From positions 3,658,001-3,722,000 of the forward strand of contig NZ_CP010776.1 of assembly GCF_001577755.1 (NCBI RefSeq): a DNA stretch of 64,000 bases, read 5' to 3'. This document shows, in pieces, positions 1 through 64,000 of the stretch. The stretch is from Rufibacter sp. DG15C (GTDB taxonomy: Bacteria > Bacteroidota > Bacteroidia > Cytophagales > Hymenobacteraceae). Each line of letters begins with the position of its first letter. The stretch's first letter is position 1. Below the pieces are notes generated by a model, which did not search any database, was not told the DNA's origin, and saw only the letters and a list, made by a program, of their open reading frames with translations. The translations under genes and the position numbers were made by a program.

Positions 1-337
1 TCTGCTGGACAATGCCAATAAGTATTCTCCTGAGGCTCCAAAGATTGTAATCCAGACGGCCTCTGTGGCCAATGGCGTCCATATCATGATAGAGGACAAG
101 GGATTAGGCATGTCTCGGGAGGCCCAACAGCGGGTTTTTGATAAGTTTTACCGCGTGCCTACCGGAAACGTGCACAATATGAAAGGGTTTGGTTTGGGCT
201 TAAGCTATGTAAAAACCATGGTAGAGGCCCACGCCGGTAACATCCATGTGCGCAGCGAGCTTGGCGCGGGGAGTAAGTTTACCCTATGGCTACCCAGACG
301 TGTCCATTCCCAGCCAAACAGAGTCAACATCTTCTAA
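1..337 (+). CDS. Sensor histidine kinase, C-terminal part (5' end outside window)
   Basis: The reading frame is open from base 2 and ends in TAA at 335-337; the N-terminus and dimerisation domain lie outside the window. What remains is the HATPase_c ATP-binding domain. It starts inside the N box (LLDNANKYS), followed by the G1 box (DKGLGM), the F-box region (FDKFYRV) and the G2 box (GFGLGLSYV). It would autophosphorylate a missing upstream histidine and pass the phosphate to the response regulator that starts 10 bases downstream. The stimulus cannot be inferred because the sensor part is missing. Confidence 0.9.
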   Translation, partial: LLDNANKYSPEAPKIVIQTASVANGVHIMIEDKGLGMSREAQQRVFDKFYRVPTGNVHNMKGFGLGLSYVKTMVEAHAGNIHVRSELGAGSKFTLWLPRRVHSQPNRVNIF

Positions 338-347
338 TTAATTGCTT

Positions 348-1073
348 ATGAATCCATCGGTTGCCACCCGCCTTTTATTGGTAGAAGATGATCCCAATTT
401 CGGGATGGTTTTAAAAGACTATCTAGAATTGCATGACTATGACGTGACCTTGTGCACAGATGGCTTGCAAGGGTACCATGCGTTCCAAAAAGAATCTTTT
501 GATGCCTGTATTCTGGATGTAATGATGCCGGTAAAAGACGGCTTCTCTCTGGCCACCGACATTAAAAAAGAAAACGCCCAGATGCCTGTCATCTTTTTAA
601 CGGCCAAAGCCATGAAGGCAGACATGCTAGAAGGCTTTAAGATTGGCGCAGATGATTACATCACCAAACCCTTTGACTCAGAAATCCTGCTGTGCAAGAT
701 AAAAGCCATTTTGCAGCGCAAGCAGGCCTCTGGCACCAATTCTGGCAAGCAAACCCTTACTGAGTACCAAATTGGCCGCTACCAGTTCAACGCCAAAACC
801 AGGCTCATCATAGATGGTGCGCAAACCCAGAAATTATCCCCCAAAGAGGCAGAACTCTTGCTATTGCTGTGCCAGCACATGAATGACGTGTTGCCTCGTG
901 AGGTGGCGTTGAGCAAAATATGGGGAGAGGATAATTACTTCACTGCCCGCAGCATGGACGTGTTCATTACCAAACTCAGAAAATACTTTAAAGGAGACGC
1001 CTCAGTAGAAATTGTGAATGTGCACGGCAACGGTTTCAGGCTACTGGCTCCTGTGACGCAGGGAACAATTTAA
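348..1073 (+). CDS. OmpR/PhoB-type response regulator
   Basis: A 241-residue two-domain regulator. The N-terminal receiver has the acidic pair at residues 13-15 (EDD), the phosphoacceptor Asp57 (ILDVMMP), Thr85 and Lys107 (ITKPF). The C-terminal winged-helix DNA-binding domain (about residues 140-235) ends in the wing motif GNGFRL. The ATG at 348 is preferred over an in-frame TTG at 342. The short spacing to the kinase gene implies one operon and a cognate two-component pair. Its targets are not visible. Confidence 0.93.
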   Translation: MNPSVATRLLLVEDDPNFGMVLKDYLELHDYDVTLCTDGLQGYHAFQKESFDACILDVMMPVKDGFSLATDIKKENAQMPVIFLTAKAMKADMLEGFKIGADDYITKPFDSEILLCKIKAILQRKQASGTNSGKQTLTEYQIGRYQFNAKTRLIIDGAQTQKLSPKEAELLLLLCQHMNDVLPREVALSKIWGEDNYFTARSMDVFITKLRKYFKGDASVEIVNVHGNGFRLLAPVTQGTI

Positions 1074-1083
1074 ATCAAAGCCT

Positions 1084-1122
1084 CCGTTTTTGACCTGTTT
1101 TCTGGATTATAGGGCAAAAACG
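1084..1122. repeat. Palindromic repeat, copy 1 (overlaps a CDS end)
   Basis: Arms CCGTTTTTGACCTG and GGGCAAAAACG of the window-wide family. The right arm runs into the last codons and stop of the minus-strand oxidase III-like gene ending at 1107, so part of the repeat is coding. It lies between convergent genes and probably acts as a bidirectional terminator. Confidence 0.7.
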
Positions 1123-1739
1123 AACACAAAGTATAACACTAGCCATAGCAGATCCAGAAAATGCCAGTAAGTGCGCAAAATCTCTAGTTGCATGCGCCGG
1201 AAAGGGTCCCGGATGAACACCAAATGCCGGATGGGGTCTATGGCGGCTCTGTTCACTTTTAGGTATAGTACTGAGAGAAAGGTCAAACCACCGCCCAAAT
1301 GCAGCAAGTGCATGGCAGATAACAGGTACAAGTAGGTGCCAATTGCCTGACCAGAGAAATAAATACCGCTTTTGGTCATCTCGTACCAAGCCACCACCTG
1401 TGACAGGGTAAACAGAATTCCCAGCACTAATCCCCAGCGCATGTTGCGTTTTAACTGATGCAGGTTGTCCTGCTTGTAAAACATGGGCACGTAATGGATG
1501 AAAAAGCCACTACAAAGGAGTAAGACAGTGCTAAGCGAGAAGAGTTTGGGGAGGTGGTAGCTATAGGAGAAAGGCATGGACCAGACTCTGTGCAAAAACA
1601 GGAAGATGACCACTAGGAACAGAATGCCCATGCCGGCCATGCTCATGTACAAAAGCATCTTGAGTGGCGGTATTCGTTCAATCTTCTCAAACCTGGAAGA
1701 CTTGCCTGCTCCTATCTTATTTTGGTTCTCAGATCTCAT
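1107..1739 (-). CDS. Cytochrome c oxidase subunit III-like membrane protein
   Basis: 210 residues with about five hydrophobic segments. The end resembles heme-copper oxidase subunit III: a His-rich helix (HLLHLGGGLTFL) and the family ending YWHFLDLLWLVLYFVF. Subunit III binds no redox metal; it stabilises the oxidase complex in the inner membrane. No other oxidase subunit gene is adjacent, so it may serve an oxidase encoded elsewhere or be an orphan paralogue. The last four codons and the stop lie within a palindromic repeat. Confidence 0.75.
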   Translation of the reverse strand: MRSENQNKIGAGKSSRFEKIERIPPLKMLLYMSMAGMGILFLVVIFLFLHRVWSMPFSYSYHLPKLFSLSTVLLLCSGFFIHYVPMFYKQDNLHQLKRNMRWGLVLGILFTLSQVVAWYEMTKSGIYFSGQAIGTYLYLLSAMHLLHLGGGLTFLSVLYLKVNRAAIDPIRHLVFIRDPFRRMQLEILRTYWHFLDLLWLVLYFVFVFAL

Positions 1740-1931
1740 CTGGTCTTATCTACTGGGTCACACCCATCCCCTCCCGTACTAGGGACTGTGTACTCTTTAA
1801 TACCCTGAGGATGAGGCAAATGTTTAACGGTTTACGCTAAATAGATGCAAATTCTTTCTGGTGGGTTGCATGGCCTGTCCTAAATAGGCAAAACTTCTAT
1901 TAGCGTGCCATTAACGCTAGCAGTACTTCCC

Positions 1932-2285
1932 CTATTTAAAGAAGGAACCCAGCTTGCCAAACAGCGCATTGCCTACCGCGTACCGGGGAGCCGGGCCTTC
2001 GCCAAACGCCACATACGTCTTGTTATTGACGCGCACATCCACTACTAAACCTAACTCCAAGATGACTTGGTTTATTTCGCGGGCTTTGTCAAATAGTGCG
2101 TTCAATCCCCCAGAAGGGCTTTTAGAGGGACCAGACTTGAAGCTGTCGGCTACGCGCTCCAGGGCGGCATGATCCATGAAGTTGATCAGGACAAAGTTCT
2201 CCTCAGCTACTACCATCACATTATCAGCCCCTATGCCTACTAACAGCTGAGCCGACAATTCAACGGTTCTTTCTCCTACCTTCAT
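1932..2285 (-). CDS. Hypothetical protein, second gene of a small pair
   Basis: 117 residues, no signal peptide or membrane segment. I do not recognise the family. The C-terminal half has a VDVRVNNKTYVAFGEGPAPR stretch. Its ATG overlaps the stop of the upstream 68-residue gene as ATGA (2282-2285), which implies translational coupling and a shared role. The function is unknown. Confidence 0.6.
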   Translation of the reverse strand: MKVGERTVELSAQLLVGIGADNVMVVAEENFVLINFMDHAALERVADSFKSGPSKSPSGGLNALFDKAREINQVILELGLVVDVRVNNKTYVAFGEGPAPRYAVGNALFGKLGSFFK

Positions 2286-2488
2286 GAGTGCTCGGCGCGC
2301 GAAGAGCTGGTCTTAATGGTTAGGCGGCCGTTGAGACGCCACGTGCTTGGGGTTCCCTGGGCACCGGGGCCTTGGACAGAGATGTCTTCAAACTGAAAAG
2401 AGGCTTCCATGTCTGCAGCTGTTAGTTTGTCCAGAATGACAGCGGCTAGCTCAGAGAACTTTTGAATGGATTGGGTAGAATCAGGCAT
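2282..2488 (-). CDS. Hypothetical small protein, first gene of a small pair
   Basis: 68 residues, soluble, acidic in the middle (FQFEDISVQGPG). Not recognised. It overlaps the next gene by four bases, which supports both as real genes co-translated from one message. Its start is about 150 bases from the divergent secreted-protein gene at 2639. Confidence 0.55.
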   Translation of the reverse strand: MPDSTQSIQKFSELAAVILDKLTAADMEASFQFEDISVQGPGAQGTPSTWRLNGRLTIKTSSSRAEHS

Positions 2489-2638
2489 ACAAGTAAGTTG
2501 AAATGGTCTTAAAAATACGGCCTGTAAGACACGCGGTTACAAAAGAAGGGTTCTATATAGGTGCGTCCATATCCTAGACCGTCTAACCTACGTATTAGCC
2601 ACAAATCAAACCAAGTACGCCTTGGTGACCAGACTACC

Positions 2639-3376
2639 ATGACACGACTCTTTAAACGCATAGCTATTTACTGCTTCAGCCTGGCCGTTTATGCTATTTC
2701 TCCTGCTGCCACCGCCCAGACCGTGAACTGCAGCCAGCCCTTCGGATATTCTAAAAATTCTGAATTTGTATACCAGGTAACAGACAAAGGCAGAGCCAAA
2801 GGCACTTTGCATAACATGGTCATGCAGCAGACATCACCAGAGGCCGGTGTAACCCAAATAGATTTTAAAAGTGCGCGCATCAATCACAAAAAACGACCCG
2901 CCACCGCGGAGGAGTTTAGGATTAAATGCACCGGAGACTCCGTCTATTTGGATGCGAAGCTCCTGTTACGCGAACAAGCCCTGAGGACTTTTGACGGCAA
3001 AGAGTTTGATTTCATCATGAAAGACATAGCCTACCCCTTAAATCTTGCCGTGGGCCAAAGCCTGCCAAACGCAGGTTTGGATGTGCGGGTAAAATCATCA
3101 CAGGTAAACATCACGCGCATTGTCATGATTGCCAGCAACCGACAGGTCATTGCCAAGGAGGCCATCAAAACGCCGGCGGGCAGCTTTGACTGTTACAAGA
3201 TCACCTACCAATATTCAGTAACGTTTGATGCGCTGGGATTACCGCTGAAGGATGTGTTCACGGTAGAGGAATATTTCTCTCCAGAGCACGGCTTGGTAAA
3301 GATTCAGTTTTACACCAAGAAAGGCAAAAAAGCGAAAGGCTTAGAGCTCATCTCTAAAAGAGAAAGAACCAGTTAA
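2639..3376 (+). CDS. Secreted DUF3108/TapB-like protein
   Basis: 245 residues from the ATG at 2639, chosen over an upstream in-frame start because it begins a good signal peptide (Lys/Arg, then a hydrophobic core ending AAATAQ). The mature part is a mostly beta protein of the DUF3108-like type, with the recurrent phrase TPAGSFDCYKITY near residue 180 and a C-terminal EEYFSPEHGLVKI. Such proteins are exported; their role is unknown. It ends in front of a strong bidirectional palindrome shared with the convergent gene. Confidence 0.7.
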   Translation: MTRLFKRIAIYCFSLAVYAISPAATAQTVNCSQPFGYSKNSEFVYQVTDKGRAKGTLHNMVMQQTSPEAGVTQIDFKSARINHKKRPATAEEFRIKCTGDSVYLDAKLLLREQALRTFDGKEFDFIMKDIAYPLNLAVGQSLPNAGLDVRVKSSQVNITRIVMIASNRQVIAKEAIKTPAGSFDCYKITYQYSVTFDALGLPLKDVFTVEEYFSPEHGLVKIQFYTKKGKKAKGLELISKRERTS

Positions 3377-3396
3377 ACATTACTAATTGGTCTTAC

Positions 3397-3452
3397 AAAA
3401 AAAAGCCGTTTTTGGCCTGATTCCTAGAAATCAGGCCAAAAACGGCTTTTTT
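3397..3452. repeat. Palindromic repeat, copy 2, with A/T tails
   Basis: Near-perfect core GCCGTTTTTGGCCTG ... CAGGCCAAAAACGGC flanked by a run of A on the left and T on the right. That makes it an intrinsic terminator on both strands between two convergent genes. Confidence 0.85.
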
Positions 3453-3456
3453 ATTT

Positions 3457-3882
3457 TTAAAGGGTATTTATAGATTCTTGCTCTGAGAGCCACCTTTCGG
3501 CCTCTGGTTTGCCTTCAAATTGTTTAACGGTCAGGGGGACTAAGACAGATTTCTCAAACTGCTCAAAAGACCGCTGGCCAAAAATACCCGGTGATATGAT
3601 ATGCGCGAAATATTTAAGCCCTAGCGCATGGGCGGCCGGCGCCCATTTGTTGGCCAGGTAATTCACCGCCACATCCCAGGGGCCTACCAATTCTTGGTTA
3701 CTGTTGATGACGGCTATACAAGGTTTTTCGCGCAGCATGGCCAGCACATGGTTTCCGCCCATCACCACGCTTTCCAGGGTTTGGGTACCAATCCAATTAA
3801 TTAAGATGTAAGAATTATCTGGCAACCTCTCGGCTTCAAAATAAACGTCCCCGTTGGCCTTCTTCAATTCCTTCTTCTGCAT
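3457..3882 (-). CDS. SpoIIAA/STAS-like small protein
   Basis: 141 residues, soluble. The layout (beta-rich start YILINWIG, then QTLESVVMGG, then NSNQELVGPWDVAVNYLANKWAPAAHALGL) fits the STAS/SEC14-like proteins common in Bacteroidota. It has no enzymatic motif. The next gene upstream is an RsbQ-like hydrolase; in Firmicutes both RsbQ and STAS proteins belong to stress signalling, but a link here is only inference from proximity. Confidence 0.5.
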   Translation of the reverse strand: MQKKELKKANGDVYFEAERLPDNSYILINWIGTQTLESVVMGGNHVLAMLREKPCIAVINSNQELVGPWDVAVNYLANKWAPAAHALGLKYFAHIISPGIFGQRSFEQFEKSVLVPLTVKQFEGKPEAERWLSEQESINTL

Positions 3883-3940
3883 TAAAATGTGTGTATACTC
3901 CTTGCTGCTGCTTACCTTATTTGGGTCTGGTACTTACAAC

Positions 3941-4729
3941 CTAAATAAATTCCTTGATAGCCTCAATGGTTTCTTCTGGGGCGCTCAGGTTGGGGCAGTG
4001 GCCGGTAGCTTTTAAGATCTTTAACTGGCTCTTAGGCATTTGCTGGTGCATATAAGTACCCACCGGCAAGGGAGCAATCACATCTTCAGAGCACTGAAGA
4101 ATCAACGCCTCTACCGCCAGATTCTTTAAATCGTCTCTGTTATCTGAAAGGAACGTGATGCGCGCAAAATCCTTGGCCACGGTTTCATTGCTTTTGCAGA
4201 AAGACGCCGTCAACTCCTGGCCAAGTTCTGGACGGTCTGCGTTGCCCATAATCACGGGTGCCAATGCCTGCGACCAGCTCAGATAATCGCTTTCTAATGT
4301 GTCAAGCAAGCCATTGATGTCTTCTTGTGAAAAGCCGCCCACATAATCCTCGTCATTGATATACCTAGGCGATGGGCCGATCAACACCAGTTTGGAAAAT
4401 CGTTCAGGGTCTAGAATGGAAGCCAATACCCCAATCATGGCACTCACCGAATGGCCTACAAAGATGACCTTGGTGAGCTCTAGCTCTTCGCAGATTTCCA
4501 GCACGTCTACGGCGTAAGACTGCAAGGAGGAATACCGGTCAACGGTATATTTGCTTGTGTCCGCTGACCCGAAACCTACATGGTCAAACAAGACGACTTT
4601 GTATTCTTGCTCAAAGGCCGGCGTGATATAGCGCCACATATTTTGGTCACAGCCGTACCCGTGGGCAAACAAAATTGCCTGCTGGCCATTGCCTTTTACG
4701 GTGACGTTGTTTCTTAGGAGAGCATTCAT
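3941..4729 (-). CDS. rsbQ: RsbQ-like alpha/beta hydrolase (KAI2/D14/RsbQ family)
   Basis: 262 residues, closely matching Bacillus RsbQ in length and motifs: HGYGCDQNMW near residue 23, nucleophile Ser94 in GHSVSA, Asp216 in CSEDVIAP and His244 in GHCPNLS. In Bacillus, RsbQ works with the PAS-phosphatase RsbP to activate the stress sigma factor SigB; the family also includes plant karrikin and strigolactone receptors. No RsbP-like gene lies nearby and Bacteroidota lack SigB, so the ligand and partner are unknown. Family assignment is confident; the function is open. Confidence 0.85.
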   Translation of the reverse strand: MNALLRNNVTVKGNGQQAILFAHGYGCDQNMWRYITPAFEQEYKVVLFDHVGFGSADTSKYTVDRYSSLQSYAVDVLEICEELELTKVIFVGHSVSAMIGVLASILDPERFSKLVLIGPSPRYINDEDYVGGFSQEDINGLLDTLESDYLSWSQALAPVIMGNADRPELGQELTASFCKSNETVAKDFARITFLSDNRDDLKNLAVEALILQCSEDVIAPLPVGTYMHQQMPKSQLKILKATGHCPNLSAPEETIEAIKEFI

Positions 4730-4952
4730 GAAGTGGGGGATTTAACTTACAAAAACTGAAAGACAGGTTTCCCCTGCCTGACGTAAGGTACGCATTTAAA
4801 TTTTAACCAATTAGGCATTGACTTCTCTCTCCTTTTTCCTGAAAACAGTTAAGCAATGCGTTACCCTATTTGCCTGAGAAATACTTTGCCTCCATCTACG
4901 CCTCATTCCAGTTCAGGTTCTGCATTTCTATCTGGGGAATAAAACCCAAATT

Positions 4953-4989
4953 CATTTTCAGGCTGTTTTTAAGAAATCAGCTTAAAAAC
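4953..4989. repeat. Possible degenerate palindromic repeat
   Basis: CAGGCTGTTTTTAAGAAATC followed by CAGCTTAAAAAC keeps the TTTTT, GAAATCAG and AAAAAC pieces of the repeat family in altered order and spacing. It may be a decayed copy or coincidence. Confidence 0.3.
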
Positions 4990-5066
4990 AGACACAAGCT
5001 CCTCCTTTGAAAACAATCTATCACCCTTTTTTTCTCTTTTATCTTGACTAGGTCTTGCCCCTCCGC

Positions 5067-5084
5067 AGGTTGGAGCTCCAACCT
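5067..5084. promoter_or_regulatory. Perfect 18-bp palindrome, possible operator
   Basis: AGGTTGGAGCTCCAACCT is a perfect inverted repeat without a loop, about 93 bases before the SDR start codon. Symmetry of this length fits a dimeric regulator site. No regulator gene is adjacent, so this is inference. Confidence 0.4.
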
Positions 5085-5176
5085 CACCCAAAAATGCCCG
5101 TTAATCTTAGAGCAATCTGCTGTCACCTATTAGGCAGAAGGATTGCCAACAGACAAGACAAGTAACGCTTACTACT

Positions 5177-5893
5177 ATGGAATCATTGAAAGGAAAGACG
5201 GCCCTGGTCACGGGTGCCGGAAAAGGAATAGGAAGAGCCGTCGCCATAGCCTTGGCACAAGAAGGCGTGCACGTGGCCCTGCTGGCGCGTACCAAAAGTG
5301 ACCTCATGAAAGTGGCGCAAGAGATTGAAGACTTGGGTGTAGACACTACCGTGGTTACAGCAGACGTCACCAACATCAACAGCGTGAATGAGGCCGTGGA
5401 GCAGGTGACGCAGGACCTGGGGTTTATAGATATTCTCATCAACAACGCGGGTACAGCCACCTTCGGGAAGTTCCTGGACCTGGAACCCGACCAATGGGAA
5501 AACATCATCAAGGTGAACTTGATGGGGCCTTATTACGTGACCCGAGCAGTTTTGCCGGCCATGATCTCCAAGAAGACCGGTGACATTGTGAACATCTCCT
5601 CAACTGCCGGGCAGCGCGGCGCCGCCATGACCAGTGCTTATAGCGCCTCTAAGTTCGGGTTGATTGGCTTAACGGAGTCCTTGATGCAGGAAGTGCGCAA
5701 GCACAACATTCGGGTGACCAGCCTCACCCCCAGCACCGTGGCCACCGACCTGGCCGTAGAACTTAAACTCACGGATGGTAACCCAGAGAAAGTAATGCAG
5801 CCCGAGGACTTCGCGGAGTTTTTGGTATGCCAACTGAAACTGAACCGCAGGGTGTTCATCAAGGATGCGGGTATTTGGTCTACTAATCCATAA
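5177..5893 (+). CDS. Short-chain dehydrogenase/reductase (FabG-like)
   Basis: 238 residues. NAD(P)-binding TGAGKGIG at 12-19, NNAG at 89-92, and the catalytic Ser142, Tyr155, Lys159 (YSASK) are all present. It resembles 3-oxoacyl-ACP reductase and its many SDR relatives, so the substrate is uncertain. It stands alone, with no fatty-acid genes beside it. The end is followed by a 64-base palindrome shared with the convergent helicase gene. Confidence 0.88.
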
Positions 5894-5907
5894 GCCATTT
5901 CATAATT

Positions 5908-5971
5908 AAAGTAAGAAGCCCGTTTTTGGCCTGTTTTCATCAAAACAGGCCAAAAACGGGCTTCTTACTTT
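5908..5971. repeat. Palindromic repeat, copy 3, with extended arms
   Basis: The core CCCGTTTTTGGCCTG/CAGGCCAAAAACGGG is extended by a locus-specific complementary flank (AAAGTAAGAAG / CTTCTTACTTT), giving about 30 paired bases around a four-base loop. It lies between convergent genes. Confidence 0.85.
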
Positions 5972-5988
5972 AAAATAATATGTCTGGG

Positions 5989-7137
5989 TTAAAAACCTTT
6001 TAAGTTAATTCCTTCGGTCTCCTGGGTGGGGATTACGCGCTTAGTCTGCTTCTGGATGATTTTGAAATGGTGCGCGTCTTCGGGCGTGACCAAAGTGATG
6101 GCTTCGCCGGTCTCACCTGCCCTGCCCGTACGGCCAATGCGATGGATGTAATCTTTGGAGGAGCGCGGTAAATCATAATTGATCACGTGCGGTAGAACAG
6201 GAACATCTATCCCACGGGCGGCCAAGTCTGTGGCTACCAGAACCGGTACCTTGCCTTTCTTGAACAAGGCCAGCGCCTCGGTCCTGGCGCCCTGGCTTTT
6301 CCCGCTGTGCAAAGCTACCGCTTTAACGCCGTTGTTGGCAAGTTTGGTCACCAGATGGTCGGCGCGCTGGGTGGCAGACACAAAGACCAGCACTTGCTGC
6401 ATATTCTGCTGCTTGATTAAGTAACGCAAAAACGGCCCTTTCTTTTCTGAAGCAATCATATACGCTAACTCTTTGATCTGCAACTCTTCTTCGGGCTTCT
6501 CTTCTTCCTTTACTTCCACCACCACCGGGTTCACCAGTAGGGTCTCCTGGATGGCGTTCACTTTGTTGTCCAGCGTAGCAGAGAACAATAGGTTCTGGCG
6601 CTTTTTGGGCAGCAGTTTCAGGATTTGACGCATCTCTTCCTCAAAGCCCTGGTTTAGCATTTTGTCTGCCTCGTCCAAGACCAGCATTTCAACGTCACTT
6701 AAATGCACCGCGCCAGACTCTACCAAATCCAACAGTCGGCCCGGCGTGGCCACCAGAATGTCAGTGCCTTGCAGCTTCATCATCTGCGGGTTGATGGACA
6801 CGCCCCCGAAAACCGCCAGGGTCTTCACTTTTATGGCAATGTGCGCACTGAATCCCAGAAACACCTCTCCTACCTGCAGGGCCAGTTCACGCGTAGGCAC
6901 TAAGACCAGTCCTTTGACAAACCTATTTTTGAAAGCGCGGTTGGTTTGCAGCAGGTCCAGCATGGGCAAGGCGTAGGCCGCCGTCTTACCCGAGCCCGTC
7001 TTGGCAATGCCCAGCAAATCCTTTCCTTTTAACACCGCCGGAATGGCCTGTTCCTGCACCGGAGTGGCTTGTGAATAGTTCTGCGCTGCGGCGGCTTTCT
7101 GTAAGGCAGGCGATAGGCCCAGGTTGGCAAATGACAT
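5989..7137 (-). CDS. rhlE: DEAD-box RNA helicase, RhlE type
   Basis: 382 residues with every core helicase motif in order: Q motif (ATPVQEQAIP), AKTGSGKT, PTRELALQ, TPGR, DEAD, SAT, the LHSG region, ATDLAARGIDV and HRIGRTGRAG. The short tail after the helicase core and the overall motif wording fit the RhlE group, which remodels ribosomal and messenger RNA using ATP. It is a single gene unit. It ends at the shared palindrome at 5908-5971. Confidence 0.92.
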   Translation of the reverse strand: MSFANLGLSPALQKAAAAQNYSQATPVQEQAIPAVLKGKDLLGIAKTGSGKTAAYALPMLDLLQTNRAFKNRFVKGLVLVPTRELALQVGEVFLGFSAHIAIKVKTLAVFGGVSINPQMMKLQGTDILVATPGRLLDLVESGAVHLSDVEMLVLDEADKMLNQGFEEEMRQILKLLPKKRQNLLFSATLDNKVNAIQETLLVNPVVVEVKEEEKPEEELQIKELAYMIASEKKGPFLRYLIKQQNMQQVLVFVSATQRADHLVTKLANNGVKAVALHSGKSQGARTEALALFKKGKVPVLVATDLAARGIDVPVLPHVINYDLPRSSKDYIHRIGRTGRAGETGEAITLVTPEDAHHFKIIQKQTKRVIPTQETEGINLKGF

Positions 7138-7266
7138 ATATGAGATGCTTGTATACCTACAAAGGTACGGTTAATCTGCCATAAGCTGGGTTTTGAGAAT
7201 TGGGTTAAATGTACAGGGCAAATTATCCTACCACTTGGCCGTTTTCCATATCTTTACCCCAGATAA

Positions 7267-9333
<2,067 letters not shown>

Positions 9334-9361
9334 TCTATTCCATATCAAAACATCTCCAAGC

Positions 9362-9407
9362 CTTCCGTTTTTAGGCTGGTTTCGGCAAAACAGGCTAAAA
9401 ACGGAAG
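9362..9407. repeat. Palindromic repeat, copy 4
   Basis: CTTCCGTTTTTAGGCTG ... CAGGCTAAAAACGGAAG after ligA. The GG/CC pair of the core is replaced by AG/CT in both arms, a compensated change that keeps pairing. Its last six bases also form the arm of the next hairpin. Confidence 0.85.
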
Positions 9408-9435
9408 AGCGAGGGATCCATCCCTCGCTCTTCCG
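9402..9435. terminator. Second hairpin after ligA, mutually exclusive with copy 4
   Basis: CGGAAGAGCGAGGGA pairs perfectly with TCCCTCGCTCTTCCG around TCCA. It shares CGGAAG (9402-9407) with the repeat before it, so only one of the two structures can form fully in a single RNA. Confidence 0.7.
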
Positions 9436-9529
9436 CTACTAAACAAAAACTAAACCTTATTTACTGTCACTATATACAACCAACGTCTAACTGAAAAGTT
9501 TATTGAGCTCACTAATAAATTTTTACCTT

Positions 9530-9721
9530 TTAAAACGGCCAAATCAACGGGGAGGAAAACCATGCCTTTCCTATTTGGCAAAAGACTTGATTACCCTTCT
9601 GGACAACGGCTGGGTTTATTCTTTCTTGATGCAGGGCTAAGATCTTTTGCCCTTGCACATCCCATTTGGCATTCAACCAACCAAGAAAGATTCCTATCAC
9701 CACCACAAATAAAATTTTCAT
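9530..9721 (-). CDS. Small membrane or secreted hypothetical protein
   Basis: 63 residues starting with a hydrophobic segment (ILFVVVIGIFLGWL) and a polar tail. No family recognised. The only support is a plausible start and signal-like N-terminus in an otherwise empty stretch, so it may not be real. Confidence 0.35.
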   Translation of the reverse strand: MKILFVVVIGIFLGWLNAKWDVQGQKILALHQERINPAVVQKGNQVFCQIGKAWFSSPLIWPF

Positions 9722-9967
9722 AGCCTTTGCGTTATATCTGCTTTCATAAAGGCGAATCTTTCATCGGCCTTTAACTGGATATAAATGAAATGCCTTCAAT
9801 AAGCTTCTGCAACTAAGTTATACCAACAGCCATTTCCTCTAGACGAACACCTCCTTTACTGGCAGATTCGGGTTTGTCTAGGTGTTTGGGGCTTTGGTCT
9901 AGATTAGGATAGTAATCACGCACGAGTTCTTATGTTTGCGTAGTTTTTGCCTAATTCCCAAAAAACA

Positions 9968-11014
9968 ATGAAGAATCGTCTGCCTCTTATGCTCCACGTC
10001 TTGTTATGGCTTGGACTCATTGTTTTCAATATCGTTTATTCCAACCTGCAATACTCAGAAATGCCGTGGCAATGGTGGGCCTTTGACAAAGCGCAGACGT
10101 TTCTCTTCCACATTGGCCTTTTCTACTTCAACTGGTTTCTGTTGGTGCCTAAGATTCTGGCCAAAGACAAGGTGGTTTTATATGCGGTAGCGGTGCTCGT
10201 TTCTTTGGCCGTTTTTGGGGCTGTTAGGGCGCCTTTAGAACTATTTGAATTCAAGCAACTCGCTGCCTTTGATGCAGAGTTAGCCAAGCAACTGGCCAAA
10301 TTCCCGGACAGGTTCACGTTTTTCAGGATAATGCTGCAATTAAGCATTATGGGACTGATGAATATATTCTTGAGTTCGGCTTTAAAGGTGACGGGAGATT
10401 ATTTAAAGAATGAGCGACTACGCAAAGAATTGGAGCATCAGCACATGGCTACTGAACTGGAATTGCTAAAGGCCCAGGTAAACCCGCATTTTCTGTTCAA
10501 TACGCTCAACAACATCTATTCTTTGGCGTACCAGCAGGCCCCCAACACCCCAGACGCCATCATGAAGCTATCCTTGCTGCTGCGCTACCAACTCTATGAG
10601 ACCAACACCACATTGGTGCCCCTTGAAAAAGAAATAGAACACTTGCAGAATCTCCTGGACTTGCATCGGCTTCGGCTCACAGATCCATCCTTGTTGTCTT
10701 TGGAAATCAAAGGAGACATCTGTACTTCCTTCTCCATTCCACCTATGTTGTTGATGCCGTTGGTGGAGAATATGTTCAAGCATGGACTGGCCTCAGCACC
10801 TATGCATTTGTGGCTGGAGGTAAATGGAAATACGTTAACTTTTACCACAAGTAACTCGCTCAAAGCTAACTCGCCTTCAGAAGTTTATGGCGGCTTAGGT
10901 TTAGGCAATCTACGCAGAAGGTTAGCTCTTTTGTACCCGCATGCACACACGTTTGAGACTAAGACCGTAGGCCAAGAATTTACGGCTACGCTTACCCTTT
11001 CCAACCTTACGTAA
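9968..11014 (+). CDS. LytS/YehU-type sensor histidine kinase
   Basis: 348 residues from the ATG at 9968 (an in-frame TTG lies 21 bases earlier). Four hydrophobic segments in the first 145 residues, a short coiled coil (about 148-172), then the His_kinase domain with phosphoacceptor His174 in NPHFLFNTLNNI, and a HATPase end with YGGLGLGNLRRRL. The partner LytTR regulator starts 18 bases downstream. Signals sensed by this group are mostly unknown. A TATGTTTG box (9931-9938) lies 30 bases upstream. Confidence 0.92.
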   Translation: MKNRLPLMLHVLLWLGLIVFNIVYSNLQYSEMPWQWWAFDKAQTFLFHIGLFYFNWFLLVPKILAKDKVVLYAVAVLVSLAVFGAVRAPLELFEFKQLAAFDAELAKQLAKFPDRFTFFRIMLQLSIMGLMNIFLSSALKVTGDYLKNERLRKELEHQHMATELELLKAQVNPHFLFNTLNNIYSLAYQQAPNTPDAIMKLSLLLRYQLYETNTTLVPLEKEIEHLQNLLDLHRLRLTDPSLLSLEIKGDICTSFSIPPMLLMPLVENMFKHGLASAPMHLWLEVNGNTLTFTTSNSLKANSPSEVYGGLGLGNLRRRLALLYPHAHTFETKTVGQEFTATLTLSNLT

Positions 11015-11032
11015 GAATCTTTATCTTTCTGT

Positions 11033-11770
11033 ATGGAACTGACTTGCCTTGCCGTAGATGATGAACCCCTGGCCCTGGACCTGATGCGATCCTACATCAG
11101 CAAGGTACCCTATCTGCGCTTGCTCCAAACCTGCTCCAGCGCCTTAGAGGCCATGAGCGTTTTGCGGAATCAACAGGTTGATGTGTTGTTTCTTGACATT
11201 GAAATGCCAGATTTGACCGGCATCCAGCTATTGCAGGCCATGGGACCACAGAAACCCGCCGTGATTTTCACGACGGCCTACCCGCAATATGCGCTAGATG
11301 GTTTTACGCTTGATGCCGTAGACTACCTTCTCAAACCTATCCCCTTTGAGCGTTTTCTAAAAGCCGTGAACAAGGTACATGACTGGGCACAGCTACTTGC
11401 ACCTCAGGTTACTTTACAACCAGGACAGCACGGTGCTAACGGTAAAGAAAGCGAGGATTTCATTTTTGTAAAGGCAGATTACAAAACCCTGCGGATAAAC
11501 TTTAAAGACATCCTATTGATAGAAGGCCTCAAAGATTACGTGATTATCCATACGCCCGCCAAGAAGATCATCACACTGCTGTCCATGGGCAAAATCATGG
11601 AGAAACTGCCAGAGCATACCTTTGCCCGCGTGCACCGTTCCTATATTGTCTCTTTGCCTCATATTGAATCCATTGAGAAAAGCCGCATCAAGATCAAAGA
11701 CCAGGAAATCCCGATTGGGGACAGTTACCGGGAGGAGTTTATGCGTTGGGTGGAAAGCAAGAACCTGTAA
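11033..11770 (+). CDS. LytTR-family response regulator
   Basis: 245 residues. A receiver domain with phosphoacceptor Asp55 (LFLDIEMPD) and conserved Lys in LLKPI, then a C-terminal LytTR DNA-binding domain (about 140-240, with VHRSYIVSL). It forms a two-component pair with the preceding kinase gene. Targets are not evident; dapA downstream is about 100 bases away and has its own TACCTTTG box (11831-11838). Confidence 0.93.
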   Translation: MELTCLAVDDEPLALDLMRSYISKVPYLRLLQTCSSALEAMSVLRNQQVDVLFLDIEMPDLTGIQLLQAMGPQKPAVIFTTAYPQYALDGFTLDAVDYLLKPIPFERFLKAVNKVHDWAQLLAPQVTLQPGQHGANGKESEDFIFVKADYKTLRINFKDILLIEGLKDYVIIHTPAKKIITLLSMGKIMEKLPEHTFARVHRSYIVSLPHIESIEKSRIKIKDQEIPIGDSYREEFMRWVESKNL

Positions 11771-11871
11771 GCCCCTCTGCCCCAAGTGAAATATGGAAAG
11801 GCTTTGTCACTTTCTCTGAAGTCAAATTTGTACCTTTGGGCAGCACAATCATTACTTAACGTCACAAACGC

Positions 11872-12750
11872 ATGCAATCTTTAAGAGGAACAGGTGTGGC
11901 TTTGGTCACTCCCTTTCAAGCTGACCATTCCATAGATTTAGACGCCTTCGCGCGATTAATAGAATACAACCTAAGCAACGGCGTAGATTACTTGGTAGTG
12001 AACGGCACCACAGGCGAATCTGTCACCACCACGCCTGAGGAGAAAAAGCAGTTGTTAGCTTTCGCCAAGAAGCAGATTGCTGGCCGCGTGCCTTTGGTAT
12101 ATGGCATTGGAGGGAACAATACCCAAGCCGTTGTAGAACTTATCAAGAACGCTGATCTGTCTGGAGTAGACGCCTTACTGTCGGTGAGCCCATATTACAA
12201 CAAACCGTCCCAGGAAGGGATTTACTTGCACTACACTGCCGTGGCGGATGCTAGTCCTGTACCTGTGATCTTGTACAACGTGCCTGGCAGAACCGGGAGC
12301 AATGTCACAGCGGCTACCACTCTGCGCTTGGCCCAACATCCCAACATCATAGGTATTAAAGAGGCCTCTGGCAACATGGAGCAGTGCATGGCCATTGTAG
12401 AAGACAAGCCCGAAGGTTTTCTGGTCATCAGTGGCGAAGACATGTTAACCGTACCTATGATTTCTATTGGCATGGACGGCATTATCTCGGTGCTGGCCAA
12501 TGCCTTCCCGGCAAGATTCAGCCGGATGACCAAACTGGCGTTGGAAGGTAATTACCAAGAGGCCGGCGCTTTGCAGCGTTCTTTCCTGGCAGTGAACCCT
12601 TTGATGTATGAAGAAGGAAACCCGGTTGGGGTGAAGTTTGCCTTAGAGCAAGTAGGCATTTGCAGTGCCCATGTTCGCTTGCCTTTGGCACCCGCGTCAG
12701 ACAGTCTTAAGCAGCGCATCAAAGCAAGCTCTGTGGGTTTGGATAAGTAA
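11872..12750 (+). CDS. dapA: 4-hydroxy-tetrahydrodipicolinate synthase
   Basis: 292 residues, the normal size. It condenses pyruvate with aspartate semialdehyde in lysine and diaminopimelate synthesis. The Schiff-base Lys163 (GIKEASGN), Tyr135 (ILYNVPGRTG) and the pyruvate-binding GTTGE at 45-49 are all present. It is a single gene, followed by two palindromic repeats before the convergent LutA-like gene. Confidence 0.95.
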   Translation: MQSLRGTGVALVTPFQADHSIDLDAFARLIEYNLSNGVDYLVVNGTTGESVTTTPEEKKQLLAFAKKQIAGRVPLVYGIGGNNTQAVVELIKNADLSGVDALLSVSPYYNKPSQEGIYLHYTAVADASPVPVILYNVPGRTGSNVTAATTLRLAQHPNIIGIKEASGNMEQCMAIVEDKPEGFLVISGEDMLTVPMISIGMDGIISVLANAFPARFSRMTKLALEGNYQEAGALQRSFLAVNPLMYEEGNPVGVKFALEQVGICSAHVRLPLAPASDSLKQRIKASSVGLDK

Positions 12751-12772
12751 TTCGGTAAGAGAGGATTAAATC

Positions 12773-12841
12773 AAAAGCCTCTGGTTCTGTTTTTAGCCTC
12801 TTTTCTAGGAATTAGGCTAAAAACAGAACCAGAGGCTTTTT
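12773..12841. repeat. Palindromic repeat, copy 5, with extended arms
   Basis: Core CTGTTTTTAGCCT / AGGCTAAAAACAG, extended by a locus-specific flank (AAAAGCCTCTGGTT / AACCAGAGGCTTTT). Very long stem after dapA, with A and T tails on both sides. Confidence 0.85.
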
Positions 12842-12940
12842 CATTTCAAGCAAGATTAAGGTCTTATTTCAACAGGCCAATTTTACTTAGAATGCTGATG
12901 TGACACTAATAATCAACTGACAGACAATAAGTAAATTAAA

Positions 12941-12988
12941 AGCGCCGTTTTTTGCTTGCTTCCAGTGAAACAGGCAAAAAACGGCGCT
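12941..12988. repeat. Palindromic repeat, copy 6
   Basis: AGCGCCGTTTTTTGC / GCAAAAAACGGCGCT, a second repeat only 100 bases from copy 5 between the same convergent genes. The dapA side and the lutA side each have one. Confidence 0.8.
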
Positions 12989-13006
12989 CTCATTTATGTA
13001 AGGAAA

Positions 13007-13744
13007 TTACCAGCCTTGCGTCAAGACATCTGCAATGTGCATGACTTTGATAGGCTTGTTGTTGTGCTTGATGTAAGCTTCCAGGTGCATGAGGCAACTG
13101 GTGTCTGTAGAAACTATGTATTCTGCTCCGGTGGCTAAGGCATTTTCTACCTTCTGTTCGGCCATGGCTACGGAGATGGCATCAAATTTCACGGCAAAAG
13201 TGCCTCCAAACCCGCAACAAGTCTCGGTTTCGCGCATCTCTGCTAACGTCAATCCTTCTACCATTCCTAACAGTTGGCGAGGACCTTCTTTAATGCCGCA
13301 TTCCCTCAGTGCGCTACAGGCATCGTGGTAGGTTACCTTGGCCGGAAGTTTTGCGCCAGGAATATGAGTGACTTGCAGGATGTCAGTGAGGAACTCGGTG
13401 AGTTCAAACACTTTGCGTTCCATGGTGCGGTATTTCACAAAGTTTGAGGAAGTCACAAAGATGTCGGCGTAGGCGTTCCGGATCATGCCTACGCAAGACG
13501 CCGAGGGTGCCACGATGTAATCACTTTGCTCGCTAGAGAAATCTTCCAGGAACTTGTCAGCCACCTGGCGGCATTCCTTCTGAAAACCCGCGTTGAACGC
13601 CGGTTGGCCACAGCAGGTCTGGTTGGTATTGTACTTGACCATACAGCCCAGTGCTTCTAATAGTTTCACCATGTTCCAGGCAGTTTCTGGAAACAATTGG
13701 TCTATGAAGCAGGGAATGAATATATCTACAACAGGCTTTGCCAT
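13007..13744 (-). CDS. lutA: LutA/LldE-like Fe-S oxidoreductase subunit
   Basis: 245 residues with two CCG-domain cysteine motifs (TCCGQPAFNAGF near 43 and TCCGFGGTFAVKF near 185) that bind an iron-sulfur cofactor. In other bacteria LutA acts with LutB and LutC to oxidise L-lactate to pyruvate. LutB and LutC are not adjacent. The gene follows HMG-CoA lyase by six bases at the end of a polysaccharide operon, so it may serve another substrate or use partners encoded elsewhere. Confidence 0.85.
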   Translation of the reverse strand: MAKPVVDIFIPCFIDQLFPETAWNMVKLLEALGCMVKYNTNQTCCGQPAFNAGFQKECRQVADKFLEDFSSEQSDYIVAPSASCVGMIRNAYADIFVTSSNFVKYRTMERKVFELTEFLTDILQVTHIPGAKLPAKVTYHDACSALRECGIKEGPRQLLGMVEGLTLAEMRETETCCGFGGTFAVKFDAISVAMAEQKVENALATGAEYIVSTDTSCLMHLEAYIKHNNKPIKVMHIADVLTQGW

Positions 13745-13750
13745 CTTACC

Positions 13751-14602
13751 TTAATGTACTTGAAAAACAGAAGTAGCCAGCGTGAGCGCTCTTTGCAGCG
13801 CCTGCTGGTTTAAACCCAAAGGTACCTCTTTCTCTTGTAAATAAGACAGCACCTTTTCTGTGGGCATGTTGCCTACCAGCTCATCCTTGGCCATGGGACA
13901 ACCACCATACCCTAATAAAGCGCCATCAATCCGGCGGCAACCGCTAGTATAGGCTGCTTCAATTTTTTCGCGCCAAGTGGTGGGATTAGTGTGAAGGTGG
14001 GCTCCAAATTCAATATGCGGAAATGCCGGAATCAAAGAGCTAAACAAGTATTGGATGTTTTCAGGCGAAGACACCCCAATGGTATCTGACAAAGAAATGA
14101 TCTTTACGCCCAGTTTATCCAGCGTTTCGGTCATGGTGCTCACCTGCTCTGGTCCCCAAGGCTCTCCGTAAGGATTCCCGAAGCCCATTGACAAATACGT
14201 CACCAATTCCTTTCCATGCTGCACACACAGATTCTGTAGCTGTTCCACTTCCTCCAAAGCCTCTGCAATGCTTTTATTGGTATTGCGTTGCTGAAACTCC
14301 TCTGACAAAGACAAAGGAAAGCCTAGGTATTGGATTTGTTTGTGCTGCACCGCTTGCTGTGCGCCCCGCACGTTGGCAATAATGGCCAGCAGTTTGGTTT
14401 TGGTAGTAGAAAGGTCCAACATGCCCAAAACTTCCTCGGTATCCCGCATCTGCGGAATAGCTTTGGGAGACACAAAGGAGCCAAAGTCAAGGGTGTCAAA
14501 ACCAACATCCAGTAAAGCTTGCAGGTATTGGGCCTTTAAGGGCGTAGGTACAAAGTCGTGTAGACCTTGCATGGCATCTCTAGGGCATTCTATTATTTTC
14601 AT
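13751..14602 (-). CDS. Hydroxymethylglutaryl-CoA lyase
   Basis: 283 residues from the ATG at 14602, whose first base pairs overlap the stop of the upstream gene as ATGA. It cleaves HMG-CoA to acetoacetate and acetyl-CoA at the end of leucine breakdown. DFGSFVSPKAIPQM and the metal-binding HLHTNP are visible, and the C-terminal signature reads GGCPMAKDELVGNM. An upstream in-frame extension of 20 residues was rejected because it lies inside the previous gene. Its tight coupling to an O-antigen ligase-like gene is odd. Confidence 0.88.
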   Translation of the reverse strand: MKIIECPRDAMQGLHDFVPTPLKAQYLQALLDVGFDTLDFGSFVSPKAIPQMRDTEEVLGMLDLSTTKTKLLAIIANVRGAQQAVQHKQIQYLGFPLSLSEEFQQRNTNKSIAEALEEVEQLQNLCVQHGKELVTYLSMGFGNPYGEPWGPEQVSTMTETLDKLGVKIISLSDTIGVSSPENIQYLFSSLIPAFPHIEFGAHLHTNPTTWREKIEAAYTSGCRRIDGALLGYGGCPMAKDELVGNMPTEKVLSYLQEKEVPLGLNQQALQRALTLATSVFQVH

Positions 14603-15921
14603 ACAATCTTTTCTTTGACGGGCGGCATTGGTGTAGAGAGGGAATATGCCACAAATAAACACCAGAAAAAAATATAAAAAGCCACCCCCTCTTGGGTTCT
14701 AAGCAGTGACTCTGTCATGGAACTGAAAAGCAGCAACACCATAAACACCATTGCCATCCAGTTCTGGGTCTGCCAGAATAGCTGCAGAGATTTTACCAGC
14801 AACCACAGAAACACCATGAGTCCTATAAACCCAATGGCCATGGTAATTTCCAGAAACTGATTGTGCGGGTCAAACCTATTCTGGACGGCGTAGATAAACC
14901 CTCTGGCTTGGTAGGCTTGTACAATCTCATCTTTCACATCCCCAACACCCACTCCCAGCAAAGGATTTTGCTCAATCACATCTAAAGCGCATCGCCATTT
15001 AGCCAGCCGTAGGGTTAACCCGTTCCAGTTCTGGGCTTGGTTGGCGGCGTTAAAATGGTCCAGTTTGTTTTGGTTAGAGAAAGAGTATTCTACGTTGCCG
15101 ATGCTTTCAAACCTTGATTTTGTCTGCGGAAACAATTGTAACAAGCCAACAAAACCAGCCAAAATCAAGAAGACGCCTGCCCCGGCCATCACATATTTCC
15201 GCTGTTGCATCAATTTTACAAACAGGGTTGCCATGCCCACGGCCAATGTGATTAACAGCACCATCCGGACGGCCAACAAGAATAAAATTAGAAAAAGGAA
15301 CACCGCCACAGCCCCTAAAACCCATTTCTCTGTTTTCTTAACGGCATTACTTAAAATAAAATAGCCACAGATGAAGATGGAGAAACTGACATAGCTCCCA
15401 AAGAAGACAACTCGTTTTTTGGTGATGCTGATTAAGCCTTCGTTGTAAAAATAGTTCGCGTCATGGTTTATGTAAAGGAAGGTGTACACACGGTAGAACA
15501 AACAAGCCATACTGACCGCCGCACAGAGGTAGACAAACAGTTTTAACAAATGGTGGAGTTGTTTCTCTGAAACCTTAAAATTGGAAAACACCAACGGGAA
15601 CAATAGAAACGGCAGCCGCACGGCTAAGGCAGACGCTGCGTCTACTTTGTTAGAAGAATAGAAATAACTGAGGGCACTTAATAGGAATAACAGAAAGAAT
15701 CCTTGATACACCCTATACCTGGCGCCAAACAAAAACTCCTTGACATGGATGGTCGCATTAGCAGAACTGGCCATCCAGGGGATTAGTAGTAGTATTGCAA
15801 AAAGGTGATTAATGGAGGCTAATGGAAGCAACAAAGTGCTGGTATAGCCTATTAAGAGGAGACCTCTCACCCGCGCCATTTTCTCCGCCCCTTCCTGAAC
15901 CAACATGCTCTGTGTACTCAA
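14599..15921 (-). CDS. O-antigen ligase/polymerase-like membrane protein
   Basis: 440 residues with about ten to twelve hydrophobic segments and a large loop (about 300-360) carrying NQNKLDHFNAANQAQNW and LLGVGVGDVKDE, then RFDPHNQFLEI, which is the Wzy_C pattern of O-antigen ligases and polymerases. It would join or polymerise surface glycan on undecaprenyl carriers in the inner membrane. Whether it is a ligase or polymerase cannot be decided. A second protein of this type lies three genes upstream. Confidence 0.82.
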   Translation of the reverse strand: MSTQSMLVQEGAEKMARVRGLLLIGYTSTLLLPLASINHLFAILLLIPWMASSANATIHVKEFLFGARYRVYQGFFLLFLLSALSYFYSSNKVDAASALAVRLPFLLFPLVFSNFKVSEKQLHHLLKLFVYLCAAVSMACLFYRVYTFLYINHDANYFYNEGLISITKKRVVFFGSYVSFSIFICGYFILSNAVKKTEKWVLGAVAVFLFLILFLLAVRMVLLITLAVGMATLFVKLMQQRKYVMAGAGVFLILAGFVGLLQLFPQTKSRFESIGNVEYSFSNQNKLDHFNAANQAQNWNGLTLRLAKWRCALDVIEQNPLLGVGVGDVKDEIVQAYQARGFIYAVQNRFDPHNQFLEITMAIGFIGLMVFLWLLVKSLQLFWQTQNWMAMVFMVLLLFSSMTESLLRTQEGVAFYIFFWCLFVAYSLSTPMPPVKEKIV

Positions 15922-15972
15922 TCTATTTATGTAATACCCTAAAGAGGATTTAACCTTCGTCTTTTTACTCTT

Positions 15973-17088
15973 TTACCTTTCAACAACCTCCAAGTTACCT
16001 TGGTAAAGGGCTCTCATCTTGGAGAAGTTAGCTTGCGCATTAAACTGACTGGCACACAGGTGCAAAGAGGCCTCTCCCATTTGGGTAATTTTTTCAGGAT
16101 TATCTAGCCATTCCTTTAAGAAACTGATGGCTTGGGTGGCATTGTCATATAAGTGGCCGTTCTTACCATCCTGCACTAAATCAACGTTGCCCACAGCCCG
16201 ATTTAAAAGCAAGGCCTTGCCACAACTCATGGCTTCCAAAACCGCAAATGGCAATCCTTCCCATAGCGCCGAAGAAAGGTAAACCTGGCTTTTTACAAGC
16301 TCTTCGCGCACCTGTTCTTTGGTTAACCATCCAGTCACTCTAATGTTAGAACTTGTAATATCTGACCTTAATTCTCCTTCGCCAATCCAGACAAACTCTA
16401 CTTTGGGATTCCCTACAAAAGCATGTGCAATCTGGTTGAATAATGCCGGGTTCTTTTGGTTGGACAAGCGACCGGTGGTACAGACCGTGATTTTAGGATG
16501 GGCCACATCATTTAGCTTAGGCTCATGATTGGTGATTTCTGTACCGTTGTTCAGGAACCCCAACGGTTTCATGCCCTGCTCCACATAGGCATCAAATTCT
16601 GATTTGGAGCAGCAGAGAATCTGCCCTGACATGGAATGGGCAAAACGCTCTAATTGCGCAAAGAATTTCCGTTTACCCAAGGTCACATCCAGGCGCAGAA
16701 ATGGGGCGCCATTGGGTGTATAGTAGAGCTTCTCTTTTCTTCTGTCCAGAAAAAACAACAGCCGCCCTATAAATCCTGCTTTTGAGGAGTGTAGGTGCAC
16801 GACATCAAATGGTCTTATGTCTTTTAAAAGTCGGCGTAGGCTAAGAATGCTTTTTAAGTCTTGGAAAGGCTTTACCTCGCGTTGCACCTCTTTCCATTGA
16901 AACAGCTGCACATTTGGTAGAGGAAATTTATCCTTGAAATCTTGAAGCACAACGGCATCTGCTGGCCTCCCGTCTAAGGTGTTGCCAAAAACAACTATAT
17001 GCTCATCTTGTGGTAAATGCCGGGTAATTTGAATGACGTACTCTAGTAAACCGCTTCCCAGCGTCTCAGCAATGTGTACAATGCGCAT
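15973..17088 (-). CDS. Glycosyltransferase family 4
   Basis: 371 residues, GT-B fold. The N-terminal domain opens MRIVHIAETLGSGL. The C-terminal domain has the nucleotide-sugar region TGRLSNQKNP and the E-x7-E motif in EGLPFAVLEAMSCGK. It transfers a sugar during assembly of the surface polysaccharide repeat. Its ATG directly abuts the stop of the preceding gene, so they are one operon. The donor sugar is unknown. Confidence 0.88.
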   Translation of the reverse strand: MRIVHIAETLGSGLLEYVIQITRHLPQDEHIVVFGNTLDGRPADAVVLQDFKDKFPLPNVQLFQWKEVQREVKPFQDLKSILSLRRLLKDIRPFDVVHLHSSKAGFIGRLLFFLDRRKEKLYYTPNGAPFLRLDVTLGKRKFFAQLERFAHSMSGQILCCSKSEFDAYVEQGMKPLGFLNNGTEITNHEPKLNDVAHPKITVCTTGRLSNQKNPALFNQIAHAFVGNPKVEFVWIGEGELRSDITSSNIRVTGWLTKEQVREELVKSQVYLSSALWEGLPFAVLEAMSCGKALLLNRAVGNVDLVQDGKNGHLYDNATQAISFLKEWLDNPEKITQMGEASLHLCASQFNAQANFSKMRALYQGNLEVVER

Positions 17089-17886
17089 TTAGTATAACTT
17101 TTTCTTCGCCCAGGAGATCCAACTATAAGGCAGCATTAAAAATACGCAATTTTTCACAAGCCCTATAAACGCGGGTAGGCTGAAGTTGAAATAATGGAGA
17201 ATTACCTTGTTCCGGCTTTTAATCTGGATGTTGCGCTTGGTCATGGAAATACCGTTGGGATGGTGCTCACAGGTTAGGAGCACCTGGTCCATCATGGCTA
17301 CCTTAAACTTTTTTACAAACCGAAAGAAGTATTCATAATCCTCGGCGGCTTTATACTCTAAAGAATAATACCCAAGTGTATCAATGGCGGCCGCCTTGAA
17401 CATTACCGAAGGATGCAAAAAGCAATTGGCTATGTACATTTGAGAAGCGATTTTCTCATGCCGCGTAGGTGCCGTAAACGTGAATAGATGCTTTTGCTGA
17501 GGATCTACCATGTCTACCCAGGAACCAACCAAATAAACCTCTTCTTTTTCCTTCAAGAATTTTGCCTGAAGATCTAACCTATCTGGATGACAGGTATCTC
17601 CCGCATCCAGTCTAGCTATGAATTGGCAACCAAGTTCATCCTTGGCAAATTGTAAACCCTTGTTTAATGATACCTCAATCCCTGCATTTGCGGTGTTCGT
17701 CAAAACATGCAACGCCACCTGTTCTTTAAGATAAGGCGATAACTGGGACGCTTGGATGGGCGGCTGGCTTCCGTCATCTATCACCACCACGGCCGTTGGA
17801 CGCTGCGATTGGACACTACCAACAGATTTCTGCAGACCTTCCAGATTGTCATAGCACGGGATGACAACCGCAATCTCTACTTTCAT
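17089..17886 (-). CDS. Glycosyltransferase family 2
   Basis: 265 residues. GT-A fold start (AVVIPCYDN), VVIDDGS at the nucleotide site, and a metal-binding ARLDAGD motif near 110. A C-terminal hydrophobic stretch may touch the membrane. It overlaps the preceding polymerase-like gene by four bases (17883-17886). Part of the polysaccharide assembly operon; the sugar is unknown. Confidence 0.87.
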   Translation of the reverse strand: MKVEIAVVIPCYDNLEGLQKSVGSVQSQRPTAVVVIDDGSQPPIQASQLSPYLKEQVALHVLTNTANAGIEVSLNKGLQFAKDELGCQFIARLDAGDTCHPDRLDLQAKFLKEKEEVYLVGSWVDMVDPQQKHLFTFTAPTRHEKIASQMYIANCFLHPSVMFKAAAIDTLGYYSLEYKAAEDYEYFFRFVKKFKVAMMDQVLLTCEHHPNGISMTKRNIQIKSRNKVILHYFNFSLPAFIGLVKNCVFLMLPYSWISWAKKKLY

Positions 17887-19136
17887 GCTATGGAAACTGA
17901 AGAATTAACTGAAAAAGTATCTGGCTTGTAGTGGTATTGCATAAAGAAAATTCCCATGTACAGCCAAATCATACTTTCAGCGCCTCTAAACTGAATGAGC
18001 GAACTAATAAAATAACAAAGCAGGATGATGGCCAACGGGTCGGCTAGTTTAGCCCAGTGTATTCGTCTAAGCAATTGAAACACGATCACCAGATACAACG
18101 GCAACCCTAGCAGTCCAAACTCTAAAAGTACTTGTAAGTAATAATTATGGACATTCTGCTCTGAGAAATCAATGCCGCTCACGTTTTCTAATCCCAGCAT
18201 GGCATTACCTGCGCCATAACCCAGGTAATGGCTTTGGGCCATGGCAGCCGGAAAATGTTCCCACATGGCCTTTCTACCTGACATGCCCGCGTCTTGCGAG
18301 GAGCCAAAATCTGCGAACCGCTTCAGGCCATAAATTTGCTGAGAAACCTTCCCCAAATCTACACTCACCAGCACCAACAAGAATAGAATGCCAATGCCAG
18401 TCACCAGGTATCTCCGCTCCACCTTGCTAGGAATTGCAGACATAAAACGTAGTAAAAAGACCAGCAAACTCAGAATCACCCCAACCCTAGAGGCATACAA
18501 GATGCTTAGGCCTAAAGAGAATAGAACCAGTAAGTAAAAAAGGAGTTTGCGGTTTTTCACAAAGAATCCCAGGTGAAAGGCCACCCAAGTGGCCTCCAGG
18601 TTCACACCTCCGCCAAACAGGGTTTCAATGTTAGGATGGCCAATAGGTGCCTTTAAAAACCGGACTACCTCTTCCTGGTAATAAAACAGCTTTACCGCAA
18701 TGATGGCAAACACCAATAAAGACACTTTCCTGAAAACTGAGACAACTTCCTCTTTAGTCAACTGGCTACCTATTAAACCTCCAATGATTAGGCAATAGAA
18801 AGCAAACAGGTAATTAATAATCATGCTGTTAAAGCCATACACCACATATAAGGCTAATGAGGAGAGTATCACCCAGATGCAGAAATGGTACACGTACCTA
18901 GGAAGTTTGGGTAGCCAGATTCCGCTTCTGGCAAGAAAGAACAATACAAATAGCAGAGAGCCTACGTGGTACCCTTTTATAGTATCAATGGATTTCTGCT
19001 GAAACTCGTCCTCCAAGGTCATCCAACCGGTAATGCTTAGCATTTGCAGGTTGAGTAACAGGAAGAAGATTCCTAAAGTAATTTGCAAAACCAACCGCTG
19101 GGAAAGATAAAAGCCCATTTTAAAGGTTTGCTCCAT
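17883..19136 (-). CDS. O-antigen polymerase/ligase-like membrane protein (second)
   Basis: 417 residues with about eleven hydrophobic segments. The large loop contains GYGAGNAMLG and EQNVHNYYLQVLLEFGLLG, the Wzy_C-type signature with a His in the loop. With the other such protein at 14599-15921, one is likely the Wzy polymerase and the other a ligase. It starts three bases after the upstream glycosyltransferase stop. Confidence 0.82.
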   Translation of the reverse strand: MEQTFKMGFYLSQRLVLQITLGIFFLLLNLQMLSITGWMTLEDEFQQKSIDTIKGYHVGSLLFVLFFLARSGIWLPKLPRYVYHFCIWVILSSLALYVVYGFNSMIINYLFAFYCLIIGGLIGSQLTKEEVVSVFRKVSLLVFAIIAVKLFYYQEEVVRFLKAPIGHPNIETLFGGGVNLEATWVAFHLGFFVKNRKLLFYLLVLFSLGLSILYASRVGVILSLLVFLLRFMSAIPSKVERRYLVTGIGILFLLVLVSVDLGKVSQQIYGLKRFADFGSSQDAGMSGRKAMWEHFPAAMAQSHYLGYGAGNAMLGLENVSGIDFSEQNVHNYYLQVLLEFGLLGLPLYLVIVFQLLRRIHWAKLADPLAIILLCYFISSLIQFRGAESMIWLYMGIFFMQYHYKPDTFSVNSSVSIA

Positions 19137-19139
19137 GGG

Positions 19140-20048
19140 CTATTCCATTTTAATCTGACCCAGCTTGGCGCCAAGGCCCTGGCGTATGGCCCCTATTTGC
19201 TTTTTCCAGCCTGCCCAGCTAGTGTCTTTGTCAATTAAGACGTTTTGCAGCACCAGTCTAAACAAGATCTTTGGCAGAGACTTAAAATAGAATTCACTTA
19301 TAGAAGAATGCTTCTTCAGCAGAAACACATTATTACGGTACTCATACAGCCTTTTCACGGGAGAAGCCTGCACCGCTTTTACACATTGCCCCATTACCTT
19401 AATGGACACATAATGGGTCTGCGGGTGGTAAATTCTGCTACCGGTTACATAAAACAAGTGCAGATTATACTTAACACGGGCTCTCAGGCACATTTCGGCG
19501 TCATCACCCCAGATGAATATCTCTTTTAAGGGAAGGCCAATCTTTTGGAGGGTGGATTTATGAATACAGAAGCCTAAGAAGGGAATGCTCGTGGTCTCCA
19601 CTACCTCTTCTTGCAGACAGCTGGCTTCATTAGTAGTCACCCACTGTCCTCTGAGTTTCACTTTGGTATACCAGGCTAACTTTTGATTGTCTGTCTCACT
19701 GATGGCAACACTGCCATAGATGTTTCCGGTCTGGTGCAAGTGTTTGTCCAGCTCTTCAAAGGCCGTAGAAGCCACGACGCAGTCATCGTCCATGCACCAG
19801 CTCCAGTCATACCCTAACTCAAGGCTTTTCTGCATGCCGTGATAAAAACCGCCGGCCCCACCAAGGTTTTCCTGAGTATGTACCAGTAAATCACTTTGCG
19901 ACTTCAGCCATTCTGCCGTGCCATCTGTAGACCCGTTGTTTACCACCAGAATAGCGTCCACGGCCTTTGTCTGGTCTTGCAAAGACCGGACGCATTGCTT
20001 GAGCAGCTCAAGACGGTTATAAGTGACAACTATGGCAATGGTCTTCAT
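19140..20048 (-). CDS. Glycosyltransferase family 2, galactofuranosyl/rhamnosyl type
   Basis: 302 residues. IAIVVTYNR, VVNNGSTDGT, the subgroup phrase NLGGAGGFYHGM and the metal site WCMDDDC match the GlfT-like/rhamnosyltransferase branch of GT2, which uses UDP-galactofuranose or dTDP-rhamnose. It is the first gene of the operon that continues to 13007. The donor is inferred from the subgroup only. Confidence 0.85.
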   Translation of the reverse strand: MKTIAIVVTYNRLELLKQCVRSLQDQTKAVDAILVVNNGSTDGTAEWLKSQSDLLVHTQENLGGAGGFYHGMQKSLELGYDWSWCMDDDCVVASTAFEELDKHLHQTGNIYGSVAISETDNQKLAWYTKVKLRGQWVTTNEASCLQEEVVETTSIPFLGFCIHKSTLQKIGLPLKEIFIWGDDAEMCLRARVKYNLHLFYVTGSRIYHPQTHYVSIKVMGQCVKAVQASPVKRLYEYRNNVFLLKKHSSISEFYFKSLPKILFRLVLQNVLIDKDTSWAGWKKQIGAIRQGLGAKLGQIKME

Positions 20049-20525
20049 CCAGAAATTTTAAGGCGATATACTTGGCTCTGTTAATTAAGTTGGAGTAATG
20101 AATTATTTAAACGCTAACCTGCTCTCCCTCAAATCAAAAAATTAGGCTGATCTACTTTTTGAGCTCTAAAAAACAGCCTACAGTATTTACCACACTACTA
20201 TAATAAGGCGGCAAAATTGGTTATTAAAACCTATAAACACTACAAGTTCTCTGCTTTTCTTCCTCTCCTAGGATCCTGGCTCCACAATAATTGCGCTGAT
20301 TTTGATAGACTTGCATGGTCAATCTGTATAAGTACAGCAGCCTTTCTAACTCAAACTATTCAGGTAGTTCTTAATGCCTTTATTAACGCGTGATAACGAC
20401 AAAAATATTGTACGGCCGTTTTTGACCTGTTTTGGGGAAATTAAGCCAAAAATTAGATACTATAGAAACTTTAGAGCTACTCTCCTAATGAGGGCCAAGG
20501 AGGATCATACTACCAATATAATAAA
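20049..20525. other. AT-rich intergenic region in the polysaccharide locus
   Basis: About 480 AT-rich bases upstream of the main glycan operon, probably holding its promoter. It contains one degenerate repeat copy (20412-20452) and a short hairpin near 20144-20180 (AGGCTG ... CAGCCT). No gene seen. Confidence 0.6.
20412..20452. repeat. Palindromic repeat, degenerate copy
   Basis: CGGCCGTTTTTGACCTG is intact on the left; the right arm has decayed to TTAAGCCAAAAATT. It is the only copy within the polysaccharide operon region, after the flippase stop. Confidence 0.55.
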
Positions 20526-21812
20526 TTACAACAATTTAATCCTCTTTTTATACAAGAAAAGAAACATAAGTGCTGTCACCAAGCCTTCGGTAATCATTAA
20601 AAGAATGGCTACTCCGGTGTATTCAAAGCGCTCGGCAACAAATGGCGCTGCACAAATATTTAAAAGGCTCCCAGTAAACAAGATGTAAAAGAATTGTCTT
20701 CGGTAGCCCAGGTTTAACATGGCTTGAATGCCAAACACATTGCTCAGGCAGACCAGCAATGGCAAACCAGCTAAAATCCGAAGTACGGGCACCACAGGCA
20801 GGAACTCCTCTCCCATGATGATCTTCACCAGCCATGGCGCCGCAATGGCAATCAGAACAGACACCAACGCAGATCCCACAAAGGTCCACCTAGCCAGCTT
20901 CCGTAACAAGGCTACCATTCTTTCCTGAGATTCATGCATCAATTTGCTTAAGTAAGGAAACAATGTCTGCGACACAGGAATGAACAGACCTTGAACGGCC
21001 CTAACAATTTTTTCGGCGCCCGAGTAATAGCCTGCTGCCTCCGGACCTGCCAATAGGCCCAAGAAGAACGTGTTGGAAATGGTATAGGCGCTGATAGACA
21101 CATTGGAGATAAATACAAACCACCCCTGCTCCAATTGGTGCTTTATTCCCGAAAAAGTGACAGCCGTGGGTCTGAGGTGAAATTCTTTCCAAATCAAGGT
21201 CAAGCTCACGCCACCAGCTACTATAATCCCTAAAGACTGGAAAAGGGGCACCCACAAAATGTCTTCGGGCTGGCGCACTACCACCATAATGGCGGTGGCA
21301 TAAATAACTTTTGCGACCAAATGCACAATGGTCACATATTTCATGCGCTCCATGCCCTGGAAAAACCAAATGGGCATGAGCAACTGGCCTAAAGCCACGC
21401 CATACGCCACCAAAAAAAGCAATCTGTTCTCCTGGAATATAGGAACCCAGGTCACCAAGGCCAGCAAGACCAGAAAGCAGACAATAAAAAAAAGCAGCTT
21501 GAGTGACAGAATATGCGTGACGATTTCCCTCAGCTTTTGCGGGTCGTCATGGTGACGGGCAATTTGCTGCGTGCCTGACAAATCAAATCCGTAGTCAATA
21601 ACAATGATAAAGTATTGAATGAACGCCTGCGCGAAGCTGAGCAACCCAAACGTAGCTACGCCCAGCGCTTGCATGAGCACCGGCATAACCACTAGTGGCA
21701 ATAGGTAGTTAAGCCCTTGCAAAACTGACAAGGACAGAAAGTTCTGAAAAAGACGATTTCTGGTCTGGTTCATCAGCAACCCTTGCACACGTACTGGCAG
21801 AAAACGCTTCAA
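20526..21812 (-). CDS. Polysaccharide flippase (Wzx-like)
   Basis: 428 residues (415 if translation starts at the second Met, 21773) with about twelve to fourteen hydrophobic segments. The opening NFLSLSVLQGLNYLLPLVVMP and FGLLSFAQAFIQYF match the Polysacc_synt family, which flips lipid-linked oligosaccharides across the inner membrane. It sits upstream of the glycosyltransferase operon, separated by an AT-rich gap, and is divergent from the Wzz-like gene. Confidence 0.87.
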   Translation of the reverse strand: MKRFLPVRVQGLLMNQTRNRLFQNFLSLSVLQGLNYLLPLVVMPVLMQALGVATFGLLSFAQAFIQYFIIVIDYGFDLSGTQQIARHHDDPQKLREIVTHILSLKLLFFIVCFLVLLALVTWVPIFQENRLLFLVAYGVALGQLLMPIWFFQGMERMKYVTIVHLVAKVIYATAIMVVVRQPEDILWVPLFQSLGIIVAGGVSLTLIWKEFHLRPTAVTFSGIKHQLEQGWFVFISNVSISAYTISNTFFLGLLAGPEAAGYYSGAEKIVRAVQGLFIPVSQTLFPYLSKLMHESQERMVALLRKLARWTFVGSALVSVLIAIAAPWLVKIIMGEEFLPVVPVLRILAGLPLLVCLSNVFGIQAMLNLGYRRQFFYILFTGSLLNICAAPFVAERFEYTGVAILLMITEGLVTALMFLFLYKKRIKLL

Positions 21813-21926
21813 AAGGACTGGAAAAGAGGTGGAGACTGTTTTAACCGAAACACAAAACTACTAAAAGGCCTTTAAGCGGGAATAATATAAAATGACTATT
21901 TTAGCCGGTCTTAATTCAATGCCCAC

Positions 21927-22799
21927 ATGAGCACCCACCCAACTTCTATGCCTCCTACACCTTCAGAATCTGGGGAATACATTGATATCTTCTCCTTATT
22001 AAGAAGCTTCTTCCGGTTCATTGGGGTTTTAATTCAGGTAGTCTTCCGGAATATCCTGCTGGTGCTGGCCTGTTTGATTGTTGCCGTGGGAATTGCCTTT
22101 TATGAGTACAAATCCAGAACTCCTTATTATATCTCTGAGATGGTGGTCACCACAGGCGCGCTGGATCCTATGATTTCATCTGTGCTCTTGGAACGACTTT
22201 CAGCTGATATTGAGGACCAAAGTCCCGAATTCCTAGCCCGAAAACTGCACATCTCCCCTTCCGCTGCCGGACAAATTTCTAGCATCGGGGCCATAGAACT
22301 GCCACCAACAAATCTCACCAATTATTATGACTCACTGGGCATAAGGGCGCAACCCATTGTCTTTAGCGTGACGGTGCGCAACCCGATTTACTTTGACACC
22401 GTGCAGACGGCTCTTGTGCGTTACGTAGAAGAGAACCAGTTTTTTAAGCAGTATAAGCAATCCCATGAGCAACGCATCACCTCCTTTATTTCTAGAATAG
22501 ACAGGGATATTGCGCAATTGGACAGTGTTAAATTGGCGGTCATCCGTTCAGGAAGATCCACAGACGCCATCCAGCCCGAGGGTTTGTTTAGCGAAGGCTT
22601 GGGCTTGTACAGAAAAAAGGAAGCCCTGCAGCGACAGTTAGAAGATTTACACCATGTGCAGGTGGTTGTTCCGTTCACGCCCCAGGCTAAACCGCATGGT
22701 CCCAAGAAATGGCCGTTTCTAATCATTGGCGCTTTACTGGGTGGATTAGTGGGAACTGCCTTGGCCTATAGAAGAGATAAGAAAAGAGGTTTAATCTAA
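21927..22799 (+). CDS. Wzz-like chain-length determinant protein
   Basis: 290 residues with two membrane helices (about 35-60 and 262-282) around a periplasmic, partly coiled-coil domain. This is the topology of Wzz co-polymerases, which set glycan chain length with Wzy. There is no C-terminal kinase domain. It starts EYIDIFSLLRSFFRF, similar to other Wzz starts. Position beside the flippase supports the role. Confidence 0.8.
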   Translation: MSTHPTSMPPTPSESGEYIDIFSLLRSFFRFIGVLIQVVFRNILLVLACLIVAVGIAFYEYKSRTPYYISEMVVTTGALDPMISSVLLERLSADIEDQSPEFLARKLHISPSAAGQISSIGAIELPPTNLTNYYDSLGIRAQPIVFSVTVRNPIYFDTVQTALVRYVEENQFFKQYKQSHEQRITSFISRIDRDIAQLDSVKLAVIRSGRSTDAIQPEGLFSEGLGLYRKKEALQRQLEDLHHVQVVVPFTPQAKPHGPKKWPFLIIGALLGGLVGTALAYRRDKKRGLI

Positions 22800-22806
22800 C
22801 TTAATC

Positions 22807-23427
22807 ATGGCGTCCAATCAACTTTTCAGCAAAGACCCTGTGCTGCAGGAGCTTGTGAACAAAAGCGAGGAGATTACCTTATCCAAGGACCGCAAACCCA
22901 TCTATGATTCGCTGCTGAGTTCAATTATCTCTCAGCAATTGTCTGTAAAAGCGGCAGCTACCATCAAAAGTCGGTTTTTGGCCTTGTTTCCAGAAAACAA
23001 CCCAAAACCAGAATTGGTCTTAGCTGCCTCCACAGAAGACTTGCGCGCGGTGGGTCTTTCGGGTCAGAAAGTTGGCTACGTGAAAAGCGTGGCGCAGCAC
23101 AAGCTGGATGGCCTTCTGGAAGACGCAGACATTGCGCACCTACCTGACGAGGAACTGATTGAACGACTGGTCGCCATCAAAGGGATTGGAAAATGGTCAG
23201 CAGAGATGATTCTGATGTTTGCCTTGCAGCGCCCAGACGTGATGCCGGTAGACGACCTGGGTATTTATAATGCCATGAAACGCCTGTACCAGTTTAAGGA
23301 ATCCCATAAAGAAGCCAAAAAGAAGATGCTAGCGCTTTCTCAAAACTGGCAACCTAATAGAACCTTAGCCTGCCAGTACTTGTGGCAATCCTTGAACAAC
23401 ACCCCAGACAAACCCACGGTTTCTTAG
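22807..23427 (+). CDS. DNA-3-methyladenine glycosylase II (AlkA-like, HhH-GPD)
   Basis: 206 residues, the short form without the AlkA N-terminal domain. HhH-GPD fold with LVAIKGIGKWSAEMI (about 121-135) and the catalytic Asp in MPVDDLG (149/150). It removes alkylated bases in base excision repair. It starts seven bases after the Wzz-like gene, so it may share its message. The stretch encoding residues 55-66 resembles the palindromic repeat. Confidence 0.9.
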   Translation: MASNQLFSKDPVLQELVNKSEEITLSKDRKPIYDSLLSSIISQQLSVKAAATIKSRFLALFPENNPKPELVLAASTEDLRAVGLSGQKVGYVKSVAQHKLDGLLEDADIAHLPDEELIERLVAIKGIGKWSAEMILMFALQRPDVMPVDDLGIYNAMKRLYQFKESHKEAKKKMLALSQNWQPNRTLACQYLWQSLNNTPDKPTVS

Positions 23428-23477
23428 CCTTAAAATACTAGGAAGAAGTTGGCAGCTACTATTAATTGAACGCAATA

Positions 23478-23516
23478 CCGTTTTGGGGCTGATTTCTGAA
23501 AATTAGGCCAAAAACG
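23478..23516. repeat. Palindromic repeat, partly degenerate
   Basis: CCGTTTTGGGGCTG / TTAGGCCAAAAACG, between the convergent glycosylase and DUF58 genes, ending three bases before the DUF58 stop. Confidence 0.7.
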
Positions 23517-23518
23517 AC

Positions 23519-24436
23519 TTACCTGACTTTCTGACGTTTTACTAAATACGCGTAAAGGACTTTGTCCAAAGGCTCCCGCAGGTCCACGGATACCAAATCT
23601 ATCCGGTGCTGGCCACAACGCAGTTTCAGCTCGTTTTTGAAATGCTGCATGGCTTTCACATAAGCTTCCCTGATCTCAGCGGGCTGCACTTTTATTTTAT
23701 CTCCTCCCTCTAGTCCTTCAAAGGTGAAGGGACGGTCTGGGAAAAGAAATTCTTCTTCGGTTTCTGCGTGGGTGATGTGAAAGATGAGAATCTCATGCTG
23801 CTGGTGCCGAAGGTGCTGCAGGGCCGTGAAAATTTCGTCCAGCTGCTCAAACTGGCTCATCATGTCCGTGAACAGAATTACCAGAGACCGTTTAGGCAGG
23901 GTTTGGGCAATCTGATGCAGCATACCGGCTACCCTTGTTTGTTTCTGCGGCGGTGCCTCCTTTTTAAGTTGCTGCTGCAATGTGAGCATTAGCGTGTGCA
24001 GGTGCGCGCCCGTTGACTTAATTGCCGATTGATACTCAATATGGTCTGAGAAGGTAGTGAGGCCCACGGCATCGCGTTGCTTTTGTAAGAGCGTGGCCAA
24101 AGCCGCCGCGGCCATGACGGCGTAAGACAACTTGCCGTAGTTTTCTATGGGATAGAACATGGAGCCAGACACGTCTAGCAGCAGTTGGCACCGCAGGTTG
24201 GTCTCCTCCTCGTACCGCTTCACAAACAGTTTTTCGGTGCGGGCAAACACCTTCCAGTCTATGTGACGGGTACTTTCGCCGGGATTATATAGCCGGTGCT
24301 CAGAAAACTCAACCGAAAAGCCGTGGTACGGAGATTTGTGCAGTCCCGTAATAAAGCCCTCCACCATTTTCTTGGCCAAAAACTCTAGGTTCTGCACTTG
24401 CCGTACGGCCTCCAGGTCAACTTCTATCCTGCTCAT
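23519..24436 (-). CDS. DUF58/vWA-like protein
   Basis: 305 residues. The DUF58 signature (GFSVEFSEHRLYNPGES, DWKVFARTEKLFVKRYEE) is followed by a vWA-like fold with the MIDAS-type motif LLDVSGSMFYP near 93. Such proteins usually work with MoxR AAA ATPases in maturation of other proteins. No MoxR gene is adjacent; the upstream neighbour, overlapping by 20 bases, is an RlpA-like protein. Confidence 0.88.
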   Translation of the reverse strand: MSRIEVDLEAVRQVQNLEFLAKKMVEGFITGLHKSPYHGFSVEFSEHRLYNPGESTRHIDWKVFARTEKLFVKRYEEETNLRCQLLLDVSGSMFYPIENYGKLSYAVMAAAALATLLQKQRDAVGLTTFSDHIEYQSAIKSTGAHLHTLMLTLQQQLKKEAPPQKQTRVAGMLHQIAQTLPKRSLVILFTDMMSQFEQLDEIFTALQHLRHQQHEILIFHITHAETEEEFLFPDRPFTFEGLEGGDKIKVQPAEIREAYVKAMQHFKNELKLRCGQHRIDLVSVDLREPLDKVLYAYLVKRQKVR

Positions 24437-24833
24437 GTTTGGCTTTCTCCCCTTCCCAGTACGCCAGTGCGGCCTCTTTGCTTATGCCCGTGATGCGTAC
24501 CTGCATGCTACCGGGCCCCAGGATTCCCAGCTCTTTGGCGGCAGATTTGGAGAGATCTATGGCAAAAGGAGACTTGCGGCTCATGCGGTCATTGATTTTA
24601 ACCACCACCACCTGGCCGGTGCTCAAGTGCTCCACTTTCACATAAGTGTTAAGCGGCAGATAGGCATGGGCGGCGGTAGGAAGGTCTGGGTTGTAGCGCT
24701 CCCCACTGCTGGTTTTGCGTCCTTCATAGTGGCTGGCATAATACGTAGCCTTGCCCAATTGCTTGTACGGCTGGTAGCCTAGGCCCAAAAATGGCGTCAA
24801 GACCAACAAAAAAAAGAGTAGTTTTCTAAGCAT
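24417..24833 (-). CDS. rlpA: RlpA-like septal ring protein (DPBB domain)
   Basis: 138 residues from the Met at 24833 (a Met five codons upstream is possible). A signal peptide (MLRKLLFFLLVLTPFLGLG) precedes a double-psi beta-barrel: GKATYYASHYEGRKTSSGE, then KINDRMSRKS and IDLSKSAAKELG. RlpA proteins act on or bind peptidoglycan; no SPOR domain is present, so it is the short form. Overlaps the DUF58 gene by 20 bases. Confidence 0.85.
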   Translation of the reverse strand: MLRKLLFFLLVLTPFLGLGYQPYKQLGKATYYASHYEGRKTSSGERYNPDLPTAAHAYLPLNTYVKVEHLSTGQVVVVKINDRMSRKSPFAIDLSKSAAKELGILGPGSMQVRITGISKEAALAYWEGEKAKHEQDRS

Positions 24834-24962
24834 GTCTGTCTGTCCCACTGGAACATTAGTACATTCGAATTTAACTATTAAAATTAATCTTTAAAATTTT
24901 TTAAAATGGAACTCTTCCTTTAAATTGGCTCCAACAAATACTAACAAGGAACCCTTCAAGTT

Positions 24963-25301
24963 ATGGTGGAAGAGAACAACGACAAAGCGGAAATCTACTC
25001 ACAACGAGTAAGAGCAGGAAAGCGCACCTATTTCTTTGATGTGAAGTCAACCCGCTCCAATGATTATTACCTTACTATCACGGAGAGCAAGCGTAAGTTC
25101 AAAGATGAGAACTACTCTTATGAGAAGCATAAGATTTTCTTGTACAAAGAAGACTTTGCCAAATTTGTAGAGGCGCTACAAGACACCATTGACCACGTGA
25201 AAGGTGAGTTGTTGTCTGAAGAGGCATTAGCGGACATGGAACGCCTGGAACAAGAGGCCCCAGAGACCGCCACCGTAGACGAAGAACTGAAGTGGGAATA
25301 A
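24963..25301 (+). CDS. PUR-family nucleic acid-binding protein (DUF3276)
   Basis: 112 residues. One PUR-type domain (RAGKRTYFFDVKSTRSNDYYLTI, then KHKIFLYKEDFAKFVEAL) and an acidic tail. The family is common in Bacteroidota and spirochaetes, where it binds single-stranded DNA or RNA. It stands alone with a clear terminator downstream. Confidence 0.88.
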   Translation: MVEENNDKAEIYSQRVRAGKRTYFFDVKSTRSNDYYLTITESKRKFKDENYSYEKHKIFLYKEDFAKFVEALQDTIDHVKGELLSEEALADMERLEQEAPETATVDEELKWE

Positions 25302-25320
25302 CCTCTCCTTCTTTCTCCTC

Positions 25321-25348
25321 AAGCTCATGCCTCGCGTGAGCTTTTTTT
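25321..25348 (+). terminator. Intrinsic terminator after the PUR gene
   Basis: AAGCTCA pairs with TGAGCTT (stem 25321-25343), followed by a run of seven T. Confidence 0.75.
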
Positions 25349-25362
25349 ATGCCCGTCAGTTT

Positions 25363-25401
25363 CCATATTTGAGCTGTTTTCCAGAAAATAAGCCAAAAAC
25401 G
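25363..25401. repeat. Palindromic repeat, degenerate copy
   Basis: Left arm decayed to CCATATTTGAGCTG; the centre TTTTCCAGAAAA and right arm AGCCAAAAACG are conserved. It lies between the PUR terminator and ychF. Confidence 0.55.
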
Positions 25402-25541
25402 CCCTCTCCTATTATCGCCAGAAAGATTACCGCTAGAATCCGTATATTTGCGGCCGTTTAGGCGAATTCCTGCTCCTTCTAATAAGGTAACAGGGCCTGA
25501 TCAAATTTTCAATCTTTAGATAATCTACCAACACTTATAAT

Positions 25542-26639
25542 ATGGGACTTCGTTGCGGAATAGTGGGTTTACCAAACGTAGGCAAATCTACGCTGTTCAA
25601 TGCCTTGTCAAACGCCAAAGCAGAATCTGCCAATTACCCTTTCTGTACCATTGAGCCCAACGTGGGCGTGATTACCGTCCCAGATGAGCGCCTTCAGATT
25701 CTTGAGGGTTTGGTTCACCCAGAGCGCGTGTTGCCAACCGTGATGGAGTTTGTGGACATTGCCGGTCTGGTGAAAGGTGCCAGCAAAGGCGAAGGCTTGG
25801 GTAACAAATTCTTAGCCAACATTAGAGAGGTAGACGCGGTCATTCACGTGGTGCGCTGCTTTGATGACCCCAACATTGTGCACGTAGCCGGTGGCGTAGA
25901 CCCCGTGTTTGACAAAGACGTGATTGACACAGAACTTCAGTTGAAAGACTTGGAGTCTATTGACAAGAAGATTGCCAAGGTAGAGCGCACCGCCAAGTCT
26001 GGTGACGCTGCCGCCAAAAAGGAGTTTGCGTCGTTGCAACGGTTCAAGCAACATTTAGAAAGCGGCAAGAATGCCCGCTCCCTGGATGTATCAGAAGAGG
26101 ACTTGGATGCTGTAGAAGACTTGAAGCTTTTGACCATTAAGCCTGTGATCTATGTAGCCAACGTTGACGAGGCTTCTATTTTGACTGGCAACAAATTTCT
26201 GGACGCATTAAAAGAGCACGTAGCCGATGAGAATGCTGAGGTGGTGGTGATTTCTGCAGCCATTGAAGAACAGATTGCTGACTTTACAGACGCCGAGGAA
26301 AAAGAAATGTTCTTAGGCGAGTACGGCTTGACTGAGTCTGGCTTGAACCGCCTCATCAGGGCCTCTTACTCCTTGTTGAATTTGATCACCTACTTTACCG
26401 CTGGCGTGAAGGAAGTGCGAGCCTGGACCATACAAAGAGGCTGGAAAGCACCACAGGCTGCCGGTGTCATCCATACAGACTTTGAGAAGGGTTTTATTAG
26501 AGCAGAAGTGATCAAATTACCAGATTACGTGGAGTATAAGTCTGAGGCAAAAATAAAAGAAGCCGGCAAAATGTCTGTAGAAGGCAAAGAATACGTGGTA
26601 CAAGACGGTGATATCATGCATTTTAGATTCAACGTCTAA
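25542..26639 (+). CDS. ychF: Redox-regulated ATPase YchF/OLA1
   Basis: 365 residues, normal length. P-loop GLPNVGKSTLF at 10-20, NYPFCTIEPNVG, DIAGLVKGAS, and the altered G4 motif (VANVDEAS in place of NKxD), which makes the family prefer ATP. The C-terminal TGS domain ends HFRFNV. It binds ribosomes and affects stress responses. A TATATTTG box lies at 25443-25450. Confidence 0.95.
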   Translation: MGLRCGIVGLPNVGKSTLFNALSNAKAESANYPFCTIEPNVGVITVPDERLQILEGLVHPERVLPTVMEFVDIAGLVKGASKGEGLGNKFLANIREVDAVIHVVRCFDDPNIVHVAGGVDPVFDKDVIDTELQLKDLESIDKKIAKVERTAKSGDAAAKKEFASLQRFKQHLESGKNARSLDVSEEDLDAVEDLKLLTIKPVIYVANVDEASILTGNKFLDALKEHVADENAEVVVISAAIEEQIADFTDAEEKEMFLGEYGLTESGLNRLIRASYSLLNLITYFTAGVKEVRAWTIQRGWKAPQAAGVIHTDFEKGFIRAEVIKLPDYVEYKSEAKIKEAGKMSVEGKEYVVQDGDIMHFRFNV

Positions 26640-26665
26640 GTATTCATATTTGAAGATGACCATTC

Positions 26666-26698
26666 AAAAACGGAGAGCCAAAAAGGCTCTCCGTTTTT
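26666..26698 (+). terminator. Intrinsic terminator after ychF
   Basis: AAAAACGGAGAGCC pairs with GGCTCTCCGTTTTT around a short A loop. This is a plain hairpin, not a member of the repeat family, although it ends in CGTTTTT. Confidence 0.85.
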
Positions 26699-26885
26699 AT
26701 TTTCGGCTTTTTCTAGTGAAAGACGGTGATAGATTGAGTTGGACAACGAACATAAATAGTGAAATTAATAACCTGCCCCTCTGCTACTTACGTACTAGGA
26801 ATATTTATTATTTCAAAGAAATGGAAACATTTTCTTTCTTTTGGGGTAAACATGCTCATATTACTATATTCCAACTTTTAAAACT

Positions 26886-28379
26886 ATGAAAAGAACCTTA
26901 CTTAAAGCAACATTGGCAGGCGCGCTTTTGCTGTCCATGGGTGCTACCAACAATTCAATAGCACAGTCTGCCGACCGGCCTTGGGGACTATCGCTTTATG
27001 CAAGCGCCAATCAGGCTAGAACCAACATGCGTAATGATATCTGGGACATGAGTAACTCCTCTTGGGGAGGTGGTTTGGCCATTAACCGTTACTTGTCTCC
27101 GTCGTTTGACGTGGCCTTGCAACTAAACTATTTCAACTTAGAGCAGGACTCTCCTTCTGTAACTTGGAGAACCACTGGTTTAGGACCAGGTAGATTTGAA
27201 GATGAGATTGGTACTGCCAACCTTGCGTTCAAATTAAAAATGAACAACGGTAAAATCTTGAAAGAAGAGTCTTTCTTGAAGCCGTACCTGGTAGCCGGTG
27301 TTGGTCTACAGTACGCCAGCGTTGAGGCGTATCTGCCAGTTGGTATCCCTGGAGGTACTCGTCAGGAGAAATGGGATGAAGGCCTTCTACGCATGAACTA
27401 CATGGGTGGTGCCGGTCTTGGTTTCAGAATCACTGACGGTATCAGCTTATTTGCCCAAACAACTTTAAACTACCCAACTACTGACCTATTAGACGGTATC
27501 TCTAACGAGCAGTCTGATGAGTTGAATGACCGCTATTTGCAGCACCAGTTCGGTCTATCTTTCGGTTTAGGTAAAGCCAAAGACACAGACGGTGACGGTG
27601 TTTCTGATAGAAGAGACGAATGCCCAGACACCCCAGCTGGTGTTCAGGTTGACAAAAAAGGCTGTCCTTTGGATGGTGACGGTGATGGCGTAGCTGACTA
27701 CCTAGACAAGTGTCCTACTGAAGCGGGTACTGCTGCCCTAGAAGGTTGCCCAGACCGCGACAATGACGGTGTTCGTGACTCAGAAGATGAGTGTCCAGAT
27801 CAGGCTGGTCCTGCTGCCACTCGTGGTTGTCCAGATTCTGACGCTGACGGCGTAGCTGACAAAGATGACAAGTGCCCAGGCACTCCAGCTGGTACAAGAG
27901 TTGATGCTTCTGGTTGCCCAGTAGTAGTTGACCGTGACGGTGACGGTGTTAACGATGACGTAGACAAGTGTCCAGATGTAGCTGGTACTGCCGCTAACTT
28001 GGGTTGCCCAGGCTTAGACGCTGCTGACAGCACGTACATGGCTACTACTCCTAAGATCCAGTTTGAATTCAACAGAGCCGTATTGAAACCAGTATCTTTC
28101 AACACGCTTGACAGAATGGCGACTATGCTAGGTAAGTATCCGCACTACAACTTGCGTATCTCTGGCCACGCTGACCACGTTGGTTCTAACGAGTACAACC
28201 AAGAGTTGTCACTAAGAAGAGCAGACGCTGCCAAGTCTTACTTGATTGACAAGAAAGGCATCAGCTCTGACCGTATCTTGACAGAAGGTTTTGGTGAAGA
28301 GCGTCCAATTGCTCCTAACACTACCAGCTCTGGAAGATCACAAAACAGACGTGCTGAATTCAGATTGTTTATTCAATAA
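26886..28379 (+). CDS. OmpA-family outer membrane protein with TSP3 repeats
   Basis: 497 residues. Signal peptide (ends near SIAQ), an eight-stranded barrel-like region (about 30-235), five calcium-binding thrombospondin type 3 repeats (DGDGV ... DxCP units, about 236-375), and a C-terminal OmpA peptidoglycan-binding domain (about 385-497, SGHADHVGSNEYNQELSLRR). It anchors the outer membrane to the wall and is likely abundant: codon choice is uniform and a strong terminator follows. Confidence 0.93.
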   Translation: MKRTLLKATLAGALLLSMGATNNSIAQSADRPWGLSLYASANQARTNMRNDIWDMSNSSWGGGLAINRYLSPSFDVALQLNYFNLEQDSPSVTWRTTGLGPGRFEDEIGTANLAFKLKMNNGKILKEESFLKPYLVAGVGLQYASVEAYLPVGIPGGTRQEKWDEGLLRMNYMGGAGLGFRITDGISLFAQTTLNYPTTDLLDGISNEQSDELNDRYLQHQFGLSFGLGKAKDTDGDGVSDRRDECPDTPAGVQVDKKGCPLDGDGDGVADYLDKCPTEAGTAALEGCPDRDNDGVRDSEDECPDQAGPAATRGCPDSDADGVADKDDKCPGTPAGTRVDASGCPVVVDRDGDGVNDDVDKCPDVAGTAANLGCPGLDAADSTYMATTPKIQFEFNRAVLKPVSFNTLDRMATMLGKYPHYNLRISGHADHVGSNEYNQELSLRRADAAKSYLIDKKGISSDRILTEGFGEERPIAPNTTSSGRSQNRRAEFRLFIQ

Positions 28380-28401
28380 CTGAATCCATCATAAAAAACA
28401 G

Positions 28402-28430
28402 AAAAGCCCCGCCATTGGTGGGGCTTTTTT
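28402..28430 (+). terminator. Intrinsic terminator after ompA-like gene
   Basis: AAAAGCCCCGCC pairs with GGTGGGGCTTTT around ATT, with a T tail. Confidence 0.85.
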
Positions 28431-28487
28431 GCGTTTAAGGAAATAGGTTGCTCCATTTTAAGGGCTACCTTTTTACCATATGTTCCC

Positions 28488-29021
28488 ATGACAGCACCAC
28501 CCGAAAGAGAAGTTTGGCAGCGCGGCGCCCTGCCCGGCGTACCCTCGCTCCTGCAACCGGTAGCCCATGCCCTGCTGCAAGCCGAGGAGGAGATCAACAA
28601 AGAGATGAGAACCTTCCCGGAGAACCTACTGTGGGAACGGCTGGGTGGGGTGGCCTCTGTTGGTTTTCATTTACAGCACCTCACGGGCGTCTTGGACAGG
28701 CTCTTCACCTATGCCCAAGCACATCCCTTATCTGAGGCGCAATTACATAACTTGAGCCTGGAAGGAAAAGAGAATCCTGACATAACCGTAACAATACTGA
28801 TAGAGACCTTTCACAAACAGGTAGAAAAGTCGATCGCTCAATTGAAGGCTACGGAGGAAGCTACCCTCTTAGAAGCTCGTGGAATTGGGCGCGCCCAAAT
28901 TCCCACCACCGTCATTGGCTTATATGTACACGCGGCAGAACATACCATGCGCCATGTTGGTCAATTGCTCGTCACGGCCAGAATCTTGAAGAGCGTCTCT
29001 AGCGCTAATTCCGTAGATTAA
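28488..29021 (+). CDS. DinB-family protein
   Basis: 177 residues, four-helix DinB/YfiT type. The putative metal-binding His residues are at GFHLQHL (about 65-68) and HAAEHTMRHVGQL (about 145-155). Family members are metal-dependent enzymes, several of them thiol S-transferases; the substrate here is unknown. Single gene. Confidence 0.8.
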   Translation: MTAPPEREVWQRGALPGVPSLLQPVAHALLQAEEEINKEMRTFPENLLWERLGGVASVGFHLQHLTGVLDRLFTYAQAHPLSEAQLHNLSLEGKENPDITVTILIETFHKQVEKSIAQLKATEEATLLEARGIGRAQIPTTVIGLYVHAAEHTMRHVGQLLVTARILKSVSSANSVD

Positions 29022-29028
29022 GCAGTAT

Positions 29029-29067
29029 CCGTTTTTAGCCTAATTCTTGGAAAATAGCCCAAAAACG
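29029..29067. repeat. Palindromic repeat, first of a pair
   Basis: CCGTTTTTAGCCT / TAGCCCAAAAACG directly after the DinB-like gene. A separate hairpin and a second repeat follow before the convergent peptidase. Confidence 0.75.
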
Positions 29068-29084
29068 AATTTGTAGGAAAAGAA

Positions 29085-29114
29085 AAAGCGCTTGAGAAAT
29101 CTCTCAAGCGCTTT
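29085..29114. terminator. Hairpin between two repeats
   Basis: AAAGCGCTTGAGA pairs with TCTCAAGCGCTTT around a short loop, flanked by A on the left. Probably a bidirectional terminator unrelated to the repeat core. Confidence 0.7.
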
Positions 29115-29155
29115 CCTGTTTTTAAGCTGTTTCCTGAAAATCAGGCCAAAAACGG
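29115..29155. repeat. Palindromic repeat, second of a pair
   Basis: CCTGTTTTTAAGCTG / CAGGCCAAAAACGG, ending one base before the stop of the minus-strand peptidase gene. Three hairpins in 130 bases separate these convergent genes. Confidence 0.75.
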
Positions 29156-29156
29156 C

Positions 29157-31298
29157 TTAGTTGTAATGCGGCAACAGATTGTAGGTATTGCCATATTCCA
29201 GCATCTGCTGCGTAAAGTTGGTTGGGTAGGTAAGGATCACGTCTACAATCTTACCGTCCTTCACCACAGGCGTCAGCTTAGGCTGGATGAAACCAGCATA
29301 CGGTGCAATGTTCAGCTTGGCGTAGCGTTGCAACACTTCCTTGTGCAGAGTCTGGTCCACTTTCACGCCGTAGGTTTCTATGAGGTTCTTAGCGGCGTTG
29401 AAGTCTCCCTCAGAGGTGATGCGCTGCGTCTCTCTCAACAACTGACCAAACAAGCCTCTCAGCTTCTGGTAGTCGTTGATCTTGAAATACGTTTTCCCGT
29501 CTTTGGTCACACGCTCAATCACGTTGTCTTTCTTGCCTTTCTCATATGCCCAGGCAGCCACCATCTGGCGATTGCGCATGTGCGCCTCTTCCACAGTCTC
29601 ACCTAAAGCCAAACGGGACAGCTGCGTCATCAAACCGCTTCTAATGTAGCCATCGTATTCGGCCTTGCCCACTTCCAGGGAAGGCATTACGCCTATCTCC
29701 ACCAGCTTAGGGTCCATCACGTAATACAAAGCCACTAAGTCGGCGCGGCCTTCTTCAAGGGTGCTAGCGTAGCTTTTCAAAGTCTCTTTTGGTGTGCCCA
29801 CCCCGGCGTTGATCTGCCCAGAGGCGTGCCCAATCACTTCGTGCATGTCGGTGTGCAAGTCACTGGCCAGGGACGAGTACTTTTTAGAGCGCTCAATTTC
29901 CTCAGGGCTGTAGGCGAACTCCGTCAAAACGCTTCCGCCGGTGTTGGCGGCCTCGTTGTAGGCCTTCACAATGTTGCCTAGGTTCACAGATTTTGAGCCG
30001 TGTTCTTTTCTGATCCAGTTGGCATTGGGCAGGTTGATCCCGATAGGCGTGGCTGGCGCGGCATCTCCGCCTTCAACTACCGTAGTAATTACTTTAGCGG
30101 TAATACCTACTACGTTTTTCTTCTTATGCTGTGGCAGCAATGGCGAGTTGTCCTCAAACCACTGAGCCTGGTCACCGATGGCCTTGATGCGCTTAGTAGC
30201 CTCCAGGTCCTTGAAAGACACTACAGACTCATAGGCGGCTTTAATGCCCAATGGGTCACCGTACACCTCAATAAAACCGTTCACCACGTCAGTGTTGGAG
30301 TTCACGTCTTTCACCCAGGCAATGTTGTACTCATCAAAAATGCGTAAGTCACCCGTCTTGTAATACTCCACCAATTTTTGAAGAGCCAGCCGTTGCTGGT
30401 CGTTTTCGGCCACTGGAATGGCTTTCTCTAACCAGAATACAATCCGCTTGATGGCGCCGTCATACATGCCGCCCACTTTCCAGACTTTCTCCACTACCTT
30501 GCCATTCTCTTTCATGAGTTTGGAGTTAAGGCCGTAGGAAATGGGACGAGGATCTTTCTTGTCTGTAATCTTGGCGTAGTAGTCTTCCACCTCTTTGGTA
30601 GTAACGCCTTCATAATAATTACCCGCCGAGGTCTTCACCAAGTCCTGCCCTGCCACTTGGTTTACCCGCTTCGCGGCAATGGTAGGGTCAAACATCACTG
30701 GCGTGATCCAGGCAATGAACGCATCTACCGACTCCCCTTTTTGCAAAGGAAGTTCGCTGGCTGGTAATTTCTTGATGGATTCGGCTAAGTAAGCCTTGCT
30801 GAACTCCGGCAAGAATTTGTTGGTAGAGTAATGGTGATGGATACCGTTAGAGAACCACACGCGCTTGGTGTATTCCATGAACTTCTCCCAGTCTGGCGAA
30901 GTAGACTTGTCGCGCTTGTTTTCTACTATGGCGTCAAGCGTGCGACGGATGCGCAGGTTGTGCTTGAAATTCTGATCATAAATGATGTCACGTCCCGACA
31001 GCGCTGCTTCATATAGGTAATACAGTAGCTCTTTTTGCTGCGTGCTCAACTGCTCAAAACCAGGAACGCGGTAGCGCAGAATGCGCAAATCGGCGAACTG
31101 GTCCATCACGTACTGGAAATCGTCTTCCAGCACCTGCGGCGGCGACGTTTGCGTCACAGACACCACTTCCTTCTGCGGGCTGCTCTCTGCGGTGGCTACA
31201 TTGGCGGCGGCAGGAGAAGTGCTTGTATTTTTCGCGCAGCTTCCTAACAGCAAGGATGCCATCAAGAACGCTGACACATGGGAGGTATTCTTTTTCAT
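29157..31298 (-). CDS. Dipeptidyl-peptidase III-like lipoprotein (family M49)
   Basis: 713 residues. A lipoprotein signal peptide with lipobox LLGSC (Cys21), then the M49 zinc site HEVIGH near residue 485 and the third ligand in EEGRADL near 515. M49 enzymes remove dipeptides from peptide N-termini. Export as a lipoprotein suggests it works in the periplasm or at the surface on imported peptides. Bacteroidota relatives have often been given wrong names in databases. Confidence 0.88.
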   Translation of the reverse strand: MKKNTSHVSAFLMASLLLGSCAKNTSTSPAAANVATAESSPQKEVVSVTQTSPPQVLEDDFQYVMDQFADLRILRYRVPGFEQLSTQQKELLYYLYEAALSGRDIIYDQNFKHNLRIRRTLDAIVENKRDKSTSPDWEKFMEYTKRVWFSNGIHHHYSTNKFLPEFSKAYLAESIKKLPASELPLQKGESVDAFIAWITPVMFDPTIAAKRVNQVAGQDLVKTSAGNYYEGVTTKEVEDYYAKITDKKDPRPISYGLNSKLMKENGKVVEKVWKVGGMYDGAIKRIVFWLEKAIPVAENDQQRLALQKLVEYYKTGDLRIFDEYNIAWVKDVNSNTDVVNGFIEVYGDPLGIKAAYESVVSFKDLEATKRIKAIGDQAQWFEDNSPLLPQHKKKNVVGITAKVITTVVEGGDAAPATPIGINLPNANWIRKEHGSKSVNLGNIVKAYNEAANTGGSVLTEFAYSPEEIERSKKYSSLASDLHTDMHEVIGHASGQINAGVGTPKETLKSYASTLEEGRADLVALYYVMDPKLVEIGVMPSLEVGKAEYDGYIRSGLMTQLSRLALGETVEEAHMRNRQMVAAWAYEKGKKDNVIERVTKDGKTYFKINDYQKLRGLFGQLLRETQRITSEGDFNAAKNLIETYGVKVDQTLHKEVLQRYAKLNIAPYAGFIQPKLTPVVKDGKIVDVILTYPTNFTQQMLEYGNTYNLLPHYN

Positions 31299-31429
31299 AG
31301 AGTATGATATGAATGGTTGGTTAAAGATACTTAATTCACACTACAGCATCAAAAACCAAACCGGGATTGTCTGCTTGACTTTTTAGCTCCTGAATGAGTA
31401 CCTTAGAAGGCAAACCACCATCCTAACCC

Positions 31430-31900
31430 ATGGACTCCATCCACCATCTTTTAGACGAGTACGCCGAAAGCCACCGCCACCACACCAACAAAACCATTCA
31501 TTGGATCTGCGTGCCGGCCATCATGATTAGTTTAATAGGTTTGCTCTGGTCTATTCCGGTGCCCACGGTGTTTTATGAATTGCCTTTTCCCATGAACTGG
31601 GGAGTGCTTTTTGTGCTGGCCGCCATGATGTATTATATAGCACTCTCACCCAGTCTGGCCTTGGGAATGGTGCTGGTGAGCTTCTTCTTTCTGTGGGTGG
31701 TTTATCAATTAGAGAAACAAAGTTCCTTGCCATTGTGGGGCATTAGTTTGGCGATATTTGTGCTTGCCTGGATAGGCCAGTTCATAGGCCACAAGATTGA
31801 AGGCAAGAAGCCCTCCTTCTTAAAAGACCTCCAGTTCTTATTAATTGGCCCGGTGTGGCTTTTGAGTTTTATCTATCAGAAACTGGGCATTAAGTTCTAA
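31430..31900 (+). CDS. Mpo1-like DUF962 membrane protein
   Basis: 156 residues with four hydrophobic segments. The family signature is clear: ESHRHHTNKTIHWICVP at the start and WIGQFIGHKIEGKKPSFLKD near 117-136. Yeast Mpo1 is an iron-dependent 2-hydroxy fatty acid dioxygenase; the conserved His residues are kept here. Function in bacteria is inferred from that relative. Confidence 0.85.
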   Translation: MDSIHHLLDEYAESHRHHTNKTIHWICVPAIMISLIGLLWSIPVPTVFYELPFPMNWGVLFVLAAMMYYIALSPSLALGMVLVSFFFLWVVYQLEKQSSLPLWGISLAIFVLAWIGQFIGHKIEGKKPSFLKDLQFLLIGPVWLLSFIYQKLGIKF

Positions 31901-31936
31901 TTTCTCGTTCCTGATTTTCTCACCTTATTTTGTCAT

Positions 31937-31974
31937 AAAAGAGAAAGGCCGCAGTAATGGGGCCTTTCTCTTTT
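31937..31974. terminator. Hairpin after the DUF962 gene
   Basis: AAAAGAGAAAGGCC pairs with GGCCTTTCTCTTTT. A and T tails on both sides make it bidirectional. Confidence 0.8.
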
Positions 31975-31975
31975 A

Positions 31976-32014
31976 CCGTTTTTAGCCTGATTTCTGGAAA
32001 ACGGGCCAAAAACG
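31976..32014. repeat. Palindromic repeat
   Basis: CCGTTTTTAGCCTG / CGGGCCAAAAACG, directly next to the preceding hairpin and ten bases from the stop of the ABC permease. Confidence 0.75.
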
Positions 32015-32023
32015 AACTTACTA

Positions 32024-34576
32024 CTAAACGTCTGACCTCAGCACTTCCAGCGGCGGCTTGCTTACCACGGCTTTGCTGTTGAACAAGCCAATGAGCACCG
32101 TGAGCAAAGAGATGGACCCGAAGATGACCAGGATGGGAAGCACCGGCGGTGTGAACACCGTCTCAAATTGGAATTTGGCCAGGGCCCAGCTTCCCAGCAG
32201 GGACAGTACCACGCCCGTGCCTGCCGCCAAAGCCCCTAAGAAGAAATACTCTAAGGCCGTGATGAGCAGGATCTGTTTCCGGCTGGCGCCCAGCGTACGC
32301 AACAGGACGCTCTCTTGCATGCGTTGGTACTTACTAATGAGCACCGAGGCAATCAACACCACCAGCCCTGTAATGATACTGAACGCTCCCATGAACCTGA
32401 TCACAAACCCGATCTTGTCAAACAGCTCGTCCATCACGCTCAGTATCAAGCCCAGGTCAATGATGGACAAGTTAGGAAACTGCTGCACCACCTCGCGCTG
32501 GAACATGGCCGAGGCCTGGTTGTTAGGCACCCTTGTCATGAGGACATGAAACTGCGGCGCGGCCTCCAGCACCCCCGCGGGGAACACTACCCTGAAGTTG
32601 GTCTGCACCCGGTTCCAGTCCACCTTGCGCAGACTGCCCACCCACGCCGGTATCAAGGCGCCTTGCACGTTGAACACCATTTTATCGCCTACATTAACTT
32701 TGATGCGCTCTGCGTAGCCTTCCTCCAAAGACACAAACACCGAGTCATTGGCCGCGGCCACGGTGCCTTTCCAAGCGCCTAGCATCAGCTTTTCTGAGGA
32801 GGTGAGCGAATCCCTGAACGTGGCTCGCAACTCGCGCTGGAAAGCCCTCGGCGAAATCCCCAGCGTGGAGTCCTTCTGCACGTCTGCCGCCGTCTGTCCA
32901 TTAATTTCCTCTATGCGCATGGTCACGATGGGCACTTGCTGTAGGAGGGGCAGTTGGTGTTGTCTGGCCATTTGGTTCACTGCCTCACGCTGGTTGGTCT
33001 GGATGTCAAAGAGCACCATGTTGGGCTGGTTCTCGCTCGCCGACAAGGTGATTCTGTTGAGCAAGATGCTCTGCACAAAATAAAGCGTGCAGATAAACGC
33101 AGTACCCAAGCCGATGGAGACAATGAGGATGAGGGTCTGGTTGTTGGGCCTGTACAAATTGGCCAGGCCCTGGCGCCAGAGGTAGCTCCAGGAACTGGGG
33201 AAGAACCGGCGCACCAGCCACATGAGGACCCAAGCCATGCCCGTCAAAATCAAAAACGCCAACAACACACCGCCTGTAAAGTAAACCGTCTCCAATAGCG
33301 TGTTCATTTGCAGATAGGCAAACCCGAAGATGAACAACATAATCAGACCGTACACAGCCCACTTGAGCGGGTCTTTGAACAGGCTGGTTTCCTCATAAGA
33401 CAAGCGTAAAGTGTTTAGCGGCGAAATGTTCCTCACCGACACCAGAGGCAGCAAGGCGAACAACAACGAAATGAGCAAGCCAAGTAGCACGCCCTGCCCA
33501 ATGGCTAACCAGGAAATGCGCACCGAAATATCAATGGGCAGAAAGTCCTGCAGCACGGCGGGCAAGGTTTGTTGCACCAGCGTCCCCAAGGCCGCGCCAA
33601 TCACAGAACCCAACAACCCGATGCCCAATATCTGGAACACATAAATGAGGAACGCCTGCGCAGAACTCACCCCCAGGCAACGCAGCACGGCAATGGTGGA
33701 GAGCTTCTCCCGGATGTACACATGAATGGCGCTGGCCACCCCAATGCTGCCCAGTAGCAAGGCAATGAACCCAACTAGGGCCAGAAAATCGGTGAGGTCT
33801 TCAAAGGAGCGGCCAGTCTCCTCGCGCTGGGTGTCAATGGTCTCCACCTCCAGTCCCTCCTCTTCCAGGCGCGGTTCCAACTGTTTGAACAGTTTGGCCA
33901 TGTCGGTGGTGGGGCCGTATTTGTAATAGAACTCATAATTGATTCGGCTGCCACGCTTGGCTAATTTGGTCTGCTCCAGGTAACGCAAGGGAATGTAGAC
34001 CACCGGCGCAACCGATGCCGAGATGCCCGTCTGCCCCGGCGCCTTCTCCAAAATTCCGGCGATGGCAAAAGTCACTTCGCCCACCTTGATGGAATCTCCT
34101 ACCCGGGCGTTGAACTGCAGCATCAAAGTTTTGTCTACCAGTGCTTGTTTTCCCTCCTTAAAGGTTCTACCGGCCGCCGCAGGCGTGGTTTCTATTTTGC
34201 CATAATAAGGAAAATCACCTTCCAGCGCCCTAATCTGCACCAGCCTGGTCCCCTGGCTTTTCTGGAACAGCACCATGGAGACAAAATTCTGCTCCCGGGC
34301 CTGCTCCTCGCCCAAGGAATCCAGCAATGGTTGAATCTTGGGGCTCACGGCGCGGTTGCTGGAGATGACTAGATCAGCTCCGATGAGTTCCTTGGCCTGC
34401 TGGTCAATGTCATACTTGAGGTTATCCCCGAAGGAGAAGATGGCCACCAGCGCCGCAATGCCCAATATGATGGAAGAGATGAACAGGAAGAGCCTAGACC
34501 GGTTCCGACGGCTGTCTCTCCAAGCCATCTTCATAAGCCAAGGTAGGTTGAGTTTCGATTTTTGGATGCCAGACAT
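32024..34576 (-). CDS. ybbP: ABC transporter permease, YbbP/FtsX type
   Basis: 850 residues. It has the YbbP layout: an N-terminal helix, a large periplasmic MacB-like domain, three helices with the FtsX signature (IREKLSTIAVLRCLGVSSAQ), a second set of helices, another periplasmic domain and three final helices (LLRTLGASRKQILLI). It pairs with the YbbA-like ATPase gene upstream. The tesA gene just beyond matches the E. coli tesA-ybbA-ybbP arrangement. Substrate is uncertain; lipid-linked cargo is suspected. Confidence 0.88.
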   Translation of the reverse strand: MSGIQKSKLNLPWLMKMAWRDSRRNRSRLFLFISSIILGIAALVAIFSFGDNLKYDIDQQAKELIGADLVISSNRAVSPKIQPLLDSLGEEQAREQNFVSMVLFQKSQGTRLVQIRALEGDFPYYGKIETTPAAAGRTFKEGKQALVDKTLMLQFNARVGDSIKVGEVTFAIAGILEKAPGQTGISASVAPVVYIPLRYLEQTKLAKRGSRINYEFYYKYGPTTDMAKLFKQLEPRLEEEGLEVETIDTQREETGRSFEDLTDFLALVGFIALLLGSIGVASAIHVYIREKLSTIAVLRCLGVSSAQAFLIYVFQILGIGLLGSVIGAALGTLVQQTLPAVLQDFLPIDISVRISWLAIGQGVLLGLLISLLFALLPLVSVRNISPLNTLRLSYEETSLFKDPLKWAVYGLIMLFIFGFAYLQMNTLLETVYFTGGVLLAFLILTGMAWVLMWLVRRFFPSSWSYLWRQGLANLYRPNNQTLILIVSIGLGTAFICTLYFVQSILLNRITLSASENQPNMVLFDIQTNQREAVNQMARQHQLPLLQQVPIVTMRIEEINGQTAADVQKDSTLGISPRAFQRELRATFRDSLTSSEKLMLGAWKGTVAAANDSVFVSLEEGYAERIKVNVGDKMVFNVQGALIPAWVGSLRKVDWNRVQTNFRVVFPAGVLEAAPQFHVLMTRVPNNQASAMFQREVVQQFPNLSIIDLGLILSVMDELFDKIGFVIRFMGAFSIITGLVVLIASVLISKYQRMQESVLLRTLGASRKQILLITALEYFFLGALAAGTGVVLSLLGSWALAKFQFETVFTPPVLPILVIFGSISLLTVLIGLFNSKAVVSKPPLEVLRSDV

Positions 34577-34640
34577 TAGAGGCTTTTGTTAAACAGAAGC
34601 ACAAGGCTGAAAACAGTCATTGTGCAGGTTTTCGGTTGAT

Positions 34641-34678
34641 CGTTTTTGGCTTGTTTTCCAGAATCCAGACTAAAAACG
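34641..34678. repeat. Palindromic repeat inside the ybbA-ybbP pair
   Basis: CGTTTTTGGCTTG / CAGACTAAAAACG in the 140-base gap between two co-directional genes of one transporter. Here it cannot serve as an end-of-operon signal unless the pair is separately or partly transcribed. Confidence 0.75.
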
Positions 34679-34716
34679 GGTTTATCGTTTTTAATTACTT
34701 TTGCAGCAATAGGGGC

Positions 34717-35412
34717 TCAGCCGCCAAATTGGCCCACCATCTCATCAGAGACCAGATGGCCGCCTTTCACTTTGATGATGCGCTGGGTTTTGGCAGCTAG
34801 GTCAAGATCATGGGTGACTAAGATGAGCGTGGTGCCGGCCTCGCGGTTCAGGTCAAAGATGAGCTTGACAACTTTCTCGCTGGTCTCGGCGTCCAGGTTG
34901 CCGGTGGGCTCATCGGCGAACAAGATCTTGGGCTGGTTGGAAAAGGCCCTCGCCAATGACACCCGCTGCTGCTCTCCCCCAGACAGTTGGGCGGGGTAAT
35001 GGTGGTGCCGGTCGCTGAGGCCCACTTTCTCCAGTAAGTCCAGCGCCCGGGCCTTTATGTTTTTTTCGCCGCGCAATTCCAGCGGCACCATCACATTCTC
35101 CAAGGCCGTGAGCGTGGGCAGCAATTGAAAGTTCTGGAAGATGAACCCCACGTTCTGGTTTCTTACCTGTGCGCGCTGGTCCTCAGAAAGGCCGTCCAAG
35201 GCGATGCCGTTGAGCTCCACTAACCCGGTGCTGGACCGGTCCAAACCGGCGCAGAGGCCCAGCAAGGTGGTCTTCCCGCTCCCCGATGGGCCTACAATGG
35301 CCACCGTGGAGCCGCCCTCTACCTGAAAGTTGACGTCGTCCAGCACCGTGAGGGTCTTGCCGGCGCTTTGGTAGGTCTTGCTTAGGTTTTCAATTTTTAG
35401 TATGGTCTTCAC
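34717..35412 (-). CDS. ybbA: ABC transporter ATPase, YbbA/LolD type
   Basis: 231 residues. Walker A GPSGSGKTT, Q-loop QNFQLLPTLTALENV, signature LSGGEQQR, Walker B ILFADEPTGNLD and the switch His (VTHD) are all intact. Together with the YbbP-like permease it should form an efflux or extraction complex of the MacB/LolD class. Divergent from tesA. Confidence 0.9.
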   Translation of the reverse strand: MKTILKIENLSKTYQSAGKTLTVLDDVNFQVEGGSTVAIVGPSGSGKTTLLGLCAGLDRSSTGLVELNGIALDGLSEDQRAQVRNQNVGFIFQNFQLLPTLTALENVMVPLELRGEKNIKARALDLLEKVGLSDRHHHYPAQLSGGEQQRVSLARAFSNQPKILFADEPTGNLDAETSEKVVKLIFDLNREAGTTLILVTHDLDLAAKTQRIIKVKGGHLVSDEMVGQFGG

Positions 35413-35559
35413 TGGTAATGGATTAACAGGATGGGAAACAGTCGGGATCTGAAATTAGGTCTGGCAGGCAAACTTAATGTTCCAATCCTAAGTACTAAAA
35501 CCTCAAACCCAAGCGGTATGTTTTCTGTTACCTTAGGGCAGAGATTCTAATTAAACGCT

Positions 35560-36237
35560 ATGTTACATAAAAACGTGTTCTTTCTGGGCATGCTCCTCCT
35601 GGCCTTGACGGGTTGCTCACAGAAAAATGAAGAACAAGCCACCCAAAAAAACACTGCCATGAAAGAGACTACCCCCGCGCCCACCAGAACCAAAAACATC
35701 CTTTTCTTTGGGAACAGTTTAACGGCGGGGTATGGGCTTTCTCCAGCAGAGGCCTTCCCGGCACTCATTCAGCAGAAAATTGATTCCCTGGGCTTACCCT
35801 ACAAAGCCATCAACGCGGGGCTCAGCGGCGAAACTACGGCCGGGGGCAAGAGCCGCATAGACTGGTTACTGCGCCAGCAGGTGGACATTTTCGTATTGGA
35901 ATTGGGCGCCAACGACGGCTTGCGTGGAATCCATCCAGAAGAAAGCTCCAAGAACCTGCAAGCCATTGTGGACAAGGTGAAAACCAAATACCCAGAGGCC
36001 AAACTCATGATGCTGGGCATGGAGGTACCACCTAACATGGGCGATGCCTACGCCAGTCAATTCAGGGTCATTTTTAGAGAGGTGGCCACTAAAAACAACA
36101 TGACCTTGGTGCCTTTTCTATTAGAAGGCGTTGCGGGTATAAGGTCATTAAACCAAGGAGACGGTATCCATCCAACCGCCGCTGGGCAAAAGATTCTGGC
36201 AGAAAACGTCTGGCAAGAGTTGAAAGGAATGTTGTAG
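35560..36237 (+). CDS. tesA: SGNH-hydrolase lipoprotein, TesA-like
   Basis: 225 residues. Lipobox LTGC (Cys19) and a linker, then SGNH blocks: GNSLTAGYG (block I), GLSGETTAGG (block II), LGANDGLRG (block III) and DGIHPTAAG (block V, with Asp and His). TesA enzymes are thioesterases/arylesterases/lysophospholipases in the periplasm. Divergent arrangement with ybbA-ybbP is conserved in distant bacteria and suggests a shared lipid role. Block I has GNS where GDS is usual, a common variant. Confidence 0.9.
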   Translation: MLHKNVFFLGMLLLALTGCSQKNEEQATQKNTAMKETTPAPTRTKNILFFGNSLTAGYGLSPAEAFPALIQQKIDSLGLPYKAINAGLSGETTAGGKSRIDWLLRQQVDIFVLELGANDGLRGIHPEESSKNLQAIVDKVKTKYPEAKLMMLGMEVPPNMGDAYASQFRVIFREVATKNNMTLVPFLLEGVAGIRSLNQGDGIHPTAAGQKILAENVWQELKGML

Positions 36238-36372
36238 GAATTGAATCCTTTCAAGCTATATAATATTTCATGAAAACTTGTGGGAATGGTAGTTTAAAAT
36301 AGATGCCTAAATCGGCTTTGCCGGGTATGACAATAAAACCAACTAGGACCATTGACTTTAAAGGCAATATGA

Positions 36373-36416
36373 AAGCGTTTTTGGCCTGTTTCCAGAAATA
36401 CAGACCAAAAACGCTT
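36373..36416. repeat. Palindromic repeat
   Basis: AAGCGTTTTTGGCCTG / CAGACCAAAAACGCTT, in the 300-base gap between tesA and the co-directional YhcH gene. The rest of the gap shows no gene. Confidence 0.8.
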
Positions 36417-36541
36417 CTTGGTTTTGAGCTTCGCAAAATTACCTGCAACTTACTTTCTCATTTTGTTTACCCAGTTTTGGTTTCTCTGCGCAAGATTACA
36501 GGCTTTTTCTCTTATCTCTGCTCCTTAACTTTGATATTCCT

Positions 36542-36991
36542 ATGGTTTTAGATCACCTCCACAATGCTGACCGGTATACTGCCCTTCACCCTTTGTTTGA
36601 GCAAGCTTTTCAGTTCTTGCGAGAGGCAGATGTGTTGAATCTTCCTACCGGAAATCTGGAGCTAAAAGGCCAGGAGTTGTTTGCCCTTATCTCTGAGGAC
36701 ATTGGCGTTCCTCAAAATCAAGCTAGATTAGAGGCGCACCTAAAATACATTGACATCCAGTACGTGGTAAAAGGCGCTGACCGCATGGGTTGGAAATACC
36801 TGACAGAATGCAGCGCAGCCTCAGAACCGTATGTAGCCGAAAAAGACATTGCCTTTTATCCGGACAAGACCAACACCTGGCTAGATGTTCCTGCGGGTTC
36901 CTTCACCATTTTCTTCCCCACAGACGCACACGCGCCCATGGCCACCACCGAATTAGTCAGAAAGATTGTCTTAAAAATAGCAGTCCAATAG
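36542..36991 (+). CDS. YhcH/YjgK/YiaL-family protein
   Basis: 149 residues. Cupin-like family with the signature ARLEAHLKYIDIQYVVKG (about 61-78) and metal-binding His and Glu residues. Members are linked to sugar metabolism (EbgC is a beta-galactosidase subunit), but the reaction is unsettled. No sugar genes are adjacent. Confidence 0.87.
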   Translation: MVLDHLHNADRYTALHPLFEQAFQFLREADVLNLPTGNLELKGQELFALISEDIGVPQNQARLEAHLKYIDIQYVVKGADRMGWKYLTECSAASEPYVAEKDIAFYPDKTNTWLDVPAGSFTIFFPTDAHAPMATTELVRKIVLKIAVQ

Positions 36992-37022
36992 TACTCTAAT
37001 TCACACACCTATACAGACTAGC

Positions 37023-37229
37023 ATGAAAAGAAACACTCACATTCTTATGAGTCTTTTACTGGCTGCCACCCTCACTGCTACAGCTTGTGAGCAGAAAGGA
37101 AGCATTGAGAAAACCGGAAACACTACCACCGAGGACATAGTAGAGGGCGCCGATGGAAGTTTGGATTCCCTAAATTCTGCCGCAGATTCTACGAATACTA
37201 TCTTCTCAGATACTCTCACCACCCAATAA
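37023..37229 (+). CDS. Small lipoprotein
   Basis: 68 residues: a signal peptide with lipobox ATAC (Cys22), then a short, polar, Ser/Thr/Asp-rich tail without recognisable domain. Starts 31 bases after the YhcH-like gene and could be in the same operon. Function unknown. Confidence 0.6.
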   Translation: MKRNTHILMSLLLAATLTATACEQKGSIEKTGNTTTEDIVEGADGSLDSLNSAADSTNTIFSDTLTTQ

Positions 37230-37265
37230 CACCCACCTTTCCTGTTGTAAGACAGCTCCTTGTGT

Positions 37266-37748
37266 ATGGCCATCCAGTTCAGAAACCTTGAAGAAAAAGA
37301 CAATCAGCCCCTCGCCCATCTCATCCGCCAGGTGTTCAGGGAGTTTAAGATTGACCGACCCGGCACCGTCTACACAGACCCCACCACCGATAACCTATAT
37401 GGCTTGTTCCAAATACCAGGAAGCGCGTATCTGGTGGCTGAGGAAGAAGGCGCCTTACTAGGGGGTTGTGGCGTCTACCCCACAGCGGGTTTGCCCCCAG
37501 GCTACGCTGAGCTGGTGAAGTTTTACCTTGCCGCCCCTGCCAGAGGAAAAGGCATTGGCTATGAACTTTTGCAGCAGAACATTGAATTGGCCAAAAGTCT
37601 TGGCTACACGCACCTTTACCTAGAGTCCTTTCCAGAACTGGCCAAGGCAGTGAGCATGTATGAAAAAGCAGGGTTTGTTTCCATCGCGCAGGTCATGGGA
37701 AACTCGGGTCATTTTGCTTGTAACATCTGGATGGTGAAAGAGCTGTGA
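37266..37748 (+). CDS. GNAT-family N-acetyltransferase
   Basis: 160 residues from the ATG at 37266. The acetyl-CoA-binding motif A reads LAAPARGKGIGYELL (about 96-110), followed by YLESFPELAKAVSMYEKAGF. The substrate is unknown. It closes a run of three co-directional small genes. Confidence 0.87.
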   Translation: MAIQFRNLEEKDNQPLAHLIRQVFREFKIDRPGTVYTDPTTDNLYGLFQIPGSAYLVAEEEGALLGGCGVYPTAGLPPGYAELVKFYLAAPARGKGIGYELLQQNIELAKSLGYTHLYLESFPELAKAVSMYEKAGFVSIAQVMGNSGHFACNIWMVKEL

Positions 37749-37881
37749 AAATTTCCTCCCTGCCACTCAGTGTATATGGGAGCAGCCCCCTATCGTCCAA
37801 CTATCTTAAACAACATTAGATTAAGGAATGCTATTAACTTTCAAAGGAAAGACCATTATTAGATTTTTCAATTACTTCTTT

Positions 37882-40551
37882 TTAGCGCACTATCTCCACC
37901 CATCCTTTCCACTTCTGGCCGTCGGTGGCCTCTACGTTGTAAAAGTAGACGCCTTCAGCTAAGCCGTGTGCACGCCAATTGTTCTGGTAACTTTTTTCTT
38001 CAAAGACCATCTTTCCCCATCTATTAAAGACTTTCAGGGCAACGGGTAAGCAAGAAAAATCAAGCACAAAGTAATCATTGATCCCGTCCTCATTAGGAGT
38101 GAAAATGTTGCTGATTTGCTTTTGCTCATTAACCTGAGCAGTAGCTACCTTCTCTTTTACCGTACACCCACCACTTGAAGATACTGTCAGGTAAACAGCA
38201 TAGGTACCTTTGGCTGTATACGTGTGAAGAGGAACAGCCTCTTTAGAAAACGTACCGTCACCAAAATCCCATAGATAGGTAGTACCTTCCTTTGTCAGGT
38301 TTTTAAACTGGATGGTAAAAGGAGCATACCCGACAGGCTGTGTAGCGGAACCACACAAAGATGGTTCAAAACCAGCATCAAGAACTGGAGAAGGATTTAC
38401 CTTAATTTTTTTACTGCTTGTACTATAACAAGGGCTGGTTTCAAGCGCGTAGGTGAGAACATGCTCCCCCACTCCTGCCTTCTCAGGATTGAAGATGCCC
38501 TCAATACTCACGCCTCGCCCAAACCACCGTCCACCGACTGGGCTAAAATCTTGCAACATTATACTTCCAGCTGAAATACAAACCTCTTGATAGGGTCCTG
38601 AATTGGCGGAAATCCCGGAATCAATGACTGCGGCGGCAGCAACTCTGGCATTTTCACATCCAGCGCCAGACCTGAGCGCAACAAAGAATTTGGTTGTGGA
38701 GGTAAGTGCCGGCGTGGTAAATGAAGAGGATTTTGACACTAGCAACGGAGCCCCTCCATCAGGGACATTGTACCAAGCATATGATTGGTCCCCGCTAGCG
38801 CCGGTTGCCTGTAAGGTTACGGTACCAGCCCCACAGACGGCACTAGGGGTAACCTGAGGGATGCCTGGCAAGGCATTAATCTGAAGGTGGCTGCTAACCT
38901 CCCTTATGACAGGAGTTGGGGCATTCAACACCACCCTGATTTTGTATTTGTCCCCAGGCTTAGAACCACTGGGAATAATGGAAGCAACAGGGCTGTTTTT
39001 GCTTTCACCAATGGTTACAGGGTTGTTAAAACTTCCGTTTTCGTCAGATAACTGGATAGAGTAGGTAGCATCTGCCGCAATAGATCCATAGGCTGTAAAG
39101 GCTACCGGCAGGGAGGCGCCTGCACACAGCATATAATTGGACAAACTGATGGGAAGCAGGACAACATCTGCACTGGCACCCAACTTGGCAACGAAAGTGT
39201 CTGTGGCATCTATCCCCCAGTTGGTAAAATTAAGCTGTGTGGTTCCAAAATTAGGAGAGTAATTGAATATGCCTGTAAGGTAACAATTGCCCTGTCCATC
39301 CGTGCCTACGCCCTTCTTAGAAGCATATCCTTTTCCGCCAATCTGCTTGACCCAAATGGCGCTCCCTTCTGAGGTGAATTTAGTGACGTAAGAAGAACTG
39401 CCCGAATAGTTTGCCATAGTTAAATGGTCAAAGCGGACAGAGACGCTATAGTCTCTGGTACTATACACCCCGAACTCACCCACCATGTAAATATTGTTTT
39501 TGTAATCAACGGCCAGGTCCCATGCTTCAACGGTGTAATCACTTGCCCCTCCCACGGCTTTGGCCCATTGCACACTACCAGCAGAAGTATACTTGACAAA
39601 AAAGATATCATCAAAACCGGCTTCCAGGGCATACTGGTCAAACATGTGGGTTGTCCCTTTGGATCCCGCTATAATGACATTGCCCATTTTATCAAGAACC
39701 ACAGCACGGCTACTGGCTGAACCTTCTGCGGCCTTTGCCCAGATCACGTTTCCATCTGGGTCAAACTTAGCCAAGAAAAGGCTTATTCCTCCAATCAGAT
39801 TGTAAAAAGAAAACGACCCGAAATGAGCCGTGCCCGAAAAGTTGCCGGTAACATATACGTTGCCATTTGCCTCTACTGCCAGGTTGCCGGCCCTTTCAAA
39901 TTCGGCTCCACCTGCCTTTCTCGCCCAGACCACGTTTCCCTGGGGGTCATACTTTATTAAGAAGATATCTATGTACTGACTTGTCAAGGAGAAGCCCCCA
40001 AAATCCACAGTGCCCTCAAATTGCCCCGTAACATAGCTATTGCCTTGCCCATCCACCCCTACATCTGAACTATAATCATAGGTCATGGTAGAAGCACCTT
40101 TGGCCCATGCAATTTTACCCAGCGGATCTACCTTCACGATAAAGAATCCAAAGGAACCTGTACTCTCTAGCTGAAATTCACCAAAAGAGCTTTGACCTTT
40201 GAAACTCCCAGTTATATAGGTGTTACCAAAAGCATCTACCGCGATCTTTTTTCCTTGTCCTCCAATATTTACAGCCCACTGCTCCTGCCCTTCCTTGTTG
40301 TATTTGGCCACAAAACCCTCCCAGGCAGTGTTGGCCGTCAAGGCATTTCCGCCAAAATCTGCCGTCCCTTTAAAATAACCAGTGACATAGCTGTTCCCAG
40401 CATGGTCAACCACCAGGTCATTGCTACCAGAGTTGCCGTTAACTTGTTTGGCCCATTCCCAAGATAGGGATAAGTCTTGGGAAGAAGCAGAAGTACAAGG
40501 CAGGAGCAATAAAAGGACAACTGACAGCAAAGGGTTAAAAAGTCTTTTCAC
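37882..40551 (-). CDS. Large secreted protein with SBBP propeller, PKD and type B T9SS C-terminal domain
   Basis: 889 residues. Signal peptide (MKRLFNPLLSVVLLLLLP...), then eight or so SBBP-type repeats with the recurrent phrase GNSYVTGxFxGTxDFG (about 25-440), an immunoglobulin-like middle, a PKD domain (TTYLWDFGDGTF, about 770-790), and a gliding-motility type C-terminal domain (IFTPNEDGINDYF ... FNRWGKMVFE, about 820-889) that directs type IX secretion. Probably a surface or released beta-propeller protein; ligand unknown. Confidence 0.9.
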   Translation of the reverse strand: MKRLFNPLLSVVLLLLLPCTSASSQDLSLSWEWAKQVNGNSGSNDLVVDHAGNSYVTGYFKGTADFGGNALTANTAWEGFVAKYNKEGQEQWAVNIGGQGKKIAVDAFGNTYITGSFKGQSSFGEFQLESTGSFGFFIVKVDPLGKIAWAKGASTMTYDYSSDVGVDGQGNSYVTGQFEGTVDFGGFSLTSQYIDIFLIKYDPQGNVVWARKAGGAEFERAGNLAVEANGNVYVTGNFSGTAHFGSFSFYNLIGGISLFLAKFDPDGNVIWAKAAEGSASSRAVVLDKMGNVIIAGSKGTTHMFDQYALEAGFDDIFFVKYTSAGSVQWAKAVGGASDYTVEAWDLAVDYKNNIYMVGEFGVYSTRDYSVSVRFDHLTMANYSGSSSYVTKFTSEGSAIWVKQIGGKGYASKKGVGTDGQGNCYLTGIFNYSPNFGTTQLNFTNWGIDATDTFVAKLGASADVVLLPISLSNYMLCAGASLPVAFTAYGSIAADATYSIQLSDENGSFNNPVTIGESKNSPVASIIPSGSKPGDKYKIRVVLNAPTPVIREVSSHLQINALPGIPQVTPSAVCGAGTVTLQATGASGDQSYAWYNVPDGGAPLLVSKSSSFTTPALTSTTKFFVALRSGAGCENARVAAAAVIDSGISANSGPYQEVCISAGSIMLQDFSPVGGRWFGRGVSIEGIFNPEKAGVGEHVLTYALETSPCYSTSSKKIKVNPSPVLDAGFEPSLCGSATQPVGYAPFTIQFKNLTKEGTTYLWDFGDGTFSKEAVPLHTYTAKGTYAVYLTVSSSGGCTVKEKVATAQVNEQKQISNIFTPNEDGINDYFVLDFSCLPVALKVFNRWGKMVFEEKSYQNNWRAHGLAEGVYFYNVEATDGQKWKGWVEIVR

Positions 40552-41255
40552 TTATTTAATGTTGTTAAAGCAGAGGGAAATATCATGTAGAAGATGAGGT
40601 AGCCAGAACTTCTCAATAAAACAGACTGTGATCCTTTGTTAAATAGGAATTAACACCCAGTCCTATAGTTTAAGAATCTAATTAACTGAATATAAAAACA
40701 AAGCTACTACAACCCAGCCTTATTATTGGAAGCAATTACACACTGCCTATTTATTTTCAAAAAATAGCAGGCGCAACCTTATTAAAAGGACTGTCCAAGC
40801 CTTTAAGATCTTTAGACAGCATAAGGAAATAATTGCCCTGTCCTGGATTTGTCAGAGGGTCTTTATTCGGTGGTGTTGCCCTTGTTTATAAAAGCTTTTT
40901 TGTAGCAACCTTAATCCCCCTTGTCCATCCAAATCCTACCAGTTTTTAGTACTTAAACCTACAGAATATTTGACCGTAGAGAAGAACACAAGGTTTGTTT
41001 GACTATCTCCCCGCCAATCCAAGCCAAATTGTAGAGTACTATAGCTTTATATTACCCAAACCAGCCCACCAAGAGATTACCTACTGCCGCTTAACCTTTC
41101 ACGCCTTCCGCCACCCGGATGTATCTCCTTGCATTTGGAGTAATCTGTATTTACCATTTTTTGGTTTTATATACCTTTCAGCAGTCCATACGCTTTTGTC
41201 ACTCCTGTTTGCTCTAAACAATCATAATATTTGAACCATTAAACCAATTCATGCT
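40552..41255. other. 700-base region without a supported gene
   Basis: AT-rich and lacking a repeat copy. A 79-codon ORF at 40995-41234 has unnatural composition and is not supported. Probably holds the promoter of the divergent secreted-protein gene. Nothing else seen. Confidence 0.5.
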
Positions 41256-41690
41256 ATGCAGTTGAAATCACTTTCTACACAATGGACCAAAGTGGCGGCG
41301 GTATTGCTAATGGCGGGCGCCCTTGCCTGGACTATTAAATTGGCAGTCATTATCTCTACCAATGGGCGAATCATTGACACCGGAGCAGCCGCCTTGTTAA
41401 TGAAACTGGGCATCCTCTTGCTGGCATTAGGCTCCACAGGCATCGGTTTCCGGTTGAGCGAGCACCGACCGGTGTGGGTACGGGTACTGTCCATGCTCCT
41501 TTCGCCATTATTAGCATTTGGTCTGTTCCTTTTGTTTGCTAAGGTAGTCACGCCCTTGGTGGTAGACCCGTTTTTGCAGGACAGCAATATATGGTACGCC
41601 CAGCAGGAAGCCCCTATTGGATTAGCGGTTATCTTCTTCCTGACGCTGGGAATTATTTTATTGAAGAATTATAAGACTGCCCGGTCCTAG
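41256..41690 (+). CDS. Four-helix membrane protein of unknown function
   Basis: 144 residues with four hydrophobic segments (about 13-30, 45-63, 74-96, 122-138). No family recognised. Starts 50 bases before a cytochrome c gene, so a shared message is possible. Confidence 0.6.
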   Translation: MQLKSLSTQWTKVAAVLLMAGALAWTIKLAVIISTNGRIIDTGAAALLMKLGILLLALGSTGIGFRLSEHRPVWVRVLSMLLSPLLAFGLFLLFAKVVTPLVVDPFLQDSNIWYAQQEAPIGLAVIFFLTLGIILLKNYKTARS

Positions 41691-41739
41691 CACCTTTCCA
41701 ATTAAAACCTAGTTTTTAGCCAAAATCCATTCTTTTCCT

Positions 41740-42321
41740 ATGTTCAAAAAAATCCTGAAAAGGACGGCGGTAGTCCTTTTTTTGCTACTTGCCGGAGTAG
41801 CCGTGGTCACCATGGCCCGTCAGCACCTTACTTATGAGGCACCCTATCCCAACATCACAGCATCCAAAAACCCGGCAGTGATAGAACGTGGGAAACACAT
41901 TGTGCTGGTCTCTAACAATTGCGTCCAGTGCCACAGCCCTGCGCCTGACCCAGTCAGACTCCTCAAACAAGGCCAAACTCCTTCATTAGCTGGCGGCAAA
42001 AAGGTGGAGACGCCCTTCGGGACGATCTTCACCACCAACCTTACCCCTGCCAAGTCCGGAATTGGAAGTATGACTGACGGTGAGATAGCCAGGGTACTCA
42101 GGTATAGTGTAAAACCAAATGGAGAGGCCGTGCTGCCCTTCATGCAGGGACAAAACATGAGCGACCAAGACCTGACCGCAGTTATCTCGTACCTTCGTTC
42201 CTTGAAGCCCGTGGAGAATAAAGTACCCGAGCATGAGTTTACCATACTGGGTAAATTTGCCCGCGCCTTCATGCTCAAACCTTCCCCGCCAGAACCTACC
42301 CATACTCTTGCTAAAAAGTAA
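41740..42321 (+). CDS. Membrane-anchored c-type cytochrome
   Basis: 193 residues. An N-terminal anchor or signal segment (about 8-25), one heme site NNCVQCHSPA (about 58-67) and a likely axial Met in LPFMQGQNM (about 132). A single-heme electron carrier on the periplasmic side, like the cytochrome subunits of periplasmic dehydrogenases. No dehydrogenase gene lies next to it; the preceding membrane protein may be its partner. Confidence 0.85.
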   Translation: MFKKILKRTAVVLFLLLAGVAVVTMARQHLTYEAPYPNITASKNPAVIERGKHIVLVSNNCVQCHSPAPDPVRLLKQGQTPSLAGGKKVETPFGTIFTTNLTPAKSGIGSMTDGEIARVLRYSVKPNGEAVLPFMQGQNMSDQDLTAVISYLRSLKPVENKVPEHEFTILGKFARAFMLKPSPPEPTHTLAKK

Positions 42322-42413
42322 GCTTCTTTCAAGGCTACTATTGTTTTGCTGGTATCTACCTGTAAGTTAATTCCTACATGGTAATAGAAAGCCAAGTGAA
42401 ATGACTGCAACTT

Positions 42414-42450
42414 CCATTTTTGGCCTATTTCACGGAAAAGAAGCAAAAAA
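42414..42450. repeat. Possible degenerate palindromic repeat
   Basis: CCATTTTTGGCCTATTTCAC keeps the left arm; the right arm is decayed to GAAGCAAAAAAAGG. Downstream CCGTTTGGCCTACTTTCAGA (42482-42501) may be a second fragment. Confidence 0.4.
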
Positions 42451-42575
42451 AGGAGGATGACATAATCCTGTTATTAGTAGTCCGTTTGGCCTACTTTCAG
42501 AAAAGGAGTAGCTTTACTCAGGATGTACCTGCCCAATTTGCGTATGGCAGCAGAGGTACGCAATTTACAACCTGT

Positions 42576-43376
42576 ATGAAGCACTACTCCCCAGAACTCA
42601 GAAAGGTAGACGTGACGCGGTATGTCACCCCTTTGCGCGAAGGCGGTTCTTTGCCCGCCATTGTGGAGGCCGATGATGAGTTTCTATATGTCTTAAAATT
42701 CAGAGGCGCCGGCCAAGGCATCAAAGCGCTCATGGCTGAGCTAATTGCCGGCGAGTTGGCCCGCGTGCTGGGCCTTCGCATGCCTGAATTGGTTTTCGCG
42801 CACTTAGACGAGGCCTTCGGGCGCACAGAACCAGATGAGGAAATCCAGGACTTGTTACGCTTTTCAGAAGGTTGGAACTTGGGCCTGCATTACCTGAAAG
42901 GCGCCATCACCTTTGATGCGCTGGTGAATACCGTGGAGCCTTTGCTGGCCTCGCAGATTGTGTGGCTGGACTGCCTCATCACCAACGTGGACCGCACTGC
43001 CCGCAACACCAACATGCTCATGTGGCACAAGGAACTCTGGCTTATTGACCACGGCGCTGCCTTCTACTTCCACCATAACTGGCCCAACATAGAGGAACAA
43101 GCCAAACGCCCGTTTGTGCAAATAAAAGACCACGTGCTTCTGCCACTTGCCTCAGAACTGGAGGCGGTAGATGCCGCTTTCAAAGCCTTGCTCACGCCAA
43201 ATATCATCAGAACTATTGTGGAACTGATTCCAGAGGATTGGCTTTTAGCCGTGGACTCTCCTTTTGAGACTGCTCAGGCCCATAGAGACGCTTACATACA
43301 GTTCCTAGAAACACGCTTACAACATTCCCACATCTTTGTTACCGAAGCCAACCATGCTAGAAAAGCACTTATTTGA
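42576..43376 (+). CDS. HipA-like kinase-fold protein
   Basis: 266 residues from the ATG at 42576; a 52-residue upstream extension has repeat-derived, non-protein-like composition. The HipA-like kinase traits are a catalytic-loop-like CLITNVDRTARNTNMLMW (about 138-155) and a metal-binding WLIDHGAAFYF (about 159-170). The beta-rich N-terminus contains FLYVLKFRGAGQG, with a candidate ATP-binding Lys. It overlaps the DUF3037 gene by 23 bases. The two families commonly occur together; their joint function is not established. It is not a classic HipBA pair, since no HipB-like gene is present. Confidence 0.8.
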   Translation: MKHYSPELRKVDVTRYVTPLREGGSLPAIVEADDEFLYVLKFRGAGQGIKALMAELIAGELARVLGLRMPELVFAHLDEAFGRTEPDEEIQDLLRFSEGWNLGLHYLKGAITFDALVNTVEPLLASQIVWLDCLITNVDRTARNTNMLMWHKELWLIDHGAAFYFHHNWPNIEEQAKRPFVQIKDHVLLPLASELEAVDAAFKALLTPNIIRTIVELIPEDWLLAVDSPFETAQAHRDAYIQFLETRLQHSHIFVTEANHARKALI

Positions 43377-43737
43377 GTACGCCGTGCTCCGGGTAGTGCC
43401 TTGCGTGGAGCGCGAAGAATTTGTGAACGTGGGCGTGATTCTGTATTGCGCCTCCAAAGGATTTTTGCAGGCGGTCTATGAGTTGAACGAGTGCCGCCTC
43501 AAGGCCTTGGCCCCAGAGCTGGACTTGGAAGAACTGCAAGAACGCCTACACGCTTTCCAACGAATTTGCGCGGGCCGTAAAGAAGGCGGCACCATAGGAC
43601 AGATGGCGGTAGCCTCAAGGTTCAGGTGGCTGGCGTCTACTAGAAGTACCGTAGTGCAGTCTTCTCCGATTCATCCGGGCTTATGCCTTGACCCACAGGA
43701 AACTCTAGAGAAACTATTTACCCAACTGGTGAAGTAA
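43354..43737 (+). CDS. DUF3037 protein
   Basis: 127 residues from the ATG at 43354, which fits the family start (LEKHLFEYAVLRVVPCVER) better than the earlier one. FVNVGVILYC (about 28-37) is the family core. It overlaps the kinase-like gene, which strongly suggests a functional pair. No enzyme motif is visible. Confidence 0.85.
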   Translation: MLEKHLFEYAVLRVVPCVEREEFVNVGVILYCASKGFLQAVYELNECRLKALAPELDLEELQERLHAFQRICAGRKEGGTIGQMAVASRFRWLASTRSTVVQSSPIHPGLCLDPQETLEKLFTQLVK

Positions 43738-43805
43738 AATTCAGAAGCAGAATACCTGCATAAAAAGGAAGTTTTTAGTAGATTCAAACTACCTAATCCT
43801 TCACT

Positions 43806-44528
43806 ATGGCAGGAATCTTTGTTCTTTTGGCCCTATCCTGGCTATTGCTTTACTTCTTCCGGCGCAGTGGATTGGCCGTATTGGGTTATACTCCTATAGC
43901 TAAAAGGCTCTTACAATTCCTGATTGGTTTCTTGTTTTCGGGAGCACTCTGCCTGCTTATACAAGTATGCCATGAGGCTTGGGAAAAAGCCCATTGGATT
44001 GTGGTGCCCACCTCCACTCTCAAATCAATACTTTACTCTTTTTATTGGGCTTTCAGGTCGGTCCTGACAGAGGAGCTAATATTCAGGGGTGCTCTGTTGT
44101 ATGTGTTGTTGCAAACAATTGGCTCTCGCAAGGCCTTGGCCTTATCTGCCATTGCTTTTGGCGTGTATCATTGGTTTTCTTATGGGCTCTTCGGGAATCC
44201 CTTTGCTATGCTCATAGTCTTTGTAAGCACAGGGCTTATGGGTTGGGTGTGGGCTTACTCTTTCTATAAGACAGCGTCTATGGCGTTGGCAATTGGCTTA
44301 CATTTAGGCTGGAATTTCGTCTACAACCTGCTGTCTAAAGGCCCGCTGGGAGATGTTTGGCTAAAGGCCCAAGGAGGTACCCAAATTGACGGATGGCTCT
44401 CATTAGTGGACTTCCTTATGCCCATTTTATTGGTGCCATTGCTTTCCTACTGGCTAGTGAAATTTTGCTTCTCAGGAAAAAGCACGGTAGTATCATCCGC
44501 GCCTTCTACGTTGACAACATCCGCTTAA
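43806..44528 (+). CDS. CPBP-family intramembrane metalloprotease
   Basis: 240 residues with about seven hydrophobic segments. The three CPBP (Abi/Rce1) motifs are present: EELIFRG near 93, FGVYHWFSYG near 117 and LHLGWNFVYN near 163. It is likely to cleave membrane substrates. Bacteroidota carry many; the substrate is unknown. The end is followed by a strong palindrome. Confidence 0.87.
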   Translation: MAGIFVLLALSWLLLYFFRRSGLAVLGYTPIAKRLLQFLIGFLFSGALCLLIQVCHEAWEKAHWIVVPTSTLKSILYSFYWAFRSVLTEELIFRGALLYVLLQTIGSRKALALSAIAFGVYHWFSYGLFGNPFAMLIVFVSTGLMGWVWAYSFYKTASMALAIGLHLGWNFVYNLLSKGPLGDVWLKAQGGTQIDGWLSLVDFLMPILLVPLLSYWLVKFCFSGKSTVVSSAPSTLTTSA

Positions 44529-44552
44529 GAAGACCAATTAAGTTAAAAGCAA

Positions 44553-44606
44553 AAGCCCTTCGTTTTTGGCCTGTTTCTATCAAAACAGGCCAAAAACGAA
44601 GGGCTT
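44553..44606. repeat. Palindromic repeat with extended arms
   Basis: AAGCCCTTCGTTTTTGGCCT / AGGCCAAAAACGAAGGGCTT with loop TATC. It is a strong bidirectional terminator between convergent genes, one of the best-conserved copies. Confidence 0.87.
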
Positions 44607-44626
44607 CCTTATATCCTTTTGCGAGA

Positions 44627-46273
44627 TTAAGAAACGGCTACTTTGCGCTCGATGTCGCGCAGGTTTTCCATCTTCTTGTTACGAAGGAATCCGTTGATGT
44701 CCTCAAAGTGCTCGCGAATGCGCTTGTTGCCAAACTCGAACACTTTAGTCGCTAAGCCATCCAGGAAATCACGGTCGTGCGAAACCAAAATCAAAGTACC
44801 ATCAAAAGCGCGCAACGCGTCTTTCAAGATGTCTTTGGTCTTGATGTCCAGGTGGTTGGTAGGCTCATCCAGAATCAACAAATTCACCGGCTGTAGCAAA
44901 AGCTTAATCATGGCCAGACGGGTTTTCTCGCCGCCAGACAACATCTTCACTTTCTTCTCCACCGCATCTCCACTGAACATGAAGGCGCCCAAAATGTCTT
45001 TAATTTTGGTGCGCACCTCACCCACGGCAATCTGGTCAATGGTTTGGAAGATGGTCAAATCCTCGTCCATCAAAGACGCCTGGTTCTGCGCGAAATAGCC
45101 AATCATGGAGTTATGCCCCAGCGTCAAGGAGCCGTCATAGTCAATCTCCCCCATAATGGCTTTGATGAGCGTAGATTTACCCTCACCGTTCTTTCCCACA
45201 AACGCCACTTTCTGACCGCGCTCAATGGTCATGGACGCATCCTGGAAGACGGTATGGTCACCGTACTTCTTGGTCAAATGGTCTACAATCACCGGGTAGT
45301 TGCCAGAACGCGGGGCCGGCGGGAATTTCAAGCTCAGTGCCGATGTATCTACTTCATCCACCTCAATAATCTCTATCTTCTCCAGCATCTTCACACGGGA
45401 CTGCACCTGCAAGGTCTTGGAGTAGGTGCCTTTAAAGCGGTCTATAAAGCCTTGAATATCGGCAATCTCTTTCTGCTGGTCTTCAAACTGACGCTGTTGC
45501 TGTTCGCGGCGCTCTTTGCGCAACTGCAAATATTGTGAATATGGCACCTTGTAGTCGTAGATACGACCCATAGTCACCTCAATGGTGCGGTTGGTGATGT
45601 TGTCTACAAAGGCCTTGTCGTGGGAAATCACAATCACGGCCTTGGCATTGTTAATCAGGAAGTCCTCCAGCCACTGGATCGATTCAATGTCCATGTGGTT
45701 GGTAGGCTCATCCAGCAGAATCAAGTCAGGTTTCTGCAACAGGATTTTGGCCAGCTCAATGCGCATGCGCCAGCCCCCTGAGAACTCGCTCGTATTACGG
45801 TTGAAATCTGAACGCAAAAAGCCCAGACCCAGCAAGGTCTTTTCTACCTCGGCGTCAAAGTTGACCTCTTCAATGGAGTAATATTTCTCACTCAGTTCAG
45901 AGACGTCCTCAATGAGTTTCATGTAGGCGTCAGACTCATAGTCGGTGCGGGTTTCCAGCTGGGAGTTAAGGTAGTCCATCTGGTTTTTCATTTCCAGAAT
46001 GGAGCCGAACGCCTTGGACGCTTCCTCAAAAACGGTGCTCTCGTCTTTGGTGAGCAGGTGCTGTGGCAAGTAGGCAATCACCGCATCTTTGGGCGCCGAC
46101 ACCTTGCCTTTGGTAGGCTTGTTTGCCCCGGCAATAATCTTCAATAAAGTAGATTTACCGGCCCCGTTTTTCCCCATGAGGGCAATCCTGTCATTTTCAT
46201 TGATGTTAAAGGTTACATTGCTGAAAAGCGCTGAACCGTTGAATTCTACCGCAACCGCGTCAACTGAAATCAT
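44627..46273 (-). CDS. ABC-F family ATPase
   Basis: 548 residues: two ABC domains in one chain and no membrane helix. Walker A GKNGAGKST and GKNGEGKST, signatures SGGWRMR and SGGEKTR, and a helical linker rich in Glu/Gln/Arg (about 240-290, RKERREQQQRQFEDQQ). ABC-F proteins act on the ribosome, as translation factors or by protecting it from antibiotics. The specific subtype is not clear; it most resembles the housekeeping YdiF/YbiT-like group. Confidence 0.9.
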   Translation of the reverse strand: MISVDAVAVEFNGSALFSNVTFNINENDRIALMGKNGAGKSTLLKIIAGANKPTKGKVSAPKDAVIAYLPQHLLTKDESTVFEEASKAFGSILEMKNQMDYLNSQLETRTDYESDAYMKLIEDVSELSEKYYSIEEVNFDAEVEKTLLGLGFLRSDFNRNTSEFSGGWRMRIELAKILLQKPDLILLDEPTNHMDIESIQWLEDFLINNAKAVIVISHDKAFVDNITNRTIEVTMGRIYDYKVPYSQYLQLRKERREQQQRQFEDQQKEIADIQGFIDRFKGTYSKTLQVQSRVKMLEKIEIIEVDEVDTSALSLKFPPAPRSGNYPVIVDHLTKKYGDHTVFQDASMTIERGQKVAFVGKNGEGKSTLIKAIMGEIDYDGSLTLGHNSMIGYFAQNQASLMDEDLTIFQTIDQIAVGEVRTKIKDILGAFMFSGDAVEKKVKMLSGGEKTRLAMIKLLLQPVNLLILDEPTNHLDIKTKDILKDALRAFDGTLILVSHDRDFLDGLATKVFEFGNKRIREHFEDINGFLRNKKMENLRDIERKVAVS

Positions 46274-46503
46274 GATGTCTTATAATGAGAGCGCAAAGAT
46301 ACTATTTTAATCGCCTTTTTTCCTGACCCAAAACGGCATTTACAAGAGCCTGAAATTTGGATTGAAAAGAAAATGCCGGCCTGACCGCACCAACAACCAA
46401 TCTGCCCAGTAGGGTTCATTCTACAAGATTTCGTTTTGAGGCTTGCATTGCAGAATGGGAATTGGCTAACTTGGCTTCCATCCACGTCCCAACCACAACC
46501 AAT

Positions 46504-46947
46504 ATGGCCATAGAACCCATCATTGTAGAGCGCACCTTTGAAGCAAGTCCAGAAACCATTTGGCAGGCGCTTACCAACCCAGAAGAAATGAAGAAGTGGT
46601 ACTTTGACATTCCGGGTTTTGAGCCGAAGGTGGGCCACAAGTTTCAGTTTATTGGCGAGAACGAGGGCCGTACCTTCCTACACCTCTGCGAAGTTCAGGT
46701 TGCCATTCCCCAGCAGAAACTAGCGCACACCTGGCGCTATGAAGGCCAGCCCGGCGACACCCTGGTCACCTTTGAACTGACGCCAGAAAACAAAGGCACC
46801 CGCGTCAAGCTCATCCACGCCGGCACAGAGACCTTCCCCAAAGAAAACCCAGACCTAGCCCGCAAAAACTTTGAGGCCGGCTGGAACTTCATCATTGGCA
46901 CCGGTTTGCAGGACTACTTGGAAAAAGAGAATAAACTGATTAAGTAA
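46504..46947 (+). CDS. SRPBCC/AHSA1-family protein
   Basis: 147 residues from the ATG at 46504. The family opening IVERTFEASPETIWQALTNP and WYFDIPGFEPKVGHKFQF, then a C-terminal helix (FEAGWNFIIGTGLQDYLEK). This is a START/Bet v1-like fold binding a small hydrophobic ligand, or an Hsp90-activator-like domain. Function unknown. Confidence 0.87.
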   Translation: MAIEPIIVERTFEASPETIWQALTNPEEMKKWYFDIPGFEPKVGHKFQFIGENEGRTFLHLCEVQVAIPQQKLAHTWRYEGQPGDTLVTFELTPENKGTRVKLIHAGTETFPKENPDLARKNFEAGWNFIIGTGLQDYLEKENKLIK

Positions 46948-46971
46948 GGGTAGAGAAAGTCTGCCCTAAAA

Positions 46972-47013
46972 AAAGGCGGTTGCCAAGGATGCATTTCCTT
47001 AGCAACCGCCTTT
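46972..47013. terminator. Hairpin after the AHSA1 gene
   Basis: AAAGGCGGTTGC pairs with GCAACCGCCTTT, with further AAGGA/TCCTT pairing above a small mismatch. It stands directly before a repeat copy, the same arrangement as at 31937-32014. Confidence 0.8.
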
Positions 47014-47014
47014 C

Positions 47015-47052
47015 CGTTTTTGGCCTGTTTCCTAGAAAACAGGCCAAAAACG
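47015..47052. repeat. Palindromic repeat
   Basis: CGTTTTTGGCCTG / CAGGCCAAAAACG with centre TTTCCTAGAAAA. Near consensus, between convergent genes, six bases from the stop at 47059. Confidence 0.87.
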
Positions 47053-47058
47053 ACAGAC

Positions 47059-47814
47059 TTACCCAGCCACCATTTGCAAGACGGCGGGTTCCTCTTTGGC
47101 AGGGATGCCTTCTATTTCTAAGCGCTCCATCAGCGTGGTCAAATCAGAAAGGCTTTCCAGCACGAAGTAGGCCTGCGGTTGCTTGCCTTCTTCAAACGGC
47201 GTGGCCACCAACTCCTCTAAAGCCAAGGGCTGCCATTTGGTCTCGTGGCGCAGGGCCGCCTCCCCTTCTGGGGCGTTGGAAATCAAGCGTGACCCGAACA
47301 AGGTCATCTGGCCTTTGTGGTCCCGCAGCAGGCCGTTGCCCAGCACGTGCTGGGAAATCTGCCACAGCGCTTCTACCGTGGCCGGGTCCTGGCTTTTCTG
47401 CGCCAAGGTACCCAAGCGGAACAAGAAGTCGCGCACCTCTGGCTGCGCCAGCCAAGGCAACTGGCTGAAGATGTCCAGGAACAAATCAGAGTTTCCCTGT
47501 AAGCGCAAGTCGGCGTCTGGGTGCAGACGTAGCTGGGTTTGGGCTGGGAATTTGCGTTTGCTCCATTTGGCCAGCACCTGCGCCGGACGCGGAGCCTGCT
47601 CCACGGCCACTACCTGCCAACCCGTATTTTTTTGCAGCCAGAAATTCAACTCCTGAAACTCAGGAATGAAATACGCCTTCAGGTCTAGGGCTTTCACGCC
47701 CTGCCAGAAATTGACAGCTACCACATGCGACAAGGCCTCTACCCGTTTGGTAAACAGGATGTTCCAAATCTGTTGGTGCTGAATGGTGTACTGGTGATAC
47801 GGTTGTTGATACAT
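47059..47814 (-). CDS. Aromatic amino acid hydroxylase-like pseudoenzyme (iron ligands lost)
   Basis: 251 residues from the Met at 47814 (47826 is also possible). It aligns along its whole length with the phenylalanine hydroxylase encoded next door: QHQQIWNIL, FIPEFQELN, KNTGWQVV, KRKFPAQT, the LFLDIFSQLPWL segment, the LFGSRLIS segment and YFVLESLSDL. But the iron site is gone: the two His of HDVFAH are Leu113 and Gln118, and the Glu of TVEFGL falls in VLGNGLL, with no acid. The frame is intact, so it is probably kept for a non-catalytic role such as regulation or binding, though a young pseudogene is possible. It has its own promoter-like sequence, leader ORF and terminator. Confidence 0.85.
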   Translation of the reverse strand: MYQQPYHQYTIQHQQIWNILFTKRVEALSHVVAVNFWQGVKALDLKAYFIPEFQELNFWLQKNTGWQVVAVEQAPRPAQVLAKWSKRKFPAQTQLRLHPDADLRLQGNSDLFLDIFSQLPWLAQPEVRDFLFRLGTLAQKSQDPATVEALWQISQHVLGNGLLRDHKGQMTLFGSRLISNAPEGEAALRHETKWQPLALEELVATPFEEGKQPQAYFVLESLSDLTTLMERLEIEGIPAKEEPAVLQMVAG

Positions 47815-47829
47815 AGCGGTAAGCATAAA

Positions 47830-47865
47830 AAAAGGCCTGGCTCCAAACTCGGAACCAGGCCTTTT
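47830..47865 (-). terminator. Attenuator terminator upstream of the hydroxylase-like pseudoenzyme
   Basis: On the minus strand AAAAGGCCTGGTTCC pairs with GGAGCCAGGCCTTTT, followed by a T run and then the start codon. GGTTCCGAG in this hairpin (plus 47848-47856) is fully complementary (9 bp) to CTCGGAACC in the leader (plus 47918-47926), giving a competing antiterminator. Stem sequence is nearly the same as in the neighbouring hydroxylase attenuator. Confidence 0.78.
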
Positions 47866-47893
47866 ATAGGTGAAAAATTGATAGTCGGTTGAC

Positions 47894-47983
47894 TCAACTT
47901 TGCCCATACGGTGTCTCGGTTCCGAGCGATAGCTGCATCGGATTACACTTGACAATCGTAAAATAGAGGGCAAATAGTTTCAT
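47894..47983 (-). CDS. Putative leader peptide of the hydroxylase-like gene
   Basis: 29 codons, starting MKLFALYF. Its length equals that of the neighbouring Tyr leader, and the codons LSLG at 18-21 match its ESLG. Three early aromatic codons (Phe4, Tyr7, Phe8) are present, but at the position where the Tyr leader has its Tyr run this one reads Lys-Cys-Asn. It may respond to Phe/Tyr weakly or have lost its sensing ability. Translation is not proven. Confidence 0.5.
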   Translation of the reverse strand: MKLFALYFTIVKCNPMQLSLGTETPYGQS

Positions 47984-47990
47984 TTCAAGA

Positions 47991-48021
47991 CTAATGTATA
48001 AACTTTTTGTGACACTTCAAA
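47991..48021 (-). promoter_or_regulatory. Promoter of the hydroxylase-like gene
   Basis: Minus strand TTTG (plus 48018-48021), 19-base spacer, then TACATTAG (plus 47991-47998), one mismatch from the Bacteroidota TAnnTTTG box. The leader ATG follows within eight bases, so the transcript would be nearly leaderless. Confidence 0.6.
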
Positions 48022-48022
48022 T

Positions 48023-48060
48023 CGTTTTTACGCTGATTCCTAAAAAACAGCCCAAAAACG
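48023..48060. repeat. Palindromic repeat between the two hydroxylase genes
   Basis: CGTTTTTACGCTG / CAGCCCAAAAACG. It lies after the stop of phhA and directly before the promoter of the pseudoenzyme, so it probably separates the two transcripts. Confidence 0.7.
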
Positions 48061-48065
48061 GCATA

Positions 48066-48812
48066 TTATTTTATTTCTTCCTGAGCTAGAGCAAGTTGTA
48101 ACTCATCTTCAAAGGCAGTTAGTGAATCCATCAGCTGACTGTAGTCCTCCAACACAAAGTATTCTTCCTGGAATTTCTCCTTGATGTACGGCGTCTGCAG
48201 AATCTGGCGCACGTTGAAGGCATGCCGCTTGGGCTCCTCAGAAAGAGAGTAGGCCGTCTCCCCCGCCGAGGACAGAATACCGGCCCCATAGATGCGCAGC
48301 TCGCCCTCCTCTTCAATCAAGCCAAACTCTACGGTGTACCAGTACAGCCTGGAGATAAGTTCTACGGCCCACTCATTGTCCAAGAAATTCAAGGCTACCT
48401 GGCTCATGGCCTCCAGGAAATTCACGAACTCCTGGTTGGCCAGAAGCGGCACGTGCGCGAACACGTCATGGAACATGTCTGGCTCTTCCAGGTAATCCAG
48501 CTGGCTCATGGTGCGCAACCAGGTAGTGGCCGGAAACTTGCGCTGGGAAAGCAACTCAAAAAATGTGCGGTTGTCTACAATGCCCGGCACGCCCACTAAT
48601 TGCCAGCCCGTTTTGGCCAGCAACCGCTCGTTCACCTCGTTAAAATCTGGAATGCGGTTGGGCTCAAACCCTACGTCCTCTAGCCCCAGCAAAAATGCCT
48701 TGGTGGCGGCCGCCGGCAGTATGTTCAGTTGGCGGTTATATAGCAGGTTCCATACCTGTTGGTGTTCTGGCGTGTAGGCGGCGTAATCCTGGGTTAAGAT
48801 GATGGTTGACAT
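48066..48812 (-). CDS. phhA: Phenylalanine 4-monooxygenase
   Basis: 248 residues from the ATG at 48812. It hydroxylates phenylalanine to tyrosine with a tetrahydropterin and iron. The 2-His-1-carboxylate iron site is complete: His115 and His120 in FHDVFAHVPLL, and Glu162 in YWYTVEFGL. There is no N-terminal regulatory ACT domain, as in other bacterial forms. An upstream in-frame extension was rejected because it reads through the terminator hairpin. Expression is likely controlled by a Tyr-sensing leader, which fits its role as a tyrosine source. Confidence 0.95.
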   Translation of the reverse strand: MSTIILTQDYAAYTPEHQQVWNLLYNRQLNILPAAATKAFLLGLEDVGFEPNRIPDFNEVNERLLAKTGWQLVGVPGIVDNRTFFELLSQRKFPATTWLRTMSQLDYLEEPDMFHDVFAHVPLLANQEFVNFLEAMSQVALNFLDNEWAVELISRLYWYTVEFGLIEEEGELRIYGAGILSSAGETAYSLSEEPKRHAFNVRQILQTPYIKEKFQEEYFVLEDYSQLMDSLTAFEDELQLALAQEEIK

Positions 48813-48849
48813 AGTAGATGGTTTAAGTTCTGAGCGAATAAAAGGACAT

Positions 48850-48885
48850 AAAAAAAAGCCTGGCTCCGTTGTCGGAACCAGGCTT
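48850..48885 (-). terminator. Attenuator terminator upstream of phhA
   Basis: Minus strand AAGCCTGGTTCCG pairs over 13 bp (one G-U) with CGGAGCCAGGCTT around ACAA, then eight T. TTCCGAC in the hairpin is complementary to GTCGGAA in the leader (plus 48938-48944), seven bp, giving an antiterminator. It lies 38 bases before the phhA start. Confidence 0.85.
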
Positions 48886-48912
48886 TGTATGGTGTAGGAT
48901 ATATCTTCTTTG

Positions 48913-49002
48913 TTATCCTTGAACGCACGCAATTTCCTTCCGACCGAGGGACTCAGGGCGGTAGTAATAATAATTGCAAATGTTCAAGTGTTGTGCTTGC
49001 AT
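48913..49002 (-). CDS. Tyrosine-sensing leader peptide of phhA
   Basis: 29 codons starting MQAQHLNICN and followed by four consecutive Tyr codons (TAT TAT TAC TAC, plus 48961-48972), then RPESLG. The antiterminator arm lies 17 bases past the last Tyr codon, the right distance for a ribosome stalled on the Tyr run to free it. Low charged tRNA-Tyr should therefore switch on phhA. The peptide itself needs no function. Control logic is inferred. Confidence 0.85.
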   Translation of the reverse strand: MQAQHLNICNYYYYRPESLGRKEIACVQG

Positions 49003-49007
49003 GGGTC

Positions 49008-49039
49008 TAAAAGTAGAGGCCGTGAATTGCATCTCCAAA
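49008..49039 (-). promoter_or_regulatory. Promoter of the phhA leader
   Basis: Minus strand TTTG (plus 49036-49039), 20-base spacer, TACTTTTA (plus 49008-49015), one mismatch from TAnnTTTG. The leader ATG follows after five bases, so the leader would be nearly leaderless. Confidence 0.65.
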
Positions 49040-49068
49040 TTAAACGGCAGAATTCTTTGAAGGTTCTT

Positions 49069-49108
49069 CCGTTTTTAGCCTGTTTTTCAGGAAATAAGCC
49101 AAAAACGG
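49069..49108. repeat. Palindromic repeat between aroF and the phhA promoter
   Basis: CCGTTTTTAGCCTG / TAAGCCAAAAACGG, ending two bases before the aroF stop. Likely terminator that separates aroF from phhA. Confidence 0.78.
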
Positions 49109-49110
49109 AT

Positions 49111-50127
49111 TTAATTTCCCAGCTCTTTTCTAAGCGCGAAGGTCTTTTGCATTTTCTTAATCATGCGCTCGGACTCGGAGAAGCTAAGGGTCTGGGCGCC
49201 GTCAGAGGCGGCTTCTTCGGGCTTCTCATGGGTCTCGTAGATGATGCCGTCGGCGCCGGCCATGATGGCGGCCAGGGCCATGGGCTCCACGTACTCGCGT
49301 ATGCCAATGCCGTGTGACGGGTCCACAATTACAGGCAGGTGCGTCTTCTCCTTCAAGATGGGAATGGCGTTCAAGTCCAATGTATTGCGACTGGCAGTCT
49401 CATAGGTCCGGATACCGCGCTCGCAGAGCATCAGTTTCTCGTTTCCGCCGGAGAAGATGTATTCCGCGGAGTACAGCAGTTCGTCAATAGTACCTGAGAT
49501 GCCTCGTTTCAAGAGAACCGGTTTGTCTACCTTGCCCAGTTCGTCTAGCAGGTTGAAGTTTTGCGTATTGCGGGCTCCCACCTGAAAAACATCGGTGTAC
49601 GGTTCCATGGGCGCAATCTGGGACACCTGCATCACCTCAGTGACTACCTTTATTCCTTTGGCGCGGCACATGTCATAGAACATTTTCAGGCCTTCCAGCC
49701 CCAGTCCTCTGAAAGAATACGGGGAGCTACGCGGCTTGAACACACCGCCGCGCATGAAGCGCACGCCTTGTTCCACCAGATGGTTGATGGTTTTCTCCAC
49801 CTGCGCCTCGTTCTCAACGGAGCAAGGTCCGGCCATGATGGTGAACTCCCCTTCCTTCACACGCAACCCATCCCCGAAGTCAATGACCGTTGGATTCACT
49901 TTCCATTTCCGGGAGACCAGCTTGTAGTCATCTGACACAATGTGCAGGTCTTTGATGCCGGGCAGGTTTCCCACGGCGCGCACGTCAAAATCGGCTTTGC
50001 CGGTACCCACCAGGTAATGCCCCTGCTGGGTAATGACCTCGGTGATTTTGTATTTCAGCTCATTGGCCTTTTGGATGATAGCCTCTTTCTGCGCTGGGTT
50101 TATATCTGCTTGGAGTTGTATTAACAT
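49111..50127 (-). CDS. aroF: DAHP synthase with N-terminal ferredoxin-like regulatory domain
   Basis: 338 residues. It makes 3-deoxy-D-arabino-heptulosonate 7-phosphate, the first step of the shikimate pathway. The N-terminal 65 residues (MLIQLQADINPAQKEAII ...) form the small feedback domain known from the Thermotoga-type enzyme. The catalytic barrel has AGPCSVEN (metal Cys), RGGVFKPRSSPYSF, LLKRG and VDPSHGIG. It follows trpA by 138 bases and may be read from the trp promoter or its own. Confidence 0.92.
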   Translation of the reverse strand: MLIQLQADINPAQKEAIIQKANELKYKITEVITQQGHYLVGTGKADFDVRAVGNLPGIKDLHIVSDDYKLVSRKWKVNPTVIDFGDGLRVKEGEFTIMAGPCSVENEAQVEKTINHLVEQGVRFMRGGVFKPRSSPYSFRGLGLEGLKMFYDMCRAKGIKVVTEVMQVSQIAPMEPYTDVFQVGARNTQNFNLLDELGKVDKPVLLKRGISGTIDELLYSAEYIFSGGNEKLMLCERGIRTYETASRNTLDLNAIPILKEKTHLPVIVDPSHGIGIREYVEPMALAAIMAGADGIIYETHEKPEEAASDGAQTLSFSESERMIKKMQKTFALRKELGN

Positions 50128-50209
50128 GATGGTGATTTGGAAATTTGAAAATGTGCAGATTTGAAAATGGTTTGGCTCAAATCAGATATATCAATAATTT
50201 AACTTTATA

Positions 50210-50254
50210 GTCATTTTTGGCTTGTTTTCAGGAAAAGAGACCAAAAACAATGAC
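50210..50254. repeat. Palindromic repeat between trpA and aroF
   Basis: GTCATTTTTGGCTTG / GAGACCAAAAACAATGAC, 11 bases after trpA. The outer GTCA/TGAC pairing is specific to this locus. It may end most trp transcripts before aroF. Confidence 0.72.
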
Positions 50255-50265
50255 GGCTAAAAGTC

Positions 50266-51069
50266 TTATGTCTTGAGTTCTGCGTCTTGTGTCTGTTTAA
50301 TGCTTTTTAAGAAAGTGCGCACATTCTCTTTCACCTCTGACGGCTGTTGCAAGGCTTTGATAAAGGCGCTGCCAATAATGGCACCGTGCGCAGTCTGGCA
50401 GGCCATCTCAAAAGATACCTTATCCGAAATCCCGAAGCCTATTAACAAGGGACTATGCAATCCTAAGGCTTTCACTCTGGAGAAATAGGCTTGCTGGGCC
50501 TCGTTGGTCTGTACCTGGCTGCCGGTGGTGCTGGCACTGGACACCATGTAAATGAAGGCGTCCGTGAGGGTGTCAATTTTCCGGATGCGGTCCTCGGTGG
50601 TCTGTGGGGTAATCAGGAAGATGAGGCTTAAGCCGTATTTATCCAGAATGGACTTGTACTCTTCTTCGTATTCCACCAAAGGCATGTCGGGCAAAATGAA
50701 TCCGTCCACTCCTACCCTGGCGGCGGCTTCACAGAAGGCCTCAAACCCGAACTGCAGCACCGGATTCAGATAGCCCATCAGGATGATGGGCAGCGTTACT
50801 TTCTCCCGAATACCGTCCAGCTGCTGGAACAGGGTCTTCACGCTCATGCCGTTCTCCAAAGCCACTTGGTTGCTGGCCTGGATGGTAGGGCCATCGGCGA
50901 GGGGGTCTGAGAAGGGCATGCCTATCTCCACCAAGTCGGCGCCGGCGGCTTGTAGTTCTTCTAAGATGGTGACGGTGTCATTCAAATTAGGGAAACCGGC
51001 TGTGAAGTATACATTGAGCAGGTTGCCATGGTTCTCATGGAACAGGCGGGTGAGTCTATTTTTGGACAT
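50266..51069 (-). CDS. trpA: Tryptophan synthase alpha subunit
   Basis: 267 residues from the Met at 51069 (51081 also possible). It splits indole-3-glycerol phosphate to indole and glyceraldehyde 3-phosphate. Catalytic Glu in [17 protein letters not shown] and Asp in [11 protein letters not shown] are present. The start overlaps the end of trpB, so translation is probably coupled. Confidence 0.96.
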
Positions 51070-52249
51070 CGTGGGCTTCAAAATAGGTGAGAATGGTATT
51101 CAAGTCTTTATCGCCGCGGCCAGACAGGTTCAGCACCACAATGTCTTCAGGACCGGCGCCTAATTGCCCCAAGGCCGCCAAGGCGTGAGAGGTTTCAATG
51201 GCGGGGATGATGCCTTCCAGACGGCTCAGTTCGCGAAGGGCTTCCATGGCCTCATCATCGGTGATGGCAATGAAACGAGCCCGGCCAGTGTCTGCCAAAT
51301 GCGCGTGCTGTGGACCAACGCCCGGGTAGTCCAGTCCTGCAGAAATGGAATACGGCTCGGTGATTTGTCCGTCTTCAGTTTGCATGAGCAGGGTTTTACT
51401 GCCATGGATGATGCCGGTTTTACCCAGCACAGACGTGGCTGCCGAATGCCCTGAGTCTACCCCCAAGCCTGCGGCTTCCACCGCCACCAATTGCACGCTG
51501 GGTTCATCTAGGAAATGGTAAAAGGCACCCGCGGCATTACTTCCGCCACCTACGCAGGCCACCACATAATCCGGCAACTCGCAGCCTTCCTTCTCCAATA
51601 GTTGTTTGCGAATTTCCTCGCTGATGACCGACTGAAATCGGGCCACCATGTCAGGATACGGATGCGGGCCTACTACTGACCCGATGATGTAATGCGTGTC
51701 TACAGGGTTGTTTATCCAGTCCCGGATGGCTTCATTGGTGGCGTCTTTCAGGGTCTGACTGCCAGACGTAACCGGTACCACGGTAGCTCCCATCAGGCGC
51801 ATTTTCTCCACGTTAGGCCGTTGGCGTTCGGTGTCAATCTTGCCCATGTAGACAATGCACTCTAGTCCCGCTAAAGCACAGACTGTAGCCGTGGCAACAC
51901 CATGCTGACCGGCGCCTGTCTCGGCAATGATACGGGTTTTACCCAAGCGTTTAGCCAATAGAATCTGCCCGACGGTGTTGTTGATCTTATGCGCGCCGGT
52001 GTGGTTTAAGTCTTCGCGCTTCAGGTAGATTTTGGTGTTGTAGCGCTCAGACAGGCGCTTGGCATGGTACAAAGGCGTTGGACGACCCACGTAGTCTCGT
52101 AACAAATCATCCATCTCAGCCTTAAAAGCAGGCTCCTGGATGATTTGCAGGTATTTCTGTCTAAGCTCTTCTACATTAGGGTACAGCATTTCGGGGATGA
52201 AAGCTCCCCCAAACTGTCCGTAATAGCCACGCTCGTTTACTCCGTACAT
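51056..52249 (-). CDS. trpB: Tryptophan synthase beta subunit
   Basis: 397 residues. PLP enzyme joining indole and serine. PLP Lys in HTGAHKINN, and the phosphate-binding [10 protein letters not shown] loop. It starts four bases after trpF and overlaps trpA. Confidence 0.97.
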
Positions 52250-52253
52250 AGTT

Positions 52254-52913
52254 TTATTTATAAGATGGGTGGATGGGCTCTGCGCGCAAAGCTTCTACAA
52301 ACTGCCTCACGCGGGCCACGTCTTTTAGGCCGGGTTGGGTTTCAAACTTACTGTTAAGGTCTACTCCAAAAAACTGAGGGTGCCGAATTGCCTTGATTTC
52401 CTCCACGTGGTCAATGTCAATGCCGCCGCTCAAGAAAAAAGGTATGTCAAAGCTGTACTTCTGGAGTATCTGCCAGTCAAACCGCACCCCGTTGCCTCCC
52501 GGATTTGGACCGCTGGCGTCAAACAAGAAATAATCACAGCCCACGGTATAGTCGCGTAATTGCTCAAAATCAAAATCGCTGCCTACTCTAAAGGCCTTCA
52601 TTACCTCTAGGCCTGTATCCCGTAACTCGCGGCACATCTGAGGGCTTTCGTGGCCGTGCAACTGCACCACTTCCAAGCCCAAGTCGGTGGATTTTTGAAG
52701 GATGTTCACCACCTGCTCATCTACAAAGACACCCACTTTGCGCGTGCCTTTTAGAAAAGTAGAAGAGAAAACGGCCCAAGGGGTAGTCAAAAAGCGCGGC
52801 GATTTATCATAGAAGATGAAGCCCACGTAATCTGGCTGAAGCACCAACAACTCGTCAATGTTTTCGGTGTACTTCATGCCGCAGACTTTGATTTTAAGTT
52901 TTCTGTAAGGCAT
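52254..52913 (-). CDS. trpF: Phosphoribosylanthranilate isomerase
   Basis: 219 residues. [11 protein letters not shown] at the start carries the catalytic Cys; [17 protein letters not shown] (with the catalytic Asp) and FLSGGI follow in TrpF order. Starts 49 bases after trpC. Confidence 0.95.
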
Positions 52914-52962
52914 TGTTTTGTTGTCTGTCTGTCAAGTCTGTCTGAATCTCAAAGCCTTTGTC

Positions 52963-53781
52963 TTAGGCTGAAACCAATTGCTGAGCACTTAGTTTTTTAA
53001 CTTCCTCTACCAAGGCCAAGCATGCTTTCTCAGGCCGACTGGTGCGCATGAACGCCTCTCCTATTAGAAAGCCTTCATAGCCGTATTGCCGCAATTCCAC
53101 CAGATTCTCAGCCTTAGAGAGACCGCTTTCTGTCACCTTCACAAAATCATTCGGGATAAGCGCCGCTAGTTCTTTAGAGGTCTCAATGGACACGGAGAAG
53201 TCTTTCAGGTTGCGGTTGTTGACGCCAATCAAATCCACATGCGGCGTCAAACTGTTTTCCAGTTCCTGGCGGTCATGCACTTCCAGGAGTACCTCTAAGC
53301 CCAAGGAATGCGCAAACTGGCCCAGGCGTGCTATTTCTTCCTTAGTGAGAATAGCGGCAATCAATAAGATAGCATCGGCACCAATGGATTTGGCCTCCAG
53401 AATCTGGTATTCGTCTATTACAAAGTCCTTCCGCAAAATGGGGCACAGGTTGAATTTGCGCGCGGTGGTCAAGTCCTCATTTTTGCCTCCAAAGAACTGC
53501 TGGTCCGTCAAGACAGAAAGCGCGCTGGCTCCTGCCTGCATGTACCCAATTGACGTTCTTTCTACCGGCGCATAGGCATTGATGGTACCCAAAGAAGGCG
53601 ACTTGCGTTTGTATTCGGCAATGATGCCGCTCAGGTCAGGGCGTTGCAGGTACTTGCGCAAAGAGATAGGCTGGGAAGGAAAGTAAATGCTGTTCTCCAG
53701 CAACTTCACAGGTACCAGGCTTTTGCGGTCTGCTACTTCCTGGCGTTTGTGCTGGACAATCTGATCTAAGATGTTAGACAT
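52963..53781 (-). CDS. trpC: Indole-3-glycerol phosphate synthase
   Basis: 272 residues. AEYKRKSPSLGTI (catalytic Lys), FVIDEYQILEAKSIGADAILLI, LLEVHD and GVNNRNL are all present. It starts four bases after trpD. It is not fused to TrpF, unlike in enterobacteria. Confidence 0.96.
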   Translation of the reverse strand: MSNILDQIVQHKRQEVADRKSLVPVKLLENSIYFPSQPISLRKYLQRPDLSGIIAEYKRKSPSLGTINAYAPVERTSIGYMQAGASALSVLTDQQFFGGKNEDLTTARKFNLCPILRKDFVIDEYQILEAKSIGADAILLIAAILTKEEIARLGQFAHSLGLEVLLEVHDRQELENSLTPHVDLIGVNNRNLKDFSVSIETSKELAALIPNDFVKVTESGLSKAENLVELRQYGYEGFLIGEAFMRTSRPEKACLALVEEVKKLSAQQLVSA

Positions 53782-53785
53782 ATGG

Positions 53786-54775
53786 CTAGTTGGCTAAAAG
53801 CTGATTGAAAGAATGAAGCGCTTGTTTGGTTTGTAGGGATTGACTGGCCTTGGCAATGGATTCCTGTAAAGTCAAAACGCCATCTGCGCAGTAGATGCCC
53901 AATCCAGCGTTGGCAACGACCGCATCTTGCTGGGCTTGGGTAGCATTGCCGTTCAAGACATCCATAAAGATGGCCGCTGAATCTGCCACGGTAGTTCCGC
54001 CTTCCAATTGTTCAGGGGTATAGGTAGGCAATCCTAAGTCTGAAGGTTGTAAAATCTCCTCGCCTTTAGGCATAACCAGTTTAAAGGCTCCAGTTAAAGA
54101 AACTTCATCATAACCGTCCAACGAATGCACCAAGGCAAAACGTTTTCCGGTCTGCTGGTAGAGATACGTGTAAAGGCGCAACAACTCCAGGCTGAAGACG
54201 CCCACCAACTGATAATGCGGCTTGGCCGGATTTATCATGGGACCCAGCATGTTGAAAAAGGTTTTCACGCCTAGGTCTTTCCGAATAGGCGCCACCTCAC
54301 GCATGGCCGGATGGAATGAGGGCGCGTGCATAAAGCAGATGTTAGCGCGCTCCAGTTTGGCTTTTAATTCAGTGCTGTCGTTGGTGAACGTGTAGCCTAG
54401 GTGCGCCATCACGTTAGAAGACCCGCAGATAGAAGAAACTCCAAAGTTTCCGTGCTTGGCTACCTTGTACCCTGCTCCCGCCACTACAAAAGAAGCCAGC
54501 GTAGAGATGTTAAAGGTATCTTTGCCATCGCCGCCAGTGCCGCATAGGTCAATCACCTTATCGGTGCCCAGGTCAGGTAAAAGGCAAAGCTCCAGCATGG
54601 CTTCTCTAAAGCCGTCTAATTCCTGCACGGTGATGTTGCGCATGAGAAACACGGTCATGAAAGCGGCCAACTGGCTGGCGTTGGCTTCGCCTTTGCCTAT
54701 GCCTATCAAGACTTCGCGAGCGGTTTCTTTGGTAAGCGTCTTATGCTCGGTGAGCTGTTGGAGTATGTTTTTCAT
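53786..54775 (-). CDS. trpD: Anthranilate phosphoribosyltransferase
   Basis: 329 residues from the ATG at 54775, which overlaps the trpG stop as ATGA; a 42-residue upstream extension is an artefact of the trpG frame. The PRPP site DLCGTGGDGKDTFNIS and KHGNFGVSS are intact. Not fused to TrpG. Confidence 0.96.
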   Translation of the reverse strand: MKNILQQLTEHKTLTKETAREVLIGIGKGEANASQLAAFMTVFLMRNITVQELDGFREAMLELCLLPDLGTDKVIDLCGTGGDGKDTFNISTLASFVVAGAGYKVAKHGNFGVSSICGSSNVMAHLGYTFTNDSTELKAKLERANICFMHAPSFHPAMREVAPIRKDLGVKTFFNMLGPMINPAKPHYQLVGVFSLELLRLYTYLYQQTGKRFALVHSLDGYDEVSLTGAFKLVMPKGEEILQPSDLGLPTYTPEQLEGGTTVADSAAIFMDVLNGNATQAQQDAVVANAGLGIYCADGVLTLQESIAKASQSLQTKQALHSFNQLLAN

Positions 54776-55395
54776 AAAGATATTGAGGCGGCAAAAGAAG
54801 TCCATTTGGTCACACGCTGAGACGGGTTGCGCAACCAGTTCTCTAGCATGTCTTTGCCGTAATCTGTGAGGATGGACTCTGGATGAAACTGCACGCCGCA
54901 CACGTCATACTGCTTATGACGCAGCGCCAGGATCTCACCGTTGTTGTCTACCGCCGTCACTTGTAAAACGGAGGGTATGGTATCTGGCACCACCGTCCAG
55001 GAATGGTAACGGCCCACCTGGAACGTTTGTGGCAGATTTCTGAAAAGGACTTCGTATTGGTTGACAACGCGCACGGTAGACGACACGCCGTGGTAGACTT
55101 CCTCCATGTTAGAAAGTGTGCCGCCAAAAGCCTCGGCAATGGCTTGGTGCCCCAGGCAGACACCCAAGATGCGCTTGGTGGGCGCGTACCGCTGAATAAG
55201 GGCTGGCATGATGCCCGCATCTTCTGGAATGCCCGGACCCGGCGAAAGCACAATCACGTCAAAGGCCTCTATGGCGTCTAAATCTATCTGGTCGTTGCGG
55301 TGTACCTGCAACTCTTCTCCATACCCCAGCTCCCGAAGCATCTGCACCAGGTTATAGGTAAAGGAGTCATAGTTATCTAACACTAAAATTTTCAT
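54772..55395 (-). CDS. trpG: Anthranilate synthase glutamine amidotransferase subunit
   Basis: 207 residues. Class I amidotransferase with catalytic Cys in GVCLGHQAIAE and the His-Glu pair in QFHPES. It supplies ammonia to TrpE. Starts 97 bases after trpE, a gap that holds a repeat copy. Confidence 0.95.
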   Translation of the reverse strand: MKILVLDNYDSFTYNLVQMLRELGYGEELQVHRNDQIDLDAIEAFDVIVLSPGPGIPEDAGIMPALIQRYAPTKRILGVCLGHQAIAEAFGGTLSNMEEVYHGVSSTVRVVNQYEVLFRNLPQTFQVGRYHSWTVVPDTIPSVLQVTAVDNNGEILALRHKQYDVCGVQFHPESILTDYGKDMLENWLRNPSQRVTKWTSFAASISL

Positions 55396-55439
55396 GGTAA
55401 GCGTAAAAAGGGTTCTGCTAGATGGATTGGGTTTAGTTT

Positions 55440-55477
55440 CGTTTTTAGCTTGTTTTCCAGAAATCAGGCCAAAAACG
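55440..55477. repeat. Palindromic repeat between trpE and trpG
   Basis: CGTTTTTAGCTTG / CAGGCCAAAAACG inside an operon whose two gene products form one enzyme. If it terminates, TrpE would exceed TrpG, so here it may be a weak or non-terminating copy, or a processing site. Confidence 0.75.
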
Positions 55478-55492
55478 GTGGATTAAATATTT

Positions 55493-56905
55493 TTAAATGC
55501 TGGTGGCTTTCTCCAGTGCTTTGCGAAGGGCGGCCAGCTTGTGGTGCACCTCCTGCAACTCACTGTTGATGTCTGACTTGGCCACCACGCCTGCTCCCGC
55601 CTGGTAGTACAACTGGTTTTTCACGCTCAAAAAGGACCTAATCATAATGGCATGGTTAAAGTCGCCGTTAAAGCCTAGGTAGCCCAGACAGCCCCCGTAA
55701 TAACCCCGGGTGGTAGGCTCTAGTTCATCTATGATGGTCAAAGCGCGGTGTTTGGGCGCCCCAGACAAGGTACCTGCCGGAAACGTGTCTGCCACAATCT
55801 GCACCGACCCATGGGCTTCTGGCAAGGTGGCCGTCACCTTAGAAACCAGGTGAATGACATGGGAATAGTACTGCACCTCTTTAAAGACCTCAACCTTCAC
55901 ATTGTTTCCGTGGCGGCTTAAATCGTTTCGGGCAAGATCTACCAGCATCACGTGCTCTGCGTTTTCTTTGGGGTCATCATACAGCTTCTGCGTAAGCTCA
56001 GCGTCTGACTGGTCGTTACCCGTGCGTTGGAAGGTACCGGCAATGGGAAAGATGCTGGCCTGGTCGCCTTTTATCTGCAACTGTGCCTCTGGCGAGGACC
56101 CGAAAATCTTGAAGGTGCCATAGTCAAAGTAAAACAGGTAAGGCGACGGGTTGATGGACCTAAGCGCCCGGTACACATTGAACTCATCGCCCCTAAATGC
56201 CTGCTTGAACTGACGGGACAAGACAATCTGAAACACGTTGCCTAAGTGACAGTGCTTCTGCCCTTGCTCCAAGACTTTCAAGAATTCCTCATCCGTCATG
56301 TTGGAGATTTCCTGCCCATCAGCTTGAAAATTGAAAGAAGGGATGTTGGTGTTCCTAATCTGCGATTCCAACACATCCAGACCGTCATTTTTAGGCTCTT
56401 TTCCCAGAAAGTGCTCAAAAATATAAAGCTCGTTTTTGAAGTGGTTGATGGCAATCACAAACCGGAAGGCATGGTACAGAATCTCAGGCAAGGCGGCATG
56501 CGCCGTGTCTTTTTCCTGGAAGCGAACATTCTCAAAATACTGCACCGCCTCAAACGAAATGTAGCCAAACAACCCATTCTGGATAAACCCGAACTCATTG
56601 TCAGGCGCCTTGAATTTCTGAGTGTAGGCCTGCAGCAGTTGAACCGCGTCGCGTTTGTCTTCCAGCACTTGCTCTTCAAACGTACCGTCTGGATAACTCT
56701 GGCGCAGCACGTTGTTCTTTAGCACAAACTCACCAATGGGCTCACAACAGATGTAGCTGAAGGAGTTTTCCTGGCCGTGGTAGTCAGAGCTTTCCAGCAG
56801 CAGACAGTTGCGGTACTTGTCGCGCAGCTGTAGGTAGATGCCCACCGGGGTGACTGTGTCTGCCAACAGTTGGCGGTATTGCGTTTTTAGTTTGAAGGTG
56901 CTCAT
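55493..56905 (-). CDS. trpE: Anthranilate synthase component I
   Basis: 470 residues. It converts chorismate to anthranilate. The tryptophan feedback site LLESSD near 36 is kept, and the catalytic domain ends with PAGTLSGAPKHRAL, YYGGCLGYLGFNGDFN and YYQAGAGVVAKSD. First gene of trpEGDCFBA. A 412-base leader region upstream encodes two Trp-rich peptides and two terminators. The segment encoding GKEPKND (about residue 163) resembles the palindromic repeat. Confidence 0.97.
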   Translation of the reverse strand: MSTFKLKTQYRQLLADTVTPVGIYLQLRDKYRNCLLLESSDYHGQENSFSYICCEPIGEFVLKNNVLRQSYPDGTFEEQVLEDKRDAVQLLQAYTQKFKAPDNEFGFIQNGLFGYISFEAVQYFENVRFQEKDTAHAALPEILYHAFRFVIAINHFKNELYIFEHFLGKEPKNDGLDVLESQIRNTNIPSFNFQADGQEISNMTDEEFLKVLEQGQKHCHLGNVFQIVLSRQFKQAFRGDEFNVYRALRSINPSPYLFYFDYGTFKIFGSSPEAQLQIKGDQASIFPIAGTFQRTGNDQSDAELTQKLYDDPKENAEHVMLVDLARNDLSRHGNNVKVEVFKEVQYYSHVIHLVSKVTATLPEAHGSVQIVADTFPAGTLSGAPKHRALTIIDELEPTTRGYYGGCLGYLGFNGDFNHAIMIRSFLSVKNQLYYQAGAGVVAKSDINSELQEVHHKLAALRKALEKATSI

Positions 56906-56916
56906 GGGTGTTAAAT

Positions 56917-56955
56917 AAAAAAGGCTTGCCGTTTGTTTAGAACAGCAAGCCTTTT
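56917..56955 (-). terminator. trp attenuator terminator 2
   Basis: Minus strand AAAAGGCTTGC pairs with GCAAGCCTTTT, then more T, ending about 12 bases before the trpE ATG. Its upper arm TGCTGTTC (plus 56940-56947) is fully complementary to GAACAGCA (plus 56990-56997) overlapping the stop of leader 2, an 8-bp antiterminator. Confidence 0.85.
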
Positions 56956-56995
56956 AGGTAAAAGGATGGGTAATGCATGGGCATTAAAGTGCTGT

Positions 56996-57037
56996 TCACA
57001 AATCCTGAGATTGGTGCCACCAATAATGCTGTTTCAT
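56996..57037 (-). CDS. trp leader peptide 2
   Basis: Reads MKQHYWWHQSQDL, 13 residues with adjacent Trp codons at 6-7 (plus 57017-57022). An AGGGG stretch lies about eight bases upstream, and an in-frame ATG at 57055 would add six residues. The antiterminator arm begins 19 bases past the second Trp codon. A stalled ribosome at Trp-Trp should prevent terminator 2. Strong candidate for classical attenuation. Confidence 0.85.
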   Translation of the reverse strand: MKQHYWWHQSQDL

Positions 57038-57093
57038 GTTAGCCCCTAGTACCATGTTGTTATGTATTAAATGCAATTCAAAAAGTCTATTAA

Positions 57094-57130
57094 ACGCCAA
57101 AGGCCCGGAGTGAATCCGAGCCTTTGGCGT
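57094..57130 (-). terminator. trp attenuator terminator 1
   Basis: Minus strand ACGCCAAAGGC pairs with GCCTTTGGCGT, with extra inner CGG/CCG pairing. The following T run is weak (TTTAATAGACTTTTT). GTGAACCG after leader 1 (plus 57152-57159) can pair with CGGATTCAC in the loop and inner stem (plus 57110-57118) over eight bases with one bulge. Confidence 0.75.
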
Positions 57131-57162
57131 AATCAAATATTACAAAGCAAACGGTTCACCCA

Positions 57163-57213
57163 TCAAATATGAAGGATGTGCCACCAAGCGCCGTGTACTA
57201 ATTGAGGGTTCAT
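57163..57213 (-). CDS. trp leader peptide 1
   Basis: Reads MNPQLVHGAWWHILHI, 16 residues with adjacent Trp codons at 10-11 (plus 57181-57186). Its ATG is five bases past the -7 box, so translation is probably nearly leaderless. The antiterminator arm starts about 21 bases after the second Trp codon. It shares the WWH motif with leader 2. Confidence 0.85.
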   Translation of the reverse strand: MNPQLVHGAWWHILHI

Positions 57214-57217
57214 GTTG

Positions 57218-57247
57218 CAAATGTAAGGGTTGAGATTTCCCGTGCAA
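57218..57247 (-). promoter_or_regulatory. trp operon promoter
   Basis: Minus strand TTG (plus 57245-57247), 19-base spacer, then TACATTTG (plus 57218-57225), a perfect TAnnTTTG box. It fits the Bacteroidota housekeeping promoter and feeds leader 1, leader 2 and trpE. Confidence 0.75.
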
Positions 57248-57317
57248 GTTTTATTTCACTTCTTTTTAGATAAGTAAGTTTTTCTGGGTTTTGCCCAGCT
57301 TTGTGTACTTTTGGTAG

Positions 57318-58256
57318 GTGGCACATAAGCTCTCTTTATACAGCAAAACATGGGTTCCTTTCTGGTTCCTGCTTCTGTCGTGCCTAGCTTCTAGTGCATC
57401 TTACGCGCAACTCACCCCGCCTTTAACATCTACAGACACATTATTGCATACCAAACCACTCTCCCCTTGGTGGTTGGTAAGCGGTGCGGCTGCGTATACC
57501 GGTAGTTTGATTGCTTTAGGCGAAACCTGGTATCAAGATCAGCCCCGCTCCTCATTTCATTGGTTCAATGACGCCCGTGAATGGAAGCAGGTGGACAAGG
57601 CCGGTCACTTCTGGGGTGCCTTCCACGAAAGCAGACTAGGCATTGAAGCGCTTAAAAAAGCAGGTTTGCCTGAAAAGAAAGCCATTTGGTACGGCGGTTT
57701 GTTAGGCATAGTCCTGCAAAGCCCCATTGAATACTTGGATGGTAGATCTCCTGACTACGGGGCCTCCGCTACTGATTTGGTGGCTAACGCTGCCGGATCA
57801 TTTGCAGTGATTGGACAACAGCTGGCTTGGCAGGAGACCAGAATCATGCCTAAGTTCTCTTTTCATTCTACCCGCTACGCCGCTATTAGGCCCAATATAC
57901 TAGGCAAAAACTGGCAGGAGCAACTCTTGAAGGATTACAACGGACAGACCTACTGGCTAAGCGTGGATGTGGCCAAATTCCTGCCTAAGGCCTCTGCGTA
58001 TCCTAAATGGTTAAACTTAGTCCTTGGCTACGGCGCCGAAGAGATTGTCTACCATGACCCAGACGCCAACCGCCTGGCTAACCTCTCCTCTTACCGGCAA
58101 TATTACTTAAGCGTAGATTTAAACTGGCAGGCCATTCCTACCAAAAGCCGGTTTTTGAAAGGCACTTTTGCAGTATTGTCTGTTTTTAAGTTTCCGGCCC
58201 CGGCGCTGGAGTACAACCGCCGCCAGGGTTGGAAGATGCACGGCCTTTACTTTTAG
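57318..58256 (+). CDS. DUF2279 (YfiM-like) membrane-associated protein
   Basis: 312 residues with a GTG start at 57318 (no good ATG in frame nearby). Signal peptide (core WFLLLSCLASSASYAQ), then the DUF2279 signature DKAGHFWGAF (about 95-104) and LQSPIEYLDGRSPDYGAS (about 133-150). Likely in the outer membrane or periplasm; function unknown. Divergent from the trp operon. Confidence 0.78.
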   Translation: MAHKLSLYSKTWVPFWFLLLSCLASSASYAQLTPPLTSTDTLLHTKPLSPWWLVSGAAAYTGSLIALGETWYQDQPRSSFHWFNDAREWKQVDKAGHFWGAFHESRLGIEALKKAGLPEKKAIWYGGLLGIVLQSPIEYLDGRSPDYGASATDLVANAAGSFAVIGQQLAWQETRIMPKFSFHSTRYAAIRPNILGKNWQEQLLKDYNGQTYWLSVDVAKFLPKASAYPKWLNLVLGYGAEEIVYHDPDANRLANLSSYRQYYLSVDLNWQAIPTKSRFLKGTFAVLSVFKFPAPALEYNRRQGWKMHGLYF

Positions 58257-58350
58257 GCACTTTACCCTCTAGAATACTAATTGCCTTTTCTTTGGTTAAA
58301 ATGTAAGCCAAGTGTATTATCTTCCTTCGGCCCTGCCATTTCCTTTTGCG

Positions 58351-58358
58351 TATCTTTG
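58351..58358 (+). promoter_or_regulatory. -7 box of the Smr-domain gene
   Basis: TATCTTTG matches TAnnTTTG, but no good TTTG lies 19 bases upstream. If used, transcription starts near 58365 and the repeat at 58374-58412 fills the 5' untranslated region. Confidence 0.4.
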
Positions 58359-58373
58359 AGGAAAGGAGGTTGT

Positions 58374-58412
58374 CTATTTTTCGCCTCTTTTCCCAGAATT
58401 AGCCCAAAAACG
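58374..58412. repeat. Palindromic repeat directly before a start codon
   Basis: CTATTTTTCGCCT ... TAGCCCAAAAACG, ending two bases before the ATG at 58415. The only copy that abuts a translation start; the left arm is degenerate, which may reflect selection to keep the ribosome site open. Confidence 0.6.
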
Positions 58413-58414
58413 AC

Positions 58415-59389
58415 ATGAACATAGGAGACCGCGTGCGCCTGATGCACGGCAAAGAGCAAGGTGTCATCACCCGCTTTTTAGATAATAACTTAGTGGAGGT
58501 TGCTATTGACAACGACTTCACCATACCGGTCATGCGCCGTGAGGTAGTAGTCATTGCCGCCGAGGAGGAGAAGCACTTCGGGAACAACCCTACGCCAGAA
58601 CCGGTGGTGTCCCAACGGCCCAGCATTGCCAATCTGGCGCCTGCGCAGGTGGCCTCGGCGGCCGGCGTCTATATTGGCTTGGTTCATACCACGGCAGAAC
58701 TATTGGCGGTACACATTGTCAACAATTCTGAGTATGATTTGCTGTTCACCTACGGCGAAGAATCTGCTAAAGGTTACCGCGCCCTCAGCAATGACAAACT
58801 ACCCTCCAAAAAGACCAAACCGGTGGCGCATTTGCACATGAACGACTTTGACAAGTGGCCTGATCTAGTGGTGCAGTATCTACAGCATAAACTCAACGCA
58901 ACCAACTTAATTGAACCAGTAACCAGACGCCTGAAGTTTAAAGCCTCTTCGTTTTACAAAGCCAAGAAAATGGTGCCGGTCTTACAGAAAGAAGGATACC
59001 TGTTCCAACTGGACTCCAAGCCGGTGGCTGTCAATCCAGACGAGATACTGTTACAAATGATTGAATCTAATACGTTGGGCGAGGTGGCAAAAGTGGCCGC
59101 GCCCAGCCATGAGGTAGACTTGCATATTGAAAAGCTGTTGCCTGACTCTGATCCTAAGACTATGAGCAATTCAGAGATTCTGCGTCAACAATTGGCCGCC
59201 TTTGAGGATGCTCTGGAACGCGCGGTGGCTACCAACATGCACGAAATCATTTTCATACACGGTACCGGCAACGGCGTCCTGAAAAAGGAAATCCAAAAAC
59301 TCTTGAGCCGCAACCCGCACATTAAATTCTACGAGGAAGCCCGTAAAGAAAAATTTGGCTACGGAGCTACCAGAGTATCTTTAAAATAA
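58415..59389 (+). CDS. DUF2027/Smr-domain protein
   Basis: 324 residues. N-terminal small beta barrel (MNIGDRVRLMHGKEQGVI), a DUF2027 middle region, and a C-terminal Smr domain (about 240-324): VDLHIEKL, FIHGTGNGVLKKEI and FGYGATRVSL. Smr domains are nucleases on DNA or RNA, some acting on stalled ribosomes. There is no MutS part. This architecture is typical of Bacteroidota; the substrate is unknown. Confidence 0.87.
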   Translation: MNIGDRVRLMHGKEQGVITRFLDNNLVEVAIDNDFTIPVMRREVVVIAAEEEKHFGNNPTPEPVVSQRPSIANLAPAQVASAAGVYIGLVHTTAELLAVHIVNNSEYDLLFTYGEESAKGYRALSNDKLPSKKTKPVAHLHMNDFDKWPDLVVQYLQHKLNATNLIEPVTRRLKFKASSFYKAKKMVPVLQKEGYLFQLDSKPVAVNPDEILLQMIESNTLGEVAKVAAPSHEVDLHIEKLLPDSDPKTMSNSEILRQQLAAFEDALERAVATNMHEIIFIHGTGNGVLKKEIQKLLSRNPHIKFYEEARKEKFGYGATRVSLK

Positions 59390-59403
59390 GCTTTACCATT
59401 CAT

Positions 59404-59457
59404 AAAGGATCCGTTTTTGGCCTGATTTCTAGAAATCAGACCAAAAACGGATCCTTT
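59404..59457. repeat. Palindromic repeat with extended arms
   Basis: AAAGGATCCGTTTTTGGCCT / AGACCAAAAACGGATCCTTT with centre TTTCTAGAAA, a nearly perfect palindrome after the Smr gene and before the convergent pyruvate kinase. Confidence 0.87.
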
Positions 59458-59654
59458 TGTTTTAAGAAAGTCTGGAATTGATATATAGATCAACCAATTC
59501 AAACTAAAGCTTTATTAGTTCATCCACACAGTCTTTTCAAAATGATTCAAGTGGGAAGTTTAGTTGTTCAAGAATGTCTTTTGACTTCCAATTTTACTAA
59601 ACCCTCCCTTTTTAATACCTGACTCGCGACTCGTGGCTCTTCACTCTTGACTCA

Positions 59655-61664
59655 CTAAACGCCATTCATAGCTGAGACGTGGAGCATGCGCAAGAGCGAG
59701 GTTTTCTTGTACTGGTGCTCTTGCATTCGTTTCATGATGTCATCCAGCATGGCAATGGATTTTAAAATGTAAGGCCCCTTGTTGAGCATGACGCAGTCGG
59801 CGCGCTGGGCCATGGCGGCATCTGTGATTTCGGCGCGCGACGGACGGCCTTTCTTGGTGAGTTTCTCCAACACTTGCGTAGCCCACACCACGGGCAAATG
59901 CGCAGCCTCGGCTATCCAGAGGATTTCTTCCTGCACCTCGGCCAATCGCTGCCAGCCAAGTTCTACCGCTAAATCGCCGCGGGCAATCATGATGCCGGCC
60001 GGATGTTGGCGCATGAGGGTGAGCAACAAATGCGGAAGATTGTCAAAGGCGGCCTTGGTTTCAATCTTAAGCATAATAGCCACATGCGTAGCTAGGTTTT
60101 CATGTAGGACCTGTTGCAGTTCCTCCACCATTTCGGGATGGCTCACAAAGGATAGGTTGATGATATCGGCGAAAGGAATAATGGAGGCCAGGTCTTCGCG
60201 GTCTTTGGCGGTTAGTTTATGAAGGTGCAGGTCACTGTCTGGCAGGTTAATGCCTTTGTCTGGCCGTAGTTTGCTGCCCACCTCATCTGCAGAGGTAATT
60301 TTGACCCGCAGAAAGTCTTTGTCTACCTCTTCAATCACTCCTTCAATTTCGCCATCGTCAAACCAGATGGACTCGCCTACTTTTACGCGGGTGAAGACCT
60401 CTGGCAGGGTGCAGGAAATATGGGCAGGTGCAACCTGATTTCCGTCAATGTCATAGCGGGCGGGTTCACCTAGAATACGCTTTCTATGCAGTACCACCTC
60501 CTGCCCGGTCTTTAACTGTAGCGGAATGACCATGGCGGGTAGTTCACCTAAAGTATAGGTGAAAGGATCTTCCTTCTTGCCTGACAAATGGAGTTGCGTG
60601 CCCACCGTCACGTACGCAGATTTTGAGGAGACTACCAACAGGCCTCCGTCTACTTTCTGAGAAACGGTGAAGATTCTCTTTCTTTTGCGTGTGTCTCTAA
60701 ACGAAATGGTGTCCCCAATCTGGGCATTTTTGGCCCATTTTTTAGAAACGCGCAAAGAAGCGTCTACAGGTTCTGGGGCCGGAACTCCTTTTGGTCCTAA
60801 CCAGACTTTGGCTACTGATAGGATTTCGCCTACCTCGTTGATCTTGGGGTGAATGGCCACCACTTTGGGGCCTTCTTTCATGGGACCGGTCCTTAATTTG
60901 GGTCCCATCAAGTCAAACAGAATTTTGCAGGACTGGCCCAACTCTTTTTCGGCGAGTTTGATGTTATCCACCATTTTCTGCCAAACGGTACTGTCATCAT
61001 GCGCGCAATTGATGCGCGCGCAGTTCATGCCGCTTTTCATGAGCGCCTTCACACTCTTGTAATCATCAGCCAAATCTGTAGAAAAGGTGATCATGATGCG
61101 GCCTTCCCTACCTGGTGCCGGTTCCCCTAACAGCGCTGAGATGTTGGGCTGTAATGAGGCCGTAAACGGATTAGGCGTAGACAGGCTAGGTGTTTTGTGC
61201 GTAAGGTGCCCTAGCAACAGGTTCAATTGGTTTTTAACAGCCAGCAAGGTGGTTTCTACATGCCCTTCGGCGCGGCCTAATGAGGAAAGCCCCAACCTGG
61301 CCAATTGGCTCTGCAACGTGCGGTTGTCATGTTTCCGGAAGGCCAGGTAGTGAAGCAGGTTTTTACCGCTGGATTTAAACGCCGGATGTACTTTTTGGAT
61401 ATGCGCGCCATGGGCCTCTTCAATAGCCTCTCCTTCTTGCAGCAGCATTTCAATTTGGGCTAAAACCTGCTGGATGGTCTCCAAAGAAACCCCGTTCCAC
61501 TCAATCTCTTTGCCAACGGTTTTTCCTTTACTTCTGCGCTGCTGCCCATTTTTAGTGTCTATTACTTTTTTCTCCATACTGGTACTTGCGCTCGTATCTG
61601 TCATTCTCCCTAGTACGTACCCAGGATGTGAAATGCCTAGAGAAATACATTCATTTTTAAGCAA
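59655..61664 (-). CDS. pyk: Atypical pyruvate kinase with N-terminal extension
   Basis: 669 residues against about 470 for standard enzymes. The first 150 or so form a helical extension with NLLHYLAFRKHD and LARLGLSSLGRAEGHV, typical of a distinct subfamily. The barrel follows with MNCARINCAHDD, MGPKLRTG, LKIETK (catalytic Lys) and ARGDLAVELGWQRLAEVQ. The usual MLSGETA-type loop reads VMLNKGP and the allosteric C-terminal domain is missing. It may have altered activity or regulation. The start Met is uncertain; a second Met 20 codons on is possible. Confidence 0.8.
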   Translation of the reverse strand: MLKNECISLGISHPGYVLGRMTDTSASTSMEKKVIDTKNGQQRRSKGKTVGKEIEWNGVSLETIQQVLAQIEMLLQEGEAIEEAHGAHIQKVHPAFKSSGKNLLHYLAFRKHDNRTLQSQLARLGLSSLGRAEGHVETTLLAVKNQLNLLLGHLTHKTPSLSTPNPFTASLQPNISALLGEPAPGREGRIMITFSTDLADDYKSVKALMKSGMNCARINCAHDDSTVWQKMVDNIKLAEKELGQSCKILFDLMGPKLRTGPMKEGPKVVAIHPKINEVGEILSVAKVWLGPKGVPAPEPVDASLRVSKKWAKNAQIGDTISFRDTRKRKRIFTVSQKVDGGLLVVSSKSAYVTVGTQLHLSGKKEDPFTYTLGELPAMVIPLQLKTGQEVVLHRKRILGEPARYDIDGNQVAPAHISCTLPEVFTRVKVGESIWFDDGEIEGVIEEVDKDFLRVKITSADEVGSKLRPDKGINLPDSDLHLHKLTAKDREDLASIIPFADIINLSFVSHPEMVEELQQVLHENLATHVAIMLKIETKAAFDNLPHLLLTLMRQHPAGIMIARGDLAVELGWQRLAEVQEEILWIAEAAHLPVVWATQVLEKLTKKGRPSRAEITDAAMAQRADCVMLNKGPYILKSIAMLDDIMKRMQEHQYKKTSLLRMLHVSAMNGV

Positions 61665-61706
61665 TTAAGTATTCTTACCTATAATTCACCTCAATTGTAA
61701 GTCAGG

Positions 61707-61745
61707 CCGTTTTTGACCTAATTCCCGGAAAACAGCTCAAAAACG
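61707..61745. repeat. Palindromic repeat between divergent pyk and rnpB
   Basis: CCGTTTTTGACCT / CAGCTCAAAAACG. It lies upstream of both flanking genes, so it cannot be an end-of-gene terminator for either. Confidence 0.7.
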
Positions 61746-61782
61746 ATTCTTATCTGCTGCCGCTTGTTTGGGCAGAAAGCGC

Positions 61783-61790
61783 TACCTTTG
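61783..61790 (+). promoter_or_regulatory. -7 box of rnpB
   Basis: TACCTTTG is a perfect TAnnTTTG box seven bases before the 5' end of the RNase P RNA. No clear TTTG at the ideal distance upstream. Confidence 0.6.
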
Positions 61791-61796
61791 TAAAAA

Positions 61797-62190
61797 ATCG
61801 GCAGGCCGGCTTATCGCTGCGTCTTTTACTAGACGGAGAGGAAAGTCCGGGCAACGCAGAGCATCCTGCTTCCTAACGGGAAGGCACTTGGCGGGAGACG
61901 GCCAGGTGACAGCCAGTGCCACAGAAAATAACCGCCGGCTTCGGCCGGTAAGGGCGAAAAGGTGCGGTAAGAGCGCACCAGCGGCTAGGTGACTAGTCCG
62001 GCTGGGTAAACCTCAGGAGTTGAAAGACCAAATAGGCTGGCAGCGTCTCACCCTAGGGTGGGACTAAGGGCGGCTCGTCCGATGTCAGTGGGTAGGTTGA
62101 TGGAGCCTTTCCGTGAGGACTGGCCTAGATAAATGATAAGCCATTTGCCCGTAGGGCGAAGGACAAAACCCGGCTTACAGGTCTGCTGAT
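61797..62190 (+). ncRNA. rnpB: RNase P RNA, class A
   Basis: About 394 bases. Diagnostic conserved segments are present: GAGGAAAGTCCGGGC near 61840, ACAGAAAATAACCGCC near 61921, GGTAAGGGCGAAAAGGTG near 61945, AGACCAAATAGG near 62025 and GATAAATGATAAGCC near 62129. Terminal helix P1 is ATCGGCAG with CTGCTGAT, followed by a T run. It is the catalytic RNA that trims tRNA 5' ends. Ends are set from P1 and could be off by a few bases. Confidence 0.93.
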
Positions 62191-62367
62191 TTTTTAATTT
62201 TCCTTTCTAGCTGATTCCAGCTTTTCAACTAACCAACTTTTTCTAGATTGAAGTTTTAATTGATGTCTTACTTGCCCAATTAAGGCAGATAAGCAAATAG
62301 TATAACGCTTATCCATTAGTTGTGCGTCAACCTTGCCAAATTTTTACCAATCTGGTTAAATGAAATA

Positions 62368-63081
62368 ATGAAATTAATAACCTGGAATTGCCAAGGAGCT
62401 TTTAGAAAAAAAGTAGACACAATTTTATTGCTACAACCAGATATATTGGTAGTTCAAGAATGTGAGCACCCTGACAAATTAGTTTTCAATTCGACAACTC
62501 AACGTCCTACCAACTTTCTGTGGTTTGGCGACAACCATCACAAAGGACTTGGTATTTTTTCATACAGCGACTACAAGTTTGAATTGCTAGATGAATACAA
62601 CGCAGACATTAAAATCATTTCGCCTGTTGCAGTTACTGGCGGACAAATTGACTTTACACTTTTTGCTATTTGGGCAAACAATCGCAATGACCCAGACGGA
62701 CAATATATTGAGCAGGTTTGGAAAGCAGTTAATCATTATGACCAACTCCTTAACAATGGACTGACAATCTTAACTGGCGACTTCAACAGTAACAAAATTT
62801 GGGACAAACAACATAGAGCTGCAAATCATTCGGCTGTTGTTGAACGGTTAGCAGAAAAAAATATTTATAGTGTTTATCACAGACATTTAAATCAAGAACA
62901 AGGCAAAGAAATTCATCCAACTTTTTACCTACAACGCAACAAGAACAAACCTTACCACATTGATTATTGTTTTACATCGGCCGAAATTTTTGAAAAAGTA
63001 AAACATTTAGAAATTGGGACATATGAGAATTGGATAACTCACAGCGACCATACTCCATTGACAATAACTTTTGACCTCTAA
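62368..63081 (+). CDS. Endonuclease/exonuclease/phosphatase-family protein, probably acquired
   Basis: 237 residues from the ATG at 62368. EEP-fold motifs in order: ITWNCQGAF, LVVQECE (metal Glu), LTGDFNSN, PYHIDYCF and THSDHTPL (catalytic Asp-His). Substrate unknown; the family covers DNA repair nucleases, phosphatases and others. The gene is visibly more AT-rich and uses different codons (many AAT, TTA, ACA, CAA) than its neighbours, and it sits directly after rnpB, a stable RNA gene, which suggests horizontal transfer. No integrase was seen. Confidence 0.8.
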   Translation: MKLITWNCQGAFRKKVDTILLLQPDILVVQECEHPDKLVFNSTTQRPTNFLWFGDNHHKGLGIFSYSDYKFELLDEYNADIKIISPVAVTGGQIDFTLFAIWANNRNDPDGQYIEQVWKAVNHYDQLLNNGLTILTGDFNSNKIWDKQHRAANHSAVVERLAEKNIYSVYHRHLNQEQGKEIHPTFYLQRNKNKPYHIDYCFTSAEIFEKVKHLEIGTYENWITHSDHTPLTITFDL

Positions 63082-63249
63082 CACAAGAATAGCGAACGAA
63101 TGTCATGGAGTCTAGGGTAACAGAGATCGCTCTGCGCAGACACAATTTTACAAGAGATAAGCTCAACTCTCTGCATATAGTTTAGTACTAAAATTTCAGC
63201 AATTACAAACATTTGAGAGCCTAATAAAACACCATTTTTACCACCGCAT

Positions 63250-64000
63250 CTACCCCGCTGCCAACTCCACCAGCACATCATAGTAATTTCGGTTTTGCAT
63301 TTTGGATTTGAGCCAAGCGTAATAGCTCATAGATGGTAAGTCCTCCTGCTCTGACGGGCCAAACGCCAAACTGGATTCTACCTGTTGTAAAAATGCTTTT
63401 CTGGAGGCTATATCTGGTTGTAAGAAGAAGTGTTGCAGCAACTGCAGAAAGGCTGTGGCATTCTGGTAAATGGGTTGGCTCAACACCTCTTTAAACTTCC
63501 GTTCAAAGGCTTGAATCTGGTCCAGGGCCAAATCCAGATTCCCGAACTCATATTGAATAATCACTTCCCCCATTTTCTTCTTGAGCACCCACTCCAGCCC
63601 CATAATCTTTTCGCACCACTTGTCGGTCTTGTCCAGGTAAAGCAGCACGTGGTTGGCTTTTTGGAAGGCACCCTGCGCGAAATACAGGAAACTCAGCCCC
63701 AATTTTGCGGCCAGATAGTCTTTGGGTTGCAGTGTGATTTTTTTGTGAGATAACAGATGTTCCATGGCCTGCACGGCTTCGGGTAGCTGCCGCAGGAAGG
63801 CATCATTGGCGGCTTTCAACAAGACATATTTAGGAAAAAAAGTAGTAAACTGGGTAGCCGCTTCTTTCTGTAATGCCTCATTCAATTCTGCTAAATACTG
63901 GTTAGACTGCGTAAACTTGCGGTTACGGTATAGCACGTGGGCAATCATGTACAGCAGACTCATTCTATAATACTGATGGGCTTTGGAGAAACCATGCGTG
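63250..64000 (-). CDS. Helical TPR-like protein, 5' end outside window
   Basis: The frame stays open to the right edge, so the 237 residues after the first internal Met are only the C-terminal part. The sequence is all helical with repeated pairs of helices (HVLYRNRKFTQSNQYLAELN, LGLSFLYFAQGAFQKANHVL, FGNLDLALDQIQAFERKF), like degenerate TPR units. No enzymatic motif. Not recognised beyond this. Confidence 0.65.
   Translation of the reverse strand, partial: THGFSKAHQYYRMSLLYMIAHVLYRNRKFTQSNQYLAELNEALQKEAATQFTTFFPKYVLLKAANDAFLRQLPEAVQAMEHLLSHKKITLQPKDYLAAKLGLSFLYFAQGAFQKANHVLLYLDKTDKWCEKIMGLEWVLKKKMGEVIIQYEFGNLDLALDQIQAFERKFKEVLSQPIYQNATAFLQLLQHFFLQPDIASRKAFLQQVESSLAFGPSEQEDLPSMSYYAWLKSKMQNRNYYDVLVELAAG

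Follow-up and report, generated by a model that had tools for sequence, protein, structure and literature searches.

Classical ribosome-mediated attenuators are those of E. coli trp, his, pheA, thr, leu and ilv. T-boxes of tyrosine genes also act on termination; they sense tRNA-Tyr and have no leader peptide. Tyrosine genes are said to be under T-box control in a passage of PMC1262725. In Bacteroidota, leader-peptide attenuation has been proposed before amino-acid operons of Flavobacterium psychrophilum, as PMC9723704 describes, and short ORFs resembling leader peptides have been noted in Bacteroides (a passage of PMC7366714).

The leader described here precedes the phenylalanine hydroxylase gene phhA of Rufibacter sp. 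DG15C (Hymenobacteraceae), in a 64,000-nucleotide stretch of the genome that I hereafter call the window. Like the E. coli-type attenuators, it combines a short leader ORF, in which codons for the product of the pathway follow one another, with an intrinsic terminator and a competing candidate antiterminator, and the gene probably makes the amino acid that would be sensed. Unlike them, it is concerned with Tyr and lies before a phenylalanine hydroxylase gene, its ORF would be nearly leaderless, its promoter-like elements are of the Bacteroidetes type, and the Tyr codons of the window copy lie between the arms of a 5′ hairpin. It shares the phylum and the proposed mechanism with the F. psychrophilum case, whereas neither tyrosine nor phenylalanine appears in the main text of PMC9723704. 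It and a T-box would both sense tRNA-Tyr and act on termination, the leader peptide being found only in the phhA leader. From the analysis reported below, it is very likely that this leader controls phhA by ribosome-mediated transcription attenuation, with charged tRNA-Tyr as the signal that it senses.

Results

Organization of the phhA leader

On the minus strand of the window, the DAHP synthase gene is followed by the promoter-like elements, the Tyr leader ORF, the terminator and phhA (Table 1). The spacer from TTTG to TACTTTTA is 20 nt long, and 5 nt separate TACTTTTA from the leader ATG. A sequence-only reading of this DNA had described these two elements, the 29-codon ORF and its four Tyr codons, and all are present. 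It had also described a terminator with a 13-bp stem and eight T, and a seven-nucleotide arm complementary to it, placed 17 bases past the Tyr run: the eight T and the arm are there, but the terminator scan gives 14 pairs and the arm, GTCGGAA, begins 16 bases past the last Tyr codon. GTCGGAA is complementary to TTCCGAC in the 5′ arm of the terminator. In the minimum-energy fold, TTGAACATTTGCAATT, which lies before the first Tyr codon and runs into it, pairs with AATTGCGTGCGTTCAA, located past the GTCGGAA arm, a single hairpin thus enclosing both the Tyr codons and the arm in the window copy.

Table 1. Features of the phhA and phhA2 leaders (window coordinates) and leader peptides from other Bacteroidota
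Feature	Position	Strand	Basis or remarks
DAHP synthase gene	49111-50127	-	upstream of the leader; itself downstream of trp genes
TTTG, -33-like promoter element	49036..49039	-	sequence; consensus TTTG/TANNTTTG according to a passage of PMC6847099
TACTTTTA, -7-like promoter element	49008..49015	-	one mismatch to TAHHTTTG
Leader ORF, 29 codons, MQAQHLNICNYYYYRPESLGRKEIACVQG	48913..49002	-	ATG 49002, stop 48913
Run of four Tyr codons (TAT TAT TAC TAC), where the ribosome would stall	48961..48972	-	sequence
Bracketing (protector) hairpin, 5′ arm TTGAACATTTGCAATT	48972..48987	-	minimum-energy folds
Bracketing hairpin, 3′ arm AATTGCGTGCGTTCAA	48919..48934	-	minimum-energy folds
Candidate antiterminator arm GTCGGAA	48938..48944	-	sequence; stalled-ribosome fold
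TTCCGAC in terminator 5′ arm, common to terminator and antiterminator	48871..48877	-	sequence
Intrinsic terminator with stem 48886-48855 (14 pairs) and T run 48857-48850 (eight T)	48850..48886	-	terminator scan; z -7.8
phhA (group A), phenylalanine hydroxylase, gene proposed to be controlled	48066..48812	-	ATG 48812; Pfam Biopterin_H 1.1e-49; iron-site residues kept
Second leader ORF MKLFALYFTIVKCNPMQLSLGTETPYGQS, 29 codons and stop, without Tyr run	47894..47983	-	sequence
Arm CTCGGAACC, complementary to GGTTCCGAG of second terminator	47918..47926	-	sequence; homologous helix counted in 17 paralogues
Second terminator	47830..47865	-	terminator scan; z -6.6
phhA2 (group D), Biopterin_H paralogue, presumed pseudoenzyme	47059..47826	-	start 47826 or 47814; without iron-ligand residues
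Roseivirga leader MLHSSAHHYYYYYPNDRNGSAM			L149, L150
Marivirga leader MNFTHNTYYYYYQAPKGIGNGSVMHMM			L163
Fulvivirga leader MNSKYYYYYYYRITPFGVGVVCS			L171
Chitinophagales MAG leader MIHCSTYYYYYPNPARLGAGW			L143

Four consecutive TAY codons occur once in the window, against 0.01 expected, and at 14 sites in the host genome, where the reversed pattern has 22; of these 14 sites, only the leader combines a short closed frame with a terminator found no more than 260 nt further on. In the window copy, the fold of the terminator stands out most (Table 1), that of the whole leader has a z of -4.7 and that of the bracketing 5′ hairpin a z of just -1.7. The duplex between the arm and the terminator of the window copy was equalled by 40 of 100 shuffles; the significance of the leader comes from its relatives. 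A covariance-model search returned neither a T-box nor any other Rfam family on the leader at gathering score. At E ≤ 1 there were two matches, which were far under their gathering scores and were taken as chance.

Conservation of the Tyr run and terminator

PhhA (P0001) was searched in 150 Hymenobacteraceae genomes, 132 of which gave a match. All 78 matches with E ≤ 4.1e-77 were defined as group A, and their upstream regions were taken (30 + 48 loci). An ORF of 8–60 codons containing at least four Tyr in eight codons, with a terminator before the gene, was found for 72 of the 78 group-A orthologues, near-identical relatives included. When the nearest 300 nt were shuffled (terminator not required), the Tyr pattern turned up in only one of 390 cases, and it was seen in none of 32 upstream regions of paralogues. 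Other amino acids reached the same threshold in the 78 regions, namely Leu in 31, Ala in 26 and Ile in 15; Leu and Ala lead among the shuffles as well (0.24 and 0.11), and the Ile counts come, I think, from TAT repeats read in another frame. These numbers contradict the notion that the leader is a spurious Tyr-rich ORF that happens to lie before the terminator of the upstream DAHP synthase unit. What speaks for that notion is the presence of the DAHP synthase gene upstream of the leader on the same strand; yet a DAHP synthase match within 1.5 kb upstream was found in just 16 of 103 loci (some shorter than 1.5 kb, and including six same-family duplicates and two proteobacterial loci), and I regard a chance origin as extremely unlikely.

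A terminator lies between leader ORF and gene in 75 of the 78 group-A loci, although that of L016 looks spurious. The six loci without the full pattern fall out in different ways: L014 and L015 have neither Tyr run nor terminator, the upstream region of L016 resembles what I take to be an insertion-sequence fragment, L059 has a Tyr leader and no terminator by scan, and L025 and L037 have a terminator and three Tyr in eight codons. Tyr is spelled both TAT and TAC in every cluster, and the indels seen in the Tyr stretch of the g5 and g6 clusters are of three bases. Some g3 loci (including L022, L023, L027, L029 and L030) have long Tyr leaders, up to 57–60 codons from their putative starts, with a conserved N-terminal part of the MHxPAAIAT type.

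Outside the family, the best 80 of 592 relatives were considered. Six of these 80 were same-family loci (L145, L157, L181, L183, L186 and L190; five have a Tyr leader, L157 has none) and were removed, and nine proteobacterial loci were counted apart, which left 65 named Bacteroidota loci. The Tyr ORF and terminator were found in 15 of these 65, again counting near-identical relatives, and not in the other 50; none of the nine proteobacterial loci, drawn from the same best 80, has them. An order-level set of 29 loci (L224-L252), of which four were too short for the scan, gave 5 of 25, near-identical relatives included. Tyr-run leaders were seen in Roseivirga, Marivirga, Fulvivirga and Chitinophagales MAGs (Table 1), and the leader peptides outside the family have little in common except the Tyr run. 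No such leader was seen at the Spirosoma, Dyadobacter, Emticicia and Runella loci listed. Algoriphagus and related loci have a terminator and a short mixed Tyr/His leader of the MNPTPRTYVHHSYHFLQ type, under the threshold used here; phhA leaders of this type were noted at L158, L161, L162, L170, L184, L236, L240, L241 and L244.

Predicted start of the leader transcript

In Flavobacterium johnsoniae, the -7 box TAHHTTTG covers positions -12 to -5, according to the part of PMC6847099 that deals with it. If the box of the window copy is used in the same way, +1 would fall about 1 nt before the leader ATG, and the leader mRNA would be nearly leaderless. Leaderless mRNAs amount to 5.5% in F. psychrophilum, by a figure given in PMC9723704. 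All 5 leaders of the host's own cluster, 3 of 6 of g5, 19 of 22 of g6 and 8 of 20 from elsewhere in the phylum have a box with at most one mismatch no farther than 9 nt from the ATG, mostly at 4–6 nt; the corresponding shuffles had one in 8 of 100, 8 of 120, 21 of 440 and 33 of 400 cases. In g3, the box is near the ATG in 3 of 39 leaders versus 9 of 780 shuffles.

Proposed competition between the arm and the terminator

The proposed mechanism is as follows. When tyrosine is plentiful, the ribosome would reach the stop codon and cover GTCGGAA; with the arm covered, the terminator would form and transcription would end before phhA. When tyrosine is scarce, the ribosome would stall on the Tyr codons and open the bracketing hairpin, and the freed GTCGGAA would capture the 5′ arm of the terminator, so that RNA polymerase would continue into phhA. 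Once expressed, PhhA would make Tyr from Phe by hydroxylation. In an untranslated leader, the arm may be held by the bracketing hairpin, which is the least supported step. The transcription start (from the -7 box), the co-transcription of phhA with its leader, the stalling and the response to tyrosine are inferred.

The ribosome was modelled by folding the RNA 3′ of it up to the terminator loop, the A site being placed either on the last Tyr codon or on the stop codon, and the pairs formed by the leader with the terminator 5′ arm were counted in the own (5), g5 (6), g6 (22), g3 (39) and phylum (20) groups, an order kept in what follows. The median number of antiterminator pairs was 12, 9, 13, 8 and 9.5 for the ribosome stalled on the last Tyr codon and 5, 2, 6.5, 8 and 5 for the ribosome-free RNA; for the ribosome at the stop codon it was 2, 6, 0, 5 and 0, a drop that is partly built in, less RNA being exposed. 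The stalled state exceeded both others in 3/5, 6/6, 15/22, 9/39 and 9/20 leaders. Since it is not the best state in many leaders, the holding of the arm by the bracketing hairpin in the absence of translation is not general. The hairpin around the Tyr codons does recur with unrelated letters, for instance as GAACAACGCAT with ATGCGTGTGTTC in L012 and as TTACATAGC with GCTATGTAA in L149. Even with a stalled ribosome in the model, the full terminator is usually the winning fold, so that kinetic capture would be needed.

Mean numbers of pairs in the stalled state were above those of shuffles in every group (12.8 versus 7.9, 9.2 versus 6.3, 13.3 versus 10.0, 8.4 versus 6.9 and 9.4 versus 6.9), the observed number being reached by 5 of 100, 31 of 120, 109 of 440, 279 of 780 and 137 of 400 shuffles. 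By duplex energy, at most 5 of 100 shuffles were as good as the real arm in 35 of 75 loci, the window copy not being among the 35, of which 28 belong to own, g5 or g6, and the arm duplex is weak in g3. The duplexes of the cluster mates L012, L017 and L018 were each matched by 0 of 100 shuffles. In the five own-type leaders, the arm starts 8–15 nt past the last Tyr codon. Compared by eye, because MAFFT puts the helices 1–2 columns out of register, the arm helix of this cluster reads GTCGGAA:TTCCGAC in the window and the sister genome, TTCGGAA:TTCCGAA in L017 and L018, and TTTGGAG:TTCCAAA in L012: two of the seven pairs are changed on both sides and none is broken across four distinct lineages. 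In g6, a 13-pair antiterminator forms in 94.8% of cells, versus 38–55% for slid versions of it, and its covariation is not beyond that of shuffles, 141 of 500 of which reach its score.

The sequence-only reading had called this a stalling attenuator and had proposed to look in relatives for the Tyr run and for compensatory changes in the hairpins. The Tyr run and the terminator are conserved as described above (72/78), and the position and folding of the antiterminator agree with the claim; covariation of the antiterminator did not bear it out in g6, the cluster of sufficient size for that comparison. That missing covariation, the weak duplex in g3, the success of the terminator hairpin in most full-length models and the frequency with which shuffles reach equal numbers of antiterminator pairs would also fit another form of control, in which the Tyr-run ORF is translated and acts by translational coupling or reinitiation, through Rho or at the level of translation, the hairpin being a plain partial terminator that is not switched. 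The geometry argues against it. In own, g5 and g6 (L014-L016 omitted), 20–37 nt separate the ORF stop from the terminator, and another 37–99 nt lead to the matched part of the gene, distances unlike the 11–14 nt of Bacteroidetes reinitiation found in a passage of PMC4833913, while in the same loci the arm begins 5–22 nt past the last Tyr codon. Control of this other kind is, in my judgement, unlikely. What the analysis shows for ribosome-mediated attenuation is that the parts are present, that the Tyr run and terminator are conserved, that the folds fit and, from the results that follow, that PhhA keeps its active site and that a TyrA match is lacking.

Role of PhhA

The iron-site residues, two His and one Glu by the motif assignment assumed here, are kept in all 31 group-A proteins inspected. 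No match to prephenate dehydrogenase (TyrA, PF02153) was found in the host genome or in its sister G017. Counted at E below 1e-29, TyrA is present in 111 genomes; weak partial matches were scored absent (G030, G071, G084, G092, G098, G106 and G122, that of G071 being over Pfam's cut-off), and genomes without a listed TyrA match were taken as lacking it. On this footing, the 150 genomes comprise 43 with both phhA-A and TyrA, 35 with phhA-A only, 68 with TyrA only and 4 with neither. Hence phhA-A is carried by 35 of the 39 TyrA-less genomes and TyrA by 68 of the 72 genomes without phhA-A (Fisher p 1.8e-8, a value that ignores kinship).

The host genome also gave no match for prephenate dehydratase (G000; L256, L257), whereas the sister genome has one. 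The sister gene lies in a stretch of about 6 kb, where the host has about 2.3 kb without blastn match, and a search for a remnant beside the corresponding host site returned nothing better than E = 2. TyrA and prephenate dehydratase are both absent in 26 of the 35 genomes with phhA-A only. A chorismate mutase domain is present in the host genome. As the host genome shows neither TyrA nor prephenate dehydratase, and 35 of the 39 TyrA-less genomes carry phhA-A, phhA is probably the tyrosine-making step in the host, which on its gene content is predicted to need Phe and to obtain Tyr from it by PhhA. In this family, phhA seems to stand in for TyrA.

In Echinicola vietnamensis, a member of the same phylum that has both routes, fitness data in a portion of PMC7311316 make phenylalanine hydroxylase important in some defined media, which is taken there as tyrosine making. 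The assignment of phhA to tyrosine synthesis thus draws on genome content, on active-site residues and on that portion of PMC7311316, and the prior claim that the controlled gene makes tyrosine is supported by the reciprocal occurrence of phhA and TyrA together with the Echinicola data. A catabolic or other purpose, in which case the Tyr leader would report something besides a need for Tyr, could be argued from a Cupriavidus whose phenylalanine hydroxylase is catabolic according to the same portion of PMC7311316, and from the 43 of 78 group-A genomes that keep TyrA. I consider it very unlikely, given that the host and 34 other genomes have phhA-A and no TyrA at the chosen threshold, that induction by Tyr shortage fits synthesis, and that the Echinicola data (PMC7311316, in the portion cited) point the same way.

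A second leader before phhA2

Downstream, phhA is adjoined by phhA2, which is preceded by a second attenuator at 47983-47826 (minus strand), with a leader and a terminator of its own and no Tyr run. Despite its lost iron ligands, phhA2 is an open frame in 7 of the 7 genus genomes inspected. Among the paralogues (groups B, C and D, about 30–51% identical to PhhA), a leader of 26–32 codons was found before 32 of 33, a count that was not blind, the leader being taken as the ORF of 18 or more codons whose ATG is the first to be preceded by a promoter-like box; no codon run was seen in these leaders. In the proteins, Gln replaces Glu in the iron site of 12 of the 14 group-B members inspected, and the site is kept in five group-C proteins and two g5-type ones.

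No terminator was found by scan in L097, L106-L109, L111 and L112, and of the other 25 paralogue leaders 17 were aligned, L105, L110 and L113-L118 being left out. The antiterminator of these 17 is formed in 98.0% of cells, with covariation above that of shuffles (1/500). Indels before the arm are of three bases, and RNAalifold gave no consensus fold of the paralogue leaders before the terminator. Adjacent hydroxylase genes may carry two attenuators with different inputs, and the second leader could be an arrest peptide that senses a small molecule such as Phe or a pterin, the organisms, like animals, importing Phe as their source of Tyr; I put this forward tentatively, as a rather improbable reading.

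Discussion

No Tyr attenuator or phhA leader was found in print in the open-access literature; the sequence-only reading knew of no standard example on a phenylalanine hydroxylase gene, or of a Tyr run in the phylum. What seems new is Tyr, phhA and Bacteroidota in combination, classical attenuation being long known and the attenuation of amino-acid operons in the phylum having precedent. If the attenuator is as proposed, tyrosine would join the amino acids sensed by leader-peptide attenuation, through a switch kept in most of the family and in several others of a phylum without Shine-Dalgarno starts, and phenylalanine hydroxylase would be tied to tyrosine synthesis in the family. With such a leader, transcription-translation coupling and near-leaderless starts could be tested cheaply in Bacteroidota. 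A further prediction concerns the host and 25 other family genomes in which phhA-A is present and TyrA and prephenate dehydratase are both missing: they would require Phe and use it as their source of Tyr.

Other elements of the window were noted in passing. The trp operon has a leader at 57213-56915 (minus strand), in which two tandem short ORFs with Trp pairs, MNPQLVHGAWWHILHI and MVLGANMKQHYWWHQSQDL, were recognized by eye; a hairpin comes after each ORF, and that of the second has a T run. It is like the phhA leader in design, but with Trp codons and two leaders in tandem, which suggests that the attenuator design is in use in the host genome. At 49060-49110, past the DAHP synthase gene and before the leader promoter, lies a palindromic element (CCGTTTTTGGC...) that has 48 further genome matches among those listed, some of them being the two strands of one place. 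Finally, class A RNase P RNA (Rfam RF00010) is encoded at 61798-62193 on the plus strand.
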